Below, one piece after another: positions 1 through 64,000 of a stretch of 64,000 bases of DNA. Within the stretch, counting starts at the first letter, position 1; every line of letters begins with the position of its first letter. This stretch comes from Rhodopirellula sp. SM50 (lineage in GTDB: Bacteria; Planctomycetota; Planctomycetia; Pirellulales; Pirellulaceae): the NCBI RefSeq assembly GCF_002289565.1, contig NZ_NTFY01000005.1, positions 62,001 to 126,000 of the forward strand, in the 5' to 3' direction. The notes under the pieces were generated by a model. It did no database searches. It was not told where the DNA came from and saw nothing but the letters and a program-made list of their open reading frames with translations. The translations under genes were made by a program, and so were the position numbers.

Positions 1-1
1 T

Positions 2-1471
2 CAACGGATTGCGGTGATCGGCGGTGGCCTCTCCGGACTCGCCACCGCGTATTATTTAAAACGTTTCTCGCCGGACGCGATCGTCAAGCTTTACGAGTCG
101 TCGTCGCGGCTTGGCGGAGTGATCGACACCGAGCGGATCGAAACGGACCAGCACGGCTGTTTTGTGATCGATCACGGCGCCGACATGTTTGCCACTGAGC
201 CGCCGGCCGCCATCGAGCTGTGTCGGGATCTGGGTGTCGAAGACCAGTTGATCGTTCCCGACACCACCCGAGCCGGCGCGATGATCGTGCACCGCGGCAA
301 GCTGGTGCCGATCCCTGATGGCTTTGTCTTGATGCGGGCGACCAAGCTTTGGCAAATGGTCACCACGCCCTTGTTGTCGGTCCCCGGGAAGCTGCGTTTT
401 TTGGCCGAACGTTTTGTCAACCGTCAGCCGGGCGTGGACGATGCGACCGATGACATCAGCGTCGCGGAATTCGTCCGCCATCGCATGGGCGCCGAGGTGC
501 TCGATCGGCTGGTCGGCCCGCTGGTCGCCGGGATCTATACCGCCGACATCGAAAAATTGAGCATGAAGGCGACGATGGCTCCGATGGTCGCGATGGTTCA
601 AAAACACGGCTCATTGGCCCAGGCGACGCTCGCCCGTCGTCGTGAAAACAAAGATCGGACCGAACGGAATAGCGCCGGGGCAAGGTACGAGAAATTCCGT
701 GGCTTTCCCAACGGGATGAAGCAGTTGATCGACACGCTTGCAGTGGCGATCGGAGAGCAATCGATTCAGACCGAAACGCCGATCAACGCCTTGCATTGGA
801 ACGCCGATCAAACCAGCCACGCTCAAGCGAGCAGTTGGGAGATTGATTCCGACCAGGGCACCGAATCCTTTGACGAAGTCGTCTTGGCCACGCCCGCGGC
901 CGTGTCGGCGCGGCTGCTCCGCACCGTGACTGGGAAAGCCATCCAGGCGTCCAGCGAAACCGCCGCCGCGACGTTGTCGTCGATCGAGTCGGCGTCGACG
1001 GCGATCGTCGTCCTGTGTGTGCCGAAGTCCCAGATCGCTCGACTGCCCCAGCAGTTCGGTTTTGTGGTTCCCAAACTCGAAAACCGAAAGATCTTGGCGG
1101 TCAGCTTCGCCAGTCATAAGTATCCGATCCGCTGCCCCGACGATCATACGATCATTCGCGTGTTTGTCGGCGGGGCACTGCAGCCGGAACTGCTGGAGCA
1201 ATCCGACGACGAGATCGTCGAAATGGTTCGCGGTGAGCTTGCCGATCTGATCGGCATGACGGGAACGGAAACGCTCGCCCGCGTCGTGCGTTGGAACAAC
1301 GCGATGCCCCAGTATCATGTCGGCCATCTCAAACGTGTCGAAACGATCGGGCGGGCCGTCGACCAGATCCCAAACCTGCACTTGGTCAGCAACGCGCTGC
1401 GGGGCGTCGGGATCGCCCCGGTGATCGCGGCGGGGAAAGCGATGGCGAGAAAAATCAGTGGGGCCAGTTGA
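2..1471 (+). CDS. hemG: Protoporphyrinogen/coproporphyrinogen oxidase (HemG/HemY FAD type), 5' truncated
   Basis: Late haem biosynthesis: FAD-dependent six-electron oxidation of the porphyrinogen ring. The frame is open from the window edge and the dinucleotide-binding motif VIGGGLSGLATAYYL starts within the first ten codons, so only a few N-terminal residues, including the start codon, lie outside. After the FAD motif come the E-SS-RLGGVI segment that binds the ADP ribose, a central substrate region, and the C-terminal ALRGVGIAPVIAAGK segment that closes the FAD site, all typical of the HemY-like amine-oxidase fold. About 489 residues are visible, normal for the family. Whether the substrate is proto- or coproporphyrinogen cannot be told from sequence alone. 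The next gene is over 300 bp away and unrelated. Confidence 0.9.
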   Translation, partial: QRIAVIGGGLSGLATAYYLKRFSPDAIVKLYESSSRLGGVIDTERIETDQHGCFVIDHGADMFATEPPAAIELCRDLGVEDQLIVPDTTRAGAMIVHRGKLVPIPDGFVLMRATKLWQMVTTPLLSVPGKLRFLAERFVNRQPGVDDATDDISVAEFVRHRMGAEVLDRLVGPLVAGIYTADIEKLSMKATMAPMVAMVQKHGSLAQATLARRRENKDRTERNSAGARYEKFRGFPNGMKQLIDTLAVAIGEQSIQTETPINALHWNADQTSHAQASSWEIDSDQGTESFDEVVLATPAAVSARLLRTVTGKAIQASSETAAATLSSIESASTAIVVLCVPKSQIARLPQQFGFVVPKLENRKILAVSFASHKYPIRCPDDHTIIRVFVGGALQPELLEQSDDEIVEMVRGELADLIGMTGTETLARVVRWNNAMPQYHVGHLKRVETIGRAVDQIPNLHLVSNALRGVGIAPVIAAGKAMARKISGAS

Positions 1472-1540
1472 GTTCGGCGGGATTGCGGTACACTGTTTGA
1501 TGACCTGTAACCCACCTCCCCTCCGTGAAGGTCGTGCAGT

Positions 1541-1735
1541 GTTTGAAGTCACCCTCACTGCCAGAGAGGGTCGGACGCGAGGTACGAGCGGCCGGGGAGC
1601 GTTCGTTGTGGCTCGAAATCACTCCGTCACGACCAATCGACCCTCCCCTCGCTGCGCTCGACCCTCCCTGCCAGGGAGGGTTTCTCAAGTTGTGTTGGCA
1701 CGAATGCCGAGGGGGAGTGTGATAAAAACTCTGTA
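1541..1735. repeat. Dispersed palindrome-rich element, copy 1; fills the 1472-1788 gap
   Basis: No gene is seen between hemG and the next CDS. The gap holds a repeat containing a GAAGTCACCCTC start, an imperfect ACCCTC/GAGGGT palindrome, a GTGGCTC-GAATC block, the near-perfect palindrome CCCTCCCTGCCAGGGAGGG at about 1662-1680, and an AAGTTGTGT-G-CAC-AATGCC end. The same blocks recur in the same order at 36310-36480 inside the ATP synthase operon. A related palindrome lies at 22811-22888. Confidence 0.7.
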
Positions 1736-1788
1736 CCATCCACGACCTACAAACTGCCCCACGCCTTTTTTTGGACGATTGTGATTCC

Positions 1789-4212
1789 ATGATCCGTCTG
1801 TTACTCACCGGCCTAATCGGTCTGGCCGCGATCCCGGTAGTTGCTGACGATCGTGTGGATTTCGCGCATCAGATCCAACCTCTGTTTCAGCGGCACTGCA
1901 TCGAATGCCATGGACCGGAGGAGCAAAACGGCGGGCTGCGACTGGATCGATCCAGCGACGCGCTGGCCGAAGCGGATTCGGGCACGGCAGCGGTTGTTCC
2001 GGGAAAGCCCGATGAAAGTGGGCTGTTGGCGCGGGTCAAGTCGAGCGACGAAGACGACCGAATGCCTCCCGAAGGTGATCGATTGTCCGCCGCTGAAATC
2101 GAACTGCTGGAACGTTGGATTCATTCGGGGGCGGCGTGGCCGGCGGGGGATGAAGCGTCTGACGGAACAACCATTGAAAGTGATCATTGGGCGTTTCAGC
2201 CGATCCGCTCGGTGACACCACCGGCCGTCGACGATCCCAGCTGGCCACGAGGCGATCTGGATCGATTTGTCCAAGCACGACGTGACGCGGCGGGGTTGGC
2301 GGTCGTCGATGATGCTCCGCCGATCGTGTTGGTCCGCAGGGCGACGTATGGGCTGACGGGATTGCCGCCGACGATCGAGGAAGTCGATGCGTTCGCCGAC
2401 CGCGTCGCTGCGGTCGGCACAGCCGATGCGATGGCGGAACTTGTCGACGAGCTGCTGGGGCGTCCGGCTTATGGTCAGCGTTGGGGAAGGCACTGGATGG
2501 ATTGGGTACGGTACGCCGACACCGCCGGAGACAATTCCGATTTTCCGATTCCGCAAGCGTATCTGTATCGCAATTACATCATCGATTCGCTGAACGATGA
2601 CCTGCCGTACGATCGGTTTATCGCCGAGCAGATCGCCGGCGATCTGTTGCCCGCATCGTCGCTTGCCGATCGAAACCGCCAGACGATTGCGACCGGTTAC
2701 TTGGCAATGGCCCGGCGATTCGGATCCTTGGTCGAACGCTATCCTTGGCACTTGACGATCGAAGACACGATCGACAACGTCGGTCGCACGATGATGGGGC
2801 TGACCCTGGCGTGTGCCCGTTGTCACGATCACAAATTCGACCCCGTCAGCACCCGCGACTACTACGCGTTGTACGGAATCTTTGCCAGCACGCGGTATCC
2901 GTTCCCCGGAATTGAATTGTTTCAAACACAACGCGACTTTGTCAGTTTGCTTGACCAAGCCGAAACGCAAGCAAAGCTTGGCAAGTTTCAACCGGAAACG
3001 GACAAGCTGGTCGCCGAGCTGCAACAGCATTTGGATCGTTGCGAAGCGAAAGCAGAAGACAACGCCCGACGTGAGAAAGAAAGCACGCTGGAACAGCAGC
3101 GGAAAATGCGCGACGAGTTGGATGGCATGCTGATCAAGGCTCGCAAGGCGGGCGAAAAGCTTGCCGAACACCTGCGACACTTGCCGGAAATTCCCAGTGC
3201 CTACGCCGTCGCGGATGCCAACGCGGGGGACGCGCAGATTCAGATCAAGGGAGAGCCCACACGTCCGGGCGCCGAAGTCCCGCGAGGGTTTCCCGAAATC
3301 CTGGGCGGCTGGAAGCTTGATCGCGACCTCGCCCAATCCACCAGCGGTCGCAAACAGTTGGCACAGTGGATCACGCATCCGGAAAACCCGTTGACCGCCC
3401 GTGTGATCGTCAATCGGGTTTGGCAGCGACACTTTGGCACGGGGATTGTGCCCACCACCAGTGATTTCGGACTGCGCGGTGAAGCGCCGACGCACCCCCA
3501 GTTGCTCGATTGGCTGGCCACCGATTTTATCAACAACGGTTGGTCGCTCAAACACCTGCAGCGACGCATCATGACGTCCCGCACTTACGCACTGGCCAGT
3601 GCCAGCATGCCGGAGAATCTGGCACACGATCCCAACAATCAATTGCACTGGCGGTTCAATCGACAGCGTTTGGACGCCGAATCGATTCGTGACACCGTGC
3701 TGATGATCGCCGGCTCGCTCGATCTGACGCCACAAACCGAGCCGTATCCTTTTCCGCCACGCGAGCAATGGAAATACACCCAACACCATCCTTTCAACGA
3801 CGACTACCCCAGCAACAAACGCAGCGTCTATTTGATGACCAAACGTTTGACGGCCGGGGCGTATTTTCAGACCTTCGACGGCCCCGATCCGAATGCCTGT
3901 ACCAGTCACCGTGACCAGTCGATCACTGCGCTGCAGGCGTTGTATTTCGCCAACGACCAGTTTTTGCATGAGCAATCGACACGGTTTGCCGACGCGGTGC
4001 TGAAACGGCCGGACGACACGCAGTCGCGAGTCGAATTTGCCTTCCGCACCGTCTTGTGTCGTCCCCCGACGAGCGATGAAAGGCAGCTGTTGCTGGCGCA
4101 CTTGGAAAACGTCGCCGGTCGCGTCGGTGGCGGCGATGATCAAGAACGCCAGGCGTGGGCCAGTCTGGTCCGCAGCCTGTTCCGATTGAACGAATTCTTG
4201 TACCTGGATTAA
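1789..4212 (+). CDS. DUF1549/DUF1553 (PSD1) secreted protein with planctomycete cytochrome c domain
   Basis: Unknown molecular function. It belongs to the large planctomycete family with an N-terminal cytochrome-like domain (PSCyt1), DUF1549 and a C-terminal DUF1553. The ATG at 1789 is chosen over an upstream TTG because it begins a clean signal peptide (MIRLLLTGLIGLAAIPVVAD). A c-type haem motif CIECH is at residues 37-41, and the DUF1549 signature CARCHDHKFDP is near residue 342. A charged, coiled-coil-like stretch (about residues 405-450) precedes the DUF1553 part, which carries the typical NRVWQRHFG and SDFG segments. The 807-residue length fits the family. The gene is followed 35 bp later by a DUF1501 gene, the usual partner, so the two are probably co-transcribed and act outside the cytoplasmic membrane. 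Confidence 0.88.
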   Translation: MIRLLLTGLIGLAAIPVVADDRVDFAHQIQPLFQRHCIECHGPEEQNGGLRLDRSSDALAEADSGTAAVVPGKPDESGLLARVKSSDEDDRMPPEGDRLSAAEIELLERWIHSGAAWPAGDEASDGTTIESDHWAFQPIRSVTPPAVDDPSWPRGDLDRFVQARRDAAGLAVVDDAPPIVLVRRATYGLTGLPPTIEEVDAFADRVAAVGTADAMAELVDELLGRPAYGQRWGRHWMDWVRYADTAGDNSDFPIPQAYLYRNYIIDSLNDDLPYDRFIAEQIAGDLLPASSLADRNRQTIATGYLAMARRFGSLVERYPWHLTIEDTIDNVGRTMMGLTLACARCHDHKFDPVSTRDYYALYGIFASTRYPFPGIELFQTQRDFVSLLDQAETQAKLGKFQPETDKLVAELQQHLDRCEAKAEDNARREKESTLEQQRKMRDELDGMLIKARKAGEKLAEHLRHLPEIPSAYAVADANAGDAQIQIKGEPTRPGAEVPRGFPEILGGWKLDRDLAQSTSGRKQLAQWITHPENPLTARVIVNRVWQRHFGTGIVPTTSDFGLRGEAPTHPQLLDWLATDFINNGWSLKHLQRRIMTSRTYALASASMPENLAHDPNNQLHWRFNRQRLDAESIRDTVLMIAGSLDLTPQTEPYPFPPREQWKYTQHHPFNDDYPSNKRSVYLMTKRLTAGAYFQTFDGPDPNACTSHRDQSITALQALYFANDQFLHEQSTRFADAVLKRPDDTQSRVEFAFRTVLCRPPTSDERQLLLAHLENVAGRVGGGDDQERQAWASLVRSLFRLNEFLYLD

Positions 4213-4247
4213 CGCCACACACCTTTCTTTGAATCGGGTCTCCATTG

Positions 4248-5600
4248 ATGTTGAATTCAAATCTGAATCGGCGAACGATGATTCGATCGATGGTCGGCGG
4301 TTCGTTGATGATGCCGGGAATCGTGTCGCAGTTGTTGGCCGAGCAGTCTGATCCGCTCGGTCCCAAGGCGACACATCATCGCCCGACCGCAAAGAACGTG
4401 ATCTTCATTTATGCCACCGGCGGTGTTTCGCACATCGACACGTTCGATCCCAAACCGACCAGCCATGGTCGTGACGGTAGCGGTAAAGATCGATTGATGG
4501 GCAATCTTTTCGGTGCCAAGCCGAATCAAAAGTGCGGCACGCTGGTCAGCGACATCTTCCCGCACGTCCGTGACGTGATGGACGAAATCTGCCTGATCCG
4601 GTCGATGAAAGCGTCGCACTTTGATCACTCCGAAGCCACGCTGGGGATGCACACCGGATCGCCGACCTTTGCCCGGCCGAGCATGGGGTCATGGATCAGC
4701 TACGGACTTGGGACGGTCAATCAGAACCTACCCAGCTTCATCGTCATCTCGCCCCATTTGCCCTACGGCGGCACACAGGTCTACGCCAGTGATTTTCTGC
4801 CGGCGTTCCATCAGGGCACACGCGTGTTGCCGGGGAAGAACCCGATCGCGAACCTGAGTCCTCCGGGCAAGACGGGACAGTTGCAAGATTTGGAATTCGA
4901 TCTGGTGGATCAACTCAATCAACGCCATGCCCGTCAGCGTCCACACGACAGCGCGTTGGCGGCCCGAATCAAGTCATTCGAGACGGCATTTCAAATGCAG
5001 CAAGCGGCGCCCGAGGCGTTTGACGTCGAACAGGAACCGGAACACGTTCGACGGCTGTACGGACTGGACCGCAAAGTCAAAGGTCCGGGGGCGGATTTTG
5101 CCTGGCAGTGTTTGGTTGCCCGTCGTCTGGCCGAACGCGGCGTACGCTTCATCGAATTGATCGACACCGGATCGCGGCCGAATTGGGATTCACACGGCGA
5201 GATGAAGGAGCATGCGGATCTGGCCCGCAACGTCGACCAACCGACCGCGGCATTGATTTCCGACCTGCGTCAGCGGGGCATGTTGAAGGACACGATCGTG
5301 TTGTGGGCGACCGAGTTCGGGCGGACGCCGACGAAAGAAGGAAAAAATGGGCGCGGTCACCATCGCGATTGTTTCAGCGTCTGGCTGGCCGGTGGCGGGT
5401 TCAAGGGTGGTCACGTGCATGGCGTGACCGACGAGATCGGAAAATACACGGTCGAAGATCCCGTCGAAGTCCACGATTTGCACGCCACGATGTTGCACCA
5501 GTTGGGTATCAACCACGAAAAGCTGACCTTCCGTCACGCCGGCCGTGATTTCCGTTTGACCGATGTCCACGGGCGGATCGTGCGGGATTTGATCGCGTGA
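4248..5600 (+). CDS. DUF1501 family secreted protein (sulfatase-like fold)
   Basis: Partner of the upstream DUF1549/DUF1553 protein; function not established. The start is the ATG at 4248, directly after an in-frame TTG. The N-terminus NRRTMIRSMVGGSLMMPG looks like a twin-arginine export signal, as in most DUF1501 proteins. Family landmarks follow in order: FIYATGGVSHIDTFDPKP, a metal-site-like HFDHSEATLGMHTG block, the RFIELIDTG-NWDSHGEM region and VLWATEFGRTPT with the later GRGHHRDCFSVWLAGGG. These match the alkaline-phosphatase/sulfatase superfamily layout. It has 450 residues, complete for the family. Spacing of 35 bp to the preceding stop supports an operon. Confidence 0.88.
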   Translation: MLNSNLNRRTMIRSMVGGSLMMPGIVSQLLAEQSDPLGPKATHHRPTAKNVIFIYATGGVSHIDTFDPKPTSHGRDGSGKDRLMGNLFGAKPNQKCGTLVSDIFPHVRDVMDEICLIRSMKASHFDHSEATLGMHTGSPTFARPSMGSWISYGLGTVNQNLPSFIVISPHLPYGGTQVYASDFLPAFHQGTRVLPGKNPIANLSPPGKTGQLQDLEFDLVDQLNQRHARQRPHDSALAARIKSFETAFQMQQAAPEAFDVEQEPEHVRRLYGLDRKVKGPGADFAWQCLVARRLAERGVRFIELIDTGSRPNWDSHGEMKEHADLARNVDQPTAALISDLRQRGMLKDTIVLWATEFGRTPTKEGKNGRGHHRDCFSVWLAGGGFKGGHVHGVTDEIGKYTVEDPVEVHDLHATMLHQLGINHEKLTFRHAGRDFRLTDVHGRIVRDLIA

Positions 5601-5640
5601 TTGAGGCGGCGTAGGGGTGCGAACGGTGATGGACACTCAT

Positions 5641-5940
5641 CGCCTGGGGCAACGCTCCTCGGATTGCCTCTGCATCCCGGATGGGATGGCAGCGAGTAGC
5701 CGGCGGTCGAGCGAAGCGAAAACCGCCGGAATCGTCAACCTCACGACAACACGACCCCGACGGGGTCGCAGCAGCCAATCGCTGTGACCCCGTCCGGGGG
5801 CAATCCGTTCTTGGTCGGAGGCGTTCCGGTGGTGCGCAAAGGCGACCACCGGCTAATGGCTGTCACCCCTGTCGGGGTGAAACCTGCTCTACGGGCGGAC
5901 GAGGGTTTCAGGCACGGGGGAATCGAAAAGTATCGCCCCG
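5641..5940. repeat. Palindromic intergenic repeat cluster
   Basis: This gene-free gap (5601-5948) is built of short inverted repeats: the perfect palindrome GACCCCGACGGGGTC at 5753-5767, a variant GACCCCGTCCGGGGG at about 5785-5799, a CACCCCTGTCGGGGTG hairpin at about 5864-5879, and a CCGGTGGTGCG/CGACCACCGG pair between them. It lies between convergent genes and could act as a transcription terminator in both directions. No coding signal is seen. Confidence 0.6.
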
Positions 5941-5948
5941 GGGAATTC

Positions 5949-7730
5949 CTACTCGGAACCCTGCTCGATAAATTGCTCGATCTTGCGTTCCAGGACTGGC
6001 AAGGGGATCGAACCGGAACTCAGCACGGCGTCGTGGAACTTGCGGACGTCAAACGCATCGCCGAGTTGCTGTTCGGCGCGTTTCCGTAGTTCTGTGATGA
6101 ACAGCTCGCCGACCTTGTAGCCCAACGCTTGTCCCGGCCAGCCGATGTAGCGATCGACTTCGGCAACGATGTTGTGCTCCGACAACGCCGTGTTTTCTTG
6201 CATGTACGTGATCGCCTGTTGACGCGTCCAACCTTTGGCATGGATGCCGGTATCGACAACCAATCGACTCGCCCGCCAGGCTTCCATGCTCAGCCGGCCG
6301 AATTCCTGGTAGGGATCTTTATAGAATCCGAGTTCACTGCCCAGTTTTTCGCTGTAGAGTGCCCAGCCTTCGATGAACGCGGTGAAATTGCTCTGCTTGC
6401 GGATCGGGTGCAGCCCCTCCAATTCCGCTTGAAGGGCTAGTTGTAAATGGTGACCGGGCACCGCTTCATGAAACGAGAGCGCCTCGAGTTGATACAGCGG
6501 GCGGGCCGACAGGTTGTAGGTGTTGACGTAATAAAATCCGCCACGGGTTCCGTCGGTCGCCGGCGGCCAATAATACGCCGACGTGGTTTGCGGCGCGACA
6601 TAGTCGGGGACTTCGCGAATCCCGTACGGTGTGCGGGGAAGCTTGCCGAACAGATTGGGAAGCCGTCCGTCGGCTTGCTTCAAAATGTAAGCGACTTCTT
6701 TGAGCAGTTCTTCCTTGGTCTTGGGATAGAACTTGGGATCGGTGCGGAGGTGTTTTAAGAACGCTTGCAGGTCACCGTCAAACTTGACCCGGTCTTTGAT
6801 CGCTTCCATCTGCGATCGGATTCTGGCATTTTCGCGAATCCCGGTTTGATGCAACTCGTCGGGTGTCATCTCCAGCGTCGTGAACTTGCGAATTTGTGCC
6901 TGGTACAGTGCTTGGCCGCCGGGCAGCGATCGAGCCGCGATGCTTCCTCGGCATGCCGGAACGTAGGTCGTCTTGAGGAACTCGGCAAAGTCACGGTAGG
7001 CGGGAATGACACTGTGCCGGATCGCATCGAGAACTTTGGGACGCAGTTCGTTCCAATCTTGCTCGGAGAGCTTGGCGATCGATTCGTCGGCCAGATTGGT
7101 CAGGAACAATGATTCTTCGGGGGTGTCCACCACGTGGGCCTGGGCCTGCCGGACACTGTCCCGCATGATGATTGCCGGTTGAGTCAAACCGGCATCGATG
7201 CCTTCACGCAGCAGTGCGATTTGTTCGGCAACGTAGCGTGGGAACTGGTTGAGCCGCGCGATGTAATTCTCCATGTCTTGGCGCGAATCGGGATTCATCT
7301 GTCGCGGCAACTCGGGCAAACCGATATGGAAACCTTCGCGGTTGTTGATCGGCATCAAGTGCAGGCCCAGCCGGTAATCGGTTTGTTCGGTTTCCAGCTT
7401 GCGACGCAACAGGTCCACGTCGACTTGGTCTTCCGCGTCGAGCGAAGACAGATCGATGGCGTCGAGAGACCTGAGGAATCCGGCGCGAGCCAGCTGACGG
7501 CGTTGGAAGTCGGCGGGGGTGTTGCTGGCCAGTCGGTCTTGCCCGCGCGGGTCACCGACGTCTGTCGCCAGCAACGGGTATTCGTCGAGTTCGAATTCCC
7601 AGACCTGATCCATCAACGTGCGAAGCGTCTCATTCGACGGACGCGAGACCGTGTCGTCGGCTTGTGCGTGAAGGGATGGGACATCAACTGCCAGCAGCGT
7701 GGCGGTGAAGGCGATGACTAAGTACTTCAT
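5949..7730 (-). CDS. Secreted DUF885 family zinc metallopeptidase
   Basis: Predicted exported peptidase. The open frame continues upstream, but the ATG at 7730 is preferred: it starts a signal peptide (MKYLVIAFTATLLAVDVPSLHAQ) and overlaps the stop of the upstream regulator gene by one base (TGATG), so the two are translationally coupled. The zinc-site motif HEAVPGHH is at residues 421-428, followed near residue 450 by EGWALYSE, the second metal/catalytic block of DUF885 proteins. Length is 593 residues, usual for the family. Substrates of DUF885 proteins are mostly unknown. Its position beside hydroxyproline catabolic genes suggests release of hydroxyproline-containing peptides, which is inference. 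Confidence 0.85.
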   Translation of the reverse strand: MKYLVIAFTATLLAVDVPSLHAQADDTVSRPSNETLRTLMDQVWEFELDEYPLLATDVGDPRGQDRLASNTPADFQRRQLARAGFLRSLDAIDLSSLDAEDQVDVDLLRRKLETEQTDYRLGLHLMPINNREGFHIGLPELPRQMNPDSRQDMENYIARLNQFPRYVAEQIALLREGIDAGLTQPAIIMRDSVRQAQAHVVDTPEESLFLTNLADESIAKLSEQDWNELRPKVLDAIRHSVIPAYRDFAEFLKTTYVPACRGSIAARSLPGGQALYQAQIRKFTTLEMTPDELHQTGIRENARIRSQMEAIKDRVKFDGDLQAFLKHLRTDPKFYPKTKEELLKEVAYILKQADGRLPNLFGKLPRTPYGIREVPDYVAPQTTSAYYWPPATDGTRGGFYYVNTYNLSARPLYQLEALSFHEAVPGHHLQLALQAELEGLHPIRKQSNFTAFIEGWALYSEKLGSELGFYKDPYQEFGRLSMEAWRASRLVVDTGIHAKGWTRQQAITYMQENTALSEHNIVAEVDRYIGWPGQALGYKVGELFITELRKRAEQQLGDAFDVRKFHDAVLSSGSIPLPVLERKIEQFIEQGSE

Positions 7731-8491
7731 CAGTTTGCTTGTTGGACGCGAAACTTGCCGGGCGAGACACCGAAGGTGCGGCGGAATTGTCGTGTGAAGG
7801 CGCTTTGGTCGGAATAGCCGACGGCCAGCGCAATGGCAACAATCGGGTCTTCCGTCTGACGTAGCTTGGTCGCTGCGGCGCCCATTCGCAACTGCAAGAT
7901 CAGCTGAGACGGTGGGATTCCGTAGACCTGACGGCATCGTCGATCGAGCTGGTAGGTCGACATGTTCTCCCGCCCGGCCAGCTCGGAGTTCCGCAACGGT
8001 GTGCCCAGATGCTCCTTGATGTGCCCGACGATTCGCGCCAGTCGGTTCAGGTCGCTCGCGTCCTCGCCGGGTGACTGCAGGTCGCGTGAGATCCCGACCA
8101 ATCCGACAACGGTTCCGTCGGTTCCCTTGAGCGCCAATTTGGTGGTCAGACACCAGCCCGTGTTGCCCGACGGATAAGCGTGGCGTTCCAGTTCGTCGAC
8201 CAGCGGTTGCTCCGTTTTGATGACGGACAGGTCTTGCGCCAAGAAGCGGTTGCCGATCGGATCGCGAAAAATTTCTTCGGACGTTTTTCCGATCAAGTCG
8301 CTTTTTTGCTTGGCACCACTGCGTTGAACCAAGGTCTCGTTGACGACTGCATATCGCCCCCGACGGTCTTTCACGAAGTACACGATGTCCGTCAAATGGT
8401 CGAAAAGAGCCTCGCTCAAGAACGGGTCGGCGAGCTGGCCGGCCAGTTCCACACGGACATCGTTGAACGGTGTTAGGTCAGGTGTGCGCAA
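7730..8491 (-). CDS. AraC-family transcriptional regulator with PAS sensor domain
   Basis: DNA-binding regulator. Residues about 25-130 form a PAS/PAC domain (LTDIVYFVKDRRGRYAVVNE, later GLVGISRDL), and the C-terminal hundred residues form an AraC double helix-turn-helix (STYQLDRRCRQVYGIPPSQL, VGYSDQSAFTRQFRRTFGVSP). The only available start is TTG at 8491 with an in-frame stop directly upstream, unless translation begins at an internal GTG. It is coupled by one-base overlap to the DUF885 peptidase and divergent from the hydroxyproline epimerase gene, with a 127-bp shared promoter region. It is the obvious candidate regulator of both transcripts. The ligand sensed by the PAS domain is unknown. 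Confidence 0.88.
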   Translation of the reverse strand: MRTPDLTPFNDVRVELAGQLADPFLSEALFDHLTDIVYFVKDRRGRYAVVNETLVQRSGAKQKSDLIGKTSEEIFRDPIGNRFLAQDLSVIKTEQPLVDELERHAYPSGNTGWCLTTKLALKGTDGTVVGLVGISRDLQSPGEDASDLNRLARIVGHIKEHLGTPLRNSELAGRENMSTYQLDRRCRQVYGIPPSQLILQLRMGAAATKLRQTEDPIVAIALAVGYSDQSAFTRQFRRTFGVSPGKFRVQQAN

Positions 8492-8618
8492 TTTTCATTC
8501 TCGCAGACTGGTGATGTCAATCTAGCGGTCCGGCGACGTACTATAGTGGTTGCCACCCGAACGCCCCTGTGAAAGACGATGGCTTTTGCCACCCCGTGGC
8601 CGCCACGTTGGTCCTGCA

Positions 8619-9602
8619 ATGATTCAGCCTATGCCCGATTCCTTTCCCGTTCTAGACACCCACACAGGCGGTGAGATCACCAGAGTGCTGTTCGCCGCCG
8701 ACATCGGGCTGTTAGGGCAATCGGCGGCGCAACAACTGGAGCAACTGCGCGGGCCGTTTGATTGGATCCGAAAAACGTTGACCAGCGAGCCGCGCGGATC
8801 GGAGTACGCCGTTGGCGCCGTCGTGACGCCGCCGGGAGAGGATGCCGCTTGCCCCGGATGCATCGTGTTTTTCAACAACGTGGGATACCTGGGGATGTGC
8901 GGGCACGGTTTGATCGGAGTCATCGAAGCACTCCGCTATCGCGATTTGATGGGCCCGGGAACGTATCGGTTTGCCACGCCCGCGGGATCGGTCCAGGCCA
9001 CGCTGGAGCAAAATCGATGCGTTCGTTTCATCGGAGTTCCCAGTCGATGTTACCGCCAGGATGTCGCATTGACGTGTCAGGACGGGGACCGTGTGGTGGG
9101 AGACATCGCCTACGGCGGGAATTGGTTTTTTCTGACGCATGACGACGCGGTCCACTCGGCGACGGTCTCGGAGTTGATGGACCGCAGTCAGCGGATTCGC
9201 GACGCGTTGGACCAACACGGCGTCTGCGGCGAAGATGGCGCGGTGATCGATCATGTCGAACTTTATTGCCCACTTTCCACCGCGGCCGAAGATCCGCAAG
9301 CGGCGGAAGACGTCGGTTGTCGAAACTTCGTCTTGTGCCCCGGTGGGCACTACGATCGTTCGCCCTGTGGCACGGGGACGTCTGCAAAATTGGCTTGTCT
9401 GGCGTCGCGCGGTTTGCTGCAACCCGGCGTGGAATGGATTCAGGAGTCGATCACCGGAAGCCGGTTCGTCGCGTCGTACAAACACGAGCCGGACGGAGTC
9501 CATGTGACCATCCAAGGGCGGGCCCACGTGATCGCCGAAACACGTCAAATCTTTGATCCCGAGGACGCGCTGCGTCTGGGCATCGGGGGGCCAAACCGAT
9601 GA
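8619..9602 (+). CDS. Proline racemase family: probable 4-hydroxyproline 2-epimerase
   Basis: Converts trans-4-hydroxy-L-proline to cis-4-hydroxy-D-proline in the cytoplasm, the first step of bacterial hydroxyproline breakdown. Two catalytic cysteines are visible: Cys94 in GMCGHG and Cys250 in SPCGTGTSAK. Trans-3-hydroxyproline dehydratases of the same family have Thr at the second site, so epimerase (or proline racemase) is favoured. The substrate motif DTHTGGE is at the N-terminus. The start is ATG 8619; ATG 8631 is an equally good alternative, and the longer frame to 8550 looks non-coding. The gene overlaps the next one by ATGA (4 bp), and that oxidase plus the downstream DapA-like gene complete a hydroxyproline pathway. 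Length of 327 residues is normal. Confidence 0.9.
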   Translation: MIQPMPDSFPVLDTHTGGEITRVLFAADIGLLGQSAAQQLEQLRGPFDWIRKTLTSEPRGSEYAVGAVVTPPGEDAACPGCIVFFNNVGYLGMCGHGLIGVIEALRYRDLMGPGTYRFATPAGSVQATLEQNRCVRFIGVPSRCYRQDVALTCQDGDRVVGDIAYGGNWFFLTHDDAVHSATVSELMDRSQRIRDALDQHGVCGEDGAVIDHVELYCPLSTAAEDPQAAEDVGCRNFVLCPGGHYDRSPCGTGTSAKLACLASRGLLQPGVEWIQESITGSRFVASYKHEPDGVHVTIQGRAHVIAETRQIFDPEDALRLGIGGPNR

Positions 9603-10852
9603 GTGCTCGATCGGACGTGATCATCATCGGCGGAGGCGTCATCGGATGTTGGACGGCCTGGCATCTGGCACGCGCGGGCTGCGCCGTGACGGTGCTGGAG
9701 CGGGATCGGATCGGCAGCGGGGCTTCGTCGGGCAATTGCGGTTACATCTGTCCCGGTCATGTCCATCCGCTGTGTGCCCCCGGTGCGGTCACGAATGGTT
9801 TGCGGATGATGGCGAAGTTCGGTGGGGCGTTGTCGATCACGCCACGCTGGGATCCGGCGCTGTGGCGGTGGTTGCTACGGTTCGCCAAACATTGCAACGC
9901 AGCTGATTTTCGGGACGCGTCAAACGCCCGTCATGCGCTGTTGAAATCGTCCCGGGCGCAATACCAATCGTTCGCGTCTCAACACGCAACGCGACTGCGA
10001 TGGCAAGAACGCGGCTTGTTGTTGGTGTATCGATCGGTCCGTGATTTCGAAGCCTACGAGGAATCGGCGTCTCAGTTGCGACGCGATTTCGGATTGCGTC
10101 TGGATCGTTATGACGGAGACGCCATTTTGCAGCTGGAACCGACGCTGCGTGATTCGCTGGCCGGTGGTTGGCATTTCCCCGACGACGCGCACCTTTGCCC
10201 GAGTGCCTTGTTGGATCAGTTGCGTGACGAGATTGAAGCATCCGGCGGTGTGTTTCGTGAGCAGACGGAAATCGAATCGTTGCATGTCGACGGCCCGGCG
10301 TTGACGTCGGTTCAGACGACTCGAGGAGACCGATTGTCGGCCGATGCGTTTGTGTTGGCGACCGGCGCGGAAGCGTCGAAGTGGGGACGCTCGCTCGGTT
10401 GTCGGATCCCCGTGATTCCCGGCAAGGGCTACTCGGTGACCTTTGACGACGCGACCGGCATGCCCAAAACGCCATTGATTTTTGAGGAGGATCACGTCGC
10501 GGTCACCCCGCTGGGAGACTCCTTTCGGATCGGTTCGACGATGCAGTTGACCGGATTTGATCGTTCGATTCCGCCGTCCCGGATCGAGTTGCTCAAACGC
10601 TCGGCGAGAGAACACCTGCGGGTTGAATTGCCGCGGGCAACCGAGACGCCTTGGTCAGGCTGGCGACCGATGATGCCCGACGGATTGCCGTGCATCGGTC
10701 GTTCGCCCCGCGCGGCCAACGCGTTTGTCGCCGCCGGCAACGGTATGATCGGCATGGCGTCCGGGCCCGCGACGGGACAGTTGGCCGCCGAATTGGTGCT
10801 CGGAAACGAGCCCCACCTTGACCCGACGCCCTATCGCCTGGAGCGTTTTTAA
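9599..10852 (+). CDS. FAD-dependent D-amino-acid oxidoreductase, probable cis-4-hydroxy-D-proline dehydrogenase
   Basis: DAO/DadA-like flavoprotein, 417 residues. The N-terminal FAD motif is VIIIGGGVIGCWTAWHLARAG, followed by LERDRIGSGASSGNCGYI, typical of the single-subunit D-hydroxyproline dehydrogenases and D-amino-acid dehydrogenases. The C-terminus carries WSGWRPMMPDGLPCIGR and GNGMIGMASGPATG, the usual substrate/FAD closing segments. Its ATG overlaps the stop of the epimerase gene (ATGA), so the two are translated together. The expected reaction is oxidation of cis-4-hydroxy-D-proline to 1-pyrroline-4-hydroxy-2-carboxylate, the substrate of the product of the next gene. The D-hydroxyproline assignment relies on the neighbours; the fold assignment does not. 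Confidence 0.9.
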   Translation: MSARSDVIIIGGGVIGCWTAWHLARAGCAVTVLERDRIGSGASSGNCGYICPGHVHPLCAPGAVTNGLRMMAKFGGALSITPRWDPALWRWLLRFAKHCNAADFRDASNARHALLKSSRAQYQSFASQHATRLRWQERGLLLVYRSVRDFEAYEESASQLRRDFGLRLDRYDGDAILQLEPTLRDSLAGGWHFPDDAHLCPSALLDQLRDEIEASGGVFREQTEIESLHVDGPALTSVQTTRGDRLSADAFVLATGAEASKWGRSLGCRIPVIPGKGYSVTFDDATGMPKTPLIFEEDHVAVTPLGDSFRIGSTMQLTGFDRSIPPSRIELLKRSAREHLRVELPRATETPWSGWRPMMPDGLPCIGRSPRAANAFVAAGNGMIGMASGPATGQLAAELVLGNEPHLDPTPYRLERF

Positions 10853-10959
10853 AAACAGCCGACCGCTGCGACGGCCGATTCAATTCCATTGTTTGACGCC
10901 GACGCGTCCTTATCCGTTCCCATCCATCCGCGACCTCTAACCACCAACAGACCAAACAG

Positions 10960-11925
10960 ATGACGACAGAAACTCAATCGGCCACCACCATTGACGACAG
11001 TGTGTTTCGCGGCTGCCTGCCGGCGATCATGACGCCCATCGGTGACGACGGTCGGCCCGATTTCGATGCCATGGTGCTGCACGCTTCCAATCTGGTCGCT
11101 GCCGGCATGACCGGTGTCGTGTATTGCGGATCGATGGGGGATTGGCCGCTGATGACGGACGAGCAACGCCGCGAAGGTGTCGCCCGATTGGTCGCTGCGG
11201 GATTGAAGGTCGTCGTGGGGACCGGGGCGCAGAGTCCGATCATCGCGGCCGAGCACGCCGCACACGCCGCCGAAGTCGGCGCGGCCGGTTTGATGGTGAT
11301 CCCACGCTTGCTTTCACGCGGCATTTCCGAAGCCGCACAGGAGGACCATTTCGGACGCGTCCTGTCCGCCGCACCCCAATTGCCGGCCGTCATTTACAAC
11401 AGTCCCTATTACGGCTATCAAACCAAAGCCGGGCTTTATGGGCAGCTTCGCAAGGCGCATCCGAACCTAGTCGGATTCAAAGAGTTTGGTGGCGCCGAAT
11501 CACTCAGCTATGCGGCCGAACACATCACCTCGTCCGCTGACGGAGGATTGCTGTTGGTCGGCGTCGACACGCAAGTTTATTTCGGATTCTTGCGGTGTGG
11601 TGCACAGGGGGCGATCACCGGCATCGGAAACTGTTTGCCTAGCGAAGTGCTTCACTTGGTCGACCTCTGCCGTCGCGCCGCGGGCGGTGATTGCGAAGCC
11701 CGACGGTACGCCAAGGAGTTGGATGAAGCCTTGGCGGTGTTGTCAAAATACGATGAAGGCCCCGATCTGACGCTCTACTATCGATTGATCGCCGCCGAGA
11801 CGATTGATCCGATCTACCGCCGACCGGCGCTGGAGTCGGATCGGTTGAGTCCGTCCCAAGAACGGTACGCGCTGAATCAATTGCGCCTGTTTCAAGCCTG
11901 GTGGGAAAACTGGCCCGGTCGGTGA
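10960..11925 (+). CDS. DapA/NanA-family lyase, probable 1-pyrroline-4-hydroxy-2-carboxylate deaminase
   Basis: TIM-barrel enzyme of the dihydrodipicolinate synthase family, 321 residues. The Schiff-base lysine is Lys174 in VGFKEFGG; the catalytic tyrosine lies in VIYNSPYYGYQTKAG; the GSMGDWPLM loop replaces the GTTGE loop of true DapA. These departures, and its place 107 bp after the D-hydroxyproline oxidase gene, point to the deaminase that turns pyrroline-4-hydroxy-2-carboxylate into 2-ketoglutarate semialdehyde. The semialdehyde dehydrogenase that would finish the pathway is not in the window. A generic aldolase/lyase of the family is the alternative. Confidence 0.86.
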   Translation: MTTETQSATTIDDSVFRGCLPAIMTPIGDDGRPDFDAMVLHASNLVAAGMTGVVYCGSMGDWPLMTDEQRREGVARLVAAGLKVVVGTGAQSPIIAAEHAAHAAEVGAAGLMVIPRLLSRGISEAAQEDHFGRVLSAAPQLPAVIYNSPYYGYQTKAGLYGQLRKAHPNLVGFKEFGGAESLSYAAEHITSSADGGLLLVGVDTQVYFGFLRCGAQGAITGIGNCLPSEVLHLVDLCRRAAGGDCEARRYAKELDEALAVLSKYDEGPDLTLYYRLIAAETIDPIYRRPALESDRLSPSQERYALNQLRLFQAWWENWPGR

Positions 11926-11936
11926 CCCGACCAGAA

Positions 11937-12093
11937 GAAAGTGGCGTAAGCTTCCAGCTTGCGACCCCCGAGCCGCAGGCTCGTTCCAAGGCTCTGCCTT
12001 GGGACGGGATGGACCGGAGGCTCCGCCTCCTAGCATGCGAGGCGGGAGCCTCGCGTGATGTGCGTTCCCAGGCGGGAGCCTGGGAACGAGATC
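11937..12093. repeat. Palindromic repeat cluster
   Basis: It begins with the unit GTGGCGTAAGCTTCCAGCTT, whose core AAGCT-TCC-AGCTT is an inverted repeat. Hairpin units follow, GCTCGTTCCAAGG/CCTTGGGACG and GTTCCCAGGCGGGAGCCTGG. The same first unit recurs at about 17367, 19073, 19164 and 51985. It lies between convergent genes and may end transcription. Confidence 0.6.
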
Positions 12094-12097
12094 CAGA

Positions 12098-12475
12098 TCA
12101 ACGCTTCGGCTTGACCAGACAATGGAATCCGAAGCAGGGTTCTTCGTCTTCGCGTTCCTTTTCGGCGGCCGTCAGGATCTCCTGGACCTGCGCCATCCGC
12201 TGCGGATTCAAGGCCACCGAAATCACGCGTTGCTGGCCGTCGGCCCCGAGCGCGACGGTGGTCAGCACGGCGACCGTGTCATCGTGCTGCAACGCCTGGA
12301 TGATGTGCTGGCCGACTTGTGCTTCGGGATTGCGGATTGTCGTGACGAATTGTGCGATCGCGTCCTTCCGCTGTTCGCCGGAGGACACCTGATTCGGTTG
12401 GGTGGGATTGGCGGGAACCGAATTCGCCGGTGTCGGTGTTTGGGGATCAGGGGTCTCGTCGGCCGATTGGCTCAT
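12098..12475 (-). CDS. Conserved-looking hypothetical protein (125 aa)
   Basis: Not recognised. The N-terminal third is rich in Pro, Thr, Asn and Gln and is probably disordered. The rest reads as a compact domain (RKDAIAQFVTTIRNPEAQVG, ALQHDDTVAVLTTVALGADG, QRVISVALNPQRMAQVQEIL) ending in CFGFHCLVKPKR. There is no signal peptide or membrane segment, so it is probably cytoplasmic. The start is the ATG at 12475. It has its own transcription unit, convergent with the hydroxyproline operon. The regular alternation of helix- and strand-like segments and the codon-position GC bias support a real gene. Confidence 0.65.
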   Translation of the reverse strand: MSQSADETPDPQTPTPANSVPANPTQPNQVSSGEQRKDAIAQFVTTIRNPEAQVGQHIIQALQHDDTVAVLTTVALGADGQQRVISVALNPQRMAQVQEILTAAEKEREDEEPCFGFHCLVKPKR

Positions 12476-12698
12476 TCCGGATTTCCGTTCGAGGAGAAGA
12501 CTTGGGGGCAGCGGGCCAGATTGCTCGACCCGCTATTGCCCTCAATGATAATGCAGATCGATTCGGGCGGTGAGAACTGAGTTTCCGAGGGAAACGCCGC
12601 GATCGGGACTTCTCCGCGCCCCAAAACCCTGCGAATAGGAACTGGCCTACAACGGAAACAAGCGTCCAACCCGATCGACAGCCCAAAGAGCATTGACC

Positions 12699-13664
12699 AT
12701 GACCCCAACCACGTTGCCCGATGGCGTCCATCAGCATGAAAAGGTCATTAACACGATTCCCGGCTGGGGACCGCTGAGCATTGGCATCGCCCTGATTGTT
12801 TTCGCCCCTTGCTCAATCGTTGTGGGAGCAATCAGCGGAGCCAACGGGCCGATTTTGATTCCGTTGGGCGTGTTGATGTTGATCGCGGGGATTGGCACGC
12901 TGTTCGGGCTGATGGCGATCGCACCGAACAACTCGCGGGTGCTGCTGTTGTTCGGTCAATACAAAGGCACGGTCAAACGATCAGGCTTCGTTTGGGTGAA
13001 CCCGTTCTATTCAAAGAAAAGGGTCAGCTTGCGGATCCGCAACTTCGAGACCGGTTCGTCGACCAAGCCGGAAACGAAGAACAAAGAAGGCGTCGTGACG
13101 CAGCCCAAGACGCGTTCGGCGGGTAAACCGTCCAAGGTCAATGATCGCGACGGGAATCCGATCGAGATTTCGGCGGTGGTCGTTTGGAAAGTCGTCGATA
13201 CGGCGGAAGCCCTGTTCGAGGTCGATGACTTTGAGAATTTTGTCGAAGTCCAAAGCGAGGCCGCGCTCCGCAGTTTGGCGACACGCTATCCGTATGACAG
13301 TCGAGACGATGAGCAGTCGTTGCGGGGCAGCACCGATGAGATCTGTGATCGGTTGCGCGACGACATCCAGGAACGATTAGAAAAGGCAGGTGTCCAGGTC
13401 CTGGAAGCCCGCATCAGTCACTTGGCGTATGCACCCGAGATCGCGGCGGCGATGCTGCAGCGTCAACAAGCATCCGCCGTCGTCGCCGCTCGGACCAAGA
13501 TCGTCGACGGTGCCGTCGGGATGGTGGAGATGGCGCTGGAGCATCTCAAGCGAGACAACATCGTCGAACTCGATGCGGCCCAGCGGGCGGCACTCGTTTC
13601 CAATTTGCTGGTCGTCCTCTGCAGCGACCGTCACACCCAGCCCGTCGTGCAAACCGGGGCCTGA
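12699..13664 (+). CDS. SPFH/Band 7 domain membrane protein
   Basis: Stomatin/flotillin-like membrane scaffold. The start is ATG 12699, two codons after a TTG. Two hydrophobic segments (about residues 25-50 and 54-75, e.g. GPILIPLGVLMLIAGIGTLFG) anchor the N-terminus. The SPFH domain follows (RVLLLFGQYKGTVKRSGFVWVNPF, DRDGNPIEISAVVVWKVVDT, RLRDDIQERLEKAGVQVLEARISHLAYAPEIAAAMLQRQQA; shortened here by commas), with the typical insertion of a Lys/Thr-rich linker between strands. The C-terminal helix is AVGMVEMALEHLKRDNIVEL. Length of 321 residues suits the family. No NfeD-type partner protease is adjacent, so its role is unknown. Confidence 0.85.
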   Translation: MTPTTLPDGVHQHEKVINTIPGWGPLSIGIALIVFAPCSIVVGAISGANGPILIPLGVLMLIAGIGTLFGLMAIAPNNSRVLLLFGQYKGTVKRSGFVWVNPFYSKKRVSLRIRNFETGSSTKPETKNKEGVVTQPKTRSAGKPSKVNDRDGNPIEISAVVVWKVVDTAEALFEVDDFENFVEVQSEAALRSLATRYPYDSRDDEQSLRGSTDEICDRLRDDIQERLEKAGVQVLEARISHLAYAPEIAAAMLQRQQASAVVAARTKIVDGAVGMVEMALEHLKRDNIVELDAAQRAALVSNLLVVLCSDRHTQPVVQTGA

Positions 13665-13693
13665 TTACCAGTCCTCGTTCCCGGGCTCCAGCC

Positions 13694-13825
13694 CTATGCC
13701 GTGAACGATTTATCTCCTGTGTTTTGAAAGGTGTTAGCGGCCGGGCGCGAGCCCTCCGGTTCCGCATCTTTGTCAAAAGACCGGAGGGCTCGCGCCCTGC
13801 CGCTAAAAAATCGTTCACGGCATAG
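13694..13825 (+). repeat. Nested-palindrome element, copy 1
   Basis: A 132-bp hairpin. The outer arms CTATGCCGTGAACGATTT (13694-13711) and AAATCGTTCACGGCATAG (13808-13825) are perfectly complementary. Inner arms TTAGCGGCCGGGCGCGAGCC and GGGCTCGCGCCCTGCCGCTAA lie inside them. The asymmetric loop and spacers align with copies at 45203-45329 (inverted) and 53833-53984 (same orientation), so it is one family rather than chance hairpins. Confidence 0.8.
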
Positions 13826-13954
13826 GGGCTCCAGCCTGGGAACGGGATGGGGAGGAGGCTCCGCCTCGGGCTGTGCAAAATCGCCGTCTCGCGCCATCGC
13901 TAAATCTCTACCGAATCGATTATGCGATGGACCATCGATGAGCATAGAGCGGTT

Positions 13955-14125
13955 GGGCATCAAAAACACGATTGACATCAGCCGATTCGCGCAAGCGTTC
14001 GGGCCTCGGCAACCACGGAGGGCCCGTAGGCTGGCGCCAAACGGCTGATCCCAAGAAGCCCCCGAGGGAATGGAAACCGCCAAAATCCTGCGAAGGAATA
14101 CACGTTTCAACGGAGAGATTTTGCG
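13955..14125 (+). repeat. 171-bp dispersed repeat, copy 1
   Basis: Aligns without gaps to 58018-58188, with about ten mismatches by eye. It contains an inverted pair ATCAGCCG/CGGCTGAT and a nested GGGCCTC/GAGGGCCC pair, so it could fold as RNA or DNA. A short TTG-initiated frame runs through both copies, but there is no evidence that it is translated. The rest of the 13665-14368 gap is repeats and the operator below. Confidence 0.8.
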
Positions 14126-14262
14126 CAGCCCAGGCTCCGCCTCCGGTGATTGCGAGGCGGGAGCCTCGCGGAAAACTCGTTCCCAGGCGGGAGCCTGGGA
14201 ACGAGTGGCGAGGCAAGCAGGACGCTTACCCCACTTGGCAAGCAGGATGCTTACCCCACTTG
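14126..14262. repeat. Hairpin repeats plus AAGCAGGATGCTTACCCC units
   Basis: Holds a GTTCCCAGGCGGGAGCCTGG hairpin and two tandem copies of a unit ending CTTACCCCACTTGG. The same AAGCAGGATGCTTACCCC unit is found at about 42610 and, as AAGCAAGATGCTTACCCC, twice at about 52050-52105. No coding potential is seen. Confidence 0.55.
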
Positions 14263-14300
14263 GGAAAATGTCGAAAACCGAGCTTGACTTTACGACAGGC

Positions 14301-14326
14301 GTCATAAATAATATGACCGTTGTCAT
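14301..14326. promoter_or_regulatory. Probable BlaI-family operator
   Basis: Three GTCAT/ATGAC half-sites stand in alternating orientation: GTCAT 14301-14305, ATGAC 14313-14317, GTCAT 14322-14326. They form the inverted repeats GTCATAAATAATATGAC and ATGACCGTTGTCAT. The site is AT-rich against its surroundings and ends 42 bp before the blaI-like start, the expected place for autorepression. The half-site differs from the TACA/TGTA core of the classical BlaI/MecI operator, so the assignment is inference from position and symmetry. Confidence 0.55.
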
Positions 14327-14368
14327 AAACGGGGTTTCGGTTTCTCTTTTTCGCTCGGTGCTCTCCGG

Positions 14369-14797
14369 ATGAAATCAACCATGCGTCTGTCCAGCGGCGA
14401 GCTGGACTTGATGGACTTGTTGTGGCGTGAAGGGCCGCTGACGCTGGCCCAGGCCCACGAGCGTTTCGGCGCCGAGACGGTCGGTTACACCACCATGCAA
14501 ACGCGTTTGAATCGTTTGGTGGACAAAGGCTTGGCGTCCAAGTCGGGGCGTCCGGCGGAGTACGCCGCAGCGATCGAGCGGGAGCAAGCCCAGGCGGGGC
14601 ATCTGGATCAGCTGATCTCAAAGCTCTCCGGCGGCAGTGTGGTTCCGCTGGTCGCCCAGCTGATGCAGGACCGTGAAATCAGCCGCGACGAATTGCAGGA
14701 ACTCAAACGTCTGATTCGCGACGCTGAACAGAATCCTGGCTCCGGCAAAGCTGACTCGAAACGCGGTTCCCAGGGGCGTTCGGGAGGCAAACGGTGA
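14369..14797 (+). CDS. BlaI/MecI/CopY-family repressor
   Basis: Winged-helix DNA-binding protein of 142 residues. The family pattern is clear: LSSGELDLMDLLWREGPLTL, then YTTMQTRLNRLVDKGLASKS and GRPAEYAAAIEREQA, with a C-terminal dimerisation helix (SRDELQELKRLIRD). The last 25 residues are Ser/Gly/Lys-rich and look disordered. Its stop overlaps the ATG of the M56 protease gene by one base, the classical blaI-blaR1 arrangement. It probably represses its own operon through the inverted repeats at 14301-14326, and cleavage by, or a signal from, the M56 partner would relieve it. No beta-lactamase gene is nearby, so the regulon is something else. Confidence 0.9.
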   Translation: MKSTMRLSSGELDLMDLLWREGPLTLAQAHERFGAETVGYTTMQTRLNRLVDKGLASKSGRPAEYAAAIEREQAQAGHLDQLISKLSGGSVVPLVAQLMQDREISRDELQELKRLIRDAEQNPGSGKADSKRGSQGRSGGKR

Positions 14798-17364
14798 TGA
14801 CCACGCTCTTGCAATGTCTGGTGACTGCATCGGTCATGTTAACGATCGCGTGCGGTTTGGCAGCCTTCTTGCTGCGTCGCTTTGACGTCGTGACGCCGCG
14901 TTTGCGGCAATGCCTGTTGTTCTGCGTGCTGCTGCAGGGGCTGATGCTCTTTCGGGTACCTGTCGAGCTGCCGTGGTTGGAAAGCACGCCCATCGGTGCG
15001 ACGCAATTCGCCGTCCACGACCTTGCCGAATTCACTCCTTCGGGCAGTGATGCGGTGGTCGGGAACACGCCGCTGCCTCAACGCGATCGGTCGCACGGTG
15101 ACTTTGTGTTGGCATCGAACTTGTTGTCGTCCGGGCGGACGGATCACGCCCCATGGGTGACCTCGTGGACGGAGTTTGGCGTCTTGGTTGCGTGTCTGAT
15201 TTGGATGCTGGGGATCGTTTGCATCGTGACCCGCAGCCTGTTCCGTTATGCCAAGCTATGTCGATTGGTCGATCAACTGCAACCAGCGCCGGAACCTTGG
15301 CAAGTCGAGTGGCAATTGCTTTGTTCGGGTCGCGGCTATCAGGCACCCCAAATGTTCGTCTCCGGTTCGGCGGGACCGATGCTGGTGCGTCGACCTCGCG
15401 GATACGCCTTGGTGGTCCCCGAACAATATTGGCGCTCGCTTTCCGCCGACCAGCGGCGTGGGGTGTTGTTGCACGAACTGGCTCACTTGTTTCGTCGTGA
15501 CGTTTGGCGGCAGGCCGTTGCCCGGATTGCCGTGGTGTTGCATTGGTGGAACCCTGCGGCGTGGTGGTGCGTGCGTCGTTACGAAGAATCCGCCGAATGG
15601 GCGTGCGATGAGTCACTGACACGAATGGATCCGGCGGCCGCCCGGGGCCTGGCCGCCAGTTTGGTGCAACTGGTCGAGTTTCTTGAAAACGCCACTTTGA
15701 ATCCGACCCCGATCGCTCGCGGAATGGGTGTGCAGTCGATGGCTGCTCCGCCGCTGACCGAACGCGTCACCCGTCTTCTCAATTCTTCCTCGTCCTCCAG
15801 AGAGTCTGTTATGAAACGTCTTGTTTTGGGGTTGCTCGCCGCCGGCCTGTTAACCCTCTCTGCGGTGCAATTCCGCTTGGTCGCAGCGGATGCCGATGGT
15901 CAGGGCGACTCCGGTTCCGCCGATACGTCGGCGACGTTGCAAGTGCTGTCATCGGACTCCAAGGACTTGATCCAAACGTTACGCCAGCGTTTGAATCCAG
16001 ATGACAAAGCGTCGTCGGAATTAAAACAGTTGCTCGCCAGCGAATCGGGGCAGGTCGCGTTTGCCGGCGTGATCGATCTGTTGAAAGGCAAGTATCGCGA
16101 ATCAGCTCGCGCCGAAGCGATTCCTCGTTTTGTTGAAAAACACTTTGAAGTCGCTCCGGATGGAACGCTGGCCCTGCGCACGAGCAGTCGAGTGACGGCG
16201 GATGCGTGGGTGCAACGCTCGCGGCAGTTAGGCGACGTGCTCGATTCGATGAACCGGCGAATGAACGGCGTCGCCGATCGTCTGGAGGATTCCGTCGACG
16301 TCAATCAGATGGCACGCCGCATGCTAACCGACGAGCACGTCGGCTACGCGATCATGTTGGACGAGTTTGATGGTCGCAGCGACCCGATCGAGTTGTTTCT
16401 TGGCAAGGCACTCGAAAAGATCTTGGTCCGTCGTGGCGACAAGTTGGTGGTCATTCCGACCCTGTCCGGTGACGCGCGCCGACAAATCGAGCGTTTTGAA
16501 TTGGCCACTGGCGTGTTTGACAAACTGAAGGTTGAACTTCCAATCTTCGCTGCCGAGTTCGACACACCGGACGAACGTCACGAACGTTTCGTCGCCAAGC
16601 TGAACGACCCCGCCATGGCCGCCGTCGTCGCCTTGCACATCACGAAAGATTCGACGTCCTCGCCGGCGGCTGCGGTGGACGATTTATTCGCCCAGCTGGA
16701 AAAGGTCTCCCGAGACACCGCCAAGGGGCTGGTGATCGACAATGAGGAAGCGTGGGAGAACTTGCAAGAACTGTTGGAGTTTGCTGACCGCGCCGGGAAG
16801 CGAATCGATGCGGTGCGTGACCGGTTGGTCAGGATCGCCGCCGATCTGGATACCTCCGATCCGATGACCGAACGCTTCGCCGCACAAATGAAAACTGGCG
16901 TGATCGCCTATCAAGTCGCTGTGGATGTCCCGTACGCGGAGTTTGATTTAGGCAAGCAAGTTGAAGGCATGATCTCTCAAGTGATGGAGCCTGCCGGCGC
17001 GGACCGATTGCGTGTCCGTGAGGATGCCGCGGACCAAGTCAATCAGCGCGCCGGCGAACTGCTGGCGGCCTGTCGCACGATTCGGCGTTACCTGCGCCGA
17101 ATCGATGATGTCCGCGAAAGGATGGCCGACCCAGAGTTGGCCGAGTCGCTCGATGGGCCGGGGCGGATGCTGCTGCTGACAGAGATCCGTCGCTCGGCCG
17201 AACAATCACAACTCGACGCGATGGAACTGCTGGCCAAAGAGTTTTTCGTGGTTGATGAAACGACGAATCAATTGACCGTGCATCCCGAGCGGGCCGAACT
17301 GGTCGGGCAACTGGCCGCACGAGCCAAGCAATTGGAGCAAGAACTGAAGAAGAACGATTTCTAA
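14797..17364 (+). CDS. M56 (BlaR1-like) membrane metallopeptidase with large C-terminal domain
   Basis: Probable sensor protease paired with the upstream repressor. The start is ATG 14797 (a GTG lies one codon upstream), overlapping the blaI-type stop by one base. The N-terminal part is multi-spanning (helices at about residues 5-28, 35-55 and 125-145) and carries the zinc motif HELAHLFRRDVW near residue 226 and the second-site CDESLTR segment. A further membrane helix (LVLGLLAAGLLTLSAVQF) is near residue 340. After it come about 510 residues of charged, helical sequence with no penicillin-binding motif, unlike BlaR1. The sensed signal is therefore not obviously a beta-lactam. The 855-residue length and helical C-terminus are common among planctomycete M56 proteins. 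Confidence 0.87.
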   Translation: MTTLLQCLVTASVMLTIACGLAAFLLRRFDVVTPRLRQCLLFCVLLQGLMLFRVPVELPWLESTPIGATQFAVHDLAEFTPSGSDAVVGNTPLPQRDRSHGDFVLASNLLSSGRTDHAPWVTSWTEFGVLVACLIWMLGIVCIVTRSLFRYAKLCRLVDQLQPAPEPWQVEWQLLCSGRGYQAPQMFVSGSAGPMLVRRPRGYALVVPEQYWRSLSADQRRGVLLHELAHLFRRDVWRQAVARIAVVLHWWNPAAWWCVRRYEESAEWACDESLTRMDPAAARGLAASLVQLVEFLENATLNPTPIARGMGVQSMAAPPLTERVTRLLNSSSSSRESVMKRLVLGLLAAGLLTLSAVQFRLVAADADGQGDSGSADTSATLQVLSSDSKDLIQTLRQRLNPDDKASSELKQLLASESGQVAFAGVIDLLKGKYRESARAEAIPRFVEKHFEVAPDGTLALRTSSRVTADAWVQRSRQLGDVLDSMNRRMNGVADRLEDSVDVNQMARRMLTDEHVGYAIMLDEFDGRSDPIELFLGKALEKILVRRGDKLVVIPTLSGDARRQIERFELATGVFDKLKVELPIFAAEFDTPDERHERFVAKLNDPAMAAVVALHITKDSTSSPAAAVDDLFAQLEKVSRDTAKGLVIDNEEAWENLQELLEFADRAGKRIDAVRDRLVRIAADLDTSDPMTERFAAQMKTGVIAYQVAVDVPYAEFDLGKQVEGMISQVMEPAGADRLRVREDAADQVNQRAGELLAACRTIRRYLRRIDDVRERMADPELAESLDGPGRMLLLTEIRRSAEQSQLDAMELLAKEFFVVDETTNQLTVHPERAELVGQLAARAKQLEQELKKNDF

Positions 17365-17600
17365 AGTGGCGTAAGCTTCCAGCTTGCGATCCCCACCTCG
17401 TCCCAAGGTTCCGCCTTGGGACGGAAATGACCGGAGGCTCGGGACGTCAATTCTTTTACTGCGGGATTTAGCCACCAATTAGACTCTCTCCCTCTGGGAG
17501 AGACGGCGTTTGCGCAGCAAGCAAACGCCAGAGAGGGCCGGCGCTGCAGAAGTCTTGGCGGCTAGCGCCACGATCAAATCCGTCAGTTACACAGTTGACG
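17365..17600. repeat. Palindromic repeats
   Basis: Contains GTGGCGTAAGCTTCCAGCTT at 17367, a GTCCCAAGG/CCTTGGGAC hairpin, and a CTCTCCCTCTGGGAGAG hairpin related to the CCCTC/GAGGG repeats of 1541-1735. It separates the M56 gene from the next DUF1549 gene. No gene seen. Confidence 0.55.
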
Positions 17601-17687
17601 TCCCCCGCCTCCGAGGGTGTGAGAGTGTTGCGTTGTGTGCCGATCGGGGCTCGTCTGTTTCCAGACCTAATTGCAAAGAAACTCCTC

Positions 17688-19067
17688 ATGAAACCCCATC
17701 GAGCGATCAACACCACACTGCTCGTCGTCGTCATGCTTGCCAGCCAAGCCATGGCAGCGTCGCCGACGACGGAAGCCGCGATCGATGCGATCTTGGCGCG
17801 AGCCCACCGCGAAACAGGGATCACGCCGACCGAAACCTGTGACGACGCCACCTACTTGCGACGCATCAGTCTGGATCTGCTCGGACGTGTTCCGACCGTC
17901 GGCGAACTGGCCCGGTTCGAGGCTTCGAGCGACCGCACCGCGGCGCTCGACCGCATGCTTCAATCGGACGAGTTCTCGCGATACTGGTCGCAACTGTGGA
18001 CGACGGTTTTGATCGGACGTGGCCAGACGCGGCAAGTCGATCGCGAATCGTTGCGTCGCTGGTTTCAAACACAATTGAAACAGGAAAAGCCGCTCGACCA
18101 AATCGCATTTGACCTGATTTCCGCCGAAGGAGTCACGACGCTGGATGGTCACGTCAACTTTTTGGTGGGGAACCGCGAAGACCCCGTGACACCGGTTTCG
18201 CGGATCTTTTTGGGCGTCCAATTGGATTGTGCCCGTTGCCACGACCATCCGTTTGATCGTTGGACGCAAGACGACTACACCGCGATGCGGCGGTTCTTTC
18301 AAACCATCTCCGTGCGAGAGGTTTCCGGTGGGATTCGTGTCGTTGACAGCGGGGCCAGGTCGGGGGCTGGCGAGGATGGCCCCCGGTTTCTGACCGGATC
18401 GCGACCGCGCACGGCGGCGTGGCGACGTGAGCTGGCCTTGATGACCGTCAGGTGTCAGCCGTTTGCCAGAGCGATGGGCAATCGGGTTTGGCAATTGCTG
18501 ATCGGCCGCGGCATCGTGGACCCGGTCGATGGCCTCAGCCAGGCCCATCCGCCGAGCGTTCCCGAGCTGCATCAAGCATTGGCCGACCAGTTACTCCGCA
18601 ACGGGTTCGACTTGCGTGATCTGATTCGAACCATCGCTGCCAGTGACGCCTATGCCCGCACCGCACCGCGAGCCGACGCGACGGCTCCGGCCGAGTCGTT
18701 GGAGTTGTTTGCCGCCAGAACGCCTCGCCCACTGCTGCCGGAGCAGTTGATCGCGTCGTATGCGACGGTGATGCATCGTGATCTGCCGTCGCCCGACCGC
18801 CTGAACACGATGGCGGTGGAGTTCATGGGGCGATCCGAAGCTGAGACGGGAGCGACCGATCCGCTGGCGTTGCAACGTACCAGCCAGGGCTTGCTTCAAG
18901 AACTCGCCGCCGAGACCACGGCGCCGAGCGGTGACCTCGATTCCCTCTTTCGCTCGACACTCTCGCGACGACCGGATGAATGGGAACGTCAACGCTTGGC
19001 CGACGTGCCCGGCAGCGATCTGCTGTATGTGTTGTTACACGGCAATGAATTTGTGTTTAGTCATTGA
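17688..19067 (+). CDS. DUF1549/DUF1553 secreted protein, short form
   Basis: Same superfamily as the 1789-4212 gene but without the N-terminal cytochrome domain, 459 residues. The start is ATG 17688, which opens a signal peptide (MKPHRAINTTLLVVVMLASQ, cleaved after AMA). The upstream in-frame sequence back to 17595 lies in repeat DNA. The DUF1549 part has YLRRISLDLLGRVPT, a typical LDLLGR-PT block, and CARCHDHPFDRWTQDDY near residue 180. The DUF1553 part is compact (MGNRVWQLLIGRGIVDPVDG, QLLRNGFDLRDLIRTI). The CARCH segment has a haem-motif shape, but whether haem binds there is unknown. A DUF1501 gene follows after 210 bp of repeats. Confidence 0.86.
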   Translation: MKPHRAINTTLLVVVMLASQAMAASPTTEAAIDAILARAHRETGITPTETCDDATYLRRISLDLLGRVPTVGELARFEASSDRTAALDRMLQSDEFSRYWSQLWTTVLIGRGQTRQVDRESLRRWFQTQLKQEKPLDQIAFDLISAEGVTTLDGHVNFLVGNREDPVTPVSRIFLGVQLDCARCHDHPFDRWTQDDYTAMRRFFQTISVREVSGGIRVVDSGARSGAGEDGPRFLTGSRPRTAAWRRELALMTVRCQPFARAMGNRVWQLLIGRGIVDPVDGLSQAHPPSVPELHQALADQLLRNGFDLRDLIRTIAASDAYARTAPRADATAPAESLELFAARTPRPLLPEQLIASYATVMHRDLPSPDRLNTMAVEFMGRSEAETGATDPLALQRTSQGLLQELAAETTAPSGDLDSLFRSTLSRRPDEWERQRLADVPGSDLLYVLLHGNEFVFSH

Positions 19068-19069
19068 TG

Positions 19070-19255
19070 TGCGTGGCGTAAGCTTCCAGCTTGCGATCCC
19101 CAGCATGCGAGGCGGGAGCCTCGCGTGAAGTGCGTTCCCAGGCGGGAGCCTGGGAACGAGGCAGTGGCGTAAGCTTCCAGCTTGCGATCTCCATCTCGTT
19201 CCAAGGCTCTGCCTTGGAACGGGATGGTCCGGAGGCTCCGCCTCCGAGGGTGGAT
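19070..19255. repeat. Palindromic repeats between the paired genes
   Basis: Two copies of GTGGCGTAAGCTTCCAGCTT (19073 and 19164) alternate with GTTCCCAGGCGGGAGCCTGG and TTCCAAGGCTCTGCCTTGGA hairpins. The repeats sit between two genes that are normally co-transcribed, so they could reduce expression of the second. Confidence 0.6.
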
Positions 19256-19277
19256 GATCTCTATTTCAAGGTGAAGC

Positions 19278-20519
19278 ATGTTGTTTTCAAATCGTTTCGA
19301 TCGTCGTCAGTGTCTGCGGGCCGGATCCGCCGCCGGGGTTTCGACATGGCTGGGCCATCTGGTCGCACGCTCCGCCAGCGCGGCGCGGGATACGGGAGAG
19401 CAGGCTCCGTTTCAGCGTTGCATCACACTGTGGATGCAGGGCGGACCGAGTCAGATGGAAACGTTCGACCCGAAACCCGGAACGGAGACGGGCGGCCCGT
19501 TGCGTGCTGTCTCGACAAATGTTCCCGGGATGCAGCTCAGTGAAACGCTTTCGGGACTTGCCCGATATGCCGACGATTTGTGTGTGATTCGATCGGTCGG
19601 TTCGACGCAAGGGGAGCATGATCGGGCGTCCCATCTGTTGCACACCGGATATGAGCGAATCGATTCGTTCCCGCGTCCGGCACTCGGATCGTTCGTCTCA
19701 TCGAGTCGCCCGGCAACGGACGTACCCGGGTTCGTCACCCTTGGCGGTCAGGTCTACGGTCCGGCGTTTCTGGGGACCGGTCACGGGCCCTTTGTCGTGA
19801 ACGATTTGGGGCGAACGATCGAGACGATCCGCAGTGTTCACCGCCGTAGCGATCGTCTCGATTTGCTCGCGGAGCTGAATCAGCGGTCCGGCCAAAGCAG
19901 AGGGAGCGTTTTGCTGCGGCAACGGACCGAACAAATTGATTCGGTGCGCCGATTGTTGAAGTCTTCGTTTGCCGATGCGCTCGATGTTTCGGCGGAAGAC
20001 GCCACGACGCGCAGGCGTTACGGCGAAAGCGATTTCGGACGCAATGTCTTGGCGGCGCGGCGAATGCTGGAGGCCGGGGGGCGATACGTCGAAGTCCAAA
20101 TGCCGGGTTGGGACACCCACGTCGGCAACGTTCCCGCCGTCAAGCGTTTGTGCCAGCAACTCGAACCGGCTTGGATCGCGCTGATCGACGACCTGAAGTC
20201 CAGCGGGCTTTGGGACGACACACTGATCCTATGGATGGGCGAATTCGGACGCACACCGATCATCAACGGGCAGAACGGACGGGATCACTACCCGAGGTCC
20301 ATTCCGGTGACCTTGGCCGGGCGAGACATCGGCGGACGCGTGATCGGATCGACGGGAAGCGACGGCCTGGATCACAGTGAACAGCCCAGCAGCGTGGCCG
20401 ATCTGATGTACACGCTGATGAACTTGTTGGGAGTCGATGCGGATCAGGAGTACACGACCACGTTCGGAAGCCCGACGTCCGCGACCGACGGAGGGGAGAT
20501 GATCCAAGGGATCGTGTAA
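19278..20519 (+). CDS. DUF1501 family secreted protein, second copy
   Basis: 413 residues, start ATG 19278. The N-terminus FDRRQCLRAGSAAGVSTWLG is a twin-arginine-type signal. Landmarks are CITLWMQGGPSQMETFDPKP, IRSVGSTQGEHDRASHLLHTG, VEVQMPGWDTHVGN and LILWMGEFGRTPIINGQNGR with DHYPRSIPVTLAG. These match the first DUF1501 protein position by position, although the two are clearly diverged paralogues. It is paired with the preceding DUF1549/DUF1553 gene. Confidence 0.87.
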   Translation: MLFSNRFDRRQCLRAGSAAGVSTWLGHLVARSASAARDTGEQAPFQRCITLWMQGGPSQMETFDPKPGTETGGPLRAVSTNVPGMQLSETLSGLARYADDLCVIRSVGSTQGEHDRASHLLHTGYERIDSFPRPALGSFVSSSRPATDVPGFVTLGGQVYGPAFLGTGHGPFVVNDLGRTIETIRSVHRRSDRLDLLAELNQRSGQSRGSVLLRQRTEQIDSVRRLLKSSFADALDVSAEDATTRRRYGESDFGRNVLAARRMLEAGGRYVEVQMPGWDTHVGNVPAVKRLCQQLEPAWIALIDDLKSSGLWDDTLILWMGEFGRTPIINGQNGRDHYPRSIPVTLAGRDIGGRVIGSTGSDGLDHSEQPSSVADLMYTLMNLLGVDADQEYTTTFGSPTSATDGGEMIQGIV

Positions 20520-20535
20520 CCCGCTGGTGTGCAGG

Positions 20536-21585
20536 CTAGATTCTACCCAGGATCCGATCGAGCGAATCGGAGGTTTGATAGATCAACGCTTCGGGGTAAT
20601 GCGGGTAGGGGTGAAAGTACTCAAACGTCACGTAACCTTCATAATCAATCTTCTCGAGCTCATCCATCACCGCGGGCCAGTTGGTGGTGCCGTCTAAGAG
20701 CGGGCGGAAGGTTTCCAACGAGTAGTCGGTTCCTTTCTTCGTAAATTCTTTGAAATGGATGTTCTTAGTCCGCTGACCCAGGATCGGTACCCAATGCTCG
20801 GCGTGTTGGAACATGGAGATGTTGCCGGTGTCGTAGTGGACCTGAACGTTCTCGCTGCCGAACCCGTCGACGAAGTCGTTCATTTCCATCGGTGTCATCA
20901 AAAAGCCGTTGAAGAAAATGTTCTCCATGTTCAGCGACACACCTTTCTTTTCGGCTCCCTTGACCAATGAACCGACTGCCTCCCGCGCCAGCGCTTCGCA
21001 TTTGTCGTTGGGCACGGGGGTGTGATCGTCGCGCCAGGGGATATGAACGGCGCCGGGGACAACCAGCAAGTTCTCGACCTTCATCGTTGCCGCCGCGTCG
21101 GCCATCAATCCGGCCAGTTCGATGCCACGGTTCCGCTTGGACGCGTCCAGGCTGGAGAGCGGATAGGGCCAGAACAGAAACGAACACAGGCCGCTGATTT
21201 CGATCCCGATTTGATCCGCCAGGTTGCGAATGCCGACCAAATCTTTAGTCGACGCTTTGGGGGAGAGATCATTGTCGAGGTCGTAGTTCAGTTCGATCCC
21301 GTCGAATCCGGCGTCTTTGGCAAGTTGCATGCATTCGCGAAGCGACATCCGGTCGGGATAGGGGAACGCCCACTGGTTGATCGATTTCTTGGCTCGATAG
21401 CGTTTGGGCGACGATTGACGATCGTCTTTGATCGAGGCGTCCGGTGGACTGGTGGCATTCTGTGCATTTGTCGACGTGGCGAACGCCATTCCGGTGGTCG
21501 CCAGCCCCGCAGCGATGGCATCTCTGCGGCTGACCGTTCGGTTCTGTCCCAACGGGACGCAACGATTTTGATCTGTCTTTGCCAT
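20536..21585 (-). CDS. Tat-exported sugar phosphate isomerase/epimerase-like TIM barrel protein
   Basis: Xylose-isomerase-like (AP endonuclease family 2) TIM barrel, 349 residues, start ATG 21585. The N-terminus has a twin-arginine signal (TVSRRDAIAAGLATTGMAFA), so the enzyme is exported folded. The barrel includes NQWAFPYPDRMSLRECMQLA, GFDGIELNYD, SLNMENIFFNGF, VQVHYDTGN and IHFKEFTKKG, the Glu/Asp/His metal-ligand positions of the family. The reaction is probably isomerisation or epimerisation of a sugar or keto-sugar; the hydroxypyruvate isomerase group is one guess. It is divergent from the next secreted protein gene and convergent with the DUF1501 gene. Confidence 0.85.
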   Translation of the reverse strand: MAKTDQNRCVPLGQNRTVSRRDAIAAGLATTGMAFATSTNAQNATSPPDASIKDDRQSSPKRYRAKKSINQWAFPYPDRMSLRECMQLAKDAGFDGIELNYDLDNDLSPKASTKDLVGIRNLADQIGIEISGLCSFLFWPYPLSSLDASKRNRGIELAGLMADAAATMKVENLLVVPGAVHIPWRDDHTPVPNDKCEALAREAVGSLVKGAEKKGVSLNMENIFFNGFLMTPMEMNDFVDGFGSENVQVHYDTGNISMFQHAEHWVPILGQRTKNIHFKEFTKKGTDYSLETFRPLLDGTTNWPAVMDELEKIDYEGYVTFEYFHPYPHYPEALIYQTSDSLDRILGRI

Positions 21586-21682
21586 CTGGTCATTCCTCTT
21601 TGTGTATTCGTCTCAGTGGATCCGTTATGGTAAGGGTGCTTCCGGTGCAGTCTCCCTCCCTTTTTTCAACAAGGATTCTAAC

Positions 21683-22780
21683 ATGCCCACCGTTTTAACA
21701 TTCGGACGAGCGTTGTCCGCTTGCTGTTTCGCGGTTTTGTTGGCCACGTCGGCTGCCATCGCAGCTCCAACCGGCATGACACTCGGGCCCGTCGAGCTTC
21801 AGTCGGTCGGTCCGATGACCTTTGCGACTTCCGGTGTGTTGTTGGTCGGTGATCCCAAAGCCGCGACGGTTTACGCCATCGCCACCGAAGACGGCGGGAC
21901 CCGCACCAGCGGCCCCTCGATCGACGACCTGCAGTCCGCGATCAAGTCGTCGCTGGGGCTGGAAGGTGATCTTGAAATCGGTGAGTTGGCGGTGAACCCG
22001 GACACGGGAAACGTGTTCTTGAGCATCGTCTCCGGTGGTCAGGTTCACTTGGTGAAAGTTGACGGTCAAAGCGAGATCACGAAAGTCAACTTGGACAAGG
22101 TCCATCACGCATCCAAGGCGTTGCCCAATCCGCCGGAAGACAAAGATGTCACGCGGCGCGGGCGCACGCGGAACGCCCGCGATTCGTCGATCACCGACGT
22201 CGCGTTCTTTGAAGGAAAAGTCATGGTGACGGGGCTGTCGGCCGGCGACTCACCCTCACGCGTGATCGAATTCCCCTTTCCGTTCGCGGAAAACACCGTG
22301 ACGACCAGCGTCGACATTTTCCATGCTGCCCATGGTCGTGTCGAAGATGCGACGATCCAAACCTTCTTGCCGATGGTGGTCGACGGTGAACCGAGTCTGT
22401 TGGCTGGTTTCACCTGCACGCCGTTGGTTCGTTTTCCCGTCAATGCACTTGACGGTTCGGAGAAGGTTCGCGGCACCACCGTCGCCGAACTCGGCAACCG
22501 CAACCAACCCTTGGACATGGTCGTCTACGAAAAGAACGGCAAGACTTCGATCCTAATGAACAATTCCGCTCGCGGGATGATGAAGATCAGCACCGATGGC
22601 ATCGGGGAAAATCAAGGTCTGACCGAACCGGTTCGGGGCGGCGGGACTGCGGGCCAACCCTATGAAACGATCGAGTCGCTCGCCGGCGTCAAACAGATGG
22701 ACAAGTTCGATGCCAGCCATGCCGTCGCGATCGTCGACGTGAAAGGGACGTTGGCACTGCAAACGATCGAGCTGCCGTAG
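21683..22780 (+). CDS. Secreted protein of unknown function (365 aa)
   Basis: Not recognised. The start is ATG 21683, which opens a signal peptide ending in LATSAAIAAPTG; the longer frame back to 21602 is less likely. The mature part has repeated beta-rich segments (GVLLVGDPKAATVYAIATED, LAVNPDTGNVFLSIVSGG, MVTGLSAGDSPSRVIEFPFP, LLAGFTCTPLVRFPVNALDG), suggesting a beta-propeller-like periplasmic protein. There are no Cys clusters and no haem motif. The gene stands alone, divergent from the isomerase gene with 97 bp between starts. Confidence 0.75.
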   Translation: MPTVLTFGRALSACCFAVLLATSAAIAAPTGMTLGPVELQSVGPMTFATSGVLLVGDPKAATVYAIATEDGGTRTSGPSIDDLQSAIKSSLGLEGDLEIGELAVNPDTGNVFLSIVSGGQVHLVKVDGQSEITKVNLDKVHHASKALPNPPEDKDVTRRGRTRNARDSSITDVAFFEGKVMVTGLSAGDSPSRVIEFPFPFAENTVTTSVDIFHAAHGRVEDATIQTFLPMVVDGEPSLLAGFTCTPLVRFPVNALDGSEKVRGTTVAELGNRNQPLDMVVYEKNGKTSILMNNSARGMMKISTDGIGENQGLTEPVRGGGTAGQPYETIESLAGVKQMDKFDASHAVAIVDVKGTLALQTIELP

Positions 22781-22810
22781 CCGGTTTTGATCCGTGTTGG
22801 ATTGAAAGCC

Positions 22811-22888
22811 ACCTCCCCTCGCTGCCGAGGTCGTGTCGTTTACGAAGCAACCCTCCTGGCAGGAGGGTCGAGCGCAGCGAGGGGAGGT
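22811..22888. repeat. Perfect inverted repeat with internal palindrome
   Basis: Arms ACCTCCCCTCGCTGC (22811-22825) and GCAGCGAGGGGAGGT (22874-22888) are perfectly complementary. They enclose a second palindrome ACCCTCCTGGCAGGAGGGT at 22850-22868. It resembles the elements at 1541-1735 and 36310-36480 and follows the stop codon by 30 bp, so it may act as a terminator. Confidence 0.7.
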
Positions 22889-23084
22889 CGAACGGTGAAT
22901 CGCGAGTTTTACTCCAGTTGCCAGATTCGCATCCGAAGCAGCAAAGAGAACCCTCTCCTCGCTACGCTCGACTCTCCCGCACGCAGCTTTCTTTTCTACG
23001 TCGACGCTCTCCTGTGAAGCGTCACACCGATCCTTCGTGTCGGCCCGTTCGCATCCAATGCTGCGCGCAAGCTACAATGCGCGA

Positions 23085-23693
23085 ATGCATTCGACCCACT
23101 TTCGTGATGAACCGTCGACCTCTGCGTCTCTGTTGGCCCGTGCGCGGGAAGGGGATGCGGAGAGTTGGAAACAATTGGCCCAGGTCTATGGCCCGATCGT
23201 CTATGGTTGGGCCAGGCGATGTGGTTGCCAGGCGGCCGATGCCGCCGATGTGATGCAAGACACGTTTGCGTCTGTCGCCAAGGCGCTTTCTCGGTTTGAC
23301 GGCGGGCGCGACGGAGCGACCTTTCGCGGTTGGCTGTGGACCATCTCCCGGAACAAAATCCGCGACCGGGCGCGGATCGCTGCCGAGGAACGGGCTGCCG
23401 GGGGCACGGCCGCCAATCTGGCCTTGATGCAGATCGCCGACGCTCAGGCGATCGATGCGGATGATCCACCGACGACCGCCCAAGCCGATTCCCTCGATGC
23501 CCGTCGCCGGATGATCGAGTTGCTGCGCCAGTGCTTCGACCAGCGGACTTGGCAGATGTTTTGGGAGACCGCCGTGATCGGACGCCCGCCGCTGGACGTC
23601 GCCGACGAGATGGGCGTCTCGAAATGGGCGGTTTATAAGGCTCGGGCCAGGGTGTTGCAGCGGTTACAGCTGGAGATGAAGGGGTTGGAGTAG
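23085..23693 (+). CDS. ECF-type RNA polymerase sigma factor
   Basis: Sigma-70 family, 202 residues from ATG 23085 (an earlier ATG at 23058 is possible). Region 2 is clear: YGPIVYGWARRCGCQAADA, ADVMQDTFASVAKALSRFDG and TFRGWLWTISRNKIRDR. Region 4 is LLRQCFDQRTWQMFWETAV with the helix-turn-helix LDVADEMGVSKWAVYKARAR. The linker between them is long and Ala/Asp-rich. It lies 264 bp upstream of a receptor-like Ser/Thr kinase gene that starts with a zinc-finger-like HxxxCxxC segment. Planctomycete ECF groups linked to Ser/Thr kinases (ECF-STK) show this arrangement, so the kinase probably controls this sigma factor. Confidence 0.9.
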   Translation: MHSTHFRDEPSTSASLLARAREGDAESWKQLAQVYGPIVYGWARRCGCQAADAADVMQDTFASVAKALSRFDGGRDGATFRGWLWTISRNKIRDRARIAAEERAAGGTAANLALMQIADAQAIDADDPPTTAQADSLDARRRMIELLRQCFDQRTWQMFWETAVIGRPPLDVADEMGVSKWAVYKARARVLQRLQLEMKGLE

Positions 23694-23727
23694 AAGGGGG
23701 GCAGGAAGATTTTGGAGGTCGGAAGAT

Positions 23728-23838
23728 TTTGGTCAAAAAATTTATTGGTCAAAAAATGGGAGCGTCAGCGGCGTAGGGCATGCTGTGCATGCCAAGGACC
23801 TGGTCTTCATTTTTTGACCAACCCATTTTTTGACCCCT
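23728..23838. repeat. GGTCAAAAAA inverted repeats upstream of the kinase gene
   Basis: TTGGTCAAAAAATGGG at about 23745-23760 is the inverse of CCCATTTTTTGACC-type blocks at about 23808-23834. The region between holds a GGCATGCTGTGCATGCC palindrome. The same GGTCAAAAAATG/TTTTTTGACCAA blocks occur just downstream of the kinase gene at 27680-27970, so the gene is bracketed by one repeat family. Confidence 0.65.
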
Positions 23839-23957
23839 TTCTTCCCCAACGCGTCTACCGCAAATTATTCTGAAAAACACTGTCCAATCGCTCCGTTGTC
23901 AGGGTGTAGCGGCGGGGGAGTCTCGCCGAAAATTGCACCACCGACGGGAGCCCATCG

Positions 23958-26900
23958 ATGATCGCCATGAGACGTAACTGCTTGGAACCAGACGAAATGC
24001 GACGAGTGCTTGAAGGGGAATTGTCCCAGGAGCAGTTTGATTCGGCGATTTCGCATTTGGATACCTGTGAAACCTGTCGCACGGCGGTGGAACAGTTCGA
24101 CGTCGGGCTGCAAGCGATCGGCGCATCAACGTCCTGCGAGGATGCTGCTCGGGCAGGCGTGCAGAACGAAACCGCCTGCCAGGTCGCGCTTCAGCAACTC
24201 TTACAGCAATCGTCGGCGTTGTTGCCCGCCACCGCCGCTCCCCCGCCTCCCTTTGAAATGCTCGGGCCCTACCGGCTGTTGGAATTGATTGGTAGCGGCG
24301 GAATGGGAGCCGTCTACTTGGCTGAACATCAGCGGCTCAAACGCCGCTGCGCGATCAAGTTGTTGCCGCCCGAACGCGTCACCCAAGCGGGCTGGTTGGA
24401 CCGGTTTGATCGCGAGATGACGACGATCGCGTCGCTGGAACACCCTCATATCGTGTGCGCCACCGATGCCGGACACGAAACGGGTTGGCACTACCTGGTG
24501 ATGGAGTATCTGGACGGGCTGGACATCGGCCGCGTGGCCGGTCGCATTGGCCAGCTGGACGTTGCCGACGCCTGCGAAATCGTCCGCCAAGCGGCGCTCG
24601 GGTTGGCTCACATCCACGACAACGGATTGGTCCACCGCGATATCAAACCGTCCAATTTGATGCTGACTCAATCTGGAACCATCAAACTATTGGATCTCGG
24701 TTTGGTGCTCGATGGGGATGACCCGCTTTCCAAAGACGACCGTCTGACGACCGTCGGCCACGTGATGGGGACGATGCCTTACATGGCGCCGGAACAACTG
24801 GCCGATAGCCGCGACGTGCGTCCACAATCGGACATCTATTCACTCGGCGCGACGCTGTACCGATTGATTGCCGGGCACCCGCCACACCGCTCCGAGCGCG
24901 GGTTGGCGGCGCAGGTGTTGGCGATCACCAGCAGCGATGCCAAGCCGCTCGACACCATCCGAAGTGACGTCGATCGTGACGTCGTCAGCTTCGTCGCCGG
25001 CATGTTGTCGCGTGACCCGACCAAGCGACCGGCATCAGCGATGGAGGTGGCTCGGCAATTGGAATCGATGGCGAAACCGAGTCACTTGAAACGTTTGCTG
25101 CGTGACGCGATTCGGAAACACGCCGCCGACGATCTGCCGCGCAGCACCTTGCTACCGTCGATTGCCAATTCCGGCGGTTCCAAAGATCGCGGCAGAATCA
25201 AACATTGGCTGATGGGGGCTGCCGCGGCGCTGTGTTTGATTGCCGCCACGATCGTGATCAAGATCCAGACCGATCGCGGGGATTTGGTCATTCATTCCGA
25301 GCACGATGGTTTGACCGTTTTGGTCAAGCAAGGGGATGACGTCGTCGATCAGTTGACGATCGAATCGGACAAGGAGAACCGCACCACCTTACACAAGGGC
25401 ACCTACGACATTGAAATCATCGGCGGCGGCGATGCACTGAGGCTCAGTGACGAGGTCGTCACAGTTGGGCGTGGGACACGACAGTCGATCGACGTCGTGA
25501 AGCGAACCGAATCGACAGACAACACCCTGCCGGGGGCTGCCACGCCGAATCTCGCGTCAACGAGCGTTGAGGGTCCGGGACCGGGTGTCACCCCGCCCGC
25601 GACGAGTCCACAGGACGTTTCCGATGGGGGACCGCGCAAGGATGTCAAAGCAAGCATGTCGTCCTCGGCGATGGATTTTGTGACGACCGACGGCAAACCG
25701 CTGTCGTCCTGGTTGGAGCAAGTTCGCACCGAAACGGAAATCGAGCCGCTTGGCGAAGCCATCTATGCGTCCATCGGCGGATTGCAAGAATTGTCGCGCC
25801 GAGGCGTTGCGAATACTTCGGAAAGCGACGTCGTGATCAAAGCATTGCTGGAACGCGCTCGCGAGTTCGGCGGATTGAACCGTAAATTGCCCCCGCTGCC
25901 CGGGATGACGGACCAAACGATCACACCGTCGGAGCACTTTATGTGGTGTTTGACCGAAGTCTTTGCCGAGCCCTCGCTCGATGTTTGGTATGAAAACGCG
26001 GTCCAAGAATTGGTCGAAGGCAACGTGCACAGTCGCGCCGCCGTGATCACCTGCCTGCACCGATATGTCAACTATTCCGGCGGGGCTGGCATGTACGGGG
26101 GCGGCATGGGCGGCATGGGCGGATACGGTCCCAGCGGAACCATCTCCAAGTTCACCACCCGCAAGTTGATTCGGTGCTGTCTGAGCTTGGCGACACCGGA
26201 CGCTTGGTCCGAATTGTCGGGCGATCAACGTAAGACCGCTGCGCGGATGACACGGGAGGTCGTGATCGAACTGCCACGCAGCCTCGGTGTGGGACTGTCT
26301 CAGGAGGCCACGGATGAATTAATCGGCATCATTCTTTCGGTTCCGGAAACGGAACGCAGCCACTGGGAAAAGCAGTTTGTCCCTGGTAACCCTGCCGATC
26401 CCAGCGGGATGGATGAGTCCGACATCGGTGATGGAGGCGAAGGCGGATATGGAGATGCGTGGATGCCGAGTACCGAAGCCGCCTATGAGACTCCGGTCGC
26501 CGCGCCGGCGACGCTCTTTCAAGGCCGCGACTTGGCCAGTTGGATGGAGGCGTTGGAGCGTGAACGCGATGTCGCTTCGCTGGGGGAAGCCATGCGGGCC
26601 GTCGAAACACTCTCGCGAGAGGCGGATATAGAAACCCGGTTGGCCGCCGCGGGGCGAACGATACGTCTGGCCCGGCGTCTTGGCGGTATCGTTGCCGGTG
26701 GCGAAAACGATTCCAATCCATCCCACCATTTCATGACGCTGTTCCTGAACACGTTCGCGCGTTATTTCCCCGATCCGGGCGTGACGGCCGTCCTGCAGGA
26801 GTTGGACGCTGGGAACGCCAACAGCCAAATGGCCTCGCTGTGGGCGTTGAACAGCTTTTTAAACGGACAACGCGGGGTCGACTGGTCGACGGGGGTGGCT

Positions 26901-27596
26901 GAACACGGGGCCAGCTTTGACGTGCTTAGACCATTAGTACAAGCTCTTCAAGCAAAGCTTCTTGAGGTTTCTGAGGCGCAGTCGGAAGACGGCGGGGGAT
27001 TAAATCATGACGTAATGGAGCATCGCCACGCGTTGGATCTGGCCAAGGACTCTGCACTCGCCTTGACGGTGTCTCTGGGCGAATCGATCGCCGATAACGA
27101 GACGCTCAAACGCTACGTCATCGAGAAGGTCGAATCCAGCAGAGCAACCATCCAACGTACCGGCCACTCGTATGGGTCGTACGTACAGGCCGCACTGTCG
27201 GATTATCTCTTGATCGCCGCGATCGAAGTAGCCGAAAGCGATGACTCGTTCGGCACAACCGAGTGCTGGGAGTTCCTCGTCAAACAGCTCATGTTCGGCC
27301 AATTCAATCAGTTCCGCGCGGCGTCGCGGCAACGGGCTGCATTTGAACGTTTCAAGAAGACCGTTCCCGAGCTATTGCTCGACCAAATTTACCTATCGCT
27401 TCAGCAAACCGAAGGCCGGAACGCACCGACCGGTTGGTTCGCGTTGGCGATTCCGTATTTCGCGGAAAACTTCGTATCAACCAAGATCGCATCGGAAGTG
27501 ATCGCAGCGTTTGAAACCGCGTGGACGGAGGAATACGGCCAGCCGCCGGAGCATCTGCGCGATGCGATCGATCAAGCCCAAGAAAGGCTGCGATGA
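23958..27596 (+). CDS. Membrane Ser/Thr protein kinase with zinc-finger-like N-terminus and duplicated C-terminal module
   Basis: 1212 residues, start ATG 23958. Residues 33-40 carry an HxxxCxxC segment (HLDTCETC), as in zinc-binding anti-sigma domains. The kinase domain spans about 105-370: G-loop IGSGGMGAVY (111-120), Lys134 in CAIK, HRDIKPSN at 227-234, DLG in place of DFG at 246-248, and GTMPYMAPEQ at 271-280. These are the residues of an active Hanks-type kinase. A membrane helix (LMGAAAALCLIAATIVI) is near 415-435. The extracytoplasmic part has two related modules (about 575-800, starting GKPLSSWLEQ; about 855-1130, starting GRDLASWMEA), each ending in a conserved helical region and separated by Gly-rich linkers. 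It probably senses an envelope signal and regulates the ECF factor upstream. Confidence 0.9.
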   Translation: MIAMRRNCLEPDEMRRVLEGELSQEQFDSAISHLDTCETCRTAVEQFDVGLQAIGASTSCEDAARAGVQNETACQVALQQLLQQSSALLPATAAPPPPFEMLGPYRLLELIGSGGMGAVYLAEHQRLKRRCAIKLLPPERVTQAGWLDRFDREMTTIASLEHPHIVCATDAGHETGWHYLVMEYLDGLDIGRVAGRIGQLDVADACEIVRQAALGLAHIHDNGLVHRDIKPSNLMLTQSGTIKLLDLGLVLDGDDPLSKDDRLTTVGHVMGTMPYMAPEQLADSRDVRPQSDIYSLGATLYRLIAGHPPHRSERGLAAQVLAITSSDAKPLDTIRSDVDRDVVSFVAGMLSRDPTKRPASAMEVARQLESMAKPSHLKRLLRDAIRKHAADDLPRSTLLPSIANSGGSKDRGRIKHWLMGAAAALCLIAATIVIKIQTDRGDLVIHSEHDGLTVLVKQGDDVVDQLTIESDKENRTTLHKGTYDIEIIGGGDALRLSDEVVTVGRGTRQSIDVVKRTESTDNTLPGAATPNLASTSVEGPGPGVTPPATSPQDVSDGGPRKDVKASMSSSAMDFVTTDGKPLSSWLEQVRTETEIEPLGEAIYASIGGLQELSRRGVANTSESDVVIKALLERAREFGGLNRKLPPLPGMTDQTITPSEHFMWCLTEVFAEPSLDVWYENAVQELVEGNVHSRAAVITCLHRYVNYSGGAGMYGGGMGGMGGYGPSGTISKFTTRKLIRCCLSLATPDAWSELSGDQRKTAARMTREVVIELPRSLGVGLSQEATDELIGIILSVPETERSHWEKQFVPGNPADPSGMDESDIGDGGEGGYGDAWMPSTEAAYETPVAAPATLFQGRDLASWMEALERERDVASLGEAMRAVETLSREADIETRLAAAGRTIRLARRLGGIVAGGENDSNPSHHFMTLFLNTFARYFPDPGVTAVLQELDAGNANSQMASLWALNSFLNGQRGVDWSTGVAEHGASFDVLRPLVQALQAKLLEVSEAQSEDGGGLNHDVMEHRHALDLAKDSALALTVSLGESIADNETLKRYVIEKVESSRATIQRTGHSYGSYVQAALSDYLLIAAIEVAESDDSFGTTECWEFLVKQLMFGQFNQFRAASRQRAAFERFKKTVPELLLDQIYLSLQQTEGRNAPTGWFALAIPYFAENFVSTKIASEVIAAFETAWTEEYGQPPEHLRDAIDQAQERLR

Positions 27597-27691
27597 ACCG
27601 GTGAGGCCCAGGCGGCGAGTGTTTAAAATCGCATCTGCGATCACCGGGGGCGTCGATGCTGTCCTTGCTCATGATTTGGGTCAAAAAATTT

Positions 27692-27954
27692 CGTGGTCAA
27701 AAAATGAGAAGATGGGGCGCGCGGAATTGCGATGGATCGTGCTCTGAACATCATCTCCTTCGCACAGCGTTCGGGCCTGCATATTTTGACCAACTCCTCC
27801 TAGGCTCTGTCCCTAAAGTCCTGCGAGCGAAAAGGGGGTCAGGAGTCAATCGTGGTCAAAAAATGAGAAGATGGGGCGCGCGGAATTGCGATGGATCGTG
27901 CTCTGAACATCATCTCCTTCGCACAGCGTCCGGGGCCTGCATATTTTGACCAAC
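27692..27954 (+). repeat. Direct repeat pair (about 103 bp each)
   Basis: Copies at 27692-27794 and 27851-27954 are nearly identical, differing by one or two bases near the end. Each begins CGTGGTCAAAAAATGAG and ends TATTTTGACCAAC, so the ends are themselves inverted (GGTCAAAA/TTTTGACC). Between them, 27803-27850 is one arm of the GGGGTCAGGAGTCAAT element also seen at 39078. The 27597-28081 gap holds only repeats. Confidence 0.8.
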
Positions 27955-27981
27955 CCATTTTTTGACCAACTCCTCCCACGC

Positions 27982-28060
27982 GCGAAAACGGGGTCAGGAG
28001 TCAATAGCCGGAACGGCCCTACGGGTGCTTCGCACTATTGACTCCTGACCCCCTTTTCGC
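27982..28060 (-). repeat. 79-bp palindromic element, identical inverted copy of 39101-39179
   Basis: Arms beginning GCGAAAACGGGGTCAGGAGT and ending ACTCCTGACCCCCTTTTCGC are complementary except for one base, around a 27-bp loop. Read on the other strand it matches 39101-39179 base for base. The arms resemble the ends linked with REP-associated tyrosine transposase (RAYT) elements, but no transposase gene is in the window. It ends just before the stop of the next minus-strand gene. Confidence 0.85.
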
Positions 28061-28081
28061 TCGCCCTTCCCAGCGACGCTC

Positions 28082-28510
28082 CTACTTCTCCTTCTTAAAC
28101 ACGATCGTCCTGGCTTTTTCGTCGTCGAACCCGGACGGGCCTTCAGGGGCGCCGGGCGCCGTCGCGCAGATCGTCCAGGTGTCATCTTCGAGCGTGTAGA
28201 TGCCTTCGACGATCAGCTTTTTGAGTTGCTCGATCGGGCAATCTTCGATCCGAACCGAGATCCGTTTCGGCTTGGCATTGGCATCGATTTCAAACGTTCC
28301 CTCATACCATTCTTTGCCCTCGGGGCCGTCGAACCGGATCTTCTTTCCATCAACGTTGAGCGTCGCCTTTTTCTTGCCGTTCTCGGTTTCGACTTCGGCT
28401 GTCCAATCGCCCTGCAGCTTTTCCAATTCCTTGTCCGCCGCTCCGGCGTCCGGGCTGAAGATCACAGTGGCGACGAGAAACAGAGCCAGCACTGGGAGTT
28501 GAAATCGCAT
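28082..28510 (-). CDS. Secreted TIGR03067-type planctomycete protein
   Basis: 142 residues, start ATG 28510. The signal peptide is FQLPVLALFLVATVIFSPDA with cleavage after AGA. The mature part opens with KELEKLQGDWTAEVETENGK, the LQG-W signature of the TIGR03067 domain, followed by a lipocalin-like beta meander (ATLNVDGKKIRFDG, KPKRISVRIEDCP, VEGIYTLEDDTWTICATAPG) and a C-terminal FDDEKARTIVFKKEK. The function of the domain is unknown; planctomycetes carry many copies. The neighbours give no further hint. Confidence 0.82.
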   Translation of the reverse strand: MRFQLPVLALFLVATVIFSPDAGAADKELEKLQGDWTAEVETENGKKKATLNVDGKKIRFDGPEGKEWYEGTFEIDANAKPKRISVRIEDCPIEQLKKLIVEGIYTLEDDTWTICATAPGAPEGPSGFDDEKARTIVFKKEK

Positions 28511-28943
28511 GGGGGGTACCGCACAGAAGGGGAGAAGGAGTGACGGGGCGCATTGTATCGATTAAGCGGCATCGGATCGCGGTTGCGGAGTTTCAGACGG
28601 CAAATTGCGGTGTGCCGGCGTCGTCAGGTCGACCCCAGCGAGTGTGGTCCCAACGATCATCCACTTTTTGCAGGGGAGCTAACGTCATCATCCGTCCAGG
28701 AATTGTCGCGACCGGCCGTTCCGGGCTTTGACTCGCGGACGAGATTTAATAAAATGCCGCAGTGGGAATTCGCCCTGTGGATCCCACGCCCGCCCCCGAC
28801 ACGACGGTCCTGGAGGTGGTTGATGGCCCCGGAACTCTGGCAAAGCTCGCTTTGCGAACCGGACAAGCCCAACCGACCGACCCGCTTTCGCCGCACTTGT
28901 GCGTGAGGGTTTTTGATTCTCAAGCCTCTATTGGAGCGAAACG
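28511..28943. other. Gene-free stretch upstream of the Tat genes
   Basis: No convincing reading frame, RNA or repeat was seen. Short frames here lack family features. It separates a minus-strand gene from the plus-strand Tat genes and must hold both promoters. A possible ribosome site TTGGAGCG lies about 8 bp before the tatA start. Confidence 0.5.
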
Positions 28944-29159
28944 ATGTCTGTATGTGGAGTTGCAAGCGGTCTGTATGCGATCGGATTTCCCGGCATGCCG
29001 GAGATGTTGATCGTGTTGTTCTTGGCGCTGTTGTTGTTCGGTGGTGCCAAGCTGCCGGGCCTGATGCGGAACCTGGGCAAGAGTGCCAACGAGTTTAAAC
29101 GTGGCATGAGTGAGTCAGCGGATGATGATGAACTGTCCGACAAAAAATCGGACGAATAG
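28944..29159 (+). CDS. tatA: Twin-arginine translocase subunit TatA/TatE
   Basis: 71 residues. One membrane helix (MLIVLFLALLLFGGAKLPGL) is followed by the amphipathic helix LMRNLGKSANEFKRGMSE and an acidic, hydrophilic tail, the standard TatA plan with the FGxxKLP turn present. The N-terminus is about 15 residues longer than usual before the helix; an internal ATG (GMPEML) could be the real start. The gene is followed by a second Tat gene after 2 bp, so the two form an operon. The subunit would serve export of the twin-arginine proteins coded in this window (DUF1501 pair members, TIM barrel protein). Confidence 0.9.
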   Translation: MSVCGVASGLYAIGFPGMPEMLIVLFLALLLFGGAKLPGLMRNLGKSANEFKRGMSESADDDELSDKKSDE

Positions 29160-29161
29160 AA

Positions 29162-29431
29162 ATGTTCGGGCTCAGTCCCTTTGAAATGATGGTGATCGGG
29201 GTGATCGCAGTCGTCTTGTTCGGCGGCAATCTACCCGACGTGGCTCGCAAAGCGGGCGGCTTCTATCGTGAATTCCGCAGTCGCCTCAATGAGGTCCAGC
29301 GAGAGTTCCGCGCCGCCGAGTACGAAGCGACCAAGGCGCTCAATCCTTACGAATCGTCGAAGGTTGAACCCGACGAGGACGACGAGGAACCTTCCGAGCC
29401 GGCGGCGCCCAAGTTCACACCGCCATCTTAA
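29162..29431 (+). CDS. Second TatA/TatB-family translocase subunit
   Basis: 89 residues, start ATG 29162, 2 bp after the tatA stop. The membrane helix FEMMVIGVIAVVLFGGNLPD is followed by ARKAGGFYREFRSRLNEVQR and a Pro/Glu-rich tail. The turn is FGGNLPD rather than FGxxKLP, and the helix begins with the SPFEMMVIG pattern often seen in TatB, so this may be the TatB partner. Short length argues for a TatA-like form. No tatC is adjacent. Confidence 0.85.
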   Translation: MFGLSPFEMMVIGVIAVVLFGGNLPDVARKAGGFYREFRSRLNEVQREFRAAEYEATKALNPYESSKVEPDEDDEEPSEPAAPKFTPPS

Positions 29432-29468
29432 GCCGACAGATCATGTTCCTGCGTGGGAAGCCGTTCCC

Positions 29469-29761
29469 ACGCAGCGAGGCCAATACGCCCTTGTTCCCCG
29501 GCTCCCGCCTGGGAACACACTGTAATGGAGGCTCCCGCCTCCTGGCCGTGAACCGCGTGTGGCGGGAGCCACAGCGGCATTGCGTTCCAAGGCAGGAGCC
29601 TTGGAACGAGTTAAGTTAACGCAGCAAGGCCAATCCCCCACTTGTTCCCCGGCTCCCGCCTGGGAACACACTGTGATGGAGGCTCCTGCCTCCTGGCCGC
29701 CAACCGCGTGTGGCGGGAGCCGCAGCGGCATTGCGTTCCAAGGCAGGAGCCTTGGATCGAG
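29469..29761 (+). repeat. Tandem pair of about 142-bp hairpin-rich repeats
   Basis: Copy 1 is 29469-29610 and copy 2 is 29619-29761. Both begin ACGCAGC-AGGCCAAT, run through TTCCCCGGCTCCCGCCTGGG, a GGAGGC/GCCTCC hairpin and GTGTGGCGGGAGCC, and end TTCCAAGGCAGGAGCCTTGG. Differences are scattered substitutions. It fills the 29432-29774 gap between convergent genes. Confidence 0.8.
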
Positions 29762-29774
29762 TTGGATACTCCAC

Positions 29775-30704
29775 TTACTCCGGACGCTTAAACAGGTCCA
29801 GAAAACGATCTTCGAACTGATCGAACACGCCCAGCCGATCGAGTTCATTCTTCAGTTCGTATGCCTTCGAACGGTCGTCGGCGGCTTGGGCGAACAGGGT
29901 TTCGATTCTCGCCTGGTCCGCTTCGGCAAGTTCTTCATCATTGTCGTTTGGGGGCTCGAATGACTCGGACGCGCCGGACTCGCCGCCTGCCATCTTTTCC
30001 TTGAACTTGGCCAGCAACTCACCGAGTTGTTGTTCGATGGCGTGAGCTTGTTCTTTCAATTCGGTAAAATCCAGTGGGACTTCTGCCATCTCGGCAAACA
30101 CTTCCAGCACCGCAAGCGACGCCTTGGGGAACGGCAGTTGGGCGAACATGTGTGGCATCTCGCCGAGCAGGCAAACGCCTTCCATGCCCTTGTCGACGGC
30201 GGCGGCAAGCAGCACGCCGTTGAGCCCGCTGACGTGGCCTTCTTCCAAATAACGCACTTCGGGCCGATCGAGTTCCTTCAGCGTCACTGAGTCGGTGGCC
30301 GCCCCGAACAGGCGTGATTCATGTTCGGGATGCATGTCCGTCGCCATCGCGGCAAAGGTAAACACGCGCTCGACACCTTGATCGCGGGCAAAGTCGATCA
30401 GCTTTTCGCAGAATTCAAATTTGCCCAGCGGCGGCTGGGCTTCACCGATAAAGACGATGATGTCCCGTTTGCCTTCCGGGGCTTTCCAAACGAAAAACCG
30501 GCTCCGCGGCCGCTGCGTTTTTTGCACAATCCCCGATTTGATGATCGCATAGTCGACATCAAACAAACCGTTGGACGCGAATTCGCCCAAATACTGCATG
30601 CCCAATTTGGCCATCAGATAGTATCCCGCGCTGATCGCCACGTGTCCCATCCCGGGCCACACGGCGACCAACCATGGACGGTTCGACTTAATCGCTTCGC
30701 TCAT
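29775..30704 (-). CDS. PAC2 family protein
   Basis: 309 residues; ATG 30704 is used (a TTG lies one codon upstream). The PAC2 fold, named after the proteasome assembly chaperone 2, is seen in WLVAVWPGMGHVAISAGYYL, QYLGEFASNGLFDVDYAIIK, IVFIGEAQPP and VERVFTFAAMATDMHPEHES, then VSGLNGVLLAAAVDKGMEGV and LLGEMPHMFAQLPFPKASLA. The C-terminal hundred residues are highly acidic and helical, with a coiled-coil look. Function in bacteria is unknown; actinobacterial and archaeal relatives are often described as ATP-grasp-associated or proteasome-linked. No proteasome gene is nearby. Confidence 0.85.
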   Translation of the reverse strand: MSEAIKSNRPWLVAVWPGMGHVAISAGYYLMAKLGMQYLGEFASNGLFDVDYAIIKSGIVQKTQRPRSRFFVWKAPEGKRDIIVFIGEAQPPLGKFEFCEKLIDFARDQGVERVFTFAAMATDMHPEHESRLFGAATDSVTLKELDRPEVRYLEEGHVSGLNGVLLAAAVDKGMEGVCLLGEMPHMFAQLPFPKASLAVLEVFAEMAEVPLDFTELKEQAHAIEQQLGELLAKFKEKMAGGESGASESFEPPNDNDEELAEADQARIETLFAQAADDRSKAYELKNELDRLGVFDQFEDRFLDLFKRPE

Positions 30705-30784
30705 CAATCGTGTTCAAGTGGGAAAAGGATGCCAAATTGGCTCATCGGTTAACCTATTTAGCAAACGGCGCGCCAACACGATCA

Positions 30785-30963
30785 GGTGGTTAGCGGAACG
30801 GCGCGAGCCGTCCGGTGTCCGCTGGAGAACGCGTTGAAAGACCGGAGGGCTCGCGCCCTACCGCTAACAAATGCGGAGGTGGTTAGCGGAACGGCGCGAG
30901 CCGTCCGGTGTCGGCTGGAGAACGCGTTGAAAGCCTCGGAGGGCTCGCGCCCTACCGCGAACA
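30785..30963 (+). repeat. Tandem 93-bp repeat, half-element of the nested-palindrome family
   Basis: Two copies start at 30785 and 30878 with GGTGGTTAGCGGAACGGCGC and end GGGCTCGCGCCCTACCGC. The inner arms match those of 13694-13825, but the outer arms are absent. It lies in the 30705-31120 gap, where no gene is seen. Confidence 0.75.
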
Positions 30964-31120
30964 ACAGATATCCCGCTTGGTGTCAATGGAGGTGGCATTG
31001 GGTTCACGCCGGCATTCGGGCTCCTGGGGGCCGTTCGAACCGCACAGTAGGCCGATTGGCACACCAATTGCCTCTTGACTCGCTGTGTTCCCAACCGACT
31101 CATCAACCGTGAGAGCTCCG

Positions 31121-31624
31121 ATGCATACCGAAAAGACTCCGACGGCCCGCGATATCATGAACACGCACGTCCAATGCGTTCAGCCCGAGATGATGTTGGG
31201 GGACATTGTGGCGTTCTTATTGAAACACAAGATTTCCAACGCCCCCGTGGTCAAACACGACGGCAATGTGAAACATCTGCTGGGCTTCATCTCCGAAGGC
31301 GACTGTTTGGAATTTCTCGCCAATGAGATGTTCTACGGCAATCCCAGCCCGACGCAGACCGCCACCACGATCATGAAGAAACATCCCACCTGCGTCGGAC
31401 CCGACACCGACGTGTTTGCGTTGACGTCGATTTTCATGAGTCATCAATTCCGCCATCTGCCCGTGGTCGATGGCGATCAACATCTGCTGGGGATCATCAG
31501 CCGCCGCGATATCCTTCGCGCCCTCGACGAATTTTACCACCAATGGAATCGCTCCAGCGACCGAGAGCGGTTCCCCGTCGACGTCCACAAGATCATGAAC
31601 CACCGGTTCATCGTCACCGGTTGA
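31121..31624 (+). CDS. CBS-domain pair protein
   Basis: 167 residues from ATG 31121 (a longer frame from 31085 is less likely). Two CBS motifs are present: TARDIMNTHVQCVQPEMMLG with VAFLLKHKISNAPVVKHDGN and LLGFISEGDCLEF; then TIMKKHPTCVGPDTDVFALT with MSHQFRHLPVVDGDQHLLGI and ISRRDILRAL. Such stand-alone pairs bind adenine nucleotides and regulate partners. The gene lies 140 bp before the N-type ATP synthase operon on the same strand, so a link to energy state is possible but unproven. A 15-bp ATCGTCACCGGTTG duplication covers its 3' end. Confidence 0.88.
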   Translation: MHTEKTPTARDIMNTHVQCVQPEMMLGDIVAFLLKHKISNAPVVKHDGNVKHLLGFISEGDCLEFLANEMFYGNPSPTQTATTIMKKHPTCVGPDTDVFALTSIFMSHQFRHLPVVDGDQHLLGIISRRDILRALDEFYHQWNRSSDRERFPVDVHKIMNHRFIVTG

Positions 31625-31761
31625 TCGTCACCGGTTGATCGCGCGGTGACGCACAGCGATTGCGTTGGTGCTTCACCGCGGCACAGCATTTGCCTCCAGC
31701 TAGGTGTCGCGACGGGACGCCGAAAACGCCTCGTCCGCCAGCGCTGTCCCCTATGCGGTGA

Positions 31762-33568
<1,807 letters not shown>

Positions 33569-33572
<4 letters not shown>

Positions 33573-33943
33573 GCGGTTCCGATCACGACCGGCCGAACAG
33601 CATGCCAAACAACACCGCGGGCGGGGCGGAGTCGCAGCAGACGTCGTCGGAAGGGTTTCGCAGTGATCTGGAACGAGACGTCTCGACCCGGGAACAACGA
33701 AAGCTGAAGGCGCGTGCGGAAGTGCATCGAACGATCTGGTTCGGCTTGGGAACCTTCGGCCTGGTCGGCTGGTCGGTCACGCTGCCCGCGCTGGCCGGGA
33801 TCGCGACCGGGGTTTGGATCGATCACAGGTTTCCGAGCCGGTTCTCGTGGACCTTGATGTTATTGGTGTTGGGCGTCGCGCTGGGGTGTTTGAACGCTTG
33901 GCGTTGGATTTCCCGCGAGAGTCAAAACGAAGCAAGGCATTGA
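33569..33943 (+). CDS. atpQ: AtpQ, AtpI-like assembly membrane protein of the N-ATPase
   Basis: 124 residues from ATG 33569, overlapping the atpC stop by 4 bp. A hydrophilic N-terminal half (STREQRKLKARAEVHRTIW) precedes two membrane helices (GLVGWSVTLPALAGIATGVW, SRFSWTLMLLVLGVALGCLN), the AtpI/AtpQ pattern of conserved short membrane proteins in N-ATPase operons. The expected role is help in c-ring assembly or ion handling. The longer frame starting at 33260 is a shadow of atpC. Confidence 0.88.
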
Positions 33944-33955
33944 ACAGAGGCAATC

Positions 33956-34264
33956 ATGTTTGAATCCATCGAAATCATCTTGGCTGCCGGCTTGGGGGCC
34001 GTTTTGGCGATCTTTTACTTCGGCGGTCTGTGGTGGACGCTCCGCTGTCTGTCGACTTCGCAGCGACCGCTGGCGATTTACTTTGCCAGTCTGACGACCC
34101 GGATAGTGATCGCGTTGCTGGTGTTCACCGGTTTCGCCGTCTACGGAGTCTGGCAGACGTTCGCGGCGTGTTTGTTGGGGTTCCTGGTCACGCGGATCGC
34201 GCTGCTGCGATTGTTGGGACGGGAACCCAGTTTGGCGACGGCCGTCCAACGGAGCGGGCCATGA
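33956..34264 (+). CDS. atpR: AtpR, small N-ATPase membrane subunit
   Basis: 102 residues, three predicted helices (IEIILAAGLGAVLAIFYFGG, RIVIALLVFTGFAVYGVWQT, FAACLLGFLVTRIALLRLLG). AtpR is found only in N-ATPase operons, always after atpQ, as here. It carries arginines within or beside the helices (TLRCL, LTTRIVI, VTRIALLR), which have been proposed to interact with the c subunit. The stop overlaps the atpB start by 4 bp. Confidence 0.88.
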   Translation: MFESIEIILAAGLGAVLAIFYFGGLWWTLRCLSTSQRPLAIYFASLTTRIVIALLVFTGFAVYGVWQTFAACLLGFLVTRIALLRLLGREPSLATAVQRSGP

Positions 34265-35031
34265 ACGGGGTGCAGATTTCGGTCGACCAATGGGTGCTGT
34301 GGCAATCCGATCATTGGCCGATGGTCAAATTGAACGCCACGATCGTCTTCACCTGGTGCGTGATGGCACTGTTGGCGATCGGATCGTGGTGGGTGACGCG
34401 TCGATTGTCCACCGACACGACGGTCCCCAAATTTCAAAACGTGTTGGAAGTGATCGTCGGTGGGATGCGGGATCAAATTCGCGAGGTCAGCGGTCGCGAT
34501 CCGGGTCAGTACCTGGCCTTTGTCGGCACGTTGTTCTTGTTCATCTGCGTTGCCAATCTGCTCAGTATTGTGCCCGGGTATCAACCGCCGACGGCGTCGT
34601 TGTCGACGACCGCGGCACTGGCAACGTGTGTGTTCATTGCGGTTCCAATCTATGGGATCGCGGTGCAGGGACCGCGGTCCTATTTACAACACTACCTTCG
34701 CCCGACCCCGTTGATGATGCCCTTCAATATCATCGGCGAACTTTCCCGGACACTCGCGTTGGCCGTTCGACTGTACGGCAACATGATGAGCGGCACCGTG
34801 GTCGCCGCGATCTTGATCGGGTTTGTTCCGCTGTTCGTCCCGATCTTGATGCAGGTCTTGGGGCTGCTAACGGGATTGATCCAAGCGTACATCTTTGCGG
34901 TCTTGGCGATGGTTTACATCGCTTCGGCCACGACCGTTTATCACCAGCGTGAGTCGTCGTCGAAGGCGGCTGACGTGGAAACGAACGAGAATTCCCAAGG
35001 CTACCGAATCGCCGGAGAGCACCATGAATAG
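34261..35031 (+). CDS. atpB: N-type ATP synthase subunit a
   Basis: 256 residues from ATG 34261; the longer frame from 34030 is atpR read in another frame. Membrane protein with five or six helices. The essential stator arginine is in LSRTLALAVRLYGNMMSGTV, and the last helices (GLLTGLIQAYIFAVLAMVYI) carry the conserved Gln equivalent. It forms the ion half-channels against the c ring. The stop lies 8 bp inside the atpE gene, an unusually long overlap that couples a and c synthesis. Confidence 0.94.
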   Translation: MNGVQISVDQWVLWQSDHWPMVKLNATIVFTWCVMALLAIGSWWVTRRLSTDTTVPKFQNVLEVIVGGMRDQIREVSGRDPGQYLAFVGTLFLFICVANLLSIVPGYQPPTASLSTTAALATCVFIAVPIYGIAVQGPRSYLQHYLRPTPLMMPFNIIGELSRTLALAVRLYGNMMSGTVVAAILIGFVPLFVPILMQVLGLLTGLIQAYIFAVLAMVYIASATTVYHQRESSSKAADVETNENSQGYRIAGEHHE

Positions 35032-35479
35032 TCATCGCATTCCCGTTTTCTTGTTGGCGACGATCTTGATCGTGGGGGTCGTCGGCGTCCACCAGCACCC
35101 CGCCCGGGCGCAAGGCAACGCCGAGCAAACGTTCGGAGTGGCCGAATCTGACGCGTCGCCGTCCGAATCCGTTTCCAACGGCACAGCCCGCTCCAACGCA
35201 GGCCAGGGCGGCATCGACAACCTGGGGCTGATCGCCTTGGGGTCGATCGTTGTCGCGGGTCTGACGATCGCCATCGGCTCCATTGGACCGGCGCTCGGCG
35301 AAGGCCGAGCGGTCGCCCAAGCCCTCAACGCCATCGCCCAGCAACCTGATTCGTCCAACACGATCACCCGCACACTGTTCGTCGGTTTGGCCATGATCGA
35401 ATCCACCGCGATCTATTGCTTTGTCGTCGCCATGATTCTGTTGTTCGCCAATCCGTTTTGGAACCATTTCACCCAGTAG
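35024..35479 (+). CDS. atpE: N-type ATP synthase subunit c with N-terminal signal-like extension
   Basis: 151 residues from ATG 35024, nearly twice a normal c subunit. The first 70 residues are a hydrophobic, signal-like segment (IPVFLLATILIVGVVGVHQH, then PARAQG) plus a Ser/Asn-rich linker. The hairpin follows: LGLIALGSIVVAGLTIAIGS, GPALGEGRAVAQALNAIAQQ, a polar loop with PDSS, then LFVGLAMIESTAIYCFVVAM. The ion site therefore has a Glu in LGEG, where the Ilyobacter sodium enzyme has Gln32, and Glu-Ser-Thr in MIEST, where it has Glu65-Ser66. The conserved Tyr four residues on is present. Confidence 0.93.
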   Translation: MNSHRIPVFLLATILIVGVVGVHQHPARAQGNAEQTFGVAESDASPSESVSNGTARSNAGQGGIDNLGLIALGSIVVAGLTIAIGSIGPALGEGRAVAQALNAIAQQPDSSNTITRTLFVGLAMIESTAIYCFVVAMILLFANPFWNHFTQ

Positions 35480-35485
35480 CCGGTC

Positions 35486-36247
35486 ATGTCCATCGATTGG
35501 TTTACCTTTATCGCACAGATCATCAACTTCCTGATTCTGGTCGGGTTGTTACGGTGGCTGTTGTACGGACCGATCATCGCGGCGATGAATCAGCGCGAAG
35601 CGAAGATCTCTCAACGCTGGAATGACGCCAATGAAAAACTCGCCGAAGCCGAACAGGCGGTCGCGTCGTATCAACAACAGCAGGCCGAGTTCGAACAGCA
35701 ACGCGAAGCCATGCTTGAAGACGCGCGGCGGGGATCGGACGAACACCGAGAGCGTTTGACCAGGGAAGCTCGTGACGACGTTGAACTGAAACGCAACCAG
35801 TGGTTGGATGGATTGAAGCGGGAGCAAGCCGAGTCGGCCGATGAGGTGCGCGAGCAGTTCGGGGAGATGGCCATGCATTCCGCCCGCCACACGCTGATGG
35901 AATTGGCCGATGCAGAATTGGAAACACGCGTGGTCGAAAAGTTCATCAACCGGATCAAGCAGATGGACGAGCCGCGCCGCGATGAAATCAGAACGCTACT
36001 TACCGACGATGCGTCCCAAGTTCGTATTCGAAGCGCGTTTGAATTGCCGGACGACGTCCGCGGTCGGCTGAACGCGGTCGTCCGCGAGACGCTCGGCTAT
36101 CAAGGCGACATCGCGTTTCGGCAATCGGCGGATTTGATTTGCGGCATTCAACTCGACGCCGGGGGATACAGCATCCAGTGGAACGTGGACGACTTCGTGC
36201 GAGGGATCAACGCGGACTTCACCACGCGTTTGGGGAGGGACGGCTAG
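35486..36247 (+). CDS. atpF: N-type ATP synthase subunit b with delta-like C-terminus
   Basis: 253 residues, start ATG 35486, 6 bp after atpE. One N-terminal helix (WFTFIAQIINFLILVGLLRW) and a long coiled coil rich in Glu/Gln/Arg (about residues 40-150) form the stator stalk. The last 100 residues (VVEKFINRIKQM, then SADLICGIQLDAGGYSIQWN and VRGINADF) resemble the C-terminal part of delta subunits, which are absent as a separate gene in N-ATPases. A repeat of about 170 bp separates it from atpA. Confidence 0.9.
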   Translation: MSIDWFTFIAQIINFLILVGLLRWLLYGPIIAAMNQREAKISQRWNDANEKLAEAEQAVASYQQQQAEFEQQREAMLEDARRGSDEHRERLTREARDDVELKRNQWLDGLKREQAESADEVREQFGEMAMHSARHTLMELADAELETRVVEKFINRIKQMDEPRRDEIRTLLTDDASQVRIRSAFELPDDVRGRLNAVVRETLGYQGDIAFRQSADLICGIQLDAGGYSIQWNVDDFVRGINADFTTRLGRDG

Positions 36248-36309
36248 ATGAGGATTCAGCTGGGAAGTCCGCCTCCCCGGCAGCATGGGTATCGACACAA
36301 GTCGCAACA

Positions 36310-36480
36310 GTCGAAGTCACCCTCCCTCTGGGAGGGTCGCGGAGGAGTTTGCGACGACGCGGGGAGGGTCCATGTGGCTCTGAATCGCTCAGCGATGATC
36401 GCTCGCCCCTCCCCTCGCTGCCAGGGAGGGTGACTGAAGTTGTGTAGACACCAATGCCCAGGCGGAGAGCGACGAACCCG
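36310..36480. repeat. Dispersed palindrome-rich element, copy 2, inside the atp operon
   Basis: Lies between atpF and atpA (gap 36248-36586, no gene). It contains GAAGTCACCCTC, the palindrome ACCCTCCCTCTGGGAGGGT (36319-36337), GTGGCTCTGAATC, CCCCTCCCCTCGCTG, CCAGGGAGGGT and AAGTTGTGTAGACACCAATG, in the same order as the copy at 1541-1735. Other genes of the operon overlap, so it looks like an insertion. Confidence 0.75.
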
Positions 36481-36586
36481 CCTTGTTTTCAATAACTTAA
36501 AAACTGCACGACCTCTTTAGCGAGACGAGGTCGATCGGTGAATCACGCTTGAAAAACAGACATTGACAAGAACACCTGACAAACGC

Positions 36587-38146
36587 ATGAACGACAGCAC
36601 TTCGACGGATGCCCCCTCGACGACCGCGTTTGGTGATCTGATTCGCGAGACCGCGACGTTGTTCAAGCAAGTGGTCTCCGATCGCGACGCCAGGGTCGAT
36701 GCGCGTGAATCCGGTACGGTGGTCGAAGTCAGCCGCGGGATCGCGACCGTCGACGGGTTGCCGAATGTTCAATCCGACGAGTTGCTTCGGTTTGCCGGCA
36801 ATCGATACGGATTCGCATTCAATCTGGACCGCCATCGTGTCGGTTGTGTGTTGTTGGATGAAGGCGAATCGTTGCAGTCCGGGACAACGGTCGAGCGCAC
36901 CGGACGGGTGCTGGACACGCCCGTGGGCGCGGAGTTGCTCGGTCGGGTGATCGATCCGCTCGGCCGACCCTTGGATGGCGGCCATCGTCTCGCCGGGCTA
37001 CAGCGGATGCCGTGTGAACGACCCGCCCCGGGAATCATGAACCGCGCGGCCGTCTCGGTGCCTCTGCAGACGGGCATGAAGGTCATCGACGGGTTGATTC
37101 CGATCGGTCGCGGTCAACGGCAACTGGTATTGGGCGACCGTCAGACAGGAAAGACGTCGATCGCGGTGGACACGATCATCAACCAGCGAAACAGCGGCGT
37201 GATTTGTGTGTACTGCAGTATCGGACAACGAAGTACGAACGTCGCGCGGGTCATCGCGACTCTCCGCTCCCATGAAGCGATGGCGCATTCGATTGTGGTG
37301 ATCGGTGCCGATGACGCGCCGCCGGGTGTTCAATTCATCGCGCCCTATGCCGCCACAACGATCGGCGAATCCTTCATGCACCAGGGACACGATGTGCTGA
37401 TCGTCTACGATGATTTGACCTCCCACGCCAGGGCTTATCGTCATGTTTCGTTGCTGCTGCGTCGTCCTCCGGGGCGTGAAGCGTTTCCCGGGGACATCTT
37501 TTTCGTGCACTCGCGGTTGCTGGAACGATCGACACACCTGCGAACAGAATTCGGCGGCGGGTCGTTGACCGCGCTGCCGATCATCGAGACCGAGGCGCAG
37601 AACGTGTCCGGCTACATCCCGACCAATCTGATTTCGATCACCGACGGACAACTCTATCTGTCTCCGAAACTGTTTCACCTCGGGGTGTTGCCCGCGGTCG
37701 ACGTGGGGCGGTCGGTCTCGCGGGTCGGCGGCAAGACGCAATTTCCGGCTTATCGTCGCGTGGCCGGCGACCTGCGGCTGGCCTATTCGCAATTCGAAGA
37801 ATTGGAAAAATTCGCCCGCTTTAGCAGCCAACTCGATGAAGACACCCGCGCCACGCTGGACCGCGGTTTGCGCGTCCGCGAAGTCCTCAAGCAAGCACGG
37901 CACGAGTTGCTGTCGGTGCCTCAGCAGATCGGATCGATGGTGGCACTGACCTCCGGTGCGTTCGATTCGTTGCCGGTCGATCACATCCGCCAAGCGGAAC
38001 GGACGATCCATCGCACGCTGCTGGAGGAATGTCCGGGGCTGTGCGAGCGGATTTCGGCGGGACAAAAACTGGGCGATCAGGATTTCCAACAGCTCAAAGC
38101 GTTCGTGCACCGGGCGATCTCCGAAGCCGCACAGGTCGGGCCATGA
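36587..38146 (+). CDS. atpA: N-type ATP synthase subunit alpha
   Basis: 519 residues from ATG 36587 (a TTG at 36563 is less likely). Walker A is LGDRQTGKTSIAVDTIINQR, with YCSIGQRSTNVARVIATLRS and Walker-B-like VLIVYDDLTSHARAYRHVSL; the arginine-finger region RVGGKTQFPAYRRVAGDLRL is intact. These are non-catalytic nucleotide-binding features of the alpha subunit. The N-terminal 35 residues, Ser/Thr/Asp rich, should contact the stator. The stop overlaps the atpG start by 4 bp. No strong ribosome site precedes the start, and the repeat upstream may have separated it from its original leader. Confidence 0.95.
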   Translation: MNDSTSTDAPSTTAFGDLIRETATLFKQVVSDRDARVDARESGTVVEVSRGIATVDGLPNVQSDELLRFAGNRYGFAFNLDRHRVGCVLLDEGESLQSGTTVERTGRVLDTPVGAELLGRVIDPLGRPLDGGHRLAGLQRMPCERPAPGIMNRAAVSVPLQTGMKVIDGLIPIGRGQRQLVLGDRQTGKTSIAVDTIINQRNSGVICVYCSIGQRSTNVARVIATLRSHEAMAHSIVVIGADDAPPGVQFIAPYAATTIGESFMHQGHDVLIVYDDLTSHARAYRHVSLLLRRPPGREAFPGDIFFVHSRLLERSTHLRTEFGGGSLTALPIIETEAQNVSGYIPTNLISITDGQLYLSPKLFHLGVLPAVDVGRSVSRVGGKTQFPAYRRVAGDLRLAYSQFEELEKFARFSSQLDEDTRATLDRGLRVREVLKQARHELLSVPQQIGSMVALTSGAFDSLPVDHIRQAERTIHRTLLEECPGLCERISAGQKLGDQDFQQLKAFVHRAISEAAQVGP

Positions 38147-39078
38147 ACACGCTGGAACATCTGCGGGCGAAGATCGAAACGGCGACCGACATGCAGTCGG
38201 TGGTCAAGACGATGAAGACGCTGGCGGCCGTCAGTATCCGCCAATACGAACGAGCCGCCGACGCGTTGTCACCGTACAACCAGACTGTCGAAATGGGCTT
38301 TCAAATCGTCTTGCGAAACACCGGACACGGCGATCTGTTGTTCGCCGCCGATCCCCACCGGTCTACTCGTACCGCCGCCATCGTGTTTGGAACCGATCAG
38401 GGCATGTGTGGTCAATTCAACGAACGCATCGCGGCGACCGTGTCGGCCGACCGCGAACAATCCGCCGCCGATGAAAGACGCACCGGATCGGATTCCGCAC
38501 AGGCCTTTGGGCAACCGTGGAAAGTGTTGGCGGTGGGCACGAGAGTGGAGGGGCATTTGAAGGAGATGGGCCTGGCGCCAGACCAAACCCTGAGCGTTCC
38601 GGCCTCCGTTTCTGAGATCACGCCGTTGGTCCAAGACCTTCTGTTGACGATCCAGCATTGGCGCGAGCAATCGGAGATCTCGCGTTTGCTGGTGTTCTAC
38701 AACCGCCGAACGGTGGGGGCCGCGAGTCTGCCGAACCGGTTGGTGTTGTTGCCGATCGGGGCCGAGCGGTATCGCCGCTGGAGTCACCAGCGTTGGCAAT
38801 CAACTTCTTTGCCGGCCTTTACGATGGATCGCCGCCGATTGCTATCCTGCATCATCCGCCAGTATCTGTTCGTTTCGCTCTACCGGTCGTGTGCCGAATC
38901 CCTCTCCAGCGAAAACGCCAGTCGCATCGCGGCGATGCAAGTGGCCGAACGAAGTATCCAGGAACGGCTGGACGATTTGACACGCGCGTTTAACCAGATT
39001 CGACAGACGGCGATCACCGAAGAATTGTTGGACGTCGTCAGCGGTTTCGAAGCCCTGTCCGGTGGCGAAAAATTCTAG
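38143..39078 (+). CDS. atpG: N-type ATP synthase subunit gamma
   Basis: 311 residues, start ATG 38143 within the atpA stop. The N-terminal helix LEHLRAKIETATDMQSVVKT MKTLAAVSI (given in two pieces) and C-terminal helix MQVAERSIQERLDDLTRAFN form the rotor coiled coil; the middle has the Rossmann-like IVFGTDQGMCGQFNERI segment. Gamma ends the operon, as is standard for atpDCQRBEFAG. The stop is at once followed by the repeat element beginning 39078. Confidence 0.92.
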   Translation: MNTLEHLRAKIETATDMQSVVKTMKTLAAVSIRQYERAADALSPYNQTVEMGFQIVLRNTGHGDLLFAADPHRSTRTAAIVFGTDQGMCGQFNERIAATVSADREQSAADERRTGSDSAQAFGQPWKVLAVGTRVEGHLKEMGLAPDQTLSVPASVSEITPLVQDLLLTIQHWREQSEISRLLVFYNRRTVGAASLPNRLVLLPIGAERYRRWSHQRWQSTSLPAFTMDRRRLLSCIIRQYLFVSLYRSCAESLSSENASRIAAMQVAERSIQERLDDLTRAFNQIRQTAITEELLDVVSGFEALSGGEKF

Positions 39079-39215
39079 CTCTGTCCCTAAAGTCCTGCGA
39101 GCGAAAAGGGGGTCAGGAGTCAATAGTGCGAAGCACCCGTAGGGCCGTTCCGGCTATTGACTCCTGACCCCGTTTTCGCGGTTTACTGGCGGTGAACGTC
39201 GTTGAGGGACAGAGC
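39078..39215 (+). repeat. Palindromic element with terminal inverted repeats
   Basis: Terminal arms GCTCTGTCCCT (39078-39088) and AGGGACAGAGC (39205-39215) are perfect. Inside is the 79-bp palindrome 39101-39179 (arms GCGAAAAGGGGGTCAGGAGT and ACTCCTGACCCCGTTTTCGC), identical and inverted to 27982-28060. CTAG flanks both outer ends. The left part also appears at 27803-27850. It looks like a non-autonomous mobile or REP-type element, placed exactly at the end of the atp operon. Confidence 0.8.
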
Positions 39216-39247
39216 CTAGTCGCTTCTGAGATGACGAGCCTGGAAGC

Positions 39248-39868
39248 CTATCCCACGTTGCGGCTCAGGTACTTGGAGTTCACGTCGACGAATCGCAGAT
39301 TGCGGTGTTTGGCTTTGCTGATGCCGATCCGTTTTGTCGCCCGGACGACGGGGACACGCGGGATCGAATCGGCGAACACGCCGATCCGTTCGTCGCAGAC
39401 AAGACTTCGGCCGTCGTCGCCGCGATCGATCTGCAACGCCTGGCACAACATTGCCGGACCGCGCGTCAACCGGCGAAGATCGTCGTAGCCGCGGAGGCAA
39501 CGCATGACGTCGAGCCCCCAAACCGGTTCGATGGCCCGGATCAAAACCGCGGCACCTTGGTCAGCCGGCTGCGTGACCGCGTTCAAGCAATGTTTCGCAT
39601 GAATCGGATAAACGTACAGCGTCCCCGGGTCGGAAAACATCGACGCGTTGCTGGCCGTCTTTCCACGCGCCGAGTGACTGGCCGGATCGCCTTGATCCAG
39701 ATACGCTTCTGTCTCGACGATCCAGCCGCCCAGCCATTGACCGTCGACGTGATGAAGCAGTGCTTTGCCGATCAGTTCTTTGGCCACGACCGCTGTCGGC
39801 CGGCCATAGAATGCGGCGCCGAGGCGATTGGAGTGCAGCGACTTTGGGAGTGAGAAACGTTGGACCAT
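39248..39868 (-). CDS. DNA-3-methyladenine glycosylase (AAG/MPG family)
   Basis: Base-excision repair enzyme removing alkylated purines, 206 residues, start ATG 39868. Family blocks: FYGRPTAVVAKELIGKALLH, IVETEAYLDQGDPASHSARG with the catalytic Glu in VETEAY, NASMFSDPGTLYVYPIHAKH, VLIRAIEPVWG and LTRGPAMLCQALQIDRGDDG. The AAG fold is complete and the last strand (RIGISKAKHRNLRF) is present. The gene is divergent from the amidohydrolase gene, with 25 bp between the two starts. Confidence 0.92.
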   Translation of the reverse strand: MVQRFSLPKSLHSNRLGAAFYGRPTAVVAKELIGKALLHHVDGQWLGGWIVETEAYLDQGDPASHSARGKTASNASMFSDPGTLYVYPIHAKHCLNAVTQPADQGAAVLIRAIEPVWGLDVMRCLRGYDDLRRLTRGPAMLCQALQIDRGDDGRSLVCDERIGVFADSIPRVPVVRATKRIGISKAKHRNLRFVDVNSKYLSRNVG

Positions 39869-39893
39869 TCAAGACATTCGAAGAAATGACGCT

Positions 39894-41132
39894 GTGAACG
39901 CAACAGGCCGAGAAACAATCTATACCGCTGGTTGGATTTTCCCTATCTGTCGACCGCCGATCAATGGTGGTTTCTTGCGCGTCGTCGATGATCGAATCGT
40001 GGAGATCGGGGCGCTGTCCGACGGCGATTACCGACGCCAAGCTGTCGTTGATTTGGGCGACGTGGCAGTGCTTCCTCGAATGGTCAATGCTCACACGCAC
40101 CTGGAGTTTTCTGATTGTCAGACCCCGATCGGCCAACCCGGGATCGCACTGTCCGACTGGATCGGCAGCGTGATCGCCGCTCGCGGCGTGGCAACGACGG
40201 ATCAGCGTCGCGATTGCATCGCGGGGGGAATCGCCGAATCGGTCGCCGCCGGGGTGGGACTGGTCGGGGACATCGCGACCACCCCGTCCGCCTACCCGGC
40301 CGACGCGGGTGCGTCGATTGTCTCATTTGCCGAAGTGCTTGGTTTGAGTGACGACCGTGCCGATGAGCGGTTTCGATCCGCACAGACACACTCGGACAGC
40401 GTAGCGGTGACCCCGTCGATTGACTTTGGCGTCAGCCCCCACGCGCCCTATTCAACGCCACCTGATTTGATTCGCCGCTGTGTCGATTTGGCCAAGCAGC
40501 GCGGCGCAGCATTGGCGATGCACGTCGCCGAGTCGCCTGACGAGCGAACGTTGCTGCGGCAAGGCAGCGGGCCGTTTGCCGATGCCCTCCGCACCGCCGG
40601 TCTGTGGCCCGAGGGGCTGTTCCCCTGGGCCGGTTCGCAACCGCTGATCGACTTGATCGGCTGGCTCGCCGAGGCACCGAGGGCCTTGCTGATTCACGGC
40701 AACGACCTTCAAGACGACGAAATCGAGCGAATCTCGCAGCACCCCCAACTGAGCGTTGTCTACTGTCCGCGAACCCACCACTTTTTCGGTCATCCTCGGC
40801 ATGGCGTCCAAAAACTGCTCGACGCGGACATTCGAGTCGCCATCGGCACGGATTCGCGGGCCAGCAATCCCGACCTGAGCGTCTGGAAAGAAGTGCGATT
40901 TCTGCTCGATCATCGCCCCGATCTCGATCCGCACGCGGTGCTGGAGATGGCGACGCTTGCCGGATCGGATGCCTTGCTAGGCGCCGGGTCTCAATTTGGG
41001 AGAATCCAACCCGGGCGGATCCCTCACCAGAGCCCGGTTATGCTTCCCACGACCGCCAAACGCCTGAATCAGGTGTGGCGGGATTTCGCAGCCGGGGAAT
41101 TGTCGTGCACGGGGTTGCCCGGGCGGGCATAA
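39894..41132 (+). CDS. Amidohydrolase superfamily protein, deaminase type
   Basis: Metal-dependent hydrolase of the ATZ/TRZ-like group, 412 residues from GTG 39894; the longer frame runs into the divergent glycosylase gene. Metal ligands: MVNAHTHLEF (HxH), GVSPHAPYSTPPDLI, ALAMHVAESPDER, LLIHGNDL and IGTDSRASNPDLSVWKEVRF. These match S-adenosylhomocysteine/5-methylthioadenosine deaminases, guanine deaminase and the aminofutalosine deaminases of menaquinone synthesis; the exact substrate is not decided. The radical SAM gene downstream is separated by a simple repeat. Confidence 0.87.
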   Translation: MNATGRETIYTAGWIFPICRPPINGGFLRVVDDRIVEIGALSDGDYRRQAVVDLGDVAVLPRMVNAHTHLEFSDCQTPIGQPGIALSDWIGSVIAARGVATTDQRRDCIAGGIAESVAAGVGLVGDIATTPSAYPADAGASIVSFAEVLGLSDDRADERFRSAQTHSDSVAVTPSIDFGVSPHAPYSTPPDLIRRCVDLAKQRGAALAMHVAESPDERTLLRQGSGPFADALRTAGLWPEGLFPWAGSQPLIDLIGWLAEAPRALLIHGNDLQDDEIERISQHPQLSVVYCPRTHHFFGHPRHGVQKLLDADIRVAIGTDSRASNPDLSVWKEVRFLLDHRPDLDPHAVLEMATLAGSDALLGAGSQFGRIQPGRIPHQSPVMLPTTAKRLNQVWRDFAAGELSCTGLPGRA

Positions 41133-41133
41133 T

Positions 41134-41187
41134 AGTTCCAGGTTTCAGGTTCCAGGTTCCAAGTTCCAAGTTCCAAGTCCCAAGTCC
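41134..41187 (+). repeat. Degenerate AGGTTCC/AAGTTCC tandem repeat
   Basis: Seven or eight short units of 7 bp (AGGTTCC, AAGTTCC, AAGTCCC) run head to tail directly before the radical SAM start codon at 41201. Repeats of this type vary in copy number by slippage. Confidence 0.75.
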
Positions 41188-41200
41188 GGTTTGTTGCTTT

Positions 41201-42481
41201 ATGTATCTTCGTTTGGCTTCGCGATTCCTTTTCGAGACCGACAAGCGATTGCTTGCCAAAGCGGCCTGGACGCTTGGTGTGAAGGGGCTTTGGAGTGTGC
41301 ACAAGCACAAGCGGCGGTTGAAACGCGGCGAGTTCTTTCCACCGTTTCTGTATCTGTCGGTGATCAACAGTTGCAATCTGCGCTGCCAGGGTTGTTGGGT
41401 GGATGTGGCGGCCAAACAACAGCGAATCGAACTGGATGCGGCGAACGAGACGATTCGGCAAGCCAAAGCGATGGGCAACAGCTTTTTCGGCATCCTGGGG
41501 GGGGAGCCCTTCATGCACAAGGACCTGCTGAAAATCTTTGAACAGAACCGCGACGTCTATTTTCAAGTGTTCACCAACGGCCACTTCATTACCGACGAGG
41601 TGGCTGCGGAATTGAAGCGGCTGGGGAACGTCACGCCCCTGATCAGCGTCGAAGGATCGGAAATCATCAGCGACGAGCGACGTGGTCGTGCCGGCGTCTT
41701 GAATCAAACGATGGAAGGGCTGAAGACTGCCCTGAAGCACAACCTGTTGGTCGGCGTGTGCACGAGCGTTTGCAAGTCCAACATCGATGACCTTGTCAAC
41801 GACGCCTGGGTCGATCGATTGATCGAAATGGGCGTGATGTATTGCTGGTTCCACATCTATCGACCGGTCGGTCCAGAAGCCAATGCCCAGTTGGCGCTCA
41901 ACAGTGACGAGCAACGGCGCGTTCGACAATTCGTCGTGGACACCCGCGCGACCAAGCCGATCATCGTCATCGACGCTTATCACGATGACGCCGGAAACGC
42001 CCTGTGTCCGGCCGCGACCGGGTTCACTCACCACGTCGGCCCGTGGGGCGATCTGGAGCCCTGTCCGGTGATCCAGCTGGCCACCGAATCGATTCACGAC
42101 GAGCGTCCGCTGGCCGAAACGTTCAACCAGTCACAGTTCTTGAAGGAGTTCCGATCGCTGACGGCCGAGCACACGCGCGGCTGCGTGATCATGGAACGCC
42201 CCGACTTGCTGGTCGAATTGGCCGAAAAGCACGGCGCCCGCGACACGACCGCTCGGGGTGCCGTCATCGAGGAACTGAAAAACGTTACGCCGCGGCGGAG
42301 CCAGTTCCAACCCGGTGATGAGATTCCCGAACGGAGCTTTGTTTATCGCTGGGCCAAAAAGTACGCCTTCAACGATTTCGGAACCTACGCGCGGCACTTC
42401 GACGCGGCAAAGTATCGCGACCCGGACAAAGACGCCCCGGATAACGAGCCGTCCAAGAGTGAGTTACCGGTGCTGCAGTAA
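41201..42481 (+). CDS. Radical SAM/SPASM-like protein
   Basis: 426 residues from ATG 41201; the longer frame back to 40604 is the amidohydrolase gene in another frame. The radical SAM cluster motif is CNLRCQGC, within FLYLSVINSCNLRCQGCWVD, with the following GGEPFMHKDLLKIFEQNRDV and VFTNGHFI segments typical of the barrel. A second Cys-containing block GNALCPAATGFTHHVGPWGD plus LEPCPVIQLA is like a small SPASM or auxiliary-cluster region. The substrate is unknown. A variable tandem repeat precedes the start codon by about 14 bp. Confidence 0.87.
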   Translation: MYLRLASRFLFETDKRLLAKAAWTLGVKGLWSVHKHKRRLKRGEFFPPFLYLSVINSCNLRCQGCWVDVAAKQQRIELDAANETIRQAKAMGNSFFGILGGEPFMHKDLLKIFEQNRDVYFQVFTNGHFITDEVAAELKRLGNVTPLISVEGSEIISDERRGRAGVLNQTMEGLKTALKHNLLVGVCTSVCKSNIDDLVNDAWVDRLIEMGVMYCWFHIYRPVGPEANAQLALNSDEQRRVRQFVVDTRATKPIIVIDAYHDDAGNALCPAATGFTHHVGPWGDLEPCPVIQLATESIHDERPLAETFNQSQFLKEFRSLTAEHTRGCVIMERPDLLVELAEKHGARDTTARGAVIEELKNVTPRRSQFQPGDEIPERSFVYRWAKKYAFNDFGTYARHFDAAKYRDPDKDAPDNEPSKSELPVLQ

Positions 42482-42661
42482 AAAGGTAGGTCACGCTGTG
42501 CGTGACGATTGGCATGCACCTCAACACTTGTTCCCAGGCTCCGCCTGGGAACACACTGTCTTGGAGGCTCCGCCTCACGAATCCGCCGGCTTCGCCGGTA
42601 AGGGTGGCAAGCAGGATGCTTACCCCACTGTGTGTGTGACCACTGGCATGCACAGCATGCC
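42482..42661. repeat. Palindromic repeats
   Basis: Contains TTCCCAGGCTCCGCCTGGGA and GAGGCTCCGCCTC hairpins, a TCCGCCGGCTTCGCCGG hairpin and AAGCAGGATGCTTACCCC, also found at about 14235 and 52055. It separates convergent genes. Confidence 0.6.
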
Positions 42662-44827
42662 CTACAGCTGAATCACCTGTTCTTCGTTAATCGTTTCGGC
42701 GTGGGATTCGCAGCTTGCGGCCAGTTCGATCTTGGCATGCCAGCGGCCTTCGGCGTCGCCGCGGACCAACCAGTGCGGCTGCACGCAGACGCTTTGGTGC
42801 ACCAGTTCGAACCCCGCTTCACTTTGGCTGACCGTTTCGACGGGGAACGCCCAGATGCCGCTGGGGCGATCCAGCTTCAGCGACACGTCGATCCCCAGCC
42901 AGCGATCCGAAAGCGATAACTGCGAGGCGTGTTCCAAATCCAGCTTCTCGCCGAGTTGTCCGAGATGCTGGCCGTCTTCGTCACTGAAATAACGATCGTC
43001 GGCACCGGAGGGAAGCCCCGCGAAATTCATCTCGACCGCAAAATGCAGATCCCGATCTCGCGGCAGGTTTTCCAGCAAGTAGGTGATCTCCAACGCATCG
43101 CTTCCGGTCACCATCGTGACGGCTTTGGTCAGGACGATCGGGATTCCCCAAGCGTTGCCTTCGCGGCGCATCTGCACTTGGACACGATCGGCCCCCCGTC
43201 GCAGTTTCGCCTCAAAAGGAAGCTCAACGAAATCGCCGCGTTCCATCGCTTCGCCACGGGCGACCGATTCGAGATCCGTGTCGACGTCGTAGAAATGGTC
43301 CATCAAGCTTTTTCGCGGGTAGCGATCGTATTGCAATCGCTGATCCAGATCGGCCTGCTTGAACACCACGCGGTCGTGGATACTGGCGACACTGTCGCCA
43401 TCGACGTTGGGACCGGCGAGCACTTTCTGGTGGTAACTTTCCGGACGACGCTGCAGCGTGGCGAGCAGGTTGTGGCTGATCTCGCGGACATCCAACTCAT
43501 AAAGTCGACCGCCGCGTCCCGGAGCGACCCAGGCGCAGAGCTTGTCATTGCTCAAGCGGACTTCTTGCAGACCATCAAAGTCGTAGTCGTCGGCGGTCGC
43601 CTGGACCGCGCCGGACAGTTCACCGGTCAGTTTGCTGAGCAGATTGTCGGCCGTGATCAGGTGTTGATAGACGGCATTGCGGAGGTGCGGCAGATAGATG
43701 CCACCAAACGCGCCGTGCCAGTAGGGGCAATTGCATTGGCCGCGGTACAGGTGATCGCGAATCACCGCCAATTGCCCGGCGTCGATGCCGGCCGATTCGG
43801 CATCGGCCAGACGGCGGCTGACGTGCATCATCCGCGCGTACATCTCGTTGGTTTCTTCGTACTTCGATTTGAAGTTCCGCCAATACCCGCCGCGGACAAA
43901 CGTTTTCAAATCGTTCCAACGCTCATGGGAATCCATCTCATGGGTCACCTCATCGAGCACGACTTGTGACTCGGTCGGCAGCGACCACTCGGTCATCTCG
44001 CGATAGCTGCAATCGGGCAAATAGATTTTCCCGACCGGTGCGGTGCGATTGATCGCTTCGCCGAGGGCCACGGTGTGCAACCACGGGGCGTTTTCTGTCA
44101 GAGCGTTGAACAGCGATTTCAACCAGCCCTTGTCGTACACGTGCACTTTTGTGTCGGGCCAGGTACCAAATTTTTCGCCGTCGTCGCCGAAGGTCAGGAC
44201 CGCGCCGGGGGCTCGCTCGGCCACACTGCGACAATAATCGATCGTCGCCTGGACCGGTTGGAAGGGGATCGTGTAACGCAGATGTTCCGAACCGGGGAAG
44301 ATGCGCAGCAACCGCCCGTCGTCTTCGGTGATGAAGTAACCGGTCAATTGATTCTCATCGACTCCCGCAGCTCGGAAGTGATAATCGTCCAGCACGGTGT
44401 AGCGAATTCCGGCATCCGCGACGTCACGCGTCAACGTGGATTCCCAAACCCGCTCCGGCGTCCACATCCCGGCCGGGGTGCTGCCCAAGTGCCGCTCCAG
44501 CCAGCGCCCGTAGGCTTCGATTTGGCCGATCCGGTCGCGCCCCGGCAGCATGGTCAAGATCGGCTCGTATTGCGGACCACCGATGATCTCGATCCGTCCC
44601 GCTTCAACCAACAGTCGCAGCCGATCGAGATACTCCGGATGACGCTCGGCCAACCACATCATCAGCGGTCCCGACGTGTGCAGCGAAATCTGCAACTTGT
44701 CATAGGGCTCAAAGACATCCAGAAACGGTCGATAGCTATCTTGGTATGCCTGCTCAAACACGCCGTCAAAGTTACCGATCGGCTGATGATTGTGTAAAAC
44801 CAAGCAAAGATGAACGTGAGCAGACAT
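42662..44827 (-). CDS. GH57 alpha-glucan enzyme (4-alpha-glucanotransferase/alpha-amylase type)
   Basis: 721 residues, start ATG 44827. The GH57 pattern begins HLCLVLHNHQPIGNFDGVFE; the nucleophile Glu is in MWTPERVWESTLTRDV (about residue 125) and the acid/base Asp in LTFGDDGEKFGTWPD. The C-terminal 300 residues are a beta-rich domain seen in GH57 4-alpha-glucanotransferases. It acts on alpha-1,4-glucans, probably glycogen, in the cytoplasm (no signal peptide). Two further glycogen-linked genes lie upstream on the same strand. Alpha-amylase activity is an alternative. Confidence 0.9.
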   Translation of the reverse strand: MSAHVHLCLVLHNHQPIGNFDGVFEQAYQDSYRPFLDVFEPYDKLQISLHTSGPLMMWLAERHPEYLDRLRLLVEAGRIEIIGGPQYEPILTMLPGRDRIGQIEAYGRWLERHLGSTPAGMWTPERVWESTLTRDVADAGIRYTVLDDYHFRAAGVDENQLTGYFITEDDGRLLRIFPGSEHLRYTIPFQPVQATIDYCRSVAERAPGAVLTFGDDGEKFGTWPDTKVHVYDKGWLKSLFNALTENAPWLHTVALGEAINRTAPVGKIYLPDCSYREMTEWSLPTESQVVLDEVTHEMDSHERWNDLKTFVRGGYWRNFKSKYEETNEMYARMMHVSRRLADAESAGIDAGQLAVIRDHLYRGQCNCPYWHGAFGGIYLPHLRNAVYQHLITADNLLSKLTGELSGAVQATADDYDFDGLQEVRLSNDKLCAWVAPGRGGRLYELDVREISHNLLATLQRRPESYHQKVLAGPNVDGDSVASIHDRVVFKQADLDQRLQYDRYPRKSLMDHFYDVDTDLESVARGEAMERGDFVELPFEAKLRRGADRVQVQMRREGNAWGIPIVLTKAVTMVTGSDALEITYLLENLPRDRDLHFAVEMNFAGLPSGADDRYFSDEDGQHLGQLGEKLDLEHASQLSLSDRWLGIDVSLKLDRPSGIWAFPVETVSQSEAGFELVHQSVCVQPHWLVRGDAEGRWHAKIELAASCESHAETINEEQVIQL

Positions 44828-45202
44828 GTTCGCGGGAGTTAAAGTCGTGAATTGGTAGCAACGATTGACGACACCGTGCGTTGTCGCACAGCGTGGTGGT
44901 TCAACCGGATTGCCGGACGTGATTACTGAGCGAATTGTATGAAACGAGTGGACGTTTCCGAATGGCCACTCCGGACGGATCAGTCCGGTTGCACGAAATC
45001 GATCAGGCGTTGAAGCAAAAGGTTTCCCAGTTTGTACGTCTTCCCCTAATCGTTAACGGCGACCCACAGGTTGTATCGGCATGACTGTAGGGGTGGACAA
45101 CAGTCAGAATCGGCAAATTTTCACAGCGAATCTTGCCCCACCGCCCGGCCATACCGGCCGGCTGGGTGGTGTCGTTGACTCCCCATCGCGGCAGTTACGG
45201 TC

Positions 45203-45329
45203 AACGCTGTGAAACATTCTTTAGCGGTGGGGCGCGAGCCCTCCAGTGTTTTGGCAAAGATGAAGAACCGGAGGGCTCGCGCGCTGCCGCTCAAACCTAA
45301 AGCAACACAGGGGAATGCTTCACAGCGTT
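45203..45329 (-). repeat. Nested-palindrome element, copy 2 (inverted)
   Basis: Outer arms AACGCTGTGAAACATTC and GAATGCTTCACAGCGTT differ at one base. Inner arms TTAGCGGTGGGGCGCGAGCC and GGCTCGCGCGCTGCCGCT match the family. On the other strand it aligns over its full length with 13694-13825 and 53833-53984. The gap 44828-45392 otherwise shows no gene; a GGCCATACCGGCC hairpin lies near 45148. Confidence 0.8.
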
Positions 45330-45392
45330 ACCTTTCGCTTGTCTCAACGCCTGGGGAAGGCGGAGGTCTGGAGCCGGCAGCGTGCGGGTGTC

Positions 45393-46808
45393 CTACCGCG
45401 TCAGCAACACGTTTCGCGGATCATGCCGTCGGGCGATCTCGCGGTAACGCAGCGCGGCGGTTTCCGGCAACAGTGAATTGATCATGCAGTCACAGCTCCA
45501 CTCGAATCCCGCGGTTTTGTTCAATCGCGGAAAGACGTCGAGCGACCATTGAAAGGCTTCGGGCTGTTGGCCGCCGGGAGGGCAGGTGTGCAGCAAGTAA
45601 TTGAATGCTTTGCCCGGGAACGCTTCGTTGACCCAGCAGAGCACTCGCCACAGGAAACTGGACAATTGGTCCAACGAGGTCTCGGTCATCCGGTCAAAGT
45701 GGGGTTGATGTTCCACCGACGTCAATCGAATCATGCCCCCGAAGCGGCTGGCGAACGGGCAGAACGCGACAAACGAATCGGTCCGGTCGATCACCCGACT
45801 TCGCTCGGCCAACTCGGCACGCAACAAATCGCAGGCGAGCGTGCATCCGGTCCGTGCCCGATGGTGCTCGCAGCGAAGCAGCGTGGTACGGACATGGTGT
45901 GGCATCAGGCTGGTCGCGATCAGCTGGCTATGGCTGTGTCGCAGCGACGCGCCGGCTTCGGGACCGCAATTTTTGAACACACTGATGTAGTTGATCCCAC
46001 GGACCTGTCGCCAATGGCGAATCCGGTCGCGGAAAGCGAGCAAGGTCATATAGACCATTGCGGGGTCATACTGCGTGATCGATTCGGCGTGCAGCGAGGA
46101 TTCGACAATCACTTCGTGTCCGCCGACCACATCGGTGATCGGAAACAGATTGTGCCGATCGACGTGGCCGCCTTTCTCGGCATCGCAGGGGCTGACGGCC
46201 GGAAATTTGTTGGGCACGACACGCACGTCCCAGTTGGCTTGTTCGCCCGGAACGACCTCAACGGCCGGTCCGGCAAAGCGGGTCGCCGCGCTATCGAGCG
46301 GCGTAGTTGTCTGGTCGCCCAATTTGGCCGACCAGACGGCTTCCGGCGTGCGGTTTTCGGCGCCGGCACAAAAGGGACAAGCCGCATCGACGTCCGGACG
46401 CTCAAACGTCGAATGCTCGAACGCCGGATGCTCTGCGGCGGTGGCGACAGAGGGCTGCTTGTCAGATTCGTAATCGTTGGGGCGCTGATCGCGTTTGGGC
46501 GCAAAAATCGTCCAGTCGCCGGTCAGCAGGTCGCGCCGCGTGTGGGAAGTCGCGCTGCTGCCCCGATAGGCCGCCGCCTCTTTGCGGCTTTTGGTATCGG
46601 CATCGGAGCGTGCCAAGGAACGCATGACCGATCGCCGCGGCGGTCGTCCCGGCCACATCGCTTCGGTTTCGCCGGCCGACGCCAGTCGCGTGTCGGTATC
46701 GATGGTCCCGGGCTTCGCTTGATATTCTGAGACCGCTTCGCTTACTTGACGGGGCAGAGCTGATTCTGCCGAAACGATTTGCGGTTGTTGCTCAGAATCA
46801 GAAGACAT
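45393..46808 (-). CDS. galT: Galactose-1-phosphate uridylyltransferase family protein (possibly ADP-glucose phosphorylase)
   Basis: 471 residues, start ATG 46808. The family zinc motif CPFCAGAENRTPEAVW and ASLRHSHSQLIATSLMP active site are present. The nucleophile motif is HSHSQ, whereas classical GalT has HPHxQ; the Ser form is remembered from ADP-glucose phosphorylase-like members. The first 130 residues are a low-complexity extension with RRDLLTGDWTIFAPKRDQRP at its end. Linkage to glycogen synthase and the GH57 gene on the same strand supports a role in ADP-glucose or storage-glucan metabolism. Confidence 0.85.
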   Translation of the reverse strand: MSSDSEQQPQIVSAESALPRQVSEAVSEYQAKPGTIDTDTRLASAGETEAMWPGRPPRRSVMRSLARSDADTKSRKEAAAYRGSSATSHTRRDLLTGDWTIFAPKRDQRPNDYESDKQPSVATAAEHPAFEHSTFERPDVDAACPFCAGAENRTPEAVWSAKLGDQTTTPLDSAATRFAGPAVEVVPGEQANWDVRVVPNKFPAVSPCDAEKGGHVDRHNLFPITDVVGGHEVIVESSLHAESITQYDPAMVYMTLLAFRDRIRHWRQVRGINYISVFKNCGPEAGASLRHSHSQLIATSLMPHHVRTTLLRCEHHRARTGCTLACDLLRAELAERSRVIDRTDSFVAFCPFASRFGGMIRLTSVEHQPHFDRMTETSLDQLSSFLWRVLCWVNEAFPGKAFNYLLHTCPPGGQQPEAFQWSLDVFPRLNKTAGFEWSCDCMINSLLPETAALRYREIARRHDPRNVLLTR

Positions 46809-47019
46809 GCGTCGCAGCAGGGTTAGGTTGGGATTGATGAGGATGCCTGAACACGGGTGCTGCCACCATCAGCCTGTCCATCAACCTCTCGTCCGCTTGA
46901 GCCGTCCCAAGTCATCCAGATTGGGAGTGCTGTTCGCGGACCCGACTCGCCTCACTCTACCAATTTCTGAGCAATTTCCAGTCTTGTCTGAGCAAAAAAA
47001 CAAAATCGTTTGCCGGCCC

Positions 47020-48522
47020 TCATTTTGGCACGACAGCCTTGCCCCCCTTAAGGGAAACTGCGTTGTCGTAAAGCTCGACATACTGGGACGCACTCTTCCT
47101 CCAAGACCAGTCCGCGGCCATCGCGCGCTGCACCAAATTATTCCAAATTTTTTGCTCGTGATAACGCAATTTCAGGGCTCGACCGATCGATTCGTCGAGT
47201 CCGCGCGGGGAAACCTCACGCAAGTGGAATCCGGTCGCCGTTTGGTTGGATAACGTTTCGGCAGTCGTGTCGACCACCGTGTCGGCCAGACCGCCCGTTG
47301 CGGTAACAATTGGTATCGTTCCGTAACGCAGGCTATACAGTTGATTGAGCCCACACGGCTCATAGTGACTGGGCATCACAAACAGATCCGCACCGGCTTC
47401 AATCCGGTGCGCCAAAGCGTCGTGAAAGCCGATGTGTGCGGCGACTTGCTGGGGCGCTTGTGCCGCCAATGCCGTCAGTTCCGCTTCGATCTGTTTGTCG
47501 CCGCTGCCGAGGATCATCCATTGCGTCGGCCGGCCTTCTTCAACGTGCTGTCGGATCACCGGCAGGATCAAATCCCAACCTTTTTGTTCGGCCAAACGCC
47601 CCACCAAACCGATCATCGGCACGTCGGCTGATTCTTCGAGTCCGAATTCGAGCTGCAGCGAACGTTTGTTGGCGATTTTGCCCGACGGCCAATTGTTTTG
47701 ATCGTAGTTTGCGCTCAGGTGAACATCGGTCGCCGGATTCCAGACGGTCTCATCGATCCCGTTGGTAATGCCCGTCACACGCCCGCCTTTGGACGCCAGC
47801 ACGCCATCGAGACCGCAGCCGTGCTGGGGCGTGCAGATCTCCATCGCGTAACGGGGACTGACGGTCGTGACGTGGTCGGCGCAGACGATTCCTGTTTTTA
47901 GGAAGTTGAGCTGCCCGTAGTACTCAAACGTCTCATGGGTGAAGTGTTTCCAATCCAAGCCCGTCCACTTGAACGCGTCATGGTGAAACTGACCCTGGTA
48001 GGCCATGTTGTGAATGGTCATCAAGGTCGCGGCCTTTCCGAGCGACCCAAACGCTTTCGGTGATGCCTGGAGCAGGGCGGGGATCAATCCGGATTGCCAG
48101 TCGTTGCAATGCAGCACATCGACGTCCATCTCGATCCGCGAGAGGGCGGCCAGCGCGGCGCGACAGAAGAACGTGAAACGCTCGGCATTGTCCCGATAGT
48201 CCCCCAGCGCGTCTCCATAAAGTGATTCGCGGTCGAAGTACTGGGGCTGGTCGATCAACCACACGGCGACGTCGCTGTCGGGAAGCAGACACCGCAGCAA
48301 CCTCCCCCCCACCAGTTTTCCGGGTGACATCGGGATGGCGAAACTAATATCCGTCGTGTCAATCTTAAGACCGGCCCGGTAAACGCTACGAAAGGCGGGC
48401 AGGATCACAGCACAGCGGTGTCCCAGCGCGGCGACTTCGCGGGGCAGCGTGCCGCAGACATCGGCCAACCCACCCGTTTTTGCCAACGGTACTGCTTCGG
48501 AAGTTACGTAGACAATATTCAA
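47020..48522 (-). CDS. glgA: Glycogen synthase (GT5)
   Basis: Extends glycogen using ADP-glucose. TTG 48522 is preferred as start because it gives MNIVYVTSEAVPLAKTGGLA, the standard N-terminus, with an AGG 9 bp upstream; the longer frame begins at GTG 48558. The KTGGLADVCG substrate loop, HCNDWQSGLIPALL, TIHNMAYQG, TGITNGIDETVWNPATD, IGLVGRLAEQKGWDLI and PSHYEPCGLNQLYSLRYGTI are all intact. Length about 500 residues, normal. The gene is upstream of the GalT-like and GH57 genes on the same strand but 211 bp away from the former, so they may not form one transcript. Confidence 0.94.
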   Translation of the reverse strand: MNIVYVTSEAVPLAKTGGLADVCGTLPREVAALGHRCAVILPAFRSVYRAGLKIDTTDISFAIPMSPGKLVGGRLLRCLLPDSDVAVWLIDQPQYFDRESLYGDALGDYRDNAERFTFFCRAALAALSRIEMDVDVLHCNDWQSGLIPALLQASPKAFGSLGKAATLMTIHNMAYQGQFHHDAFKWTGLDWKHFTHETFEYYGQLNFLKTGIVCADHVTTVSPRYAMEICTPQHGCGLDGVLASKGGRVTGITNGIDETVWNPATDVHLSANYDQNNWPSGKIANKRSLQLEFGLEESADVPMIGLVGRLAEQKGWDLILPVIRQHVEEGRPTQWMILGSGDKQIEAELTALAAQAPQQVAAHIGFHDALAHRIEAGADLFVMPSHYEPCGLNQLYSLRYGTIPIVTATGGLADTVVDTTAETLSNQTATGFHLREVSPRGLDESIGRALKLRYHEQKIWNNLVQRAMAADWSWRKSASQYVELYDNAVSLKGGKAVVPK

Positions 48523-48765
48523 AACTTGGTACCTGAGTCGGAGCCGGACGTCACCCACCGAATGTGGGCCACGGCCGAAGTTAATTCAACGGGCCAAGGA
48601 TTTACAGCGTTCCCACCCACCCGTATGGAATTATTGGTCGCAATTAGCGTTCGAGCGGGAAAGCGCGGGGGGCGAATACGCCAGAATTCCCCCGCATCAG
48701 CTAAACTTTCAGGTAAACAGTTGTAATCTGGTCTTCTCGTCCAAATCAGTAGTTGTGTTGCCTGC

Positions 48766-51700
48766 ATGTCGATCGCACAGAGCGAATTCTGGTCTCGTTT
48801 GGTCCAATCCGGGCTCGCCGATGCGGGGAGTTGCCAACGTTATTCGGCCGCGTTCGAACAGTCGCCGGACAAATCGACCGGCGAGGATGCCAAACCGCTC
48901 GCAGCGTTTCTGGTCCGCAGCGGCGTTCTGACGAAGTTTCAGGCCGGCGAGTTGCTCCAACAGCAGCCCCCCACGCTGCGAGTCGGTTCGTTCGTGATCA
49001 CCAGCGATGCGCCGGTGGCGCCGTTTTCGCACTGGATTCCCGTCCAAACGCCGGTTAGCGAAGACGCCCCCGTCCCGCGTTACGGATTCCTGCTCCGCGT
49101 CCCCCTGGCCAGTCTGGATGAAACGCGCCGCGGTTGGCTGGCGGTGCACAGCGAAATCCAAGCGGAATCGTTGCAGGCGATCGAATTGTCCGGCGGCGCC
49201 CAAGCGGGAAACGCCGAGCAAACGGTCGAGATTTTCTCACCGCTGCCCGACGGCGCACCGCTGTTGAACGTGCTGCAATCCAAGCCACCACTGAGCCCCC
49301 GCAAGACCATCCGCATCGGTGTCGACCTTGCCAACGCACTGGAAACGCTGCACCAACCCCTCGACTCCGGATTGGTGATGGCACACGGGGCCGTGGCCGC
49401 CGACCACGCTTGGGTGACTCCCAAGGGCCACGCGATCTTGCTCCGCGATCCCTCTTCCCCCGCGCGCTCGCCTCGCGCCGATCTTTCCACCAGTTGGATC
49501 GACCGCATCGAACCGGCCGCGCTCTATGCCGCACCCGAACTGGCCGATCCGGCCGCCATGCCGACGCCGGCAGCGGATGTCTATTCGTTGGGATGCTTGC
49601 TGTTCTCGTTGCTGCTGGGACGCCCCGCGTTCTCCGGCGAAGACGATCGAGATCTGTTCGCCGCCCACAATGAAGTGCTTCCACCGGAACTGATCGAGGC
49701 GGTCGAGCAAGGTGCCGCCGGAAACCCGCTGCTGCGTGTGCTCGCCTACGCGATGGCGAAAGACCCCGCCGCCCGATTCGGTTCCGCCGGGGCGATGGCC
49801 GAAGCGCTGGAACGGTCCGGTGAACTGCTCGACAGCCAACCGAAGCCAACCCGCCCACCGAAACCGAAACCACCGAAGACGCCCTCGGCTCCGCCGGTCG
49901 AAGCCCCCTCCGCACCACCGGTCGACGTGGCCTCCGCACCACCGGTCGACGTGGCCTCCGCACCACCGGTCGACGTGGCCTCCGCTCCGCCGGTCGAAGC
50001 GTCCTCGGCTCCGCCGGTCGAAGCGTCCTCCGCTCCGCCGGTCGAAGCAGCGTCAAACGCCGCCCCCGAGCCCGCATCGATTGCTCCCCAGCCGCCGGCG
50101 ATCGAAACCCATCCGCCCCGCGAGCAGCCTACACGCGAGCAGCCGCCACCCGAGCTCGCCCCGGTTGGGCAGGCGACGAGCGAGCAGGCGACGACCAAGC
50201 AGGCGTCCATCACCGCCGCGACGCCGGTAGCCGCTGAGTCGGAGCCTGAACAAGCGGAGCCGCCCGCGCGACGAAAACGGCGCAAACGACGCAAGAACCG
50301 GATTCCGATCCTGGCCGGCACGATGATCGTGCCGCTGTTGATGTTGGGCTTGGCGATCGCGCTTCGTGGACGCGGCCCCGTCGAACCTCCGGCCCGGCCG
50401 CGGCCCAGCCCCTCGATCGTCAACCGCGTTCCCGAAGTCCGTGAGTCACGTCGTGAGGTGCCCAGCGACGAGCCGAAGCTGGTCAATGGCTACGAGATTG
50501 TCGACAGCGATCGCCTGCTTTGGGTGCCACCTTATGCCGCCGATTCTCCACCACCTTCCTTGGAGCTTTTGCCGCCCGGGCCGGCGGTGATCGTTTCGAT
50601 TCCCCTGGCACGCGTCACGGCCAGCGCCGATGCGCAAACGTTGACAACGACCTTCGATGCCGAATGGTCCCCGTTGATCGCAATGGTCGAGCAGCGTGCC
50701 GGAGTGACGCGGGACCAGATCCAGCGCTGTACCGCGGCGTTGTTCCCCGGCAAGCAGGGATGGCCCGAAGTCGCCTTGGCAATCGAGTTGGTCGCACCGA
50801 TCGAGCTGGACACGTTGAGCGAGAAATGGCAAGCCTTGGAATCCCGTACCGACAAGGGCGTGATCCTCTACGCCGGCGAGGATCTGGGTGGGGATGCGTA
50901 CTTCGTCGGCGGCGGGGAAAAAGGAAAACCGCCCGAAGACGGCAAGGCCCAACGGTTCGCCGTCGCGTCGTTGGATCGAATTCGCGAGGTCGCCGAGACC
51001 GAAGGCGCGTCGATCCCCTTGGTCCGCAGCATGCAAACGCTGTGGAATCAAACGAGTGTCGAAAGTGACCTGGTCGCTCTGGTCACACCCAACTTTCTGT
51101 TTGCCGACGGCCGCGAGATGTTGGCATCCTCGTTGCCAGAATTCAGAGCCCCGCTCAAACGATGGCTGATCCCCGATGTCGCCGCGTTCTCCTTGTCGGC
51201 CTCGGCAAAGGATGGTGCGTTGTATCTGGAATTGCGTGAACTGCCCAGCGGCGGCGCGACCGCGGCGACGTTGTTGAAATCGTTCCGCGAAACAACTCAA
51301 ACGTGGCCCGATTGGGCGGACAACTTCATTTTGAATTCGGTCCCCGATCCCTCCTGGCGTCTGCTGGCCACTCGCTTGCCGCTGATGTTGCGGTTCGTCA
51401 ACGAACAGACGCGCAGCACGATTCTTGGTGAAACGGTCGTCGCATCGACCTACTTGCCCACCGATGCCGGAACCCAAGTCGCCCTGGGCACGTTCCTGGC
51501 GATGAACACCGAACCCGGACAAGCAAGCCTGGCCGAGACTCCGACCGCGGACCCGCTGACGGTCGACGAGCTGCTGGACCGGCCGATGTCGATTTCGTTC
51601 CTGCAACTTTCTCTGCAGTTCGCCGTCGATGCCGTCGTCGATGAATTCAAATCATCGCTTCCGGCCGGATCGACGATGCCGGATGTCAGCATCATCGGCG

Positions 51701-51972
51701 CCGATCTGGAGAAAAACGGGATCACTCAGAACCAACAGATCCGCAACTTTCAACGCGATGAAGAACCGCTGCGAAAGGTGTTGACCGACTTGGTCTTGGG
51801 CGCCAATCCCGACAAGACGGCGACGGGGCCGAGCGACGCAAAACAGTCACTCGTTTGGGTCGTGCACCCGAAGGGCAAACCGCCCGAGGAAACCGAGATT
51901 CTGATCACGACCCGTGATGCCGCAATAGACAAGTACGAACTGCCGAAAGAGTTCCAGATCCCCACCCCCTAG
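48766..51972 (+). CDS. Membrane pseudokinase-like protein with Ala-Pro-Pro-Val repeats
   Basis: 1068 residues, start ATG 48766. The first 65 residues (LAAFLVRSGVLTKFQAGELL) match the N-terminal region common in planctomycete Ser/Thr kinases. Residues 70-350 follow the kinase outline, including DVYSLGCLLFSLLLGRPAFS for the helix after the activation loop, but there is no GxGxxG-Val-Lys set, no HRD (the place reads AHGAVAADHAW) and no DFG (LLRDPSS). About residues 374-430 are eight or nine 8-residue APPVE/APPVD repeats. A Pro/Gln-rich spacer and a basic stop-transfer-like segment lead to a membrane helix near 514-536. The 430-residue outer domain is unrecognised. Confidence 0.8.
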   Translation: MSIAQSEFWSRLVQSGLADAGSCQRYSAAFEQSPDKSTGEDAKPLAAFLVRSGVLTKFQAGELLQQQPPTLRVGSFVITSDAPVAPFSHWIPVQTPVSEDAPVPRYGFLLRVPLASLDETRRGWLAVHSEIQAESLQAIELSGGAQAGNAEQTVEIFSPLPDGAPLLNVLQSKPPLSPRKTIRIGVDLANALETLHQPLDSGLVMAHGAVAADHAWVTPKGHAILLRDPSSPARSPRADLSTSWIDRIEPAALYAAPELADPAAMPTPAADVYSLGCLLFSLLLGRPAFSGEDDRDLFAAHNEVLPPELIEAVEQGAAGNPLLRVLAYAMAKDPAARFGSAGAMAEALERSGELLDSQPKPTRPPKPKPPKTPSAPPVEAPSAPPVDVASAPPVDVASAPPVDVASAPPVEASSAPPVEASSAPPVEAASNAAPEPASIAPQPPAIETHPPREQPTREQPPPELAPVGQATSEQATTKQASITAATPVAAESEPEQAEPPARRKRRKRRKNRIPILAGTMIVPLLMLGLAIALRGRGPVEPPARPRPSPSIVNRVPEVRESRREVPSDEPKLVNGYEIVDSDRLLWVPPYAADSPPPSLELLPPGPAVIVSIPLARVTASADAQTLTTTFDAEWSPLIAMVEQRAGVTRDQIQRCTAALFPGKQGWPEVALAIELVAPIELDTLSEKWQALESRTDKGVILYAGEDLGGDAYFVGGGEKGKPPEDGKAQRFAVASLDRIREVAETEGASIPLVRSMQTLWNQTSVESDLVALVTPNFLFADGREMLASSLPEFRAPLKRWLIPDVAAFSLSASAKDGALYLELRELPSGGATAATLLKSFRETTQTWPDWADNFILNSVPDPSWRLLATRLPLMLRFVNEQTRSTILGETVVASTYLPTDAGTQVALGTFLAMNTEPGQASLAETPTADPLTVDELLDRPMSISFLQLSLQFAVDAVVDEFKSSLPAGSTMPDVSIIGADLEKNGITQNQQIRNFQRDEEPLRKVLTDLVLGANPDKTATGPSDAKQSLVWVVHPKGKPPEETEILITTRDAAIDKYELPKEFQIPTP
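49885..50048 (+). repeat. 24-bp tandem repeat within the pseudokinase gene
   Basis: Seven or so 24-bp units of the form GTCGACGTGGCCTCCGCACC or GTCGAAGCGTCCTCCGCTCC, in two sub-types, code for Ala-Pro-Pro-Val-(Asp/Glu)-x-Ala-Ser. Three adjacent units are nearly identical, which suggests recent unequal exchange. Confidence 0.85.
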
Positions 51973-52103
51973 TGCCGCAGAAAAGTGGCGTAAGCTTCCA
52001 GCTTGCGATCCGTGGCTGCATCGCAGCCAGAGTGCTAACGCACTCTGATGGCAAGCAAGATGCTTACCCCACTCTCCATGGCAAGCAAGATGCTTACCCC
52101 ACG
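51973..52103. repeat. Palindromic repeats at convergent gene ends
   Basis: GTGGCGTAAGCTTCCAGCTT at 51985, an AGTGCTAACGCACT hairpin, and two copies of GGCAAGCAAGATGCTTACCC. It lies between the pseudokinase gene and the minus-strand gene at 52107. Confidence 0.6.
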
Positions 52104-52106
52104 TTG

Positions 52107-53750
52107 TTATTCGATCAGATCCAAGAGCGCGTCGACTTTGGCTTCGGCGGGATCGATCAAGGACGCCCGTTGGGCCTGCAAGACGCTGCTTCGCCAATGC
52201 TGTTTGGCGATCTCCGTCGTCGACTCCGCGGCCGCCCCTTGTTGCGGCCGCAGGTGCAGGTCCCAGCCTGCCGTGTCGGGGTTGACGCCGACCACATAGT
52301 CGCCGGGAGTGACCAGTGTCGACTTGCTGCTGCCGTCACCGAGTCCGCGATCAAAATCGATCCGAACCGGTCCGTCCAATCGGTGCTGCATCACCGAACC
52401 GGCTGCGGCGACCTGCGGTTGACCATTGAGCAAGTAATGAAACGCGGCGGGCGATTCACTGGCGTCGAGGGTGACGTCCACCGCGGTCTTTTGACGAAGA
52501 TCCCAGCCGTCCTGATCGACCACCCAGCGATACATGCCGTTGTTGATCGTGTATCGTTTGACGACGCCTTTTCCGTTTTGAAACGCGACGACGAAGGATT
52601 GGTCCAAGGGCACCATCTCGCCCGGTGCCAGCGTGATTTCCAACGCGTCGTCACAGACAAAACTGATCGGTGTCGTGTTGAGCTCTGAGCTGTAGAGCAC
52701 CACGGCGGGAATCCCTTCGGGAAGCTGCATGTCGGTCACGGTACTACCACTCGTTCCCAAGCCGACACCCAACAATCCCGTGATCGCTTCGTCCGGCGCG
52801 TCGCTTTTGGCGGCCGCTTCGGCGATCCGCGTGAACAGGTCGTCGCGGCGTTGCGCCCCCAGCACCCGCGCGATCTCGCTCAGCACGACCATGTTGCGGA
52901 TGTTTTTGGCGCGTTGGGCGATCACTGCGATCTCCTCTCCACTGAGCACAGCGCCGCTGATGCCGGTCAGTTCGCTCCGCAACGCTTCGATCGCTTGCGT
53001 CAGTGTTTTCTGATCGGACTCCGGCGGCAACGCCGCGATTCGATCGGCCGCGTCGGCGGCGTTAAAGATGGACGACCAGGCTTGCCGCGACCCCGCGGCG
53101 GCCAGGGCCGCATCGTGGTTGAGCATCAGGTCGGCGCGCGCCTTTTCGGGATCATTCTTGTTCAATCGATTCTGATAGTCGCGACGCAACGCCTCCAGCG
53201 TGGCATCACCGGCAGATTGGCCGAGGGATCGCATGACGGCCTGATCGATCTGGCCGGCGATTTCAGCCGCTTCGGCACGAATGACCTGACCGGACAAGTG
53301 CGGGCCTGCGGAGACGACGTGGGTCAACGCAATGTCCGTCGGCGACGGATTGGGCGAAACCGACGGTCGCGTCACGATTCGATTTTCCGGCGGATCGACC
53401 GGAGCCGGAGCGTCCGGCGCCGGGGCGACGTCCGATGGCGGCTGAACCTGGTAGGCCCCCGAGGGAACCGATTGCGAATAGGGCTGGGAGCGGATGACTT
53501 GGGGACGTGAAGGACGCGTCGGTGTTCGCCCGCCCCGTCCCGGCAACCTTCCGCCTTTTCCGAATCCTCCGTTCAATCCCTTCTCCAGGATCTGGCCGCC
53601 GGCACGATCCAGGATGACAGGGCCGACGGCCGGCAAGATGACTTTCCCCAACGCTTCGCCGATGATGTCCTGCCCCGAAGAAGCGGACGGAAACGCGGTG
53701 AGTGCCCCAGCGGCGGCCAGAAGACAAAGGGTTTTGTGTCGTCGTTTCAT
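52107..53750 (-). CDS. Secreted protein of unknown function (547 aa)
   Basis: Not recognised. The ATG at 53750 opens a signal peptide (HKTLCLLAAAGALTAFPSAS). A Gly/Arg/Pro-rich stretch follows (GGFGKGGRLPGRGGRTPTRP, then PAPDAPAPVDPP), then about 200 residues of helical sequence rich in Ala (AEAAEIAGQIDQAVMRSLGQ, IFNAADAADRIAALPPESDQ), and a beta-rich C-terminal third (AVVLYSSELNTTPISFVCDD, VVAFQNGKGVVKRYTINNGM, GDYVVGVNPDTAGWDLHLRP). The last third resembles surface or matrix proteins. It lies downstream of the dead ABC exporter and ABC-2 permease on the same strand but 370 bp away, so a link is possible but not shown. Confidence 0.75.
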   Translation of the reverse strand: MKRRHKTLCLLAAAGALTAFPSASSGQDIIGEALGKVILPAVGPVILDRAGGQILEKGLNGGFGKGGRLPGRGGRTPTRPSRPQVIRSQPYSQSVPSGAYQVQPPSDVAPAPDAPAPVDPPENRIVTRPSVSPNPSPTDIALTHVVSAGPHLSGQVIRAEAAEIAGQIDQAVMRSLGQSAGDATLEALRRDYQNRLNKNDPEKARADLMLNHDAALAAAGSRQAWSSIFNAADAADRIAALPPESDQKTLTQAIEALRSELTGISGAVLSGEEIAVIAQRAKNIRNMVVLSEIARVLGAQRRDDLFTRIAEAAAKSDAPDEAITGLLGVGLGTSGSTVTDMQLPEGIPAVVLYSSELNTTPISFVCDDALEITLAPGEMVPLDQSFVVAFQNGKGVVKRYTINNGMYRWVVDQDGWDLRQKTAVDVTLDASESPAAFHYLLNGQPQVAAAGSVMQHRLDGPVRIDFDRGLGDGSSKSTLVTPGDYVVGVNPDTAGWDLHLRPQQGAAAESTTEIAKQHWRSSVLQAQRASLIDPAEAKVDALLDLIE

Positions 53751-53832
53751 GTCATCGCGCCATCGTTGAAGGATTCAGTGGTTCGCAAAGACTAGCTCAA
53801 AAACCAGCGATGCGGGGTCCGCCCGCCTGGGT

Positions 53833-53984
53833 AACGCTGTGAAGCGTTTTTCCCATGTGTTTCTTGAGGTTTCAGCGGCAGGGCGCGAGCCCTCCGGTTC
53901 TCCATCTCTGCCAAAACACCGGAGGGCTCGCGCCCTACCGCTAAAAAATGGTTCGCCCTACCGCCAAAAAATGGTTCACAGCGT
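53833..53984 (+). repeat. Nested-palindrome element, copy 3
   Basis: Starts AACGCTGTGAAGCG and ends GGTTCACAGCGTA, with inner arms CAGCGGCAGGGCGCGAGCC and GGGCTCGCGCCCTACCGCTA. It carries a 22-bp duplication of GGTTCGCCCTACCGCC-AAAA near its end compared with the copies at 13694 and 45203. It lies in the 53751-54120 gap, where no gene is seen. Confidence 0.8.
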
Positions 53985-54120
53985 AGCCGGCCGCAGCCTT
54001 CCATTGTGCCCGATTTCAGATCGCCGGGGGGGGATTAATTTTGCCCCAGACACAACAAGCCCACGGATCGCAGCGCGAACCCGTCGATGGGGAGCAGAAA
54101 AAATCCGTGGGGGTCGCGTT

Positions 54121-55941
54121 TTATCGTCCCGGGCGGTACGGGTTGAACAACAGATAATTCAGATGGCGATACAGATCGCTGTCACTCAGCAATTCGGAAT
54201 GTTTTCCTTCGCCGGCGAGATTGGGGCCGTTGAGCAGAATCACGCGATCGGCGGTTCTTAAGGTTTGCAGGCGTCGCGGCAGCATCACGACCAACGATCC
54301 CTGGTCGACCAGTTTTTTGATCGCCTTCAAGCACGGATCATCGGCCAGTTGCGCGTTCGGTGCCGGCGGTTCGTTGACCAGCAAGATCGGCGGGCGATGC
54401 AGCAGCGCCCGCGCCAGCCCGATCCCATAGGTCGCTTCGGTGGACAACGAAAATCCTTCGACCGATGCATACGTCGACAGTCCTTCGGGAAGACGCTGGA
54501 TCTGTTCATACACATCGACTTCGCGTAACGCATCGACGATGTCCGCGTTGCTGATCGTGCCGCCGCTTCCGGCCGACAGGTTTTCTTCGATCGTCCCATC
54601 CCACAACGGGCCCGACGGTTCGATCCACATCACGTTCTTGGCCAGCGACGCGGGGTGCACTTCCAACAGCTTCAGCCCATCGATTCGAACTTCGCCTGAG
54701 CCCGGACGTCCGAACCCCATCAACAATTCCACCATCGCTTGCGGAGACACCGAATCGGTTCCCAACAGTGTCACCAGCGACTTGGGCGTGAACTCCGTCG
54801 TGATGTGATTGAGGATCGCTTGGCCGTGCGAATCGGCCAGCGTCACGTCACGAAACTCGACGCCGTCCCGCAGCCCGGCCAATCCGACGCGTTGTTCCGA
54901 CGGCGTCGCTCCATCGCTTTTGCGCAAGTACGCATAGACGGCATCGCAGGCCGTCCCGCTGGCGCGCAATCGTCGGGCCAGTGTTTGCAATCGCCACACT
55001 CCCGACACCGCGCCGGCCAGTGCCAACCCCAACACCACTGCCGACGAAAGGCTTAACCCGGAGTCGGTCTCCAGCAGATTCAGCCCCAACCCGATGACCA
55101 TGATGGCGGTGGCCGCCGACGTGGCCAAGAACAGCAGCGGCCAGACACGTCCCCGCCGGGAATCGTTTTCTGCCAATTTCTGATACAGCTGGTCCAGTTC
55201 GTGCTGAAACGAAGCTTCGGCAATCCCCTGCGCCTGCAGGCGAGCCATCTTGGGGGCGCGTCCGACCAACGCCGCCATCTGGGCACGCAACTGCGGAAGC
55301 TCCCACCGACCGGCTTCGTCCGTGTCGCCGCCGTGCACCTGACGATACAAACGCCAAACCATCACGCCGCTGACCACCGCGACGATGGCCAACCAGATAT
55401 GAACCAACAGGGCCAGCGACACGCACCCGAGCAACAGAAACAGGCTGCGGGGCAACGAGCGATACCAAAGCGACAGCCCGGCTTGAACCGACGGCAGGTG
55501 CCGACCGATCAGCTTCTGAGCGTTCAACGATTGCGCCGCGGCACCTTCCAGCTCGGCGCGACGCACGCTCTGTTTCAAGACTTTTTGATGCAGCGACTTG
55601 GTGATCGCCGCGGCACGACGATCGGCCAAGCATCGATGACGCCACACCGCAGCGCTCAATACCACCGCCATCGCAAACGCCAGCGACGTGAGCTGGGTGA
55701 GTTGGACCAGCGGCGGCTGATCGACAAACGACGCCGGAAGCCGGATGTACAGATTGGCTCCCAGCCGTACCGTCGATTGGCTCAGCTCTCCGGTCTGCAG
55801 CAATAGCGAAATCAGGCCGACGACCAAGACGATGCACGGGACCAGCAGTCCGGCGAGCGTCGCCCAAAATAACGAGAACAGTTTGCCCGGGCCCGCCTCC
55901 GGTTCATTGCGGGCTGCCGAGAGGGTGTGAAATCGATTCAA
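54121..55941 (-). CDS. ABC-exporter homologue with degenerate ATPase motifs
   Basis: 606 residues from TTG 55941, with GGGGAG 8 bp upstream. The membrane half has about six helices (LFWATLAGLLVPCIVLVVGL, PRSLFLLLGCVSLALLVHIW). The nucleotide-binding half aligns in order with ABC exporters (VEFRDVTLADSHGQAILNHI, then SGEVRIDGLKLLEVHPASLA, VMWIEPSGPLWDGTIEENLS), yet the Walker A place reads LLGTDSVSPQAMVELLM with no GK(S/T), the signature place reads FSLSTEATYGIGLARALL, Walker B reads ILLVNEPP with Asn for Asp, and the His switch place reads VVMLPRRLQ. Frame and length are intact, so this is a selected pseudo-ATPase rather than a decayed gene. Confidence 0.85.
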   Translation of the reverse strand: MNRFHTLSAARNEPEAGPGKLFSLFWATLAGLLVPCIVLVVGLISLLLQTGELSQSTVRLGANLYIRLPASFVDQPPLVQLTQLTSLAFAMAVVLSAAVWRHRCLADRRAAAITKSLHQKVLKQSVRRAELEGAAAQSLNAQKLIGRHLPSVQAGLSLWYRSLPRSLFLLLGCVSLALLVHIWLAIVAVVSGVMVWRLYRQVHGGDTDEAGRWELPQLRAQMAALVGRAPKMARLQAQGIAEASFQHELDQLYQKLAENDSRRGRVWPLLFLATSAATAIMVIGLGLNLLETDSGLSLSSAVVLGLALAGAVSGVWRLQTLARRLRASGTACDAVYAYLRKSDGATPSEQRVGLAGLRDGVEFRDVTLADSHGQAILNHITTEFTPKSLVTLLGTDSVSPQAMVELLMGFGRPGSGEVRIDGLKLLEVHPASLAKNVMWIEPSGPLWDGTIEENLSAGSGGTISNADIVDALREVDVYEQIQRLPEGLSTYASVEGFSLSTEATYGIGLARALLHRPPILLVNEPPAPNAQLADDPCLKAIKKLVDQGSLVVMLPRRLQTLRTADRVILLNGPNLAGEGKHSELLSDSDLYRHLNYLLFNPYRPGR

Positions 55942-56071
55942 TGCAACGGCTCCCCGATGATAAACGCCACTGAGTCTTCGGGGAACGAAACGTCTGTTGA
56001 TCCAATCCGAAGGTCTCCGCAGTGCGTCCGGCGTGTGTCGCCATGCGGAAACCTGGTTTTTCGTTCACCCA

Positions 56072-57862
56072 CTATGCCAAATCGCGGTCCTCGAACAACA
56101 GCATCGCAAGCATCCAAATCGCGACCGCGAAACACACAAGATAGTTAAAAGAACCGGCCAAGTAGATCCATGGGACCTGGCTTCCACTATCCATGGCGCT
56201 TTGAACGTTAAAAATGTTCAAATTCGGGACGATGACCGCGATCAGATTGCCGAAGAAGCCGACCAGCGGGTTTTCGCCCTGGGCCGACGCGACGAGCGGC
56301 TGCGTCAGGTTTCCGATCACATAGATCACAAAACACAGGATCAAATTGGCCAGCAGGGGCAGCCGGGTGGCCAGGGCGACGGCGATCGACGCGATCACCA
56401 TCGTCTGCATGAAGTACAGCCCGAGGACGGGAACGGTGGACATGATCTCTTCGAATCCGATTTCCCAAATCGGCGTCGCCTTGGCCGTCTCGCGGGCGTC
56501 ATAGATCGGCTTGTAGGCCATCAACAACAGCAACACGGCTCCGATGATGACGAACATCACCGCGATCGACATGATGATACCGGCATACTTGCCCAGCAAA
56601 AACGATCGTCGCGATACCGGCTTGCTCAGCACCGTCAGCGCCGTTCGACCTTCGATCTCTTCGCTGACCGAGGTTCCCGAACTCCAAACCGCTTGCAACA
56701 TGGCCAGCACCATGATCAGCGTCACGCTGCTGTCCTTGAACATGCGAATGTCATCGCCGAGCGTGTTGAAGGGGTAGATCGAAAAGATGATGACCCCGAC
56801 CACGCCGATGACCAACAGGATCAGATACAGCGTCTGGGCCATCTCGTTCTTGGCCGTCGACCAGGCCAACGCCCAGACACGCGGTGCGGCTTGGCGAAAC
56901 GCCACCAGCCCGCTGAATAGAAAGAACACCAGGACACCGATGCCGGCCGCCTGAGTGATCTCGGGGACTCGGGGAATCGACGTCATCGTGATCGTGACGG
57001 TCGCCGGATCGAGTTCGCGGTTCTGGATGTGGAACCGCGACGAGTCTTGCGGCAGCGGCGGCTGGTCGCGGTCTTGGTAGCGAAACACCAACGTCTCGCC
57101 CGCATCGACCCGGGTCGGATTGCGTTCAAAGTCAGCCATCCCGGCGCCATCGGCCAACATCACCGTCTTGTCGGTCGAGATCTTCAGCTCGGAAATCCCA
57201 ATCAAGTCGTAGTCGATCGACTGGGGGTGAAACGTCGCCGCATCGGGACTGACCGAAGGATCGGCACCGGGGATGGTCAGTGCCACTTCCGTGACGCCGT
57301 CACCGACCAAATGGACCTCCGAGAGCGCGCGGACGAACCGCATCGGGTCGGAAATGAAGTAGCTGCCCGCGAGACCGACCAAGACAAACACGCCCGCGAC
57401 CGACAACACATAAGGCACGATGCCCTCGGTCAATATCTCTCCCCATTCCACCCGCGTGCGATACCACATCGCATAGATGATCGCGTAGCCCATCACCAAC
57501 CCGATCAGGACCAGCGGCAGGATCAGCGTTTGGGCAAACCCCTCATCGGACCAGGCGTACTGGCTGCACAGCAACACCGCGATCACCACCCCGATCACCA
57601 GCGAGGCAACGTTTCCGGTGGTCGGCGAATCGGCCAACTTGCCCAGCGGTGGAATGAATGAGAGCAGCGCCAGCACTCCATAGAACAGCGCCGCGACCCC
57701 CGCTCCGAGCAGCAGACCGATCGCGATCGTGTAGATCGGTGTGACCCAAATTGGAAACCAGTCCGCAATTTGCCCGAGCAACATCGGTCCGGGGAACAAA
57801 TTGGAAACGTCCAATGACAAGCCAGAAATGGCGGCAGGAGCCGATAGCACAGACGGGGCCAT
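56072..57862 (-). CDS. ABC-2 type transporter permease
   Basis: 596 residues, start ATG 57862. About eleven membrane helices: five in residues 30-175 (e.g. LYTIAIGLLLGAGVAALFYG-like YTIAIGLLLGAGVAALFYGV), an extracytoplasmic domain of about 135 residues, then six more (MVLAMLQAVWSSGTSVSEEI, GRTALTVLSKPVSRRSFLLG, IIMSIAVMFVIIGAVLLLLM). The EIEGRTALTVLSKPVSRRSF block is the typical ABC-2 permease signature. No ATPase gene adjoins it; the next gene downstream, 130 bp away on the same strand, is the degenerate ABC exporter. The partner ATPase must be coded elsewhere, or the complex works without one. Confidence 0.88.
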   Translation of the reverse strand: MAPSVLSAPAAISGLSLDVSNLFPGPMLLGQIADWFPIWVTPIYTIAIGLLLGAGVAALFYGVLALLSFIPPLGKLADSPTTGNVASLVIGVVIAVLLCSQYAWSDEGFAQTLILPLVLIGLVMGYAIIYAMWYRTRVEWGEILTEGIVPYVLSVAGVFVLVGLAGSYFISDPMRFVRALSEVHLVGDGVTEVALTIPGADPSVSPDAATFHPQSIDYDLIGISELKISTDKTVMLADGAGMADFERNPTRVDAGETLVFRYQDRDQPPLPQDSSRFHIQNRELDPATVTITMTSIPRVPEITQAAGIGVLVFFLFSGLVAFRQAAPRVWALAWSTAKNEMAQTLYLILLVIGVVGVIIFSIYPFNTLGDDIRMFKDSSVTLIMVLAMLQAVWSSGTSVSEEIEGRTALTVLSKPVSRRSFLLGKYAGIIMSIAVMFVIIGAVLLLLMAYKPIYDARETAKATPIWEIGFEEIMSTVPVLGLYFMQTMVIASIAVALATRLPLLANLILCFVIYVIGNLTQPLVASAQGENPLVGFFGNLIAVIVPNLNIFNVQSAMDSGSQVPWIYLAGSFNYLVCFAVAIWMLAMLLFEDRDLA

Positions 57863-58266
57863 GAGCAGGGCAGCAACGAGGTGAATGGAGACAAGCGCGA
57901 GCGACGGACCTTTTCCGCCGACTGATCGCTACGCAACGAGTCGCCAAATGGTTGCCCCGCTTCCCCGAGATTTCTCAGTTTCGCCCAGGCGGAACCCGTT
58001 CCGCAGATTTGCCCCAAGGGCATCAAAAACACGATTGACATCAGCCGATTCGCGCGAGCGTTCGGGCCTCGGCAACAACGGAGGGCCCGTAGGCTGGCGC
58101 CAAACGGCTGATCCCTCGAAGCCCCCAAGGGAATCGAAACCGCCAAAATTCTGCGAATGAATGCACGTTTCAACGGAGAGATTGTGCGTTCCCAGGCGGA
58201 GCCTGGGAACGAGTCGCCGACGACTCGCCGAGTCGCCAACGATCCGCTGACTGCTTAACGATGCCC
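57863..58266. other. Gene-free stretch between permease and thioesterase genes
   Basis: No gene seen. Besides the 171-bp repeat at 58018-58188, it holds a GTTCCCAGGCGGAGCCTGGG hairpin at about 58189-58210. A short frame through the repeat is considered non-coding. Confidence 0.5.
58018..58188 (+). repeat. 171-bp dispersed repeat, copy 2
   Basis: Gapless match to 13955-14125 in the same orientation with about ten mismatches by eye, including the inverted pair ATCAGCCG/CGGCTGAT. Both copies are followed at once by a GTTCCCAGGC-type hairpin or similar GCAGCCCAGGC sequence. Confidence 0.8.
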
Positions 58267-58692
58267 CTACACCGATTCCAGCTTGGCGCGGATCTCATCA
58301 GGGATCATCGTCTTTTCCAGCCCACCGCCGGGGCGGAGACGGCAGCAGACAACGACCGTGGCCCCCTTGGCGACCGACACGCTCCCCCCGCCTGCGTCCT
58401 GGCGTGAGAACGCCACCTCGTAGCGGATACTGGAGCGGCCGATCTTGACGACCGAAACCTCGATCTCCAGCCAATCTTCGAAGCGGGCGGCGTTGGCGTA
58501 ATCGCAGCTGACACTGACGCGCGGCCAAGTCACCGAGGGGTCGTCGTGGGAATCAGGCAACACCTTGATTCCCAACGACCGCAGCATTTCGTGCTCGGCG
58601 GATTCCATCCAGGGAAAGAACGCCGAAAAGTGAACAATTCCGGCGGCATCCGTGTCACGAAACTCGACGAGACGACGAGTTCGAAAACTCAT
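58267..58692 (-). CDS. Acyl-CoA thioesterase, YbgC/4HBT family
   Basis: 141 residues from ATG 58692 (a TTG lies one codon upstream). The hot-dog fold begins RTRRLVEFRDTDAAGIVHFS, with the catalytic Asp of the YbgC/4HBT pattern in DTDAAGIVHFSAFF, followed by MESAEHEMLRSLG and VSVSCDYANAARFEDWLEIE. The start overlaps the rpsR stop by one base, so the two are translationally coupled. It hydrolyses acyl-CoA thioesters; the substrate is unknown. Confidence 0.9.
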   Translation of the reverse strand: MSFRTRRLVEFRDTDAAGIVHFSAFFPWMESAEHEMLRSLGIKVLPDSHDDPSVTWPRVSVSCDYANAARFEDWLEIEVSVVKIGRSSIRYEVAFSRQDAGGGSVSVAKGATVVVCCRLRPGGGLEKTMIPDEIRAKLESV

Positions 58693-58970
58693 CAATCGCC
58701 TTGGAAGGGCAGCAGAGCCATGTAGCGGGCGCGTTTGACGGCGGCGGTCACCGCGTGCTGGCTGACGGCCGTGCAGCCGCTCTTCCGCCGTCCGACGATC
58801 CGGCCTTGGCGATTGATCATTTTCTTCAGCAGCTCGACGTCTTTGTAGTCCACGTACATCGGACGGGGACGCTGACCATCGACAAAAATCGGATCTTGTT
58901 TCTTGGCGCGGGAGCGGACGCGTGAACGTTTGCGGGCTCGGCTACGCGAACTCATCGGTCGGGCTGGCAT
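58692..58970 (-). CDS. rpsR: 30S ribosomal protein bS18
   Basis: 92 residues, start ATG 58970. The S18 core is [20 protein letters not shown], followed by [20 protein letters not shown] and RYMALLPF, the pattern that binds 16S rRNA near the central domain. A basic N-terminal tail ([20 protein letters not shown]) is longer than in E. coli. In many bacteria it is grouped with rpsF and rplI; here it is coupled to the thioesterase gene instead and stands divergent from fusA. Confidence 0.95.
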
Positions 58971-59546
58971 TTCTTTTCTTGGGCTCTACAGAAAGGGTGG
59001 CGATCGGACACTCAAGGCGGCGTGCAACACCCTTAAATCGCTGAAGCGGTGTTGACGGTGAAGACGTCGCGAGTGGTCGGTGAGACAGGAGCTTGGGCGG
59101 AAACCATTCCCGCGGGCGGCTCATCGACTCGCCAAGGGATCGAATGAAGCGGGGCAGTATGCCGCGGTCGCAGCCCTTCGGCAAGAGGAAACCGGCGGGG
59201 GCCTTGTGAAAACGGTGTGAAAAGCGGTCGAATTGTTGGCCACTCCCGTTAGATTTGCCCTTTCCGCTGGGCCAAACCTTTGCCATATTCCGCAAAAATT
59301 TTCGGCGTGATTCATGACGGCCTCCTTTGCCGCGATCGAATCAGCCCTTCCCCGTTACTGAGACTTGTACCGAGCCGGCTGTACCGTTTGCCCCCCAGGG
59401 GGCCTCTCGGACGACACCGATCGGTGCCCCACAACACAATTCGTTCCGACCCACCATTCTCGGTCTTTCCAATAAACAAGTTGACGCGAATTGTTTTCCG
59501 CGTCCCCGAGACGTCTTCGGTCGGCTGCGACAGCTAGGTGAATGAG
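58971..59546. other. Gene-free divergent promoter region of rpsR and fusA
   Basis: 576 bp without a convincing gene. The only frames are low-quality shadows. Near 59495-59530 there is a GC-rich hairpin-capable stretch, and AGGTG lies 5 bp before the chosen fusA start. Long 5' leaders of translation genes often carry regulatory RNA, but no specific fold could be assigned. Confidence 0.5.
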
Positions 59547-61628
59547 ATGAAATTGGAGAAAGTTAGAAACATTGGGATCAGCGCCCACATCGACTCGGGC
59601 AAGACCACATTGAGCGAACGCATCTTGTTCTACGCTGGTCGAATTCACAAGATCGAAGACGTCCGTGGCGGCGGCGACGGCGCGACGATGGACCATATGG
59701 AACTGGAAAAGGAACGTGGGATCACGATCACCAGCGCCGCCACCAGCCTGGAATGGAAAGGCTACAAGATCAACCTGATCGATACGCCCGGCCACGTCGA
59801 CTTCACCGTCGAAGTCGAACGCTCGCTCCGCGTCCTCGACGGCGCCGTCCTGGTGCTGTGCAGCGTCGGCGGCGTCCAGAGCCAATCGATCACCGTCGAC
59901 CGGCAAATGAAACGCTACCAAGTGCCCCGCGTCGCGTTCATTAACAAGATGGACCGAACCGGTGCCAACCCGTTCCGCGTCGTCGAACAACTCCGCGATA
60001 AACTGGGCGCCGAAGCCTTCTTGATGCAATACCCGATCGGTGCCGAAGACAAATTCCAAGGCGTCGTCGACCTGATCGAAATGAAGTCCTACCGCTTCTC
60101 CGGCGACGAAGGCCAAAACGTCGACGTCGGTGAAGTCCCCGCCGAGTTGATGGACAAGTGCGTTGCCCAACGGGCCCACATGCTCGAGCAGTTGTCGATG
60201 TACAACGACGAGATGATGGAACTGTTGCTCAGCGAAGAAGAAGTGCCGCTGGAGATGATCTACAAGGTCACCCGCGACGCCGTGCTCGCCGGTGCCACCC
60301 CGGTCTACATGGGCAGTGCGTTCAAGAACAAGGGTGTCCAGCCGCTGCTGGATGCCGTCAACCGCTACCTGCCCAGCCCGCTGGATCGCGAAATCCGTGG
60401 CGTCGACCCCAAAGACGAAACCAAAAAGATCGAACTGAAACCCGATCCGGACGCACCGTTCGTCGGCATGGCGTTCAAGATCGTCGACGACGAGTTCGGC
60501 CAATTGACCTTCATGCGGATCTACCAGGGAACGATCGAAAAAGCCGGCACCTACATCAACCAGCGGACCGGCCGCAAGGAACGCTTCAGCCAAATCGTTC
60601 GGATGCACAGCGACAAACGCGAAAAAATCGACTCGGCCTGCGCCGGCGACATCGTCGCCGTCACCGGCATCGATTCGGCCAGTGGTGATACCTACGGCAT
60701 CGAGCGAGATCAGTGCACGTTGGAATCGATGTTCGTCCCCGATCCCGTCATCAAAATCGCGGTCATGCCCAAGAATCGCAGCGACGGTGACAAAATGAGC
60801 AAGGCGCTGCAGCGTTTCCGCAAGGAAGACCCCACGTTCCGCGTGATGACGGACGAGGAAACCAACGAAATCCTGATCAGCGGCATGGGCGAATTGCACC
60901 TGGAAGTCTACATCGAACGGATCCGTCGCGAGTACGACGTCGAAATCGAAGTCGGCGCCCCCAAGGTCAGCTACCGCGAAAGCCCGACCCGTGCGATCGA
61001 GTTCAATTACAAGCACAAGAAGCAAACCGGTGGTTCGGGACAATACGCCCACATCGTCGGCAAGCTCAGCCCGCTCGATTCGATCAGCGAAGACAGCTTT
61101 GAATTCGAAGATCACGTCGTCGGCGGCCGGATCCCCAAGCAGTACATCCCGGCAATCGAAAAAGGGTTCCGAGATATCCTGGGCAAAGGCCCGCTCGCGG
61201 AATACCCCGTCGTGGGCACCAAGATCGATCTCGATGACGGCTCGTTCCACGAAGTCGACTCGTCGGAAAAAGCGTTCTACACCGCCGCCCAAGGCTGCTT
61301 CCGAGAGTACTTCAAACAAGCCGCTCCGAAGTTGCTCGAACCGATCATGAAGATCGAAATCGAGTGCCCGGAAGATTTCCAAGGGACCGTCGTCGGTGAC
61401 GTCATCCGTCGCCGTGGCATCATGAACAGCAACGACATCGTCGACGGAGTCAGCGTCATCATCGCCGAAATCCCGCTGGCCGAAACCTTCGGCTACTCGA
61501 CCGATCTGCGCAGCATGACGCAAGGCCAGGGAACGTTCACGATGGAATTGGCGACGTATCGCGAAACGCCGTCCAACGTCCAGGACGAAATCGTCGAGAT
61601 GAAACGCCGCGAAAAGGAAGGCAAGTAG
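59547..61628 (+). CDS. fusA: Elongation factor G, spdEFG1/mitochondrial EFG1-like
   Basis: 693 residues from ATG 59547, preceded by AGGTGA at 5 bp; a GTG at 59538 is the alternative. GTPase that moves tRNA and mRNA through the ribosome. G motifs: GISAHIDSGKTTLSERILFY, DTPGHVDFTVEVERSLRVLD, FINKMDRTGANP and the switch GGGDGATMDHMELEKERGIT. AHIDSGKTT with Ser, GSAFKNKGVQPLLDAVNRYL and THKKQ-like YKHKKQTGGSGQYAHIVGKL match the mitochondrial EFG1 type rather than the usual bacterial EF-G (AHIDAGKTT). The group known as spdEFG1 occurs in spirochaetes, planctomycetes and deltaproteobacteria. Confidence 0.95.
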   Translation: MKLEKVRNIGISAHIDSGKTTLSERILFYAGRIHKIEDVRGGGDGATMDHMELEKERGITITSAATSLEWKGYKINLIDTPGHVDFTVEVERSLRVLDGAVLVLCSVGGVQSQSITVDRQMKRYQVPRVAFINKMDRTGANPFRVVEQLRDKLGAEAFLMQYPIGAEDKFQGVVDLIEMKSYRFSGDEGQNVDVGEVPAELMDKCVAQRAHMLEQLSMYNDEMMELLLSEEEVPLEMIYKVTRDAVLAGATPVYMGSAFKNKGVQPLLDAVNRYLPSPLDREIRGVDPKDETKKIELKPDPDAPFVGMAFKIVDDEFGQLTFMRIYQGTIEKAGTYINQRTGRKERFSQIVRMHSDKREKIDSACAGDIVAVTGIDSASGDTYGIERDQCTLESMFVPDPVIKIAVMPKNRSDGDKMSKALQRFRKEDPTFRVMTDEETNEILISGMGELHLEVYIERIRREYDVEIEVGAPKVSYRESPTRAIEFNYKHKKQTGGSGQYAHIVGKLSPLDSISEDSFEFEDHVVGGRIPKQYIPAIEKGFRDILGKGPLAEYPVVGTKIDLDDGSFHEVDSSEKAFYTAAQGCFREYFKQAAPKLLEPIMKIEIECPEDFQGTVVGDVIRRRGIMNSNDIVDGVSVIIAEIPLAETFGYSTDLRSMTQGQGTFTMELATYRETPSNVQDEIVEMKRREKEGK

Positions 61629-61639
61629 TCCGCTAACGC

Positions 61640-61830
61640 CTTCCGCTCGTTTGTGAGCGGAACGGCGCGAGCGGGCTGTCGATTTTGTGAGCCGCGACGC
61701 GTAAGCGGCCGGGCATCCCGACGTTGCCCGAGGCCTTACGGCCAGCGGCTCACCCTCCACTCGTTCCAAGGCTCCGCCTTGGAACGCAATGCACCGGAGG
61801 CTCCCGCCTCACGCGGAACACATCCACGCC
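61640..61830. repeat. Palindromic repeats downstream of fusA
   Basis: Includes GCGGAACGGCGCGAGC, related to the inner arm of the nested-palindrome family, a CGTTCCAAGGCTCCGCCTTG hairpin and a GGAGGC/GCCTC hairpin. It probably ends both fusA and the minus-strand nap transcripts. Confidence 0.5.
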
Positions 61831-61840
61831 GCGTCCCGGT

Positions 61841-62143
61841 TCATGACGACATTCCGTGCTCGGGCAACCGACTGCGAATGATCTTGGTCGTCGGATCGCC
61901 GGGCAGGATCGTGTCGCTCCACCACTCCCCCTCGAATCGATAGCGGACTTGGATCGCACACGCGGTCCCCTGGGCGAATGCCGCTTCCGCATCGGCCAGC
62001 GTCACCGCGACGTCGTCCGATGCGGTTCGCAACTGCACGTGCCCGACTTCAGATCCGGCCTCCAGATCGGCGAACAACGCCATCACCTGATCCCGCGCCC
62101 ATTCGGCCTGCAGGATTTCTGGAAGTGGTTCTTCGGGCGTCAT
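61841..62143 (-). CDS. Hypothetical protein of the nap locus (100 aa)
   Basis: Not recognised. The ATG at 62143 overlaps the ferredoxin stop by 4 bp, so it belongs to the nap operon; the longer frame to 62236 is a shadow. Residues look like one small domain (ILQAEWARDQVMALFADLEA, DDVAVTLADAEAAFAQGTAC, IQVRYRFEGEWWSDTILPGD). It lacks the TAT-signal-binding features and ferredoxin-like layout of NapD, although it occupies a place where NapD could be expected. No Cys cluster, no signal peptide. Confidence 0.7.
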   Translation of the reverse strand: MTPEEPLPEILQAEWARDQVMALFADLEAGSEVGHVQLRTASDDVAVTLADAEAAFAQGTACAIQVRYRFEGEWWSDTILPGDPTTKIIRSRLPEHGMSS

Positions 62144-62868
62144 GACGGCAAGCTCGGACGATTGAACAGCGGCATCAGCAGAATCGCGTTTTCCGGTGCC
62201 GGACAAACATAACGGCAGACACCACAACCGGTGCATGCCCCTTCATCGATCGTCGGCTTTCCATCGCAAACGTGGATCACGCCTGCGGTCGGACAACGCT
62301 CGCTGCAAACGGTGCAGGTTGTCGAGTGGTGAGCCAGACACAGGTGTTCGGTGACCTTGGCGGTGCCGATCGTCGTGGGCAGCGACCGAGACAACACGCC
62401 CGGCTCGCAGGCGCTGATGCAAGGAAAGTCTTCGCACATCAGACATGCGTTGGCATCGGCGTCGATGGTCGGCGTTCCCGCGATCGCCCCCATGCGATCG
62501 GGTGCCTTGATGATCGCGTCATGCGGACAGACATCCACGCAATCGCCGCAGCGTGTGCAACCGGCGAGAAACTGAGGCTCGGCGACGGCGCCGGGAGGCC
62601 GAAAGACCGGAAACGATCTCGGCGGCGCCGTGTCGGTGAACTCGGTCGGTCGCACCGGTTCGATTGCGATGCCGCCGATGCTGCGCGGCGGTTTGCCCGA
62701 CGGCGCGGGCTCGGATACGTCGACCTCGTCACGCGTTTTGGGATAACGCATCACCAGCGGCGTCCGCTCCGAGGAACGAACCAATTTCCACAGCCTGCCT
62801 TGCAGCAGATCACGGCGATTGAGCCTCGGTTTTTGATTGGATTGATTATTGTCAGCCGGCGGTGGCAT
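62140..62868 (-). CDS. NapF/NapG-like ferredoxin with four 4Fe-4S clusters
   Basis: 242 residues, start ATG 62868. The N-terminus LNRRDLLQGRLWKL resembles NapF and twin-arginine-type MauM/NapG proteins. Four cysteine sets are visible: CTRCGDCVDVCP, CLMCEDFPCISACEP, CTVCSERCPT and CTGCGVCRYVCPAP, as in four-cluster electron-transfer ferredoxins. The linker contains a Pro-rich stretch. It would pass electrons to, or help assemble, the periplasmic nitrate reductase coded upstream on the same strand. Location (periplasm or cytoplasm) is open because the RR motif is weak as an export signal. Confidence 0.88.
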   Translation of the reverse strand: MPPPADNNQSNQKPRLNRRDLLQGRLWKLVRSSERTPLVMRYPKTRDEVDVSEPAPSGKPPRSIGGIAIEPVRPTEFTDTAPPRSFPVFRPPGAVAEPQFLAGCTRCGDCVDVCPHDAIIKAPDRMGAIAGTPTIDADANACLMCEDFPCISACEPGVLSRSLPTTIGTAKVTEHLCLAHHSTTCTVCSERCPTAGVIHVCDGKPTIDEGACTGCGVCRYVCPAPENAILLMPLFNRPSLPS

Positions 62869-62911
62869 TGCATCGATCCGTCAAGGTAGGTGTGTTTGGC
62901 CGTTGGCCAAA

Positions 62912-63733
62912 TCAATTCACCGCCACATCCAACGGCGGCAACATCGGAATCGTTTCAGCCGGAATGGCTTGATCCAGGATCGCCGACGGCGCGTGGCATT
63001 GGGTGCAGTTGGTTCGCCACGGGTGCGTCGATTCCATGCCGGCCCAACCGTTGGGTCCGCCATGACACGCGTTACAACTCTCTCGCATCCACTGCGAATG
63101 CGGGATCGTGGGCGGCGCGCCGGGATAGGCCCGTTTTCCAGCTTGGGGTGCCGCCAAGCCGACGAAACGATTGTCAACGTCATGGGGAACGTCTTGAAAC
63201 GGCGTGGGCGGAGGCGGCGAGTGACATTGGACGCAGTTGGCCAGGTACGCGTGCGACATCACGCTGGCCTTCATCCCGTCCAGCCGAACGCCGCCGCCAT
63301 GACAGGCGTAGCAGGCCGCGTCGCTGGTGTTCTCCACCGCGTGCGGAATGATCGGCGGGGCGCCGTTGTACGCCCTCCGGGAAGACCGAATGCGACTCGA
63401 AGCCAGTTTGTCGGCTTCACTCGGCTCGATCTTTTTAAACAGATCGTACGCCGGCTGATCCGACAGCGCGACGGGCTTTGCCTGGTAGGCGGCGGTCGGC
63501 CCCATCGGCGTGGCGGGAATCTCGACATAGCTGACCGCCGGGACGACCTTGCCCGACGCGTCGGCCGTGGAGGTTTCGGCAACGTCCGTGGGAGAGCGCT
63601 GGGACACGCCATCGGGCGTGGGCACACCGTCGGAGAGCCCGACGAGATATCCGATCACGGAGACCGCCAGGACGCTGAACAAGAACAGGGATGTCAGCCG
63701 ACCACGTCGCACCGGTTTGGCTGGTTCGCTCAT
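62912..63733 (-). CDS. napB: NapB-like cytochrome c with duplicated diheme module (four haem motifs)
   Basis: 273 residues from ATG 63733, overlapping the napA stop by 4 bp. An N-terminal membrane anchor or signal (LTSLFLFSVLAVSVIGYLVG) is followed by a 100-residue linker. Four CxxCH motifs occur: CYACH (about 140), CVQCH (about 166), CNACH (about 219) and CTQCH (about 243). NapB has one APPxIPHS-CxxCH-CxxCH unit; here it occurs twice, as RAYNGAPPIIPHAVENTSD and RAYPGAPPTIPHSQWMRESC, so the protein is an internal duplication. It is the expected electron donor to NapA. Confidence 0.88.
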   Translation of the reverse strand: MSEPAKPVRRGRLTSLFLFSVLAVSVIGYLVGLSDGVPTPDGVSQRSPTDVAETSTADASGKVVPAVSYVEIPATPMGPTAAYQAKPVALSDQPAYDLFKKIEPSEADKLASSRIRSSRRAYNGAPPIIPHAVENTSDAACYACHGGGVRLDGMKASVMSHAYLANCVQCHSPPPPTPFQDVPHDVDNRFVGLAAPQAGKRAYPGAPPTIPHSQWMRESCNACHGGPNGWAGMESTHPWRTNCTQCHAPSAILDQAIPAETIPMLPPLDVAVN

Positions 63734-64000
63734 GACGATGCCTCGCTCAGCTTGCGAACTCGGGCGGCGCACTTCTTGTAATCCGGTTGCTTGGAGAACG
63801 GGTCGTGATCATCCAAGGTGCAGTTGTTGATCAGTTTGGTCTCGTCAAAGAACGGGACGAAGATCGTCCCCCGCGGCGGTCGGCCACGGCCATCGATCCA
63901 CACCGGCAACTGCGTCGTGCCACGTCTCGATTCGATCACCACCGTTTCCCCCTGACGAATGTTCTGCGCCAACGCGTCCTGCAGATTCATTTCGACATAG
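63730..64000 (-). CDS. napA: Periplasmic nitrate reductase catalytic subunit, C-terminal part only
   Basis: 3' end of a gene that continues past the window. The visible 89 residues read YVEMNLQDALAQNIRQGETV, then RGRPPRGTIFVPFFDETKLI, TLDDHDPFSKQPDYKKCAAR and VRKLSEASS, matching the C-terminal molybdopterin-binding domain of NapA (PPRG-VFVPFFD and DP-SKQ-DFKKCA). The stop overlaps the napB-like start (ATGA). NapA reduces nitrate to nitrite in the periplasm. Confidence 0.9.
   Translation of the reverse strand, partial: YVEMNLQDALAQNIRQGETVVIESRRGTTQLPVWIDGRGRPPRGTIFVPFFDETKLINNCTLDDHDPFSKQPDYKKCAARVRKLSEASS

Follow-up and report, generated by a model that had tools for sequence, protein, structure and literature searches.

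The window, a stretch of 64,000 nucleotides from Rhodopirellula sp. SM50, encodes an ABC exporter homologue, here called pseudo-ABC, in which nearly all parts of the ATP site are lost. Sequence comparison shows that the loss is spread family-wide, that the gene is under purifying selection and that it is paired with the gene of an ABC-2 type permease, F1. The whole exporter-type family seems to be without a working ATP site, yet it is old, strongly selected and accompanied by a permease lacking an obvious ATPase. An old, preserved protein of this kind, usually encoded beside a permease gene, probably has a function other than ATP-powered pumping alone. Because the gene upstream is that of an ABC-2 permease, a partner role is the likeliest of these functions: pseudo-ABC could be a non-hydrolytic subunit or partner of F1, a reading drawn from gene order to which we give about an even chance. 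The features are listed in Table 1.

Table 1. Pseudo-ABC, its domains and motif places, and the adjacent permease gene (window coordinates).
Feature	Position	Strand	Basis
Pseudo-ABC exporter gene, 606 codons + stop, TTG start	54121..55941	-	ORF and translation, exporter homology, 164 homologues
Membrane domain, residues 1-345, boundary approximate	54907..55941	-	Profile match to exporter chains reaching membrane domain
Nucleotide-binding domain (NBD), dead, residues 360-598	54148..54864	-	Model pLDDT 86.9, pTM 0.86; Foldseek to MsbA NBD E 5.2e-24
Former Walker A, residues 394-401, GTDSVSPQ	54739..54762	-	Counterpart of GxxGxGK[ST] in the alignment with intact exporters
Former signature motif, residues 499-503, LSTEA	54433..54447	-	Alignment with intact exporters
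Walker B position, PILLVNEP (residues 518-525); no Asp, Glu524 retained	54367..54390	-	Glu 164/164, Asp 5/164
Switch position, PRRL (residues 555-558); no His, Arg557 retained	54268..54279	-	Arg 164/164, intact exporters 12/20
Family-specific C-terminal motif, residues 590-602, LYRHLNYLLFNPY	54136..54174	-	Pattern in 159/164 of family, 0/20 intact exporters
GGGGAG, putative ribosome-binding site 5' of TTG	55950..55955	-	Same position in 6/6 orthologues; function inferred
F1, ABC-2 type permease, 596 aa	56072..57862	-	Directly upstream of pseudo-ABC, 130 nt gap, same strand

Gene, Domains and Homology to ABC Exporters

The frame of pseudo-ABC is open from the TTG at 55941 to the stop at 54121, giving 606 aa from 606 codons, and the first-pass annotation was right to describe it as intact. 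All six close orthologues inspected (L011–L016) share the TTG start, with GGGGAG just 5' of it in each. The promoter scan gave no sigma-70-like promoter and the terminator scan gave 11 terminator-like sites (5.4 expected); neither yielded a usable signal. PADLOC gave no match at E 0.01 for pseudo-ABC or F1.

The best NCBIfam exporter model matches pseudo-ABC at E 9.4e-32, hundreds of bits below the cut-off of that model, and all NCBIfam exporter models listed for the protein stand far below their own cut-offs. The best exporter chain in the PDB is found at E 4.7e-39, and the match to Pfam ABC_tran is sub-threshold (21.8 bits, cut-off 25). By these comparisons the homology of pseudo-ABC to ABC exporters, as proposed in the first pass, is far beyond chance. 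ABC_tran is matched at E up to 1 by 41 of 41 family members and ABC_membrane (PF00664) by 26 of 41, the window protein itself not being among the latter. Profile A2 spans the membrane domain and the NBD of exporter chains (best E 3.3e-93), showing that the domain fusion of exporters is present.

Structure prediction, proposed earlier as a check, returned an ABC fold for the NBD with the tail (residues 350–606; pLDDT 86.9, pTM 0.86), which Foldseek matched to the NBD of MsbA (E 5.2e-24) and of TM287/288 (E 1.7e-23). Three of the 11 alignment rows used as input are ordinary exporters and aid the prediction, so the model indicates compatibility with the normal ABC fold rather than proof of it. 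The full-length model, built from eight close sequences, reached a pLDDT of 43.8.

Pseudo-ABC shares with type IV ABC exporters (MsbA, TM287/288, ABCB1) the domain order, a profile match that covers both the membrane domain and the NBD, and the NBD fold. In contrast to them, it lacks Walker A, the signature and the Walker B Asp, and carries a C-terminal motif specific for its family. By its sequence, pseudo-ABC descends from type IV exporters while failing their motif tests. Similarity-based annotation would probably label such proteins as ATP-driven transporters.

Degeneration of the ATPase Motifs

Motifs were compared in 164 non-redundant homologues (42 duplicates dropped), drawn from a single planctomycete class and spread over nine coded families, with an intact control set of 20 exporter rows from 18 loci (17 next-best-match rows and three from the window genome). 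A further control locus, L005, contributed no row. At the Walker A place the window protein reads LLGTDSVSPQAM, without GK[ST]. GxxGxGK[ST] is found in 20/20 intact exporters but in 0/164 homologues, and the glycine pattern of the motif is missing from all 164. Its Lys is present in 33 homologues, all of which belong to families f5, f115 and f112; f1 and f4 have none, nor does any member of the window's own family. The signature place reads LSTEATYGIGLARA instead of LSGGQ, and LSGG[QE] occurs in none of the 164 homologues, whereas 18/20 intact exporters possess it. The first-pass annotation had reported the lack of GK(S/T) and of LSGGQ in this protein, and the alignment of homologues that it recommended extends both losses to the whole planctomycete set.

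Walker B of the window protein (ILLVNEPP) has Asn in place of the Mg-binding Asp, which is present in 5/164 homologues vs 20/20 intact exporters. The catalytic Glu (E524) is kept, as in 164/164 homologues (18/20 intact exporters), so one catalytic residue survives in pseudo-ABC. The Asn substitution had thus been recognized correctly in the first pass, but the residue lost was taken for the catalytic one. At the switch (LPRRLQTLR), Arg occupies the position of His. The disappearance of the His, as stated earlier, applies to the window protein and not to the family, since 55/164 homologues possess it; the Arg following this position is found in 164/164 homologues vs 12/20 intact exporters. The Q-loop of the window protein (MWIEPSG) is without Gln, which 49/164 homologues have. 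The broader statement that all ATPase motifs are degenerate stands for the window protein's Walker A, signature, Walker B Asp and switch His, and falls for its Walker B Glu.

Nucleotide binding may survive in those members of f5, f112 and f115 that have retained the Lys of Walker A, the Gln of the Q-loop and the His of the switch. The series from f5, f112 and f115, where Lys, Gln and His are often kept, to the window's family, where Lys is always lost, records a stepwise loss.

Degenerate ABC exporters are mainly known from pairs in which the other subunit still hydrolyzes ATP. The heterodimeric or full exporters with one degenerate site (TM287/288, TmrAB, ABCB11) resemble the pseudo-ABC family in that a non-canonical NBD is kept by selection. 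Their hallmark, according to PMC7544095, is a missing Walker B Glu; the pseudo-ABC family is the reverse, the Glu being kept and Walker A and the signature lost.

C-Terminal Tail

The C-terminal pattern [YF][RK][HRQ]-x(2,3)-[YF]-x2-[FY] occurs in 159/164 family members and the literal YRH in 148/164, whereas neither is found in the 20 intact rows. Among the four stretches compared, the tail is the most conserved (mean pairwise identity 0.57 vs 0.33 in intact rows). In TmrAB a C-terminal element holds the NBD dimer together (PMC7756269), and by analogy the tail of pseudo-ABC could do the same.

Distribution, Ancestry and Selection

A copy 99.5% identical to the window protein is present in the record Planctomycetes bacterium TBK1r, and further copies occur in Stieleria, Rhodopirellula sp. 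JC639 and Roseiconus. Homologues were gathered with the wider profiles A2 and A4; A2 at 1e-70 understated the spread, and A4 was used instead. At E 1e-60 or better, a single match per genome was obtained in 70 of the 199 genomes of the window's family (its own included), and these represent 15 of 68 genera. In a set of 45 genomes, all match at 1e-60 and only 38 at E 1e-111 or better; the seven weaker ones may represent intact paralogues or fragments at contig edges.

The phylum sample comprised 392 genomes, 40 of them from the class. Pseudo-ABC was found in 29 of the 40 at E 8e-167 or better, and the best match outside the class (1.2e-110) is an intact exporter. For the 11 class genomes without pseudo-ABC, the next-best match was checked in four and was an intact exporter in each. 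Scans of viral contigs revealed no relatives of pseudo-ABC. In a tree computed by a quick method with the motif columns removed, a single branch (SH-aLRT 100) divides 61 family rows from 15 intact rows. The family is apparently vertically inherited.

The window copy and five relatives with dS < 1 give dN/dS values of 0.021, 0.055, 0.079, 0.065 and 0.077. In all five comparisons the NBD is the tighter part (0.013–0.037 vs 0.029–0.124 for the membrane domain). Six pairs with higher dS, near saturation, give 0.07–0.20. Mean pairwise identity in the family is likewise higher in the NBD (0.38) than in the membrane domain (0.25). The dN/dS values show purifying selection, which weighs more heavily on the dead NBD than on the membrane domain. 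Since the NBD identity of the family lies below that of intact exporters (0.51), the dead NBD is relaxed relative to a working one.

A selected function other than ATP-driven export, suggested in the first pass with a scaffold, sensor or anchor as examples, gains support from the absence of Walker A and LSGG[QE] in all 164 homologues and from dN/dS of 0.02–0.08. Intact motifs in close relatives combined with a high non-synonymous rate, which would indicate recent decay, were looked for and not found; the intact exporters that turned up, 17 rows of next-best matches and 11/11 further next-best matches, all lie beyond the family. By its distribution and sequence conservation, pseudo-ABC is an old protein preserved across the planctomycete class rather than a product of recent decay. 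The loss of the nucleotide machinery from an ancestral ATP-driven exporter probably predates the split of the families sampled in this class.

Permease F1

F1 matches Pfam ABC2_membrane_2 at 26.6 bits, just under the cut-off of 27.2, and its assignment to ABC-2 permeases (PF12679) rests on this weak match. No relative of F1 was found in the PDB by sequence. Its FEDRDLA end is invariant in 21/21 rows. F1 of the window's family has an extra N-terminal membrane and soluble part which is absent from 10 f4 rows (596 vs about 310–350 aa).

Among the 106 loci with a family member, five are cut off upstream, leaving 101 testable loci, which include close relatives and are not independent. In 75 of them F1 is the next gene upstream, on the same strand and at a gap of -23 to 365 nt, with all nine coded families represented; in the other 26 it is not. 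In a search of 26 genomes F1 was detected in 25. The two genes are apart in 20 of the 26, 19 of which possess F1, and the one miss is a genome 82% complete. In the phylum sample F1 is present in 40/40 class genomes, 11 of which have no pseudo-ABC, so F1 does not need pseudo-ABC. F1 is thus the more widespread of the two, and pseudo-ABC is almost always found with F1.

In other classes of the phylum, an F1-like permease is followed by a metallophosphoesterase (~241 aa) in each of the six loci inspected (L199, L200, L201, L203, L204, L205), and no exporter follows it in any of the eight loci scanned. In the window, no ABC ATPase gene lies directly beside F1. A scan of 28 F1 loci for Walker A gave one ATPase-like ORF, 3.5 kb upstream (L193), and 20 stretches of the window's own genome with ABC ATPases offered no convincing partner for F1.

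Functional Interpretation

In the reading we favor, pseudo-ABC joins a membrane domain of the exporter type to an NBD of retained ABC fold in which a normal ATP site cannot form. It probably originated from an ATP-driven exporter whose nucleotide machinery was lost before the families of the class diverged. The dead NBD, together with the conserved C-terminal helix, could serve as a cytoplasmic platform holding or regulating F1, and an ATPase encoded elsewhere would perhaps join the two. The order of constraint (tail > NBD > membrane domain) fits a protein–protein platform better than a substrate-specific pump. As both Walker A and the signature are missing, the site of a partner could not rescue the NBD of pseudo-ABC. 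The lack of ATPase activity, the dimer state and the contact with F1 are what we infer for this protein. Points counted against partnership with F1 are the separation of the genes in 26/101 loci, the occurrence of F1 alone in 11/40 class genomes, the lower conservation of the NBD compared with intact exporters, the possible nucleotide binders of f5, f112 and f115, and the identification of F1 itself by a weak Pfam match with no PDB relative.

A more far-reaching version of the F1 partnership, which we put forward tentatively, is that an ABC-derived membrane complex without its own ATPase exists in this class. It would combine an orphan ABC-2 permease with a fully dead exporter whose NBD is now a structural or regulatory platform, possibly in connection with the unusual envelope. 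If true, this would be an exporter-type ABC family that has given up both ATP sites and in which NBD and tail are more tightly constrained than the membrane domain. The family allows a direct test of whether an ABC exporter fold with its NBD could be useful without nucleotide turnover.

Alternatively, with a probability well short of that of the F1 partnership, pseudo-ABC could function as a stand-alone ATP-independent homodimer, namely a secondary transporter, a lipid-binding protein or a membrane sensor in which the NBD would act as a structural brace. In principle this would resemble SbmA/BacA of the SLiPT family, whose exporter-type membrane fold is thought to work without ATP and without an NBD (PMC13316013). 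The 26 loci in which pseudo-ABC lies apart from F1 agree with independent action. However, SbmA/BacA is proton-driven and has no NBD, whereas pseudo-ABC keeps a constrained one; moreover, the membrane domain is its less conserved part, and the frequent pairing with F1 would be left unexplained.

The Glu of Walker B and the Arg that follows the switch, kept in 164/164 homologues, could also belong to a ligand-controlled switch that binds nucleotide in an altered manner, or another ligand, without hydrolysis. This is unlikely: many members of f5, f112 and f115 do retain the Lys of Walker A, the Gln of the Q-loop and the switch His, but Lys is found in no member of the window's family and the Walker A glycine pattern is missing throughout.

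Slightly less likely still is a heterodimer of pseudo-ABC and some canonical exporter whose gene lies at another place in the genome. Heterodimeric exporters in which one site is degenerate are common (PMC7756269), and the window genome does have intact exporters at other places. However, the Walker A of such a partner would need the signature of pseudo-ABC, which is also lost (LSGG[QE] in 0/164), so both sites of the heterodimer would be dead. No intact exporter was recognized beside pseudo-ABC in the annotated loci; the upstream neighbor is F1 in 75/101 loci, and the neighbors in the other 26 are only partly identified. A decaying pseudogene or an artefact, which the loss of nearly all catalytic motifs could bring to mind, is ruled out for practical purposes by the open frames of relatives, the low dN/dS, the shared loss and the shared new C-terminal motif.

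A search of open-licence literature by title and abstract, with subscription papers and preprints outside its scope, found no description of the pseudo-ABC family. An insert specific to Planctomycetes is named for an ABC transporter protein in PMC3444138, with no tie to the pseudo-ABC gene.

Neighboring Genes

Just downstream of pseudo-ABC, a 547-aa protein is encoded at 52107–53750 (minus strand), without a significant match in Pfam or NCBIfam. Among the loci compared it occurs near pseudo-ABC only in L011, L012 and L014. A 1068-aa protein is encoded at 48766–51972 (plus strand) and shows a partial protein-kinase match over residues 253–301 (30.0 bits, Pfam cut-off 31.7); perhaps it is a pseudokinase. 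Its orthologues are located near pseudo-ABC in L011, L012, L014 and L015.
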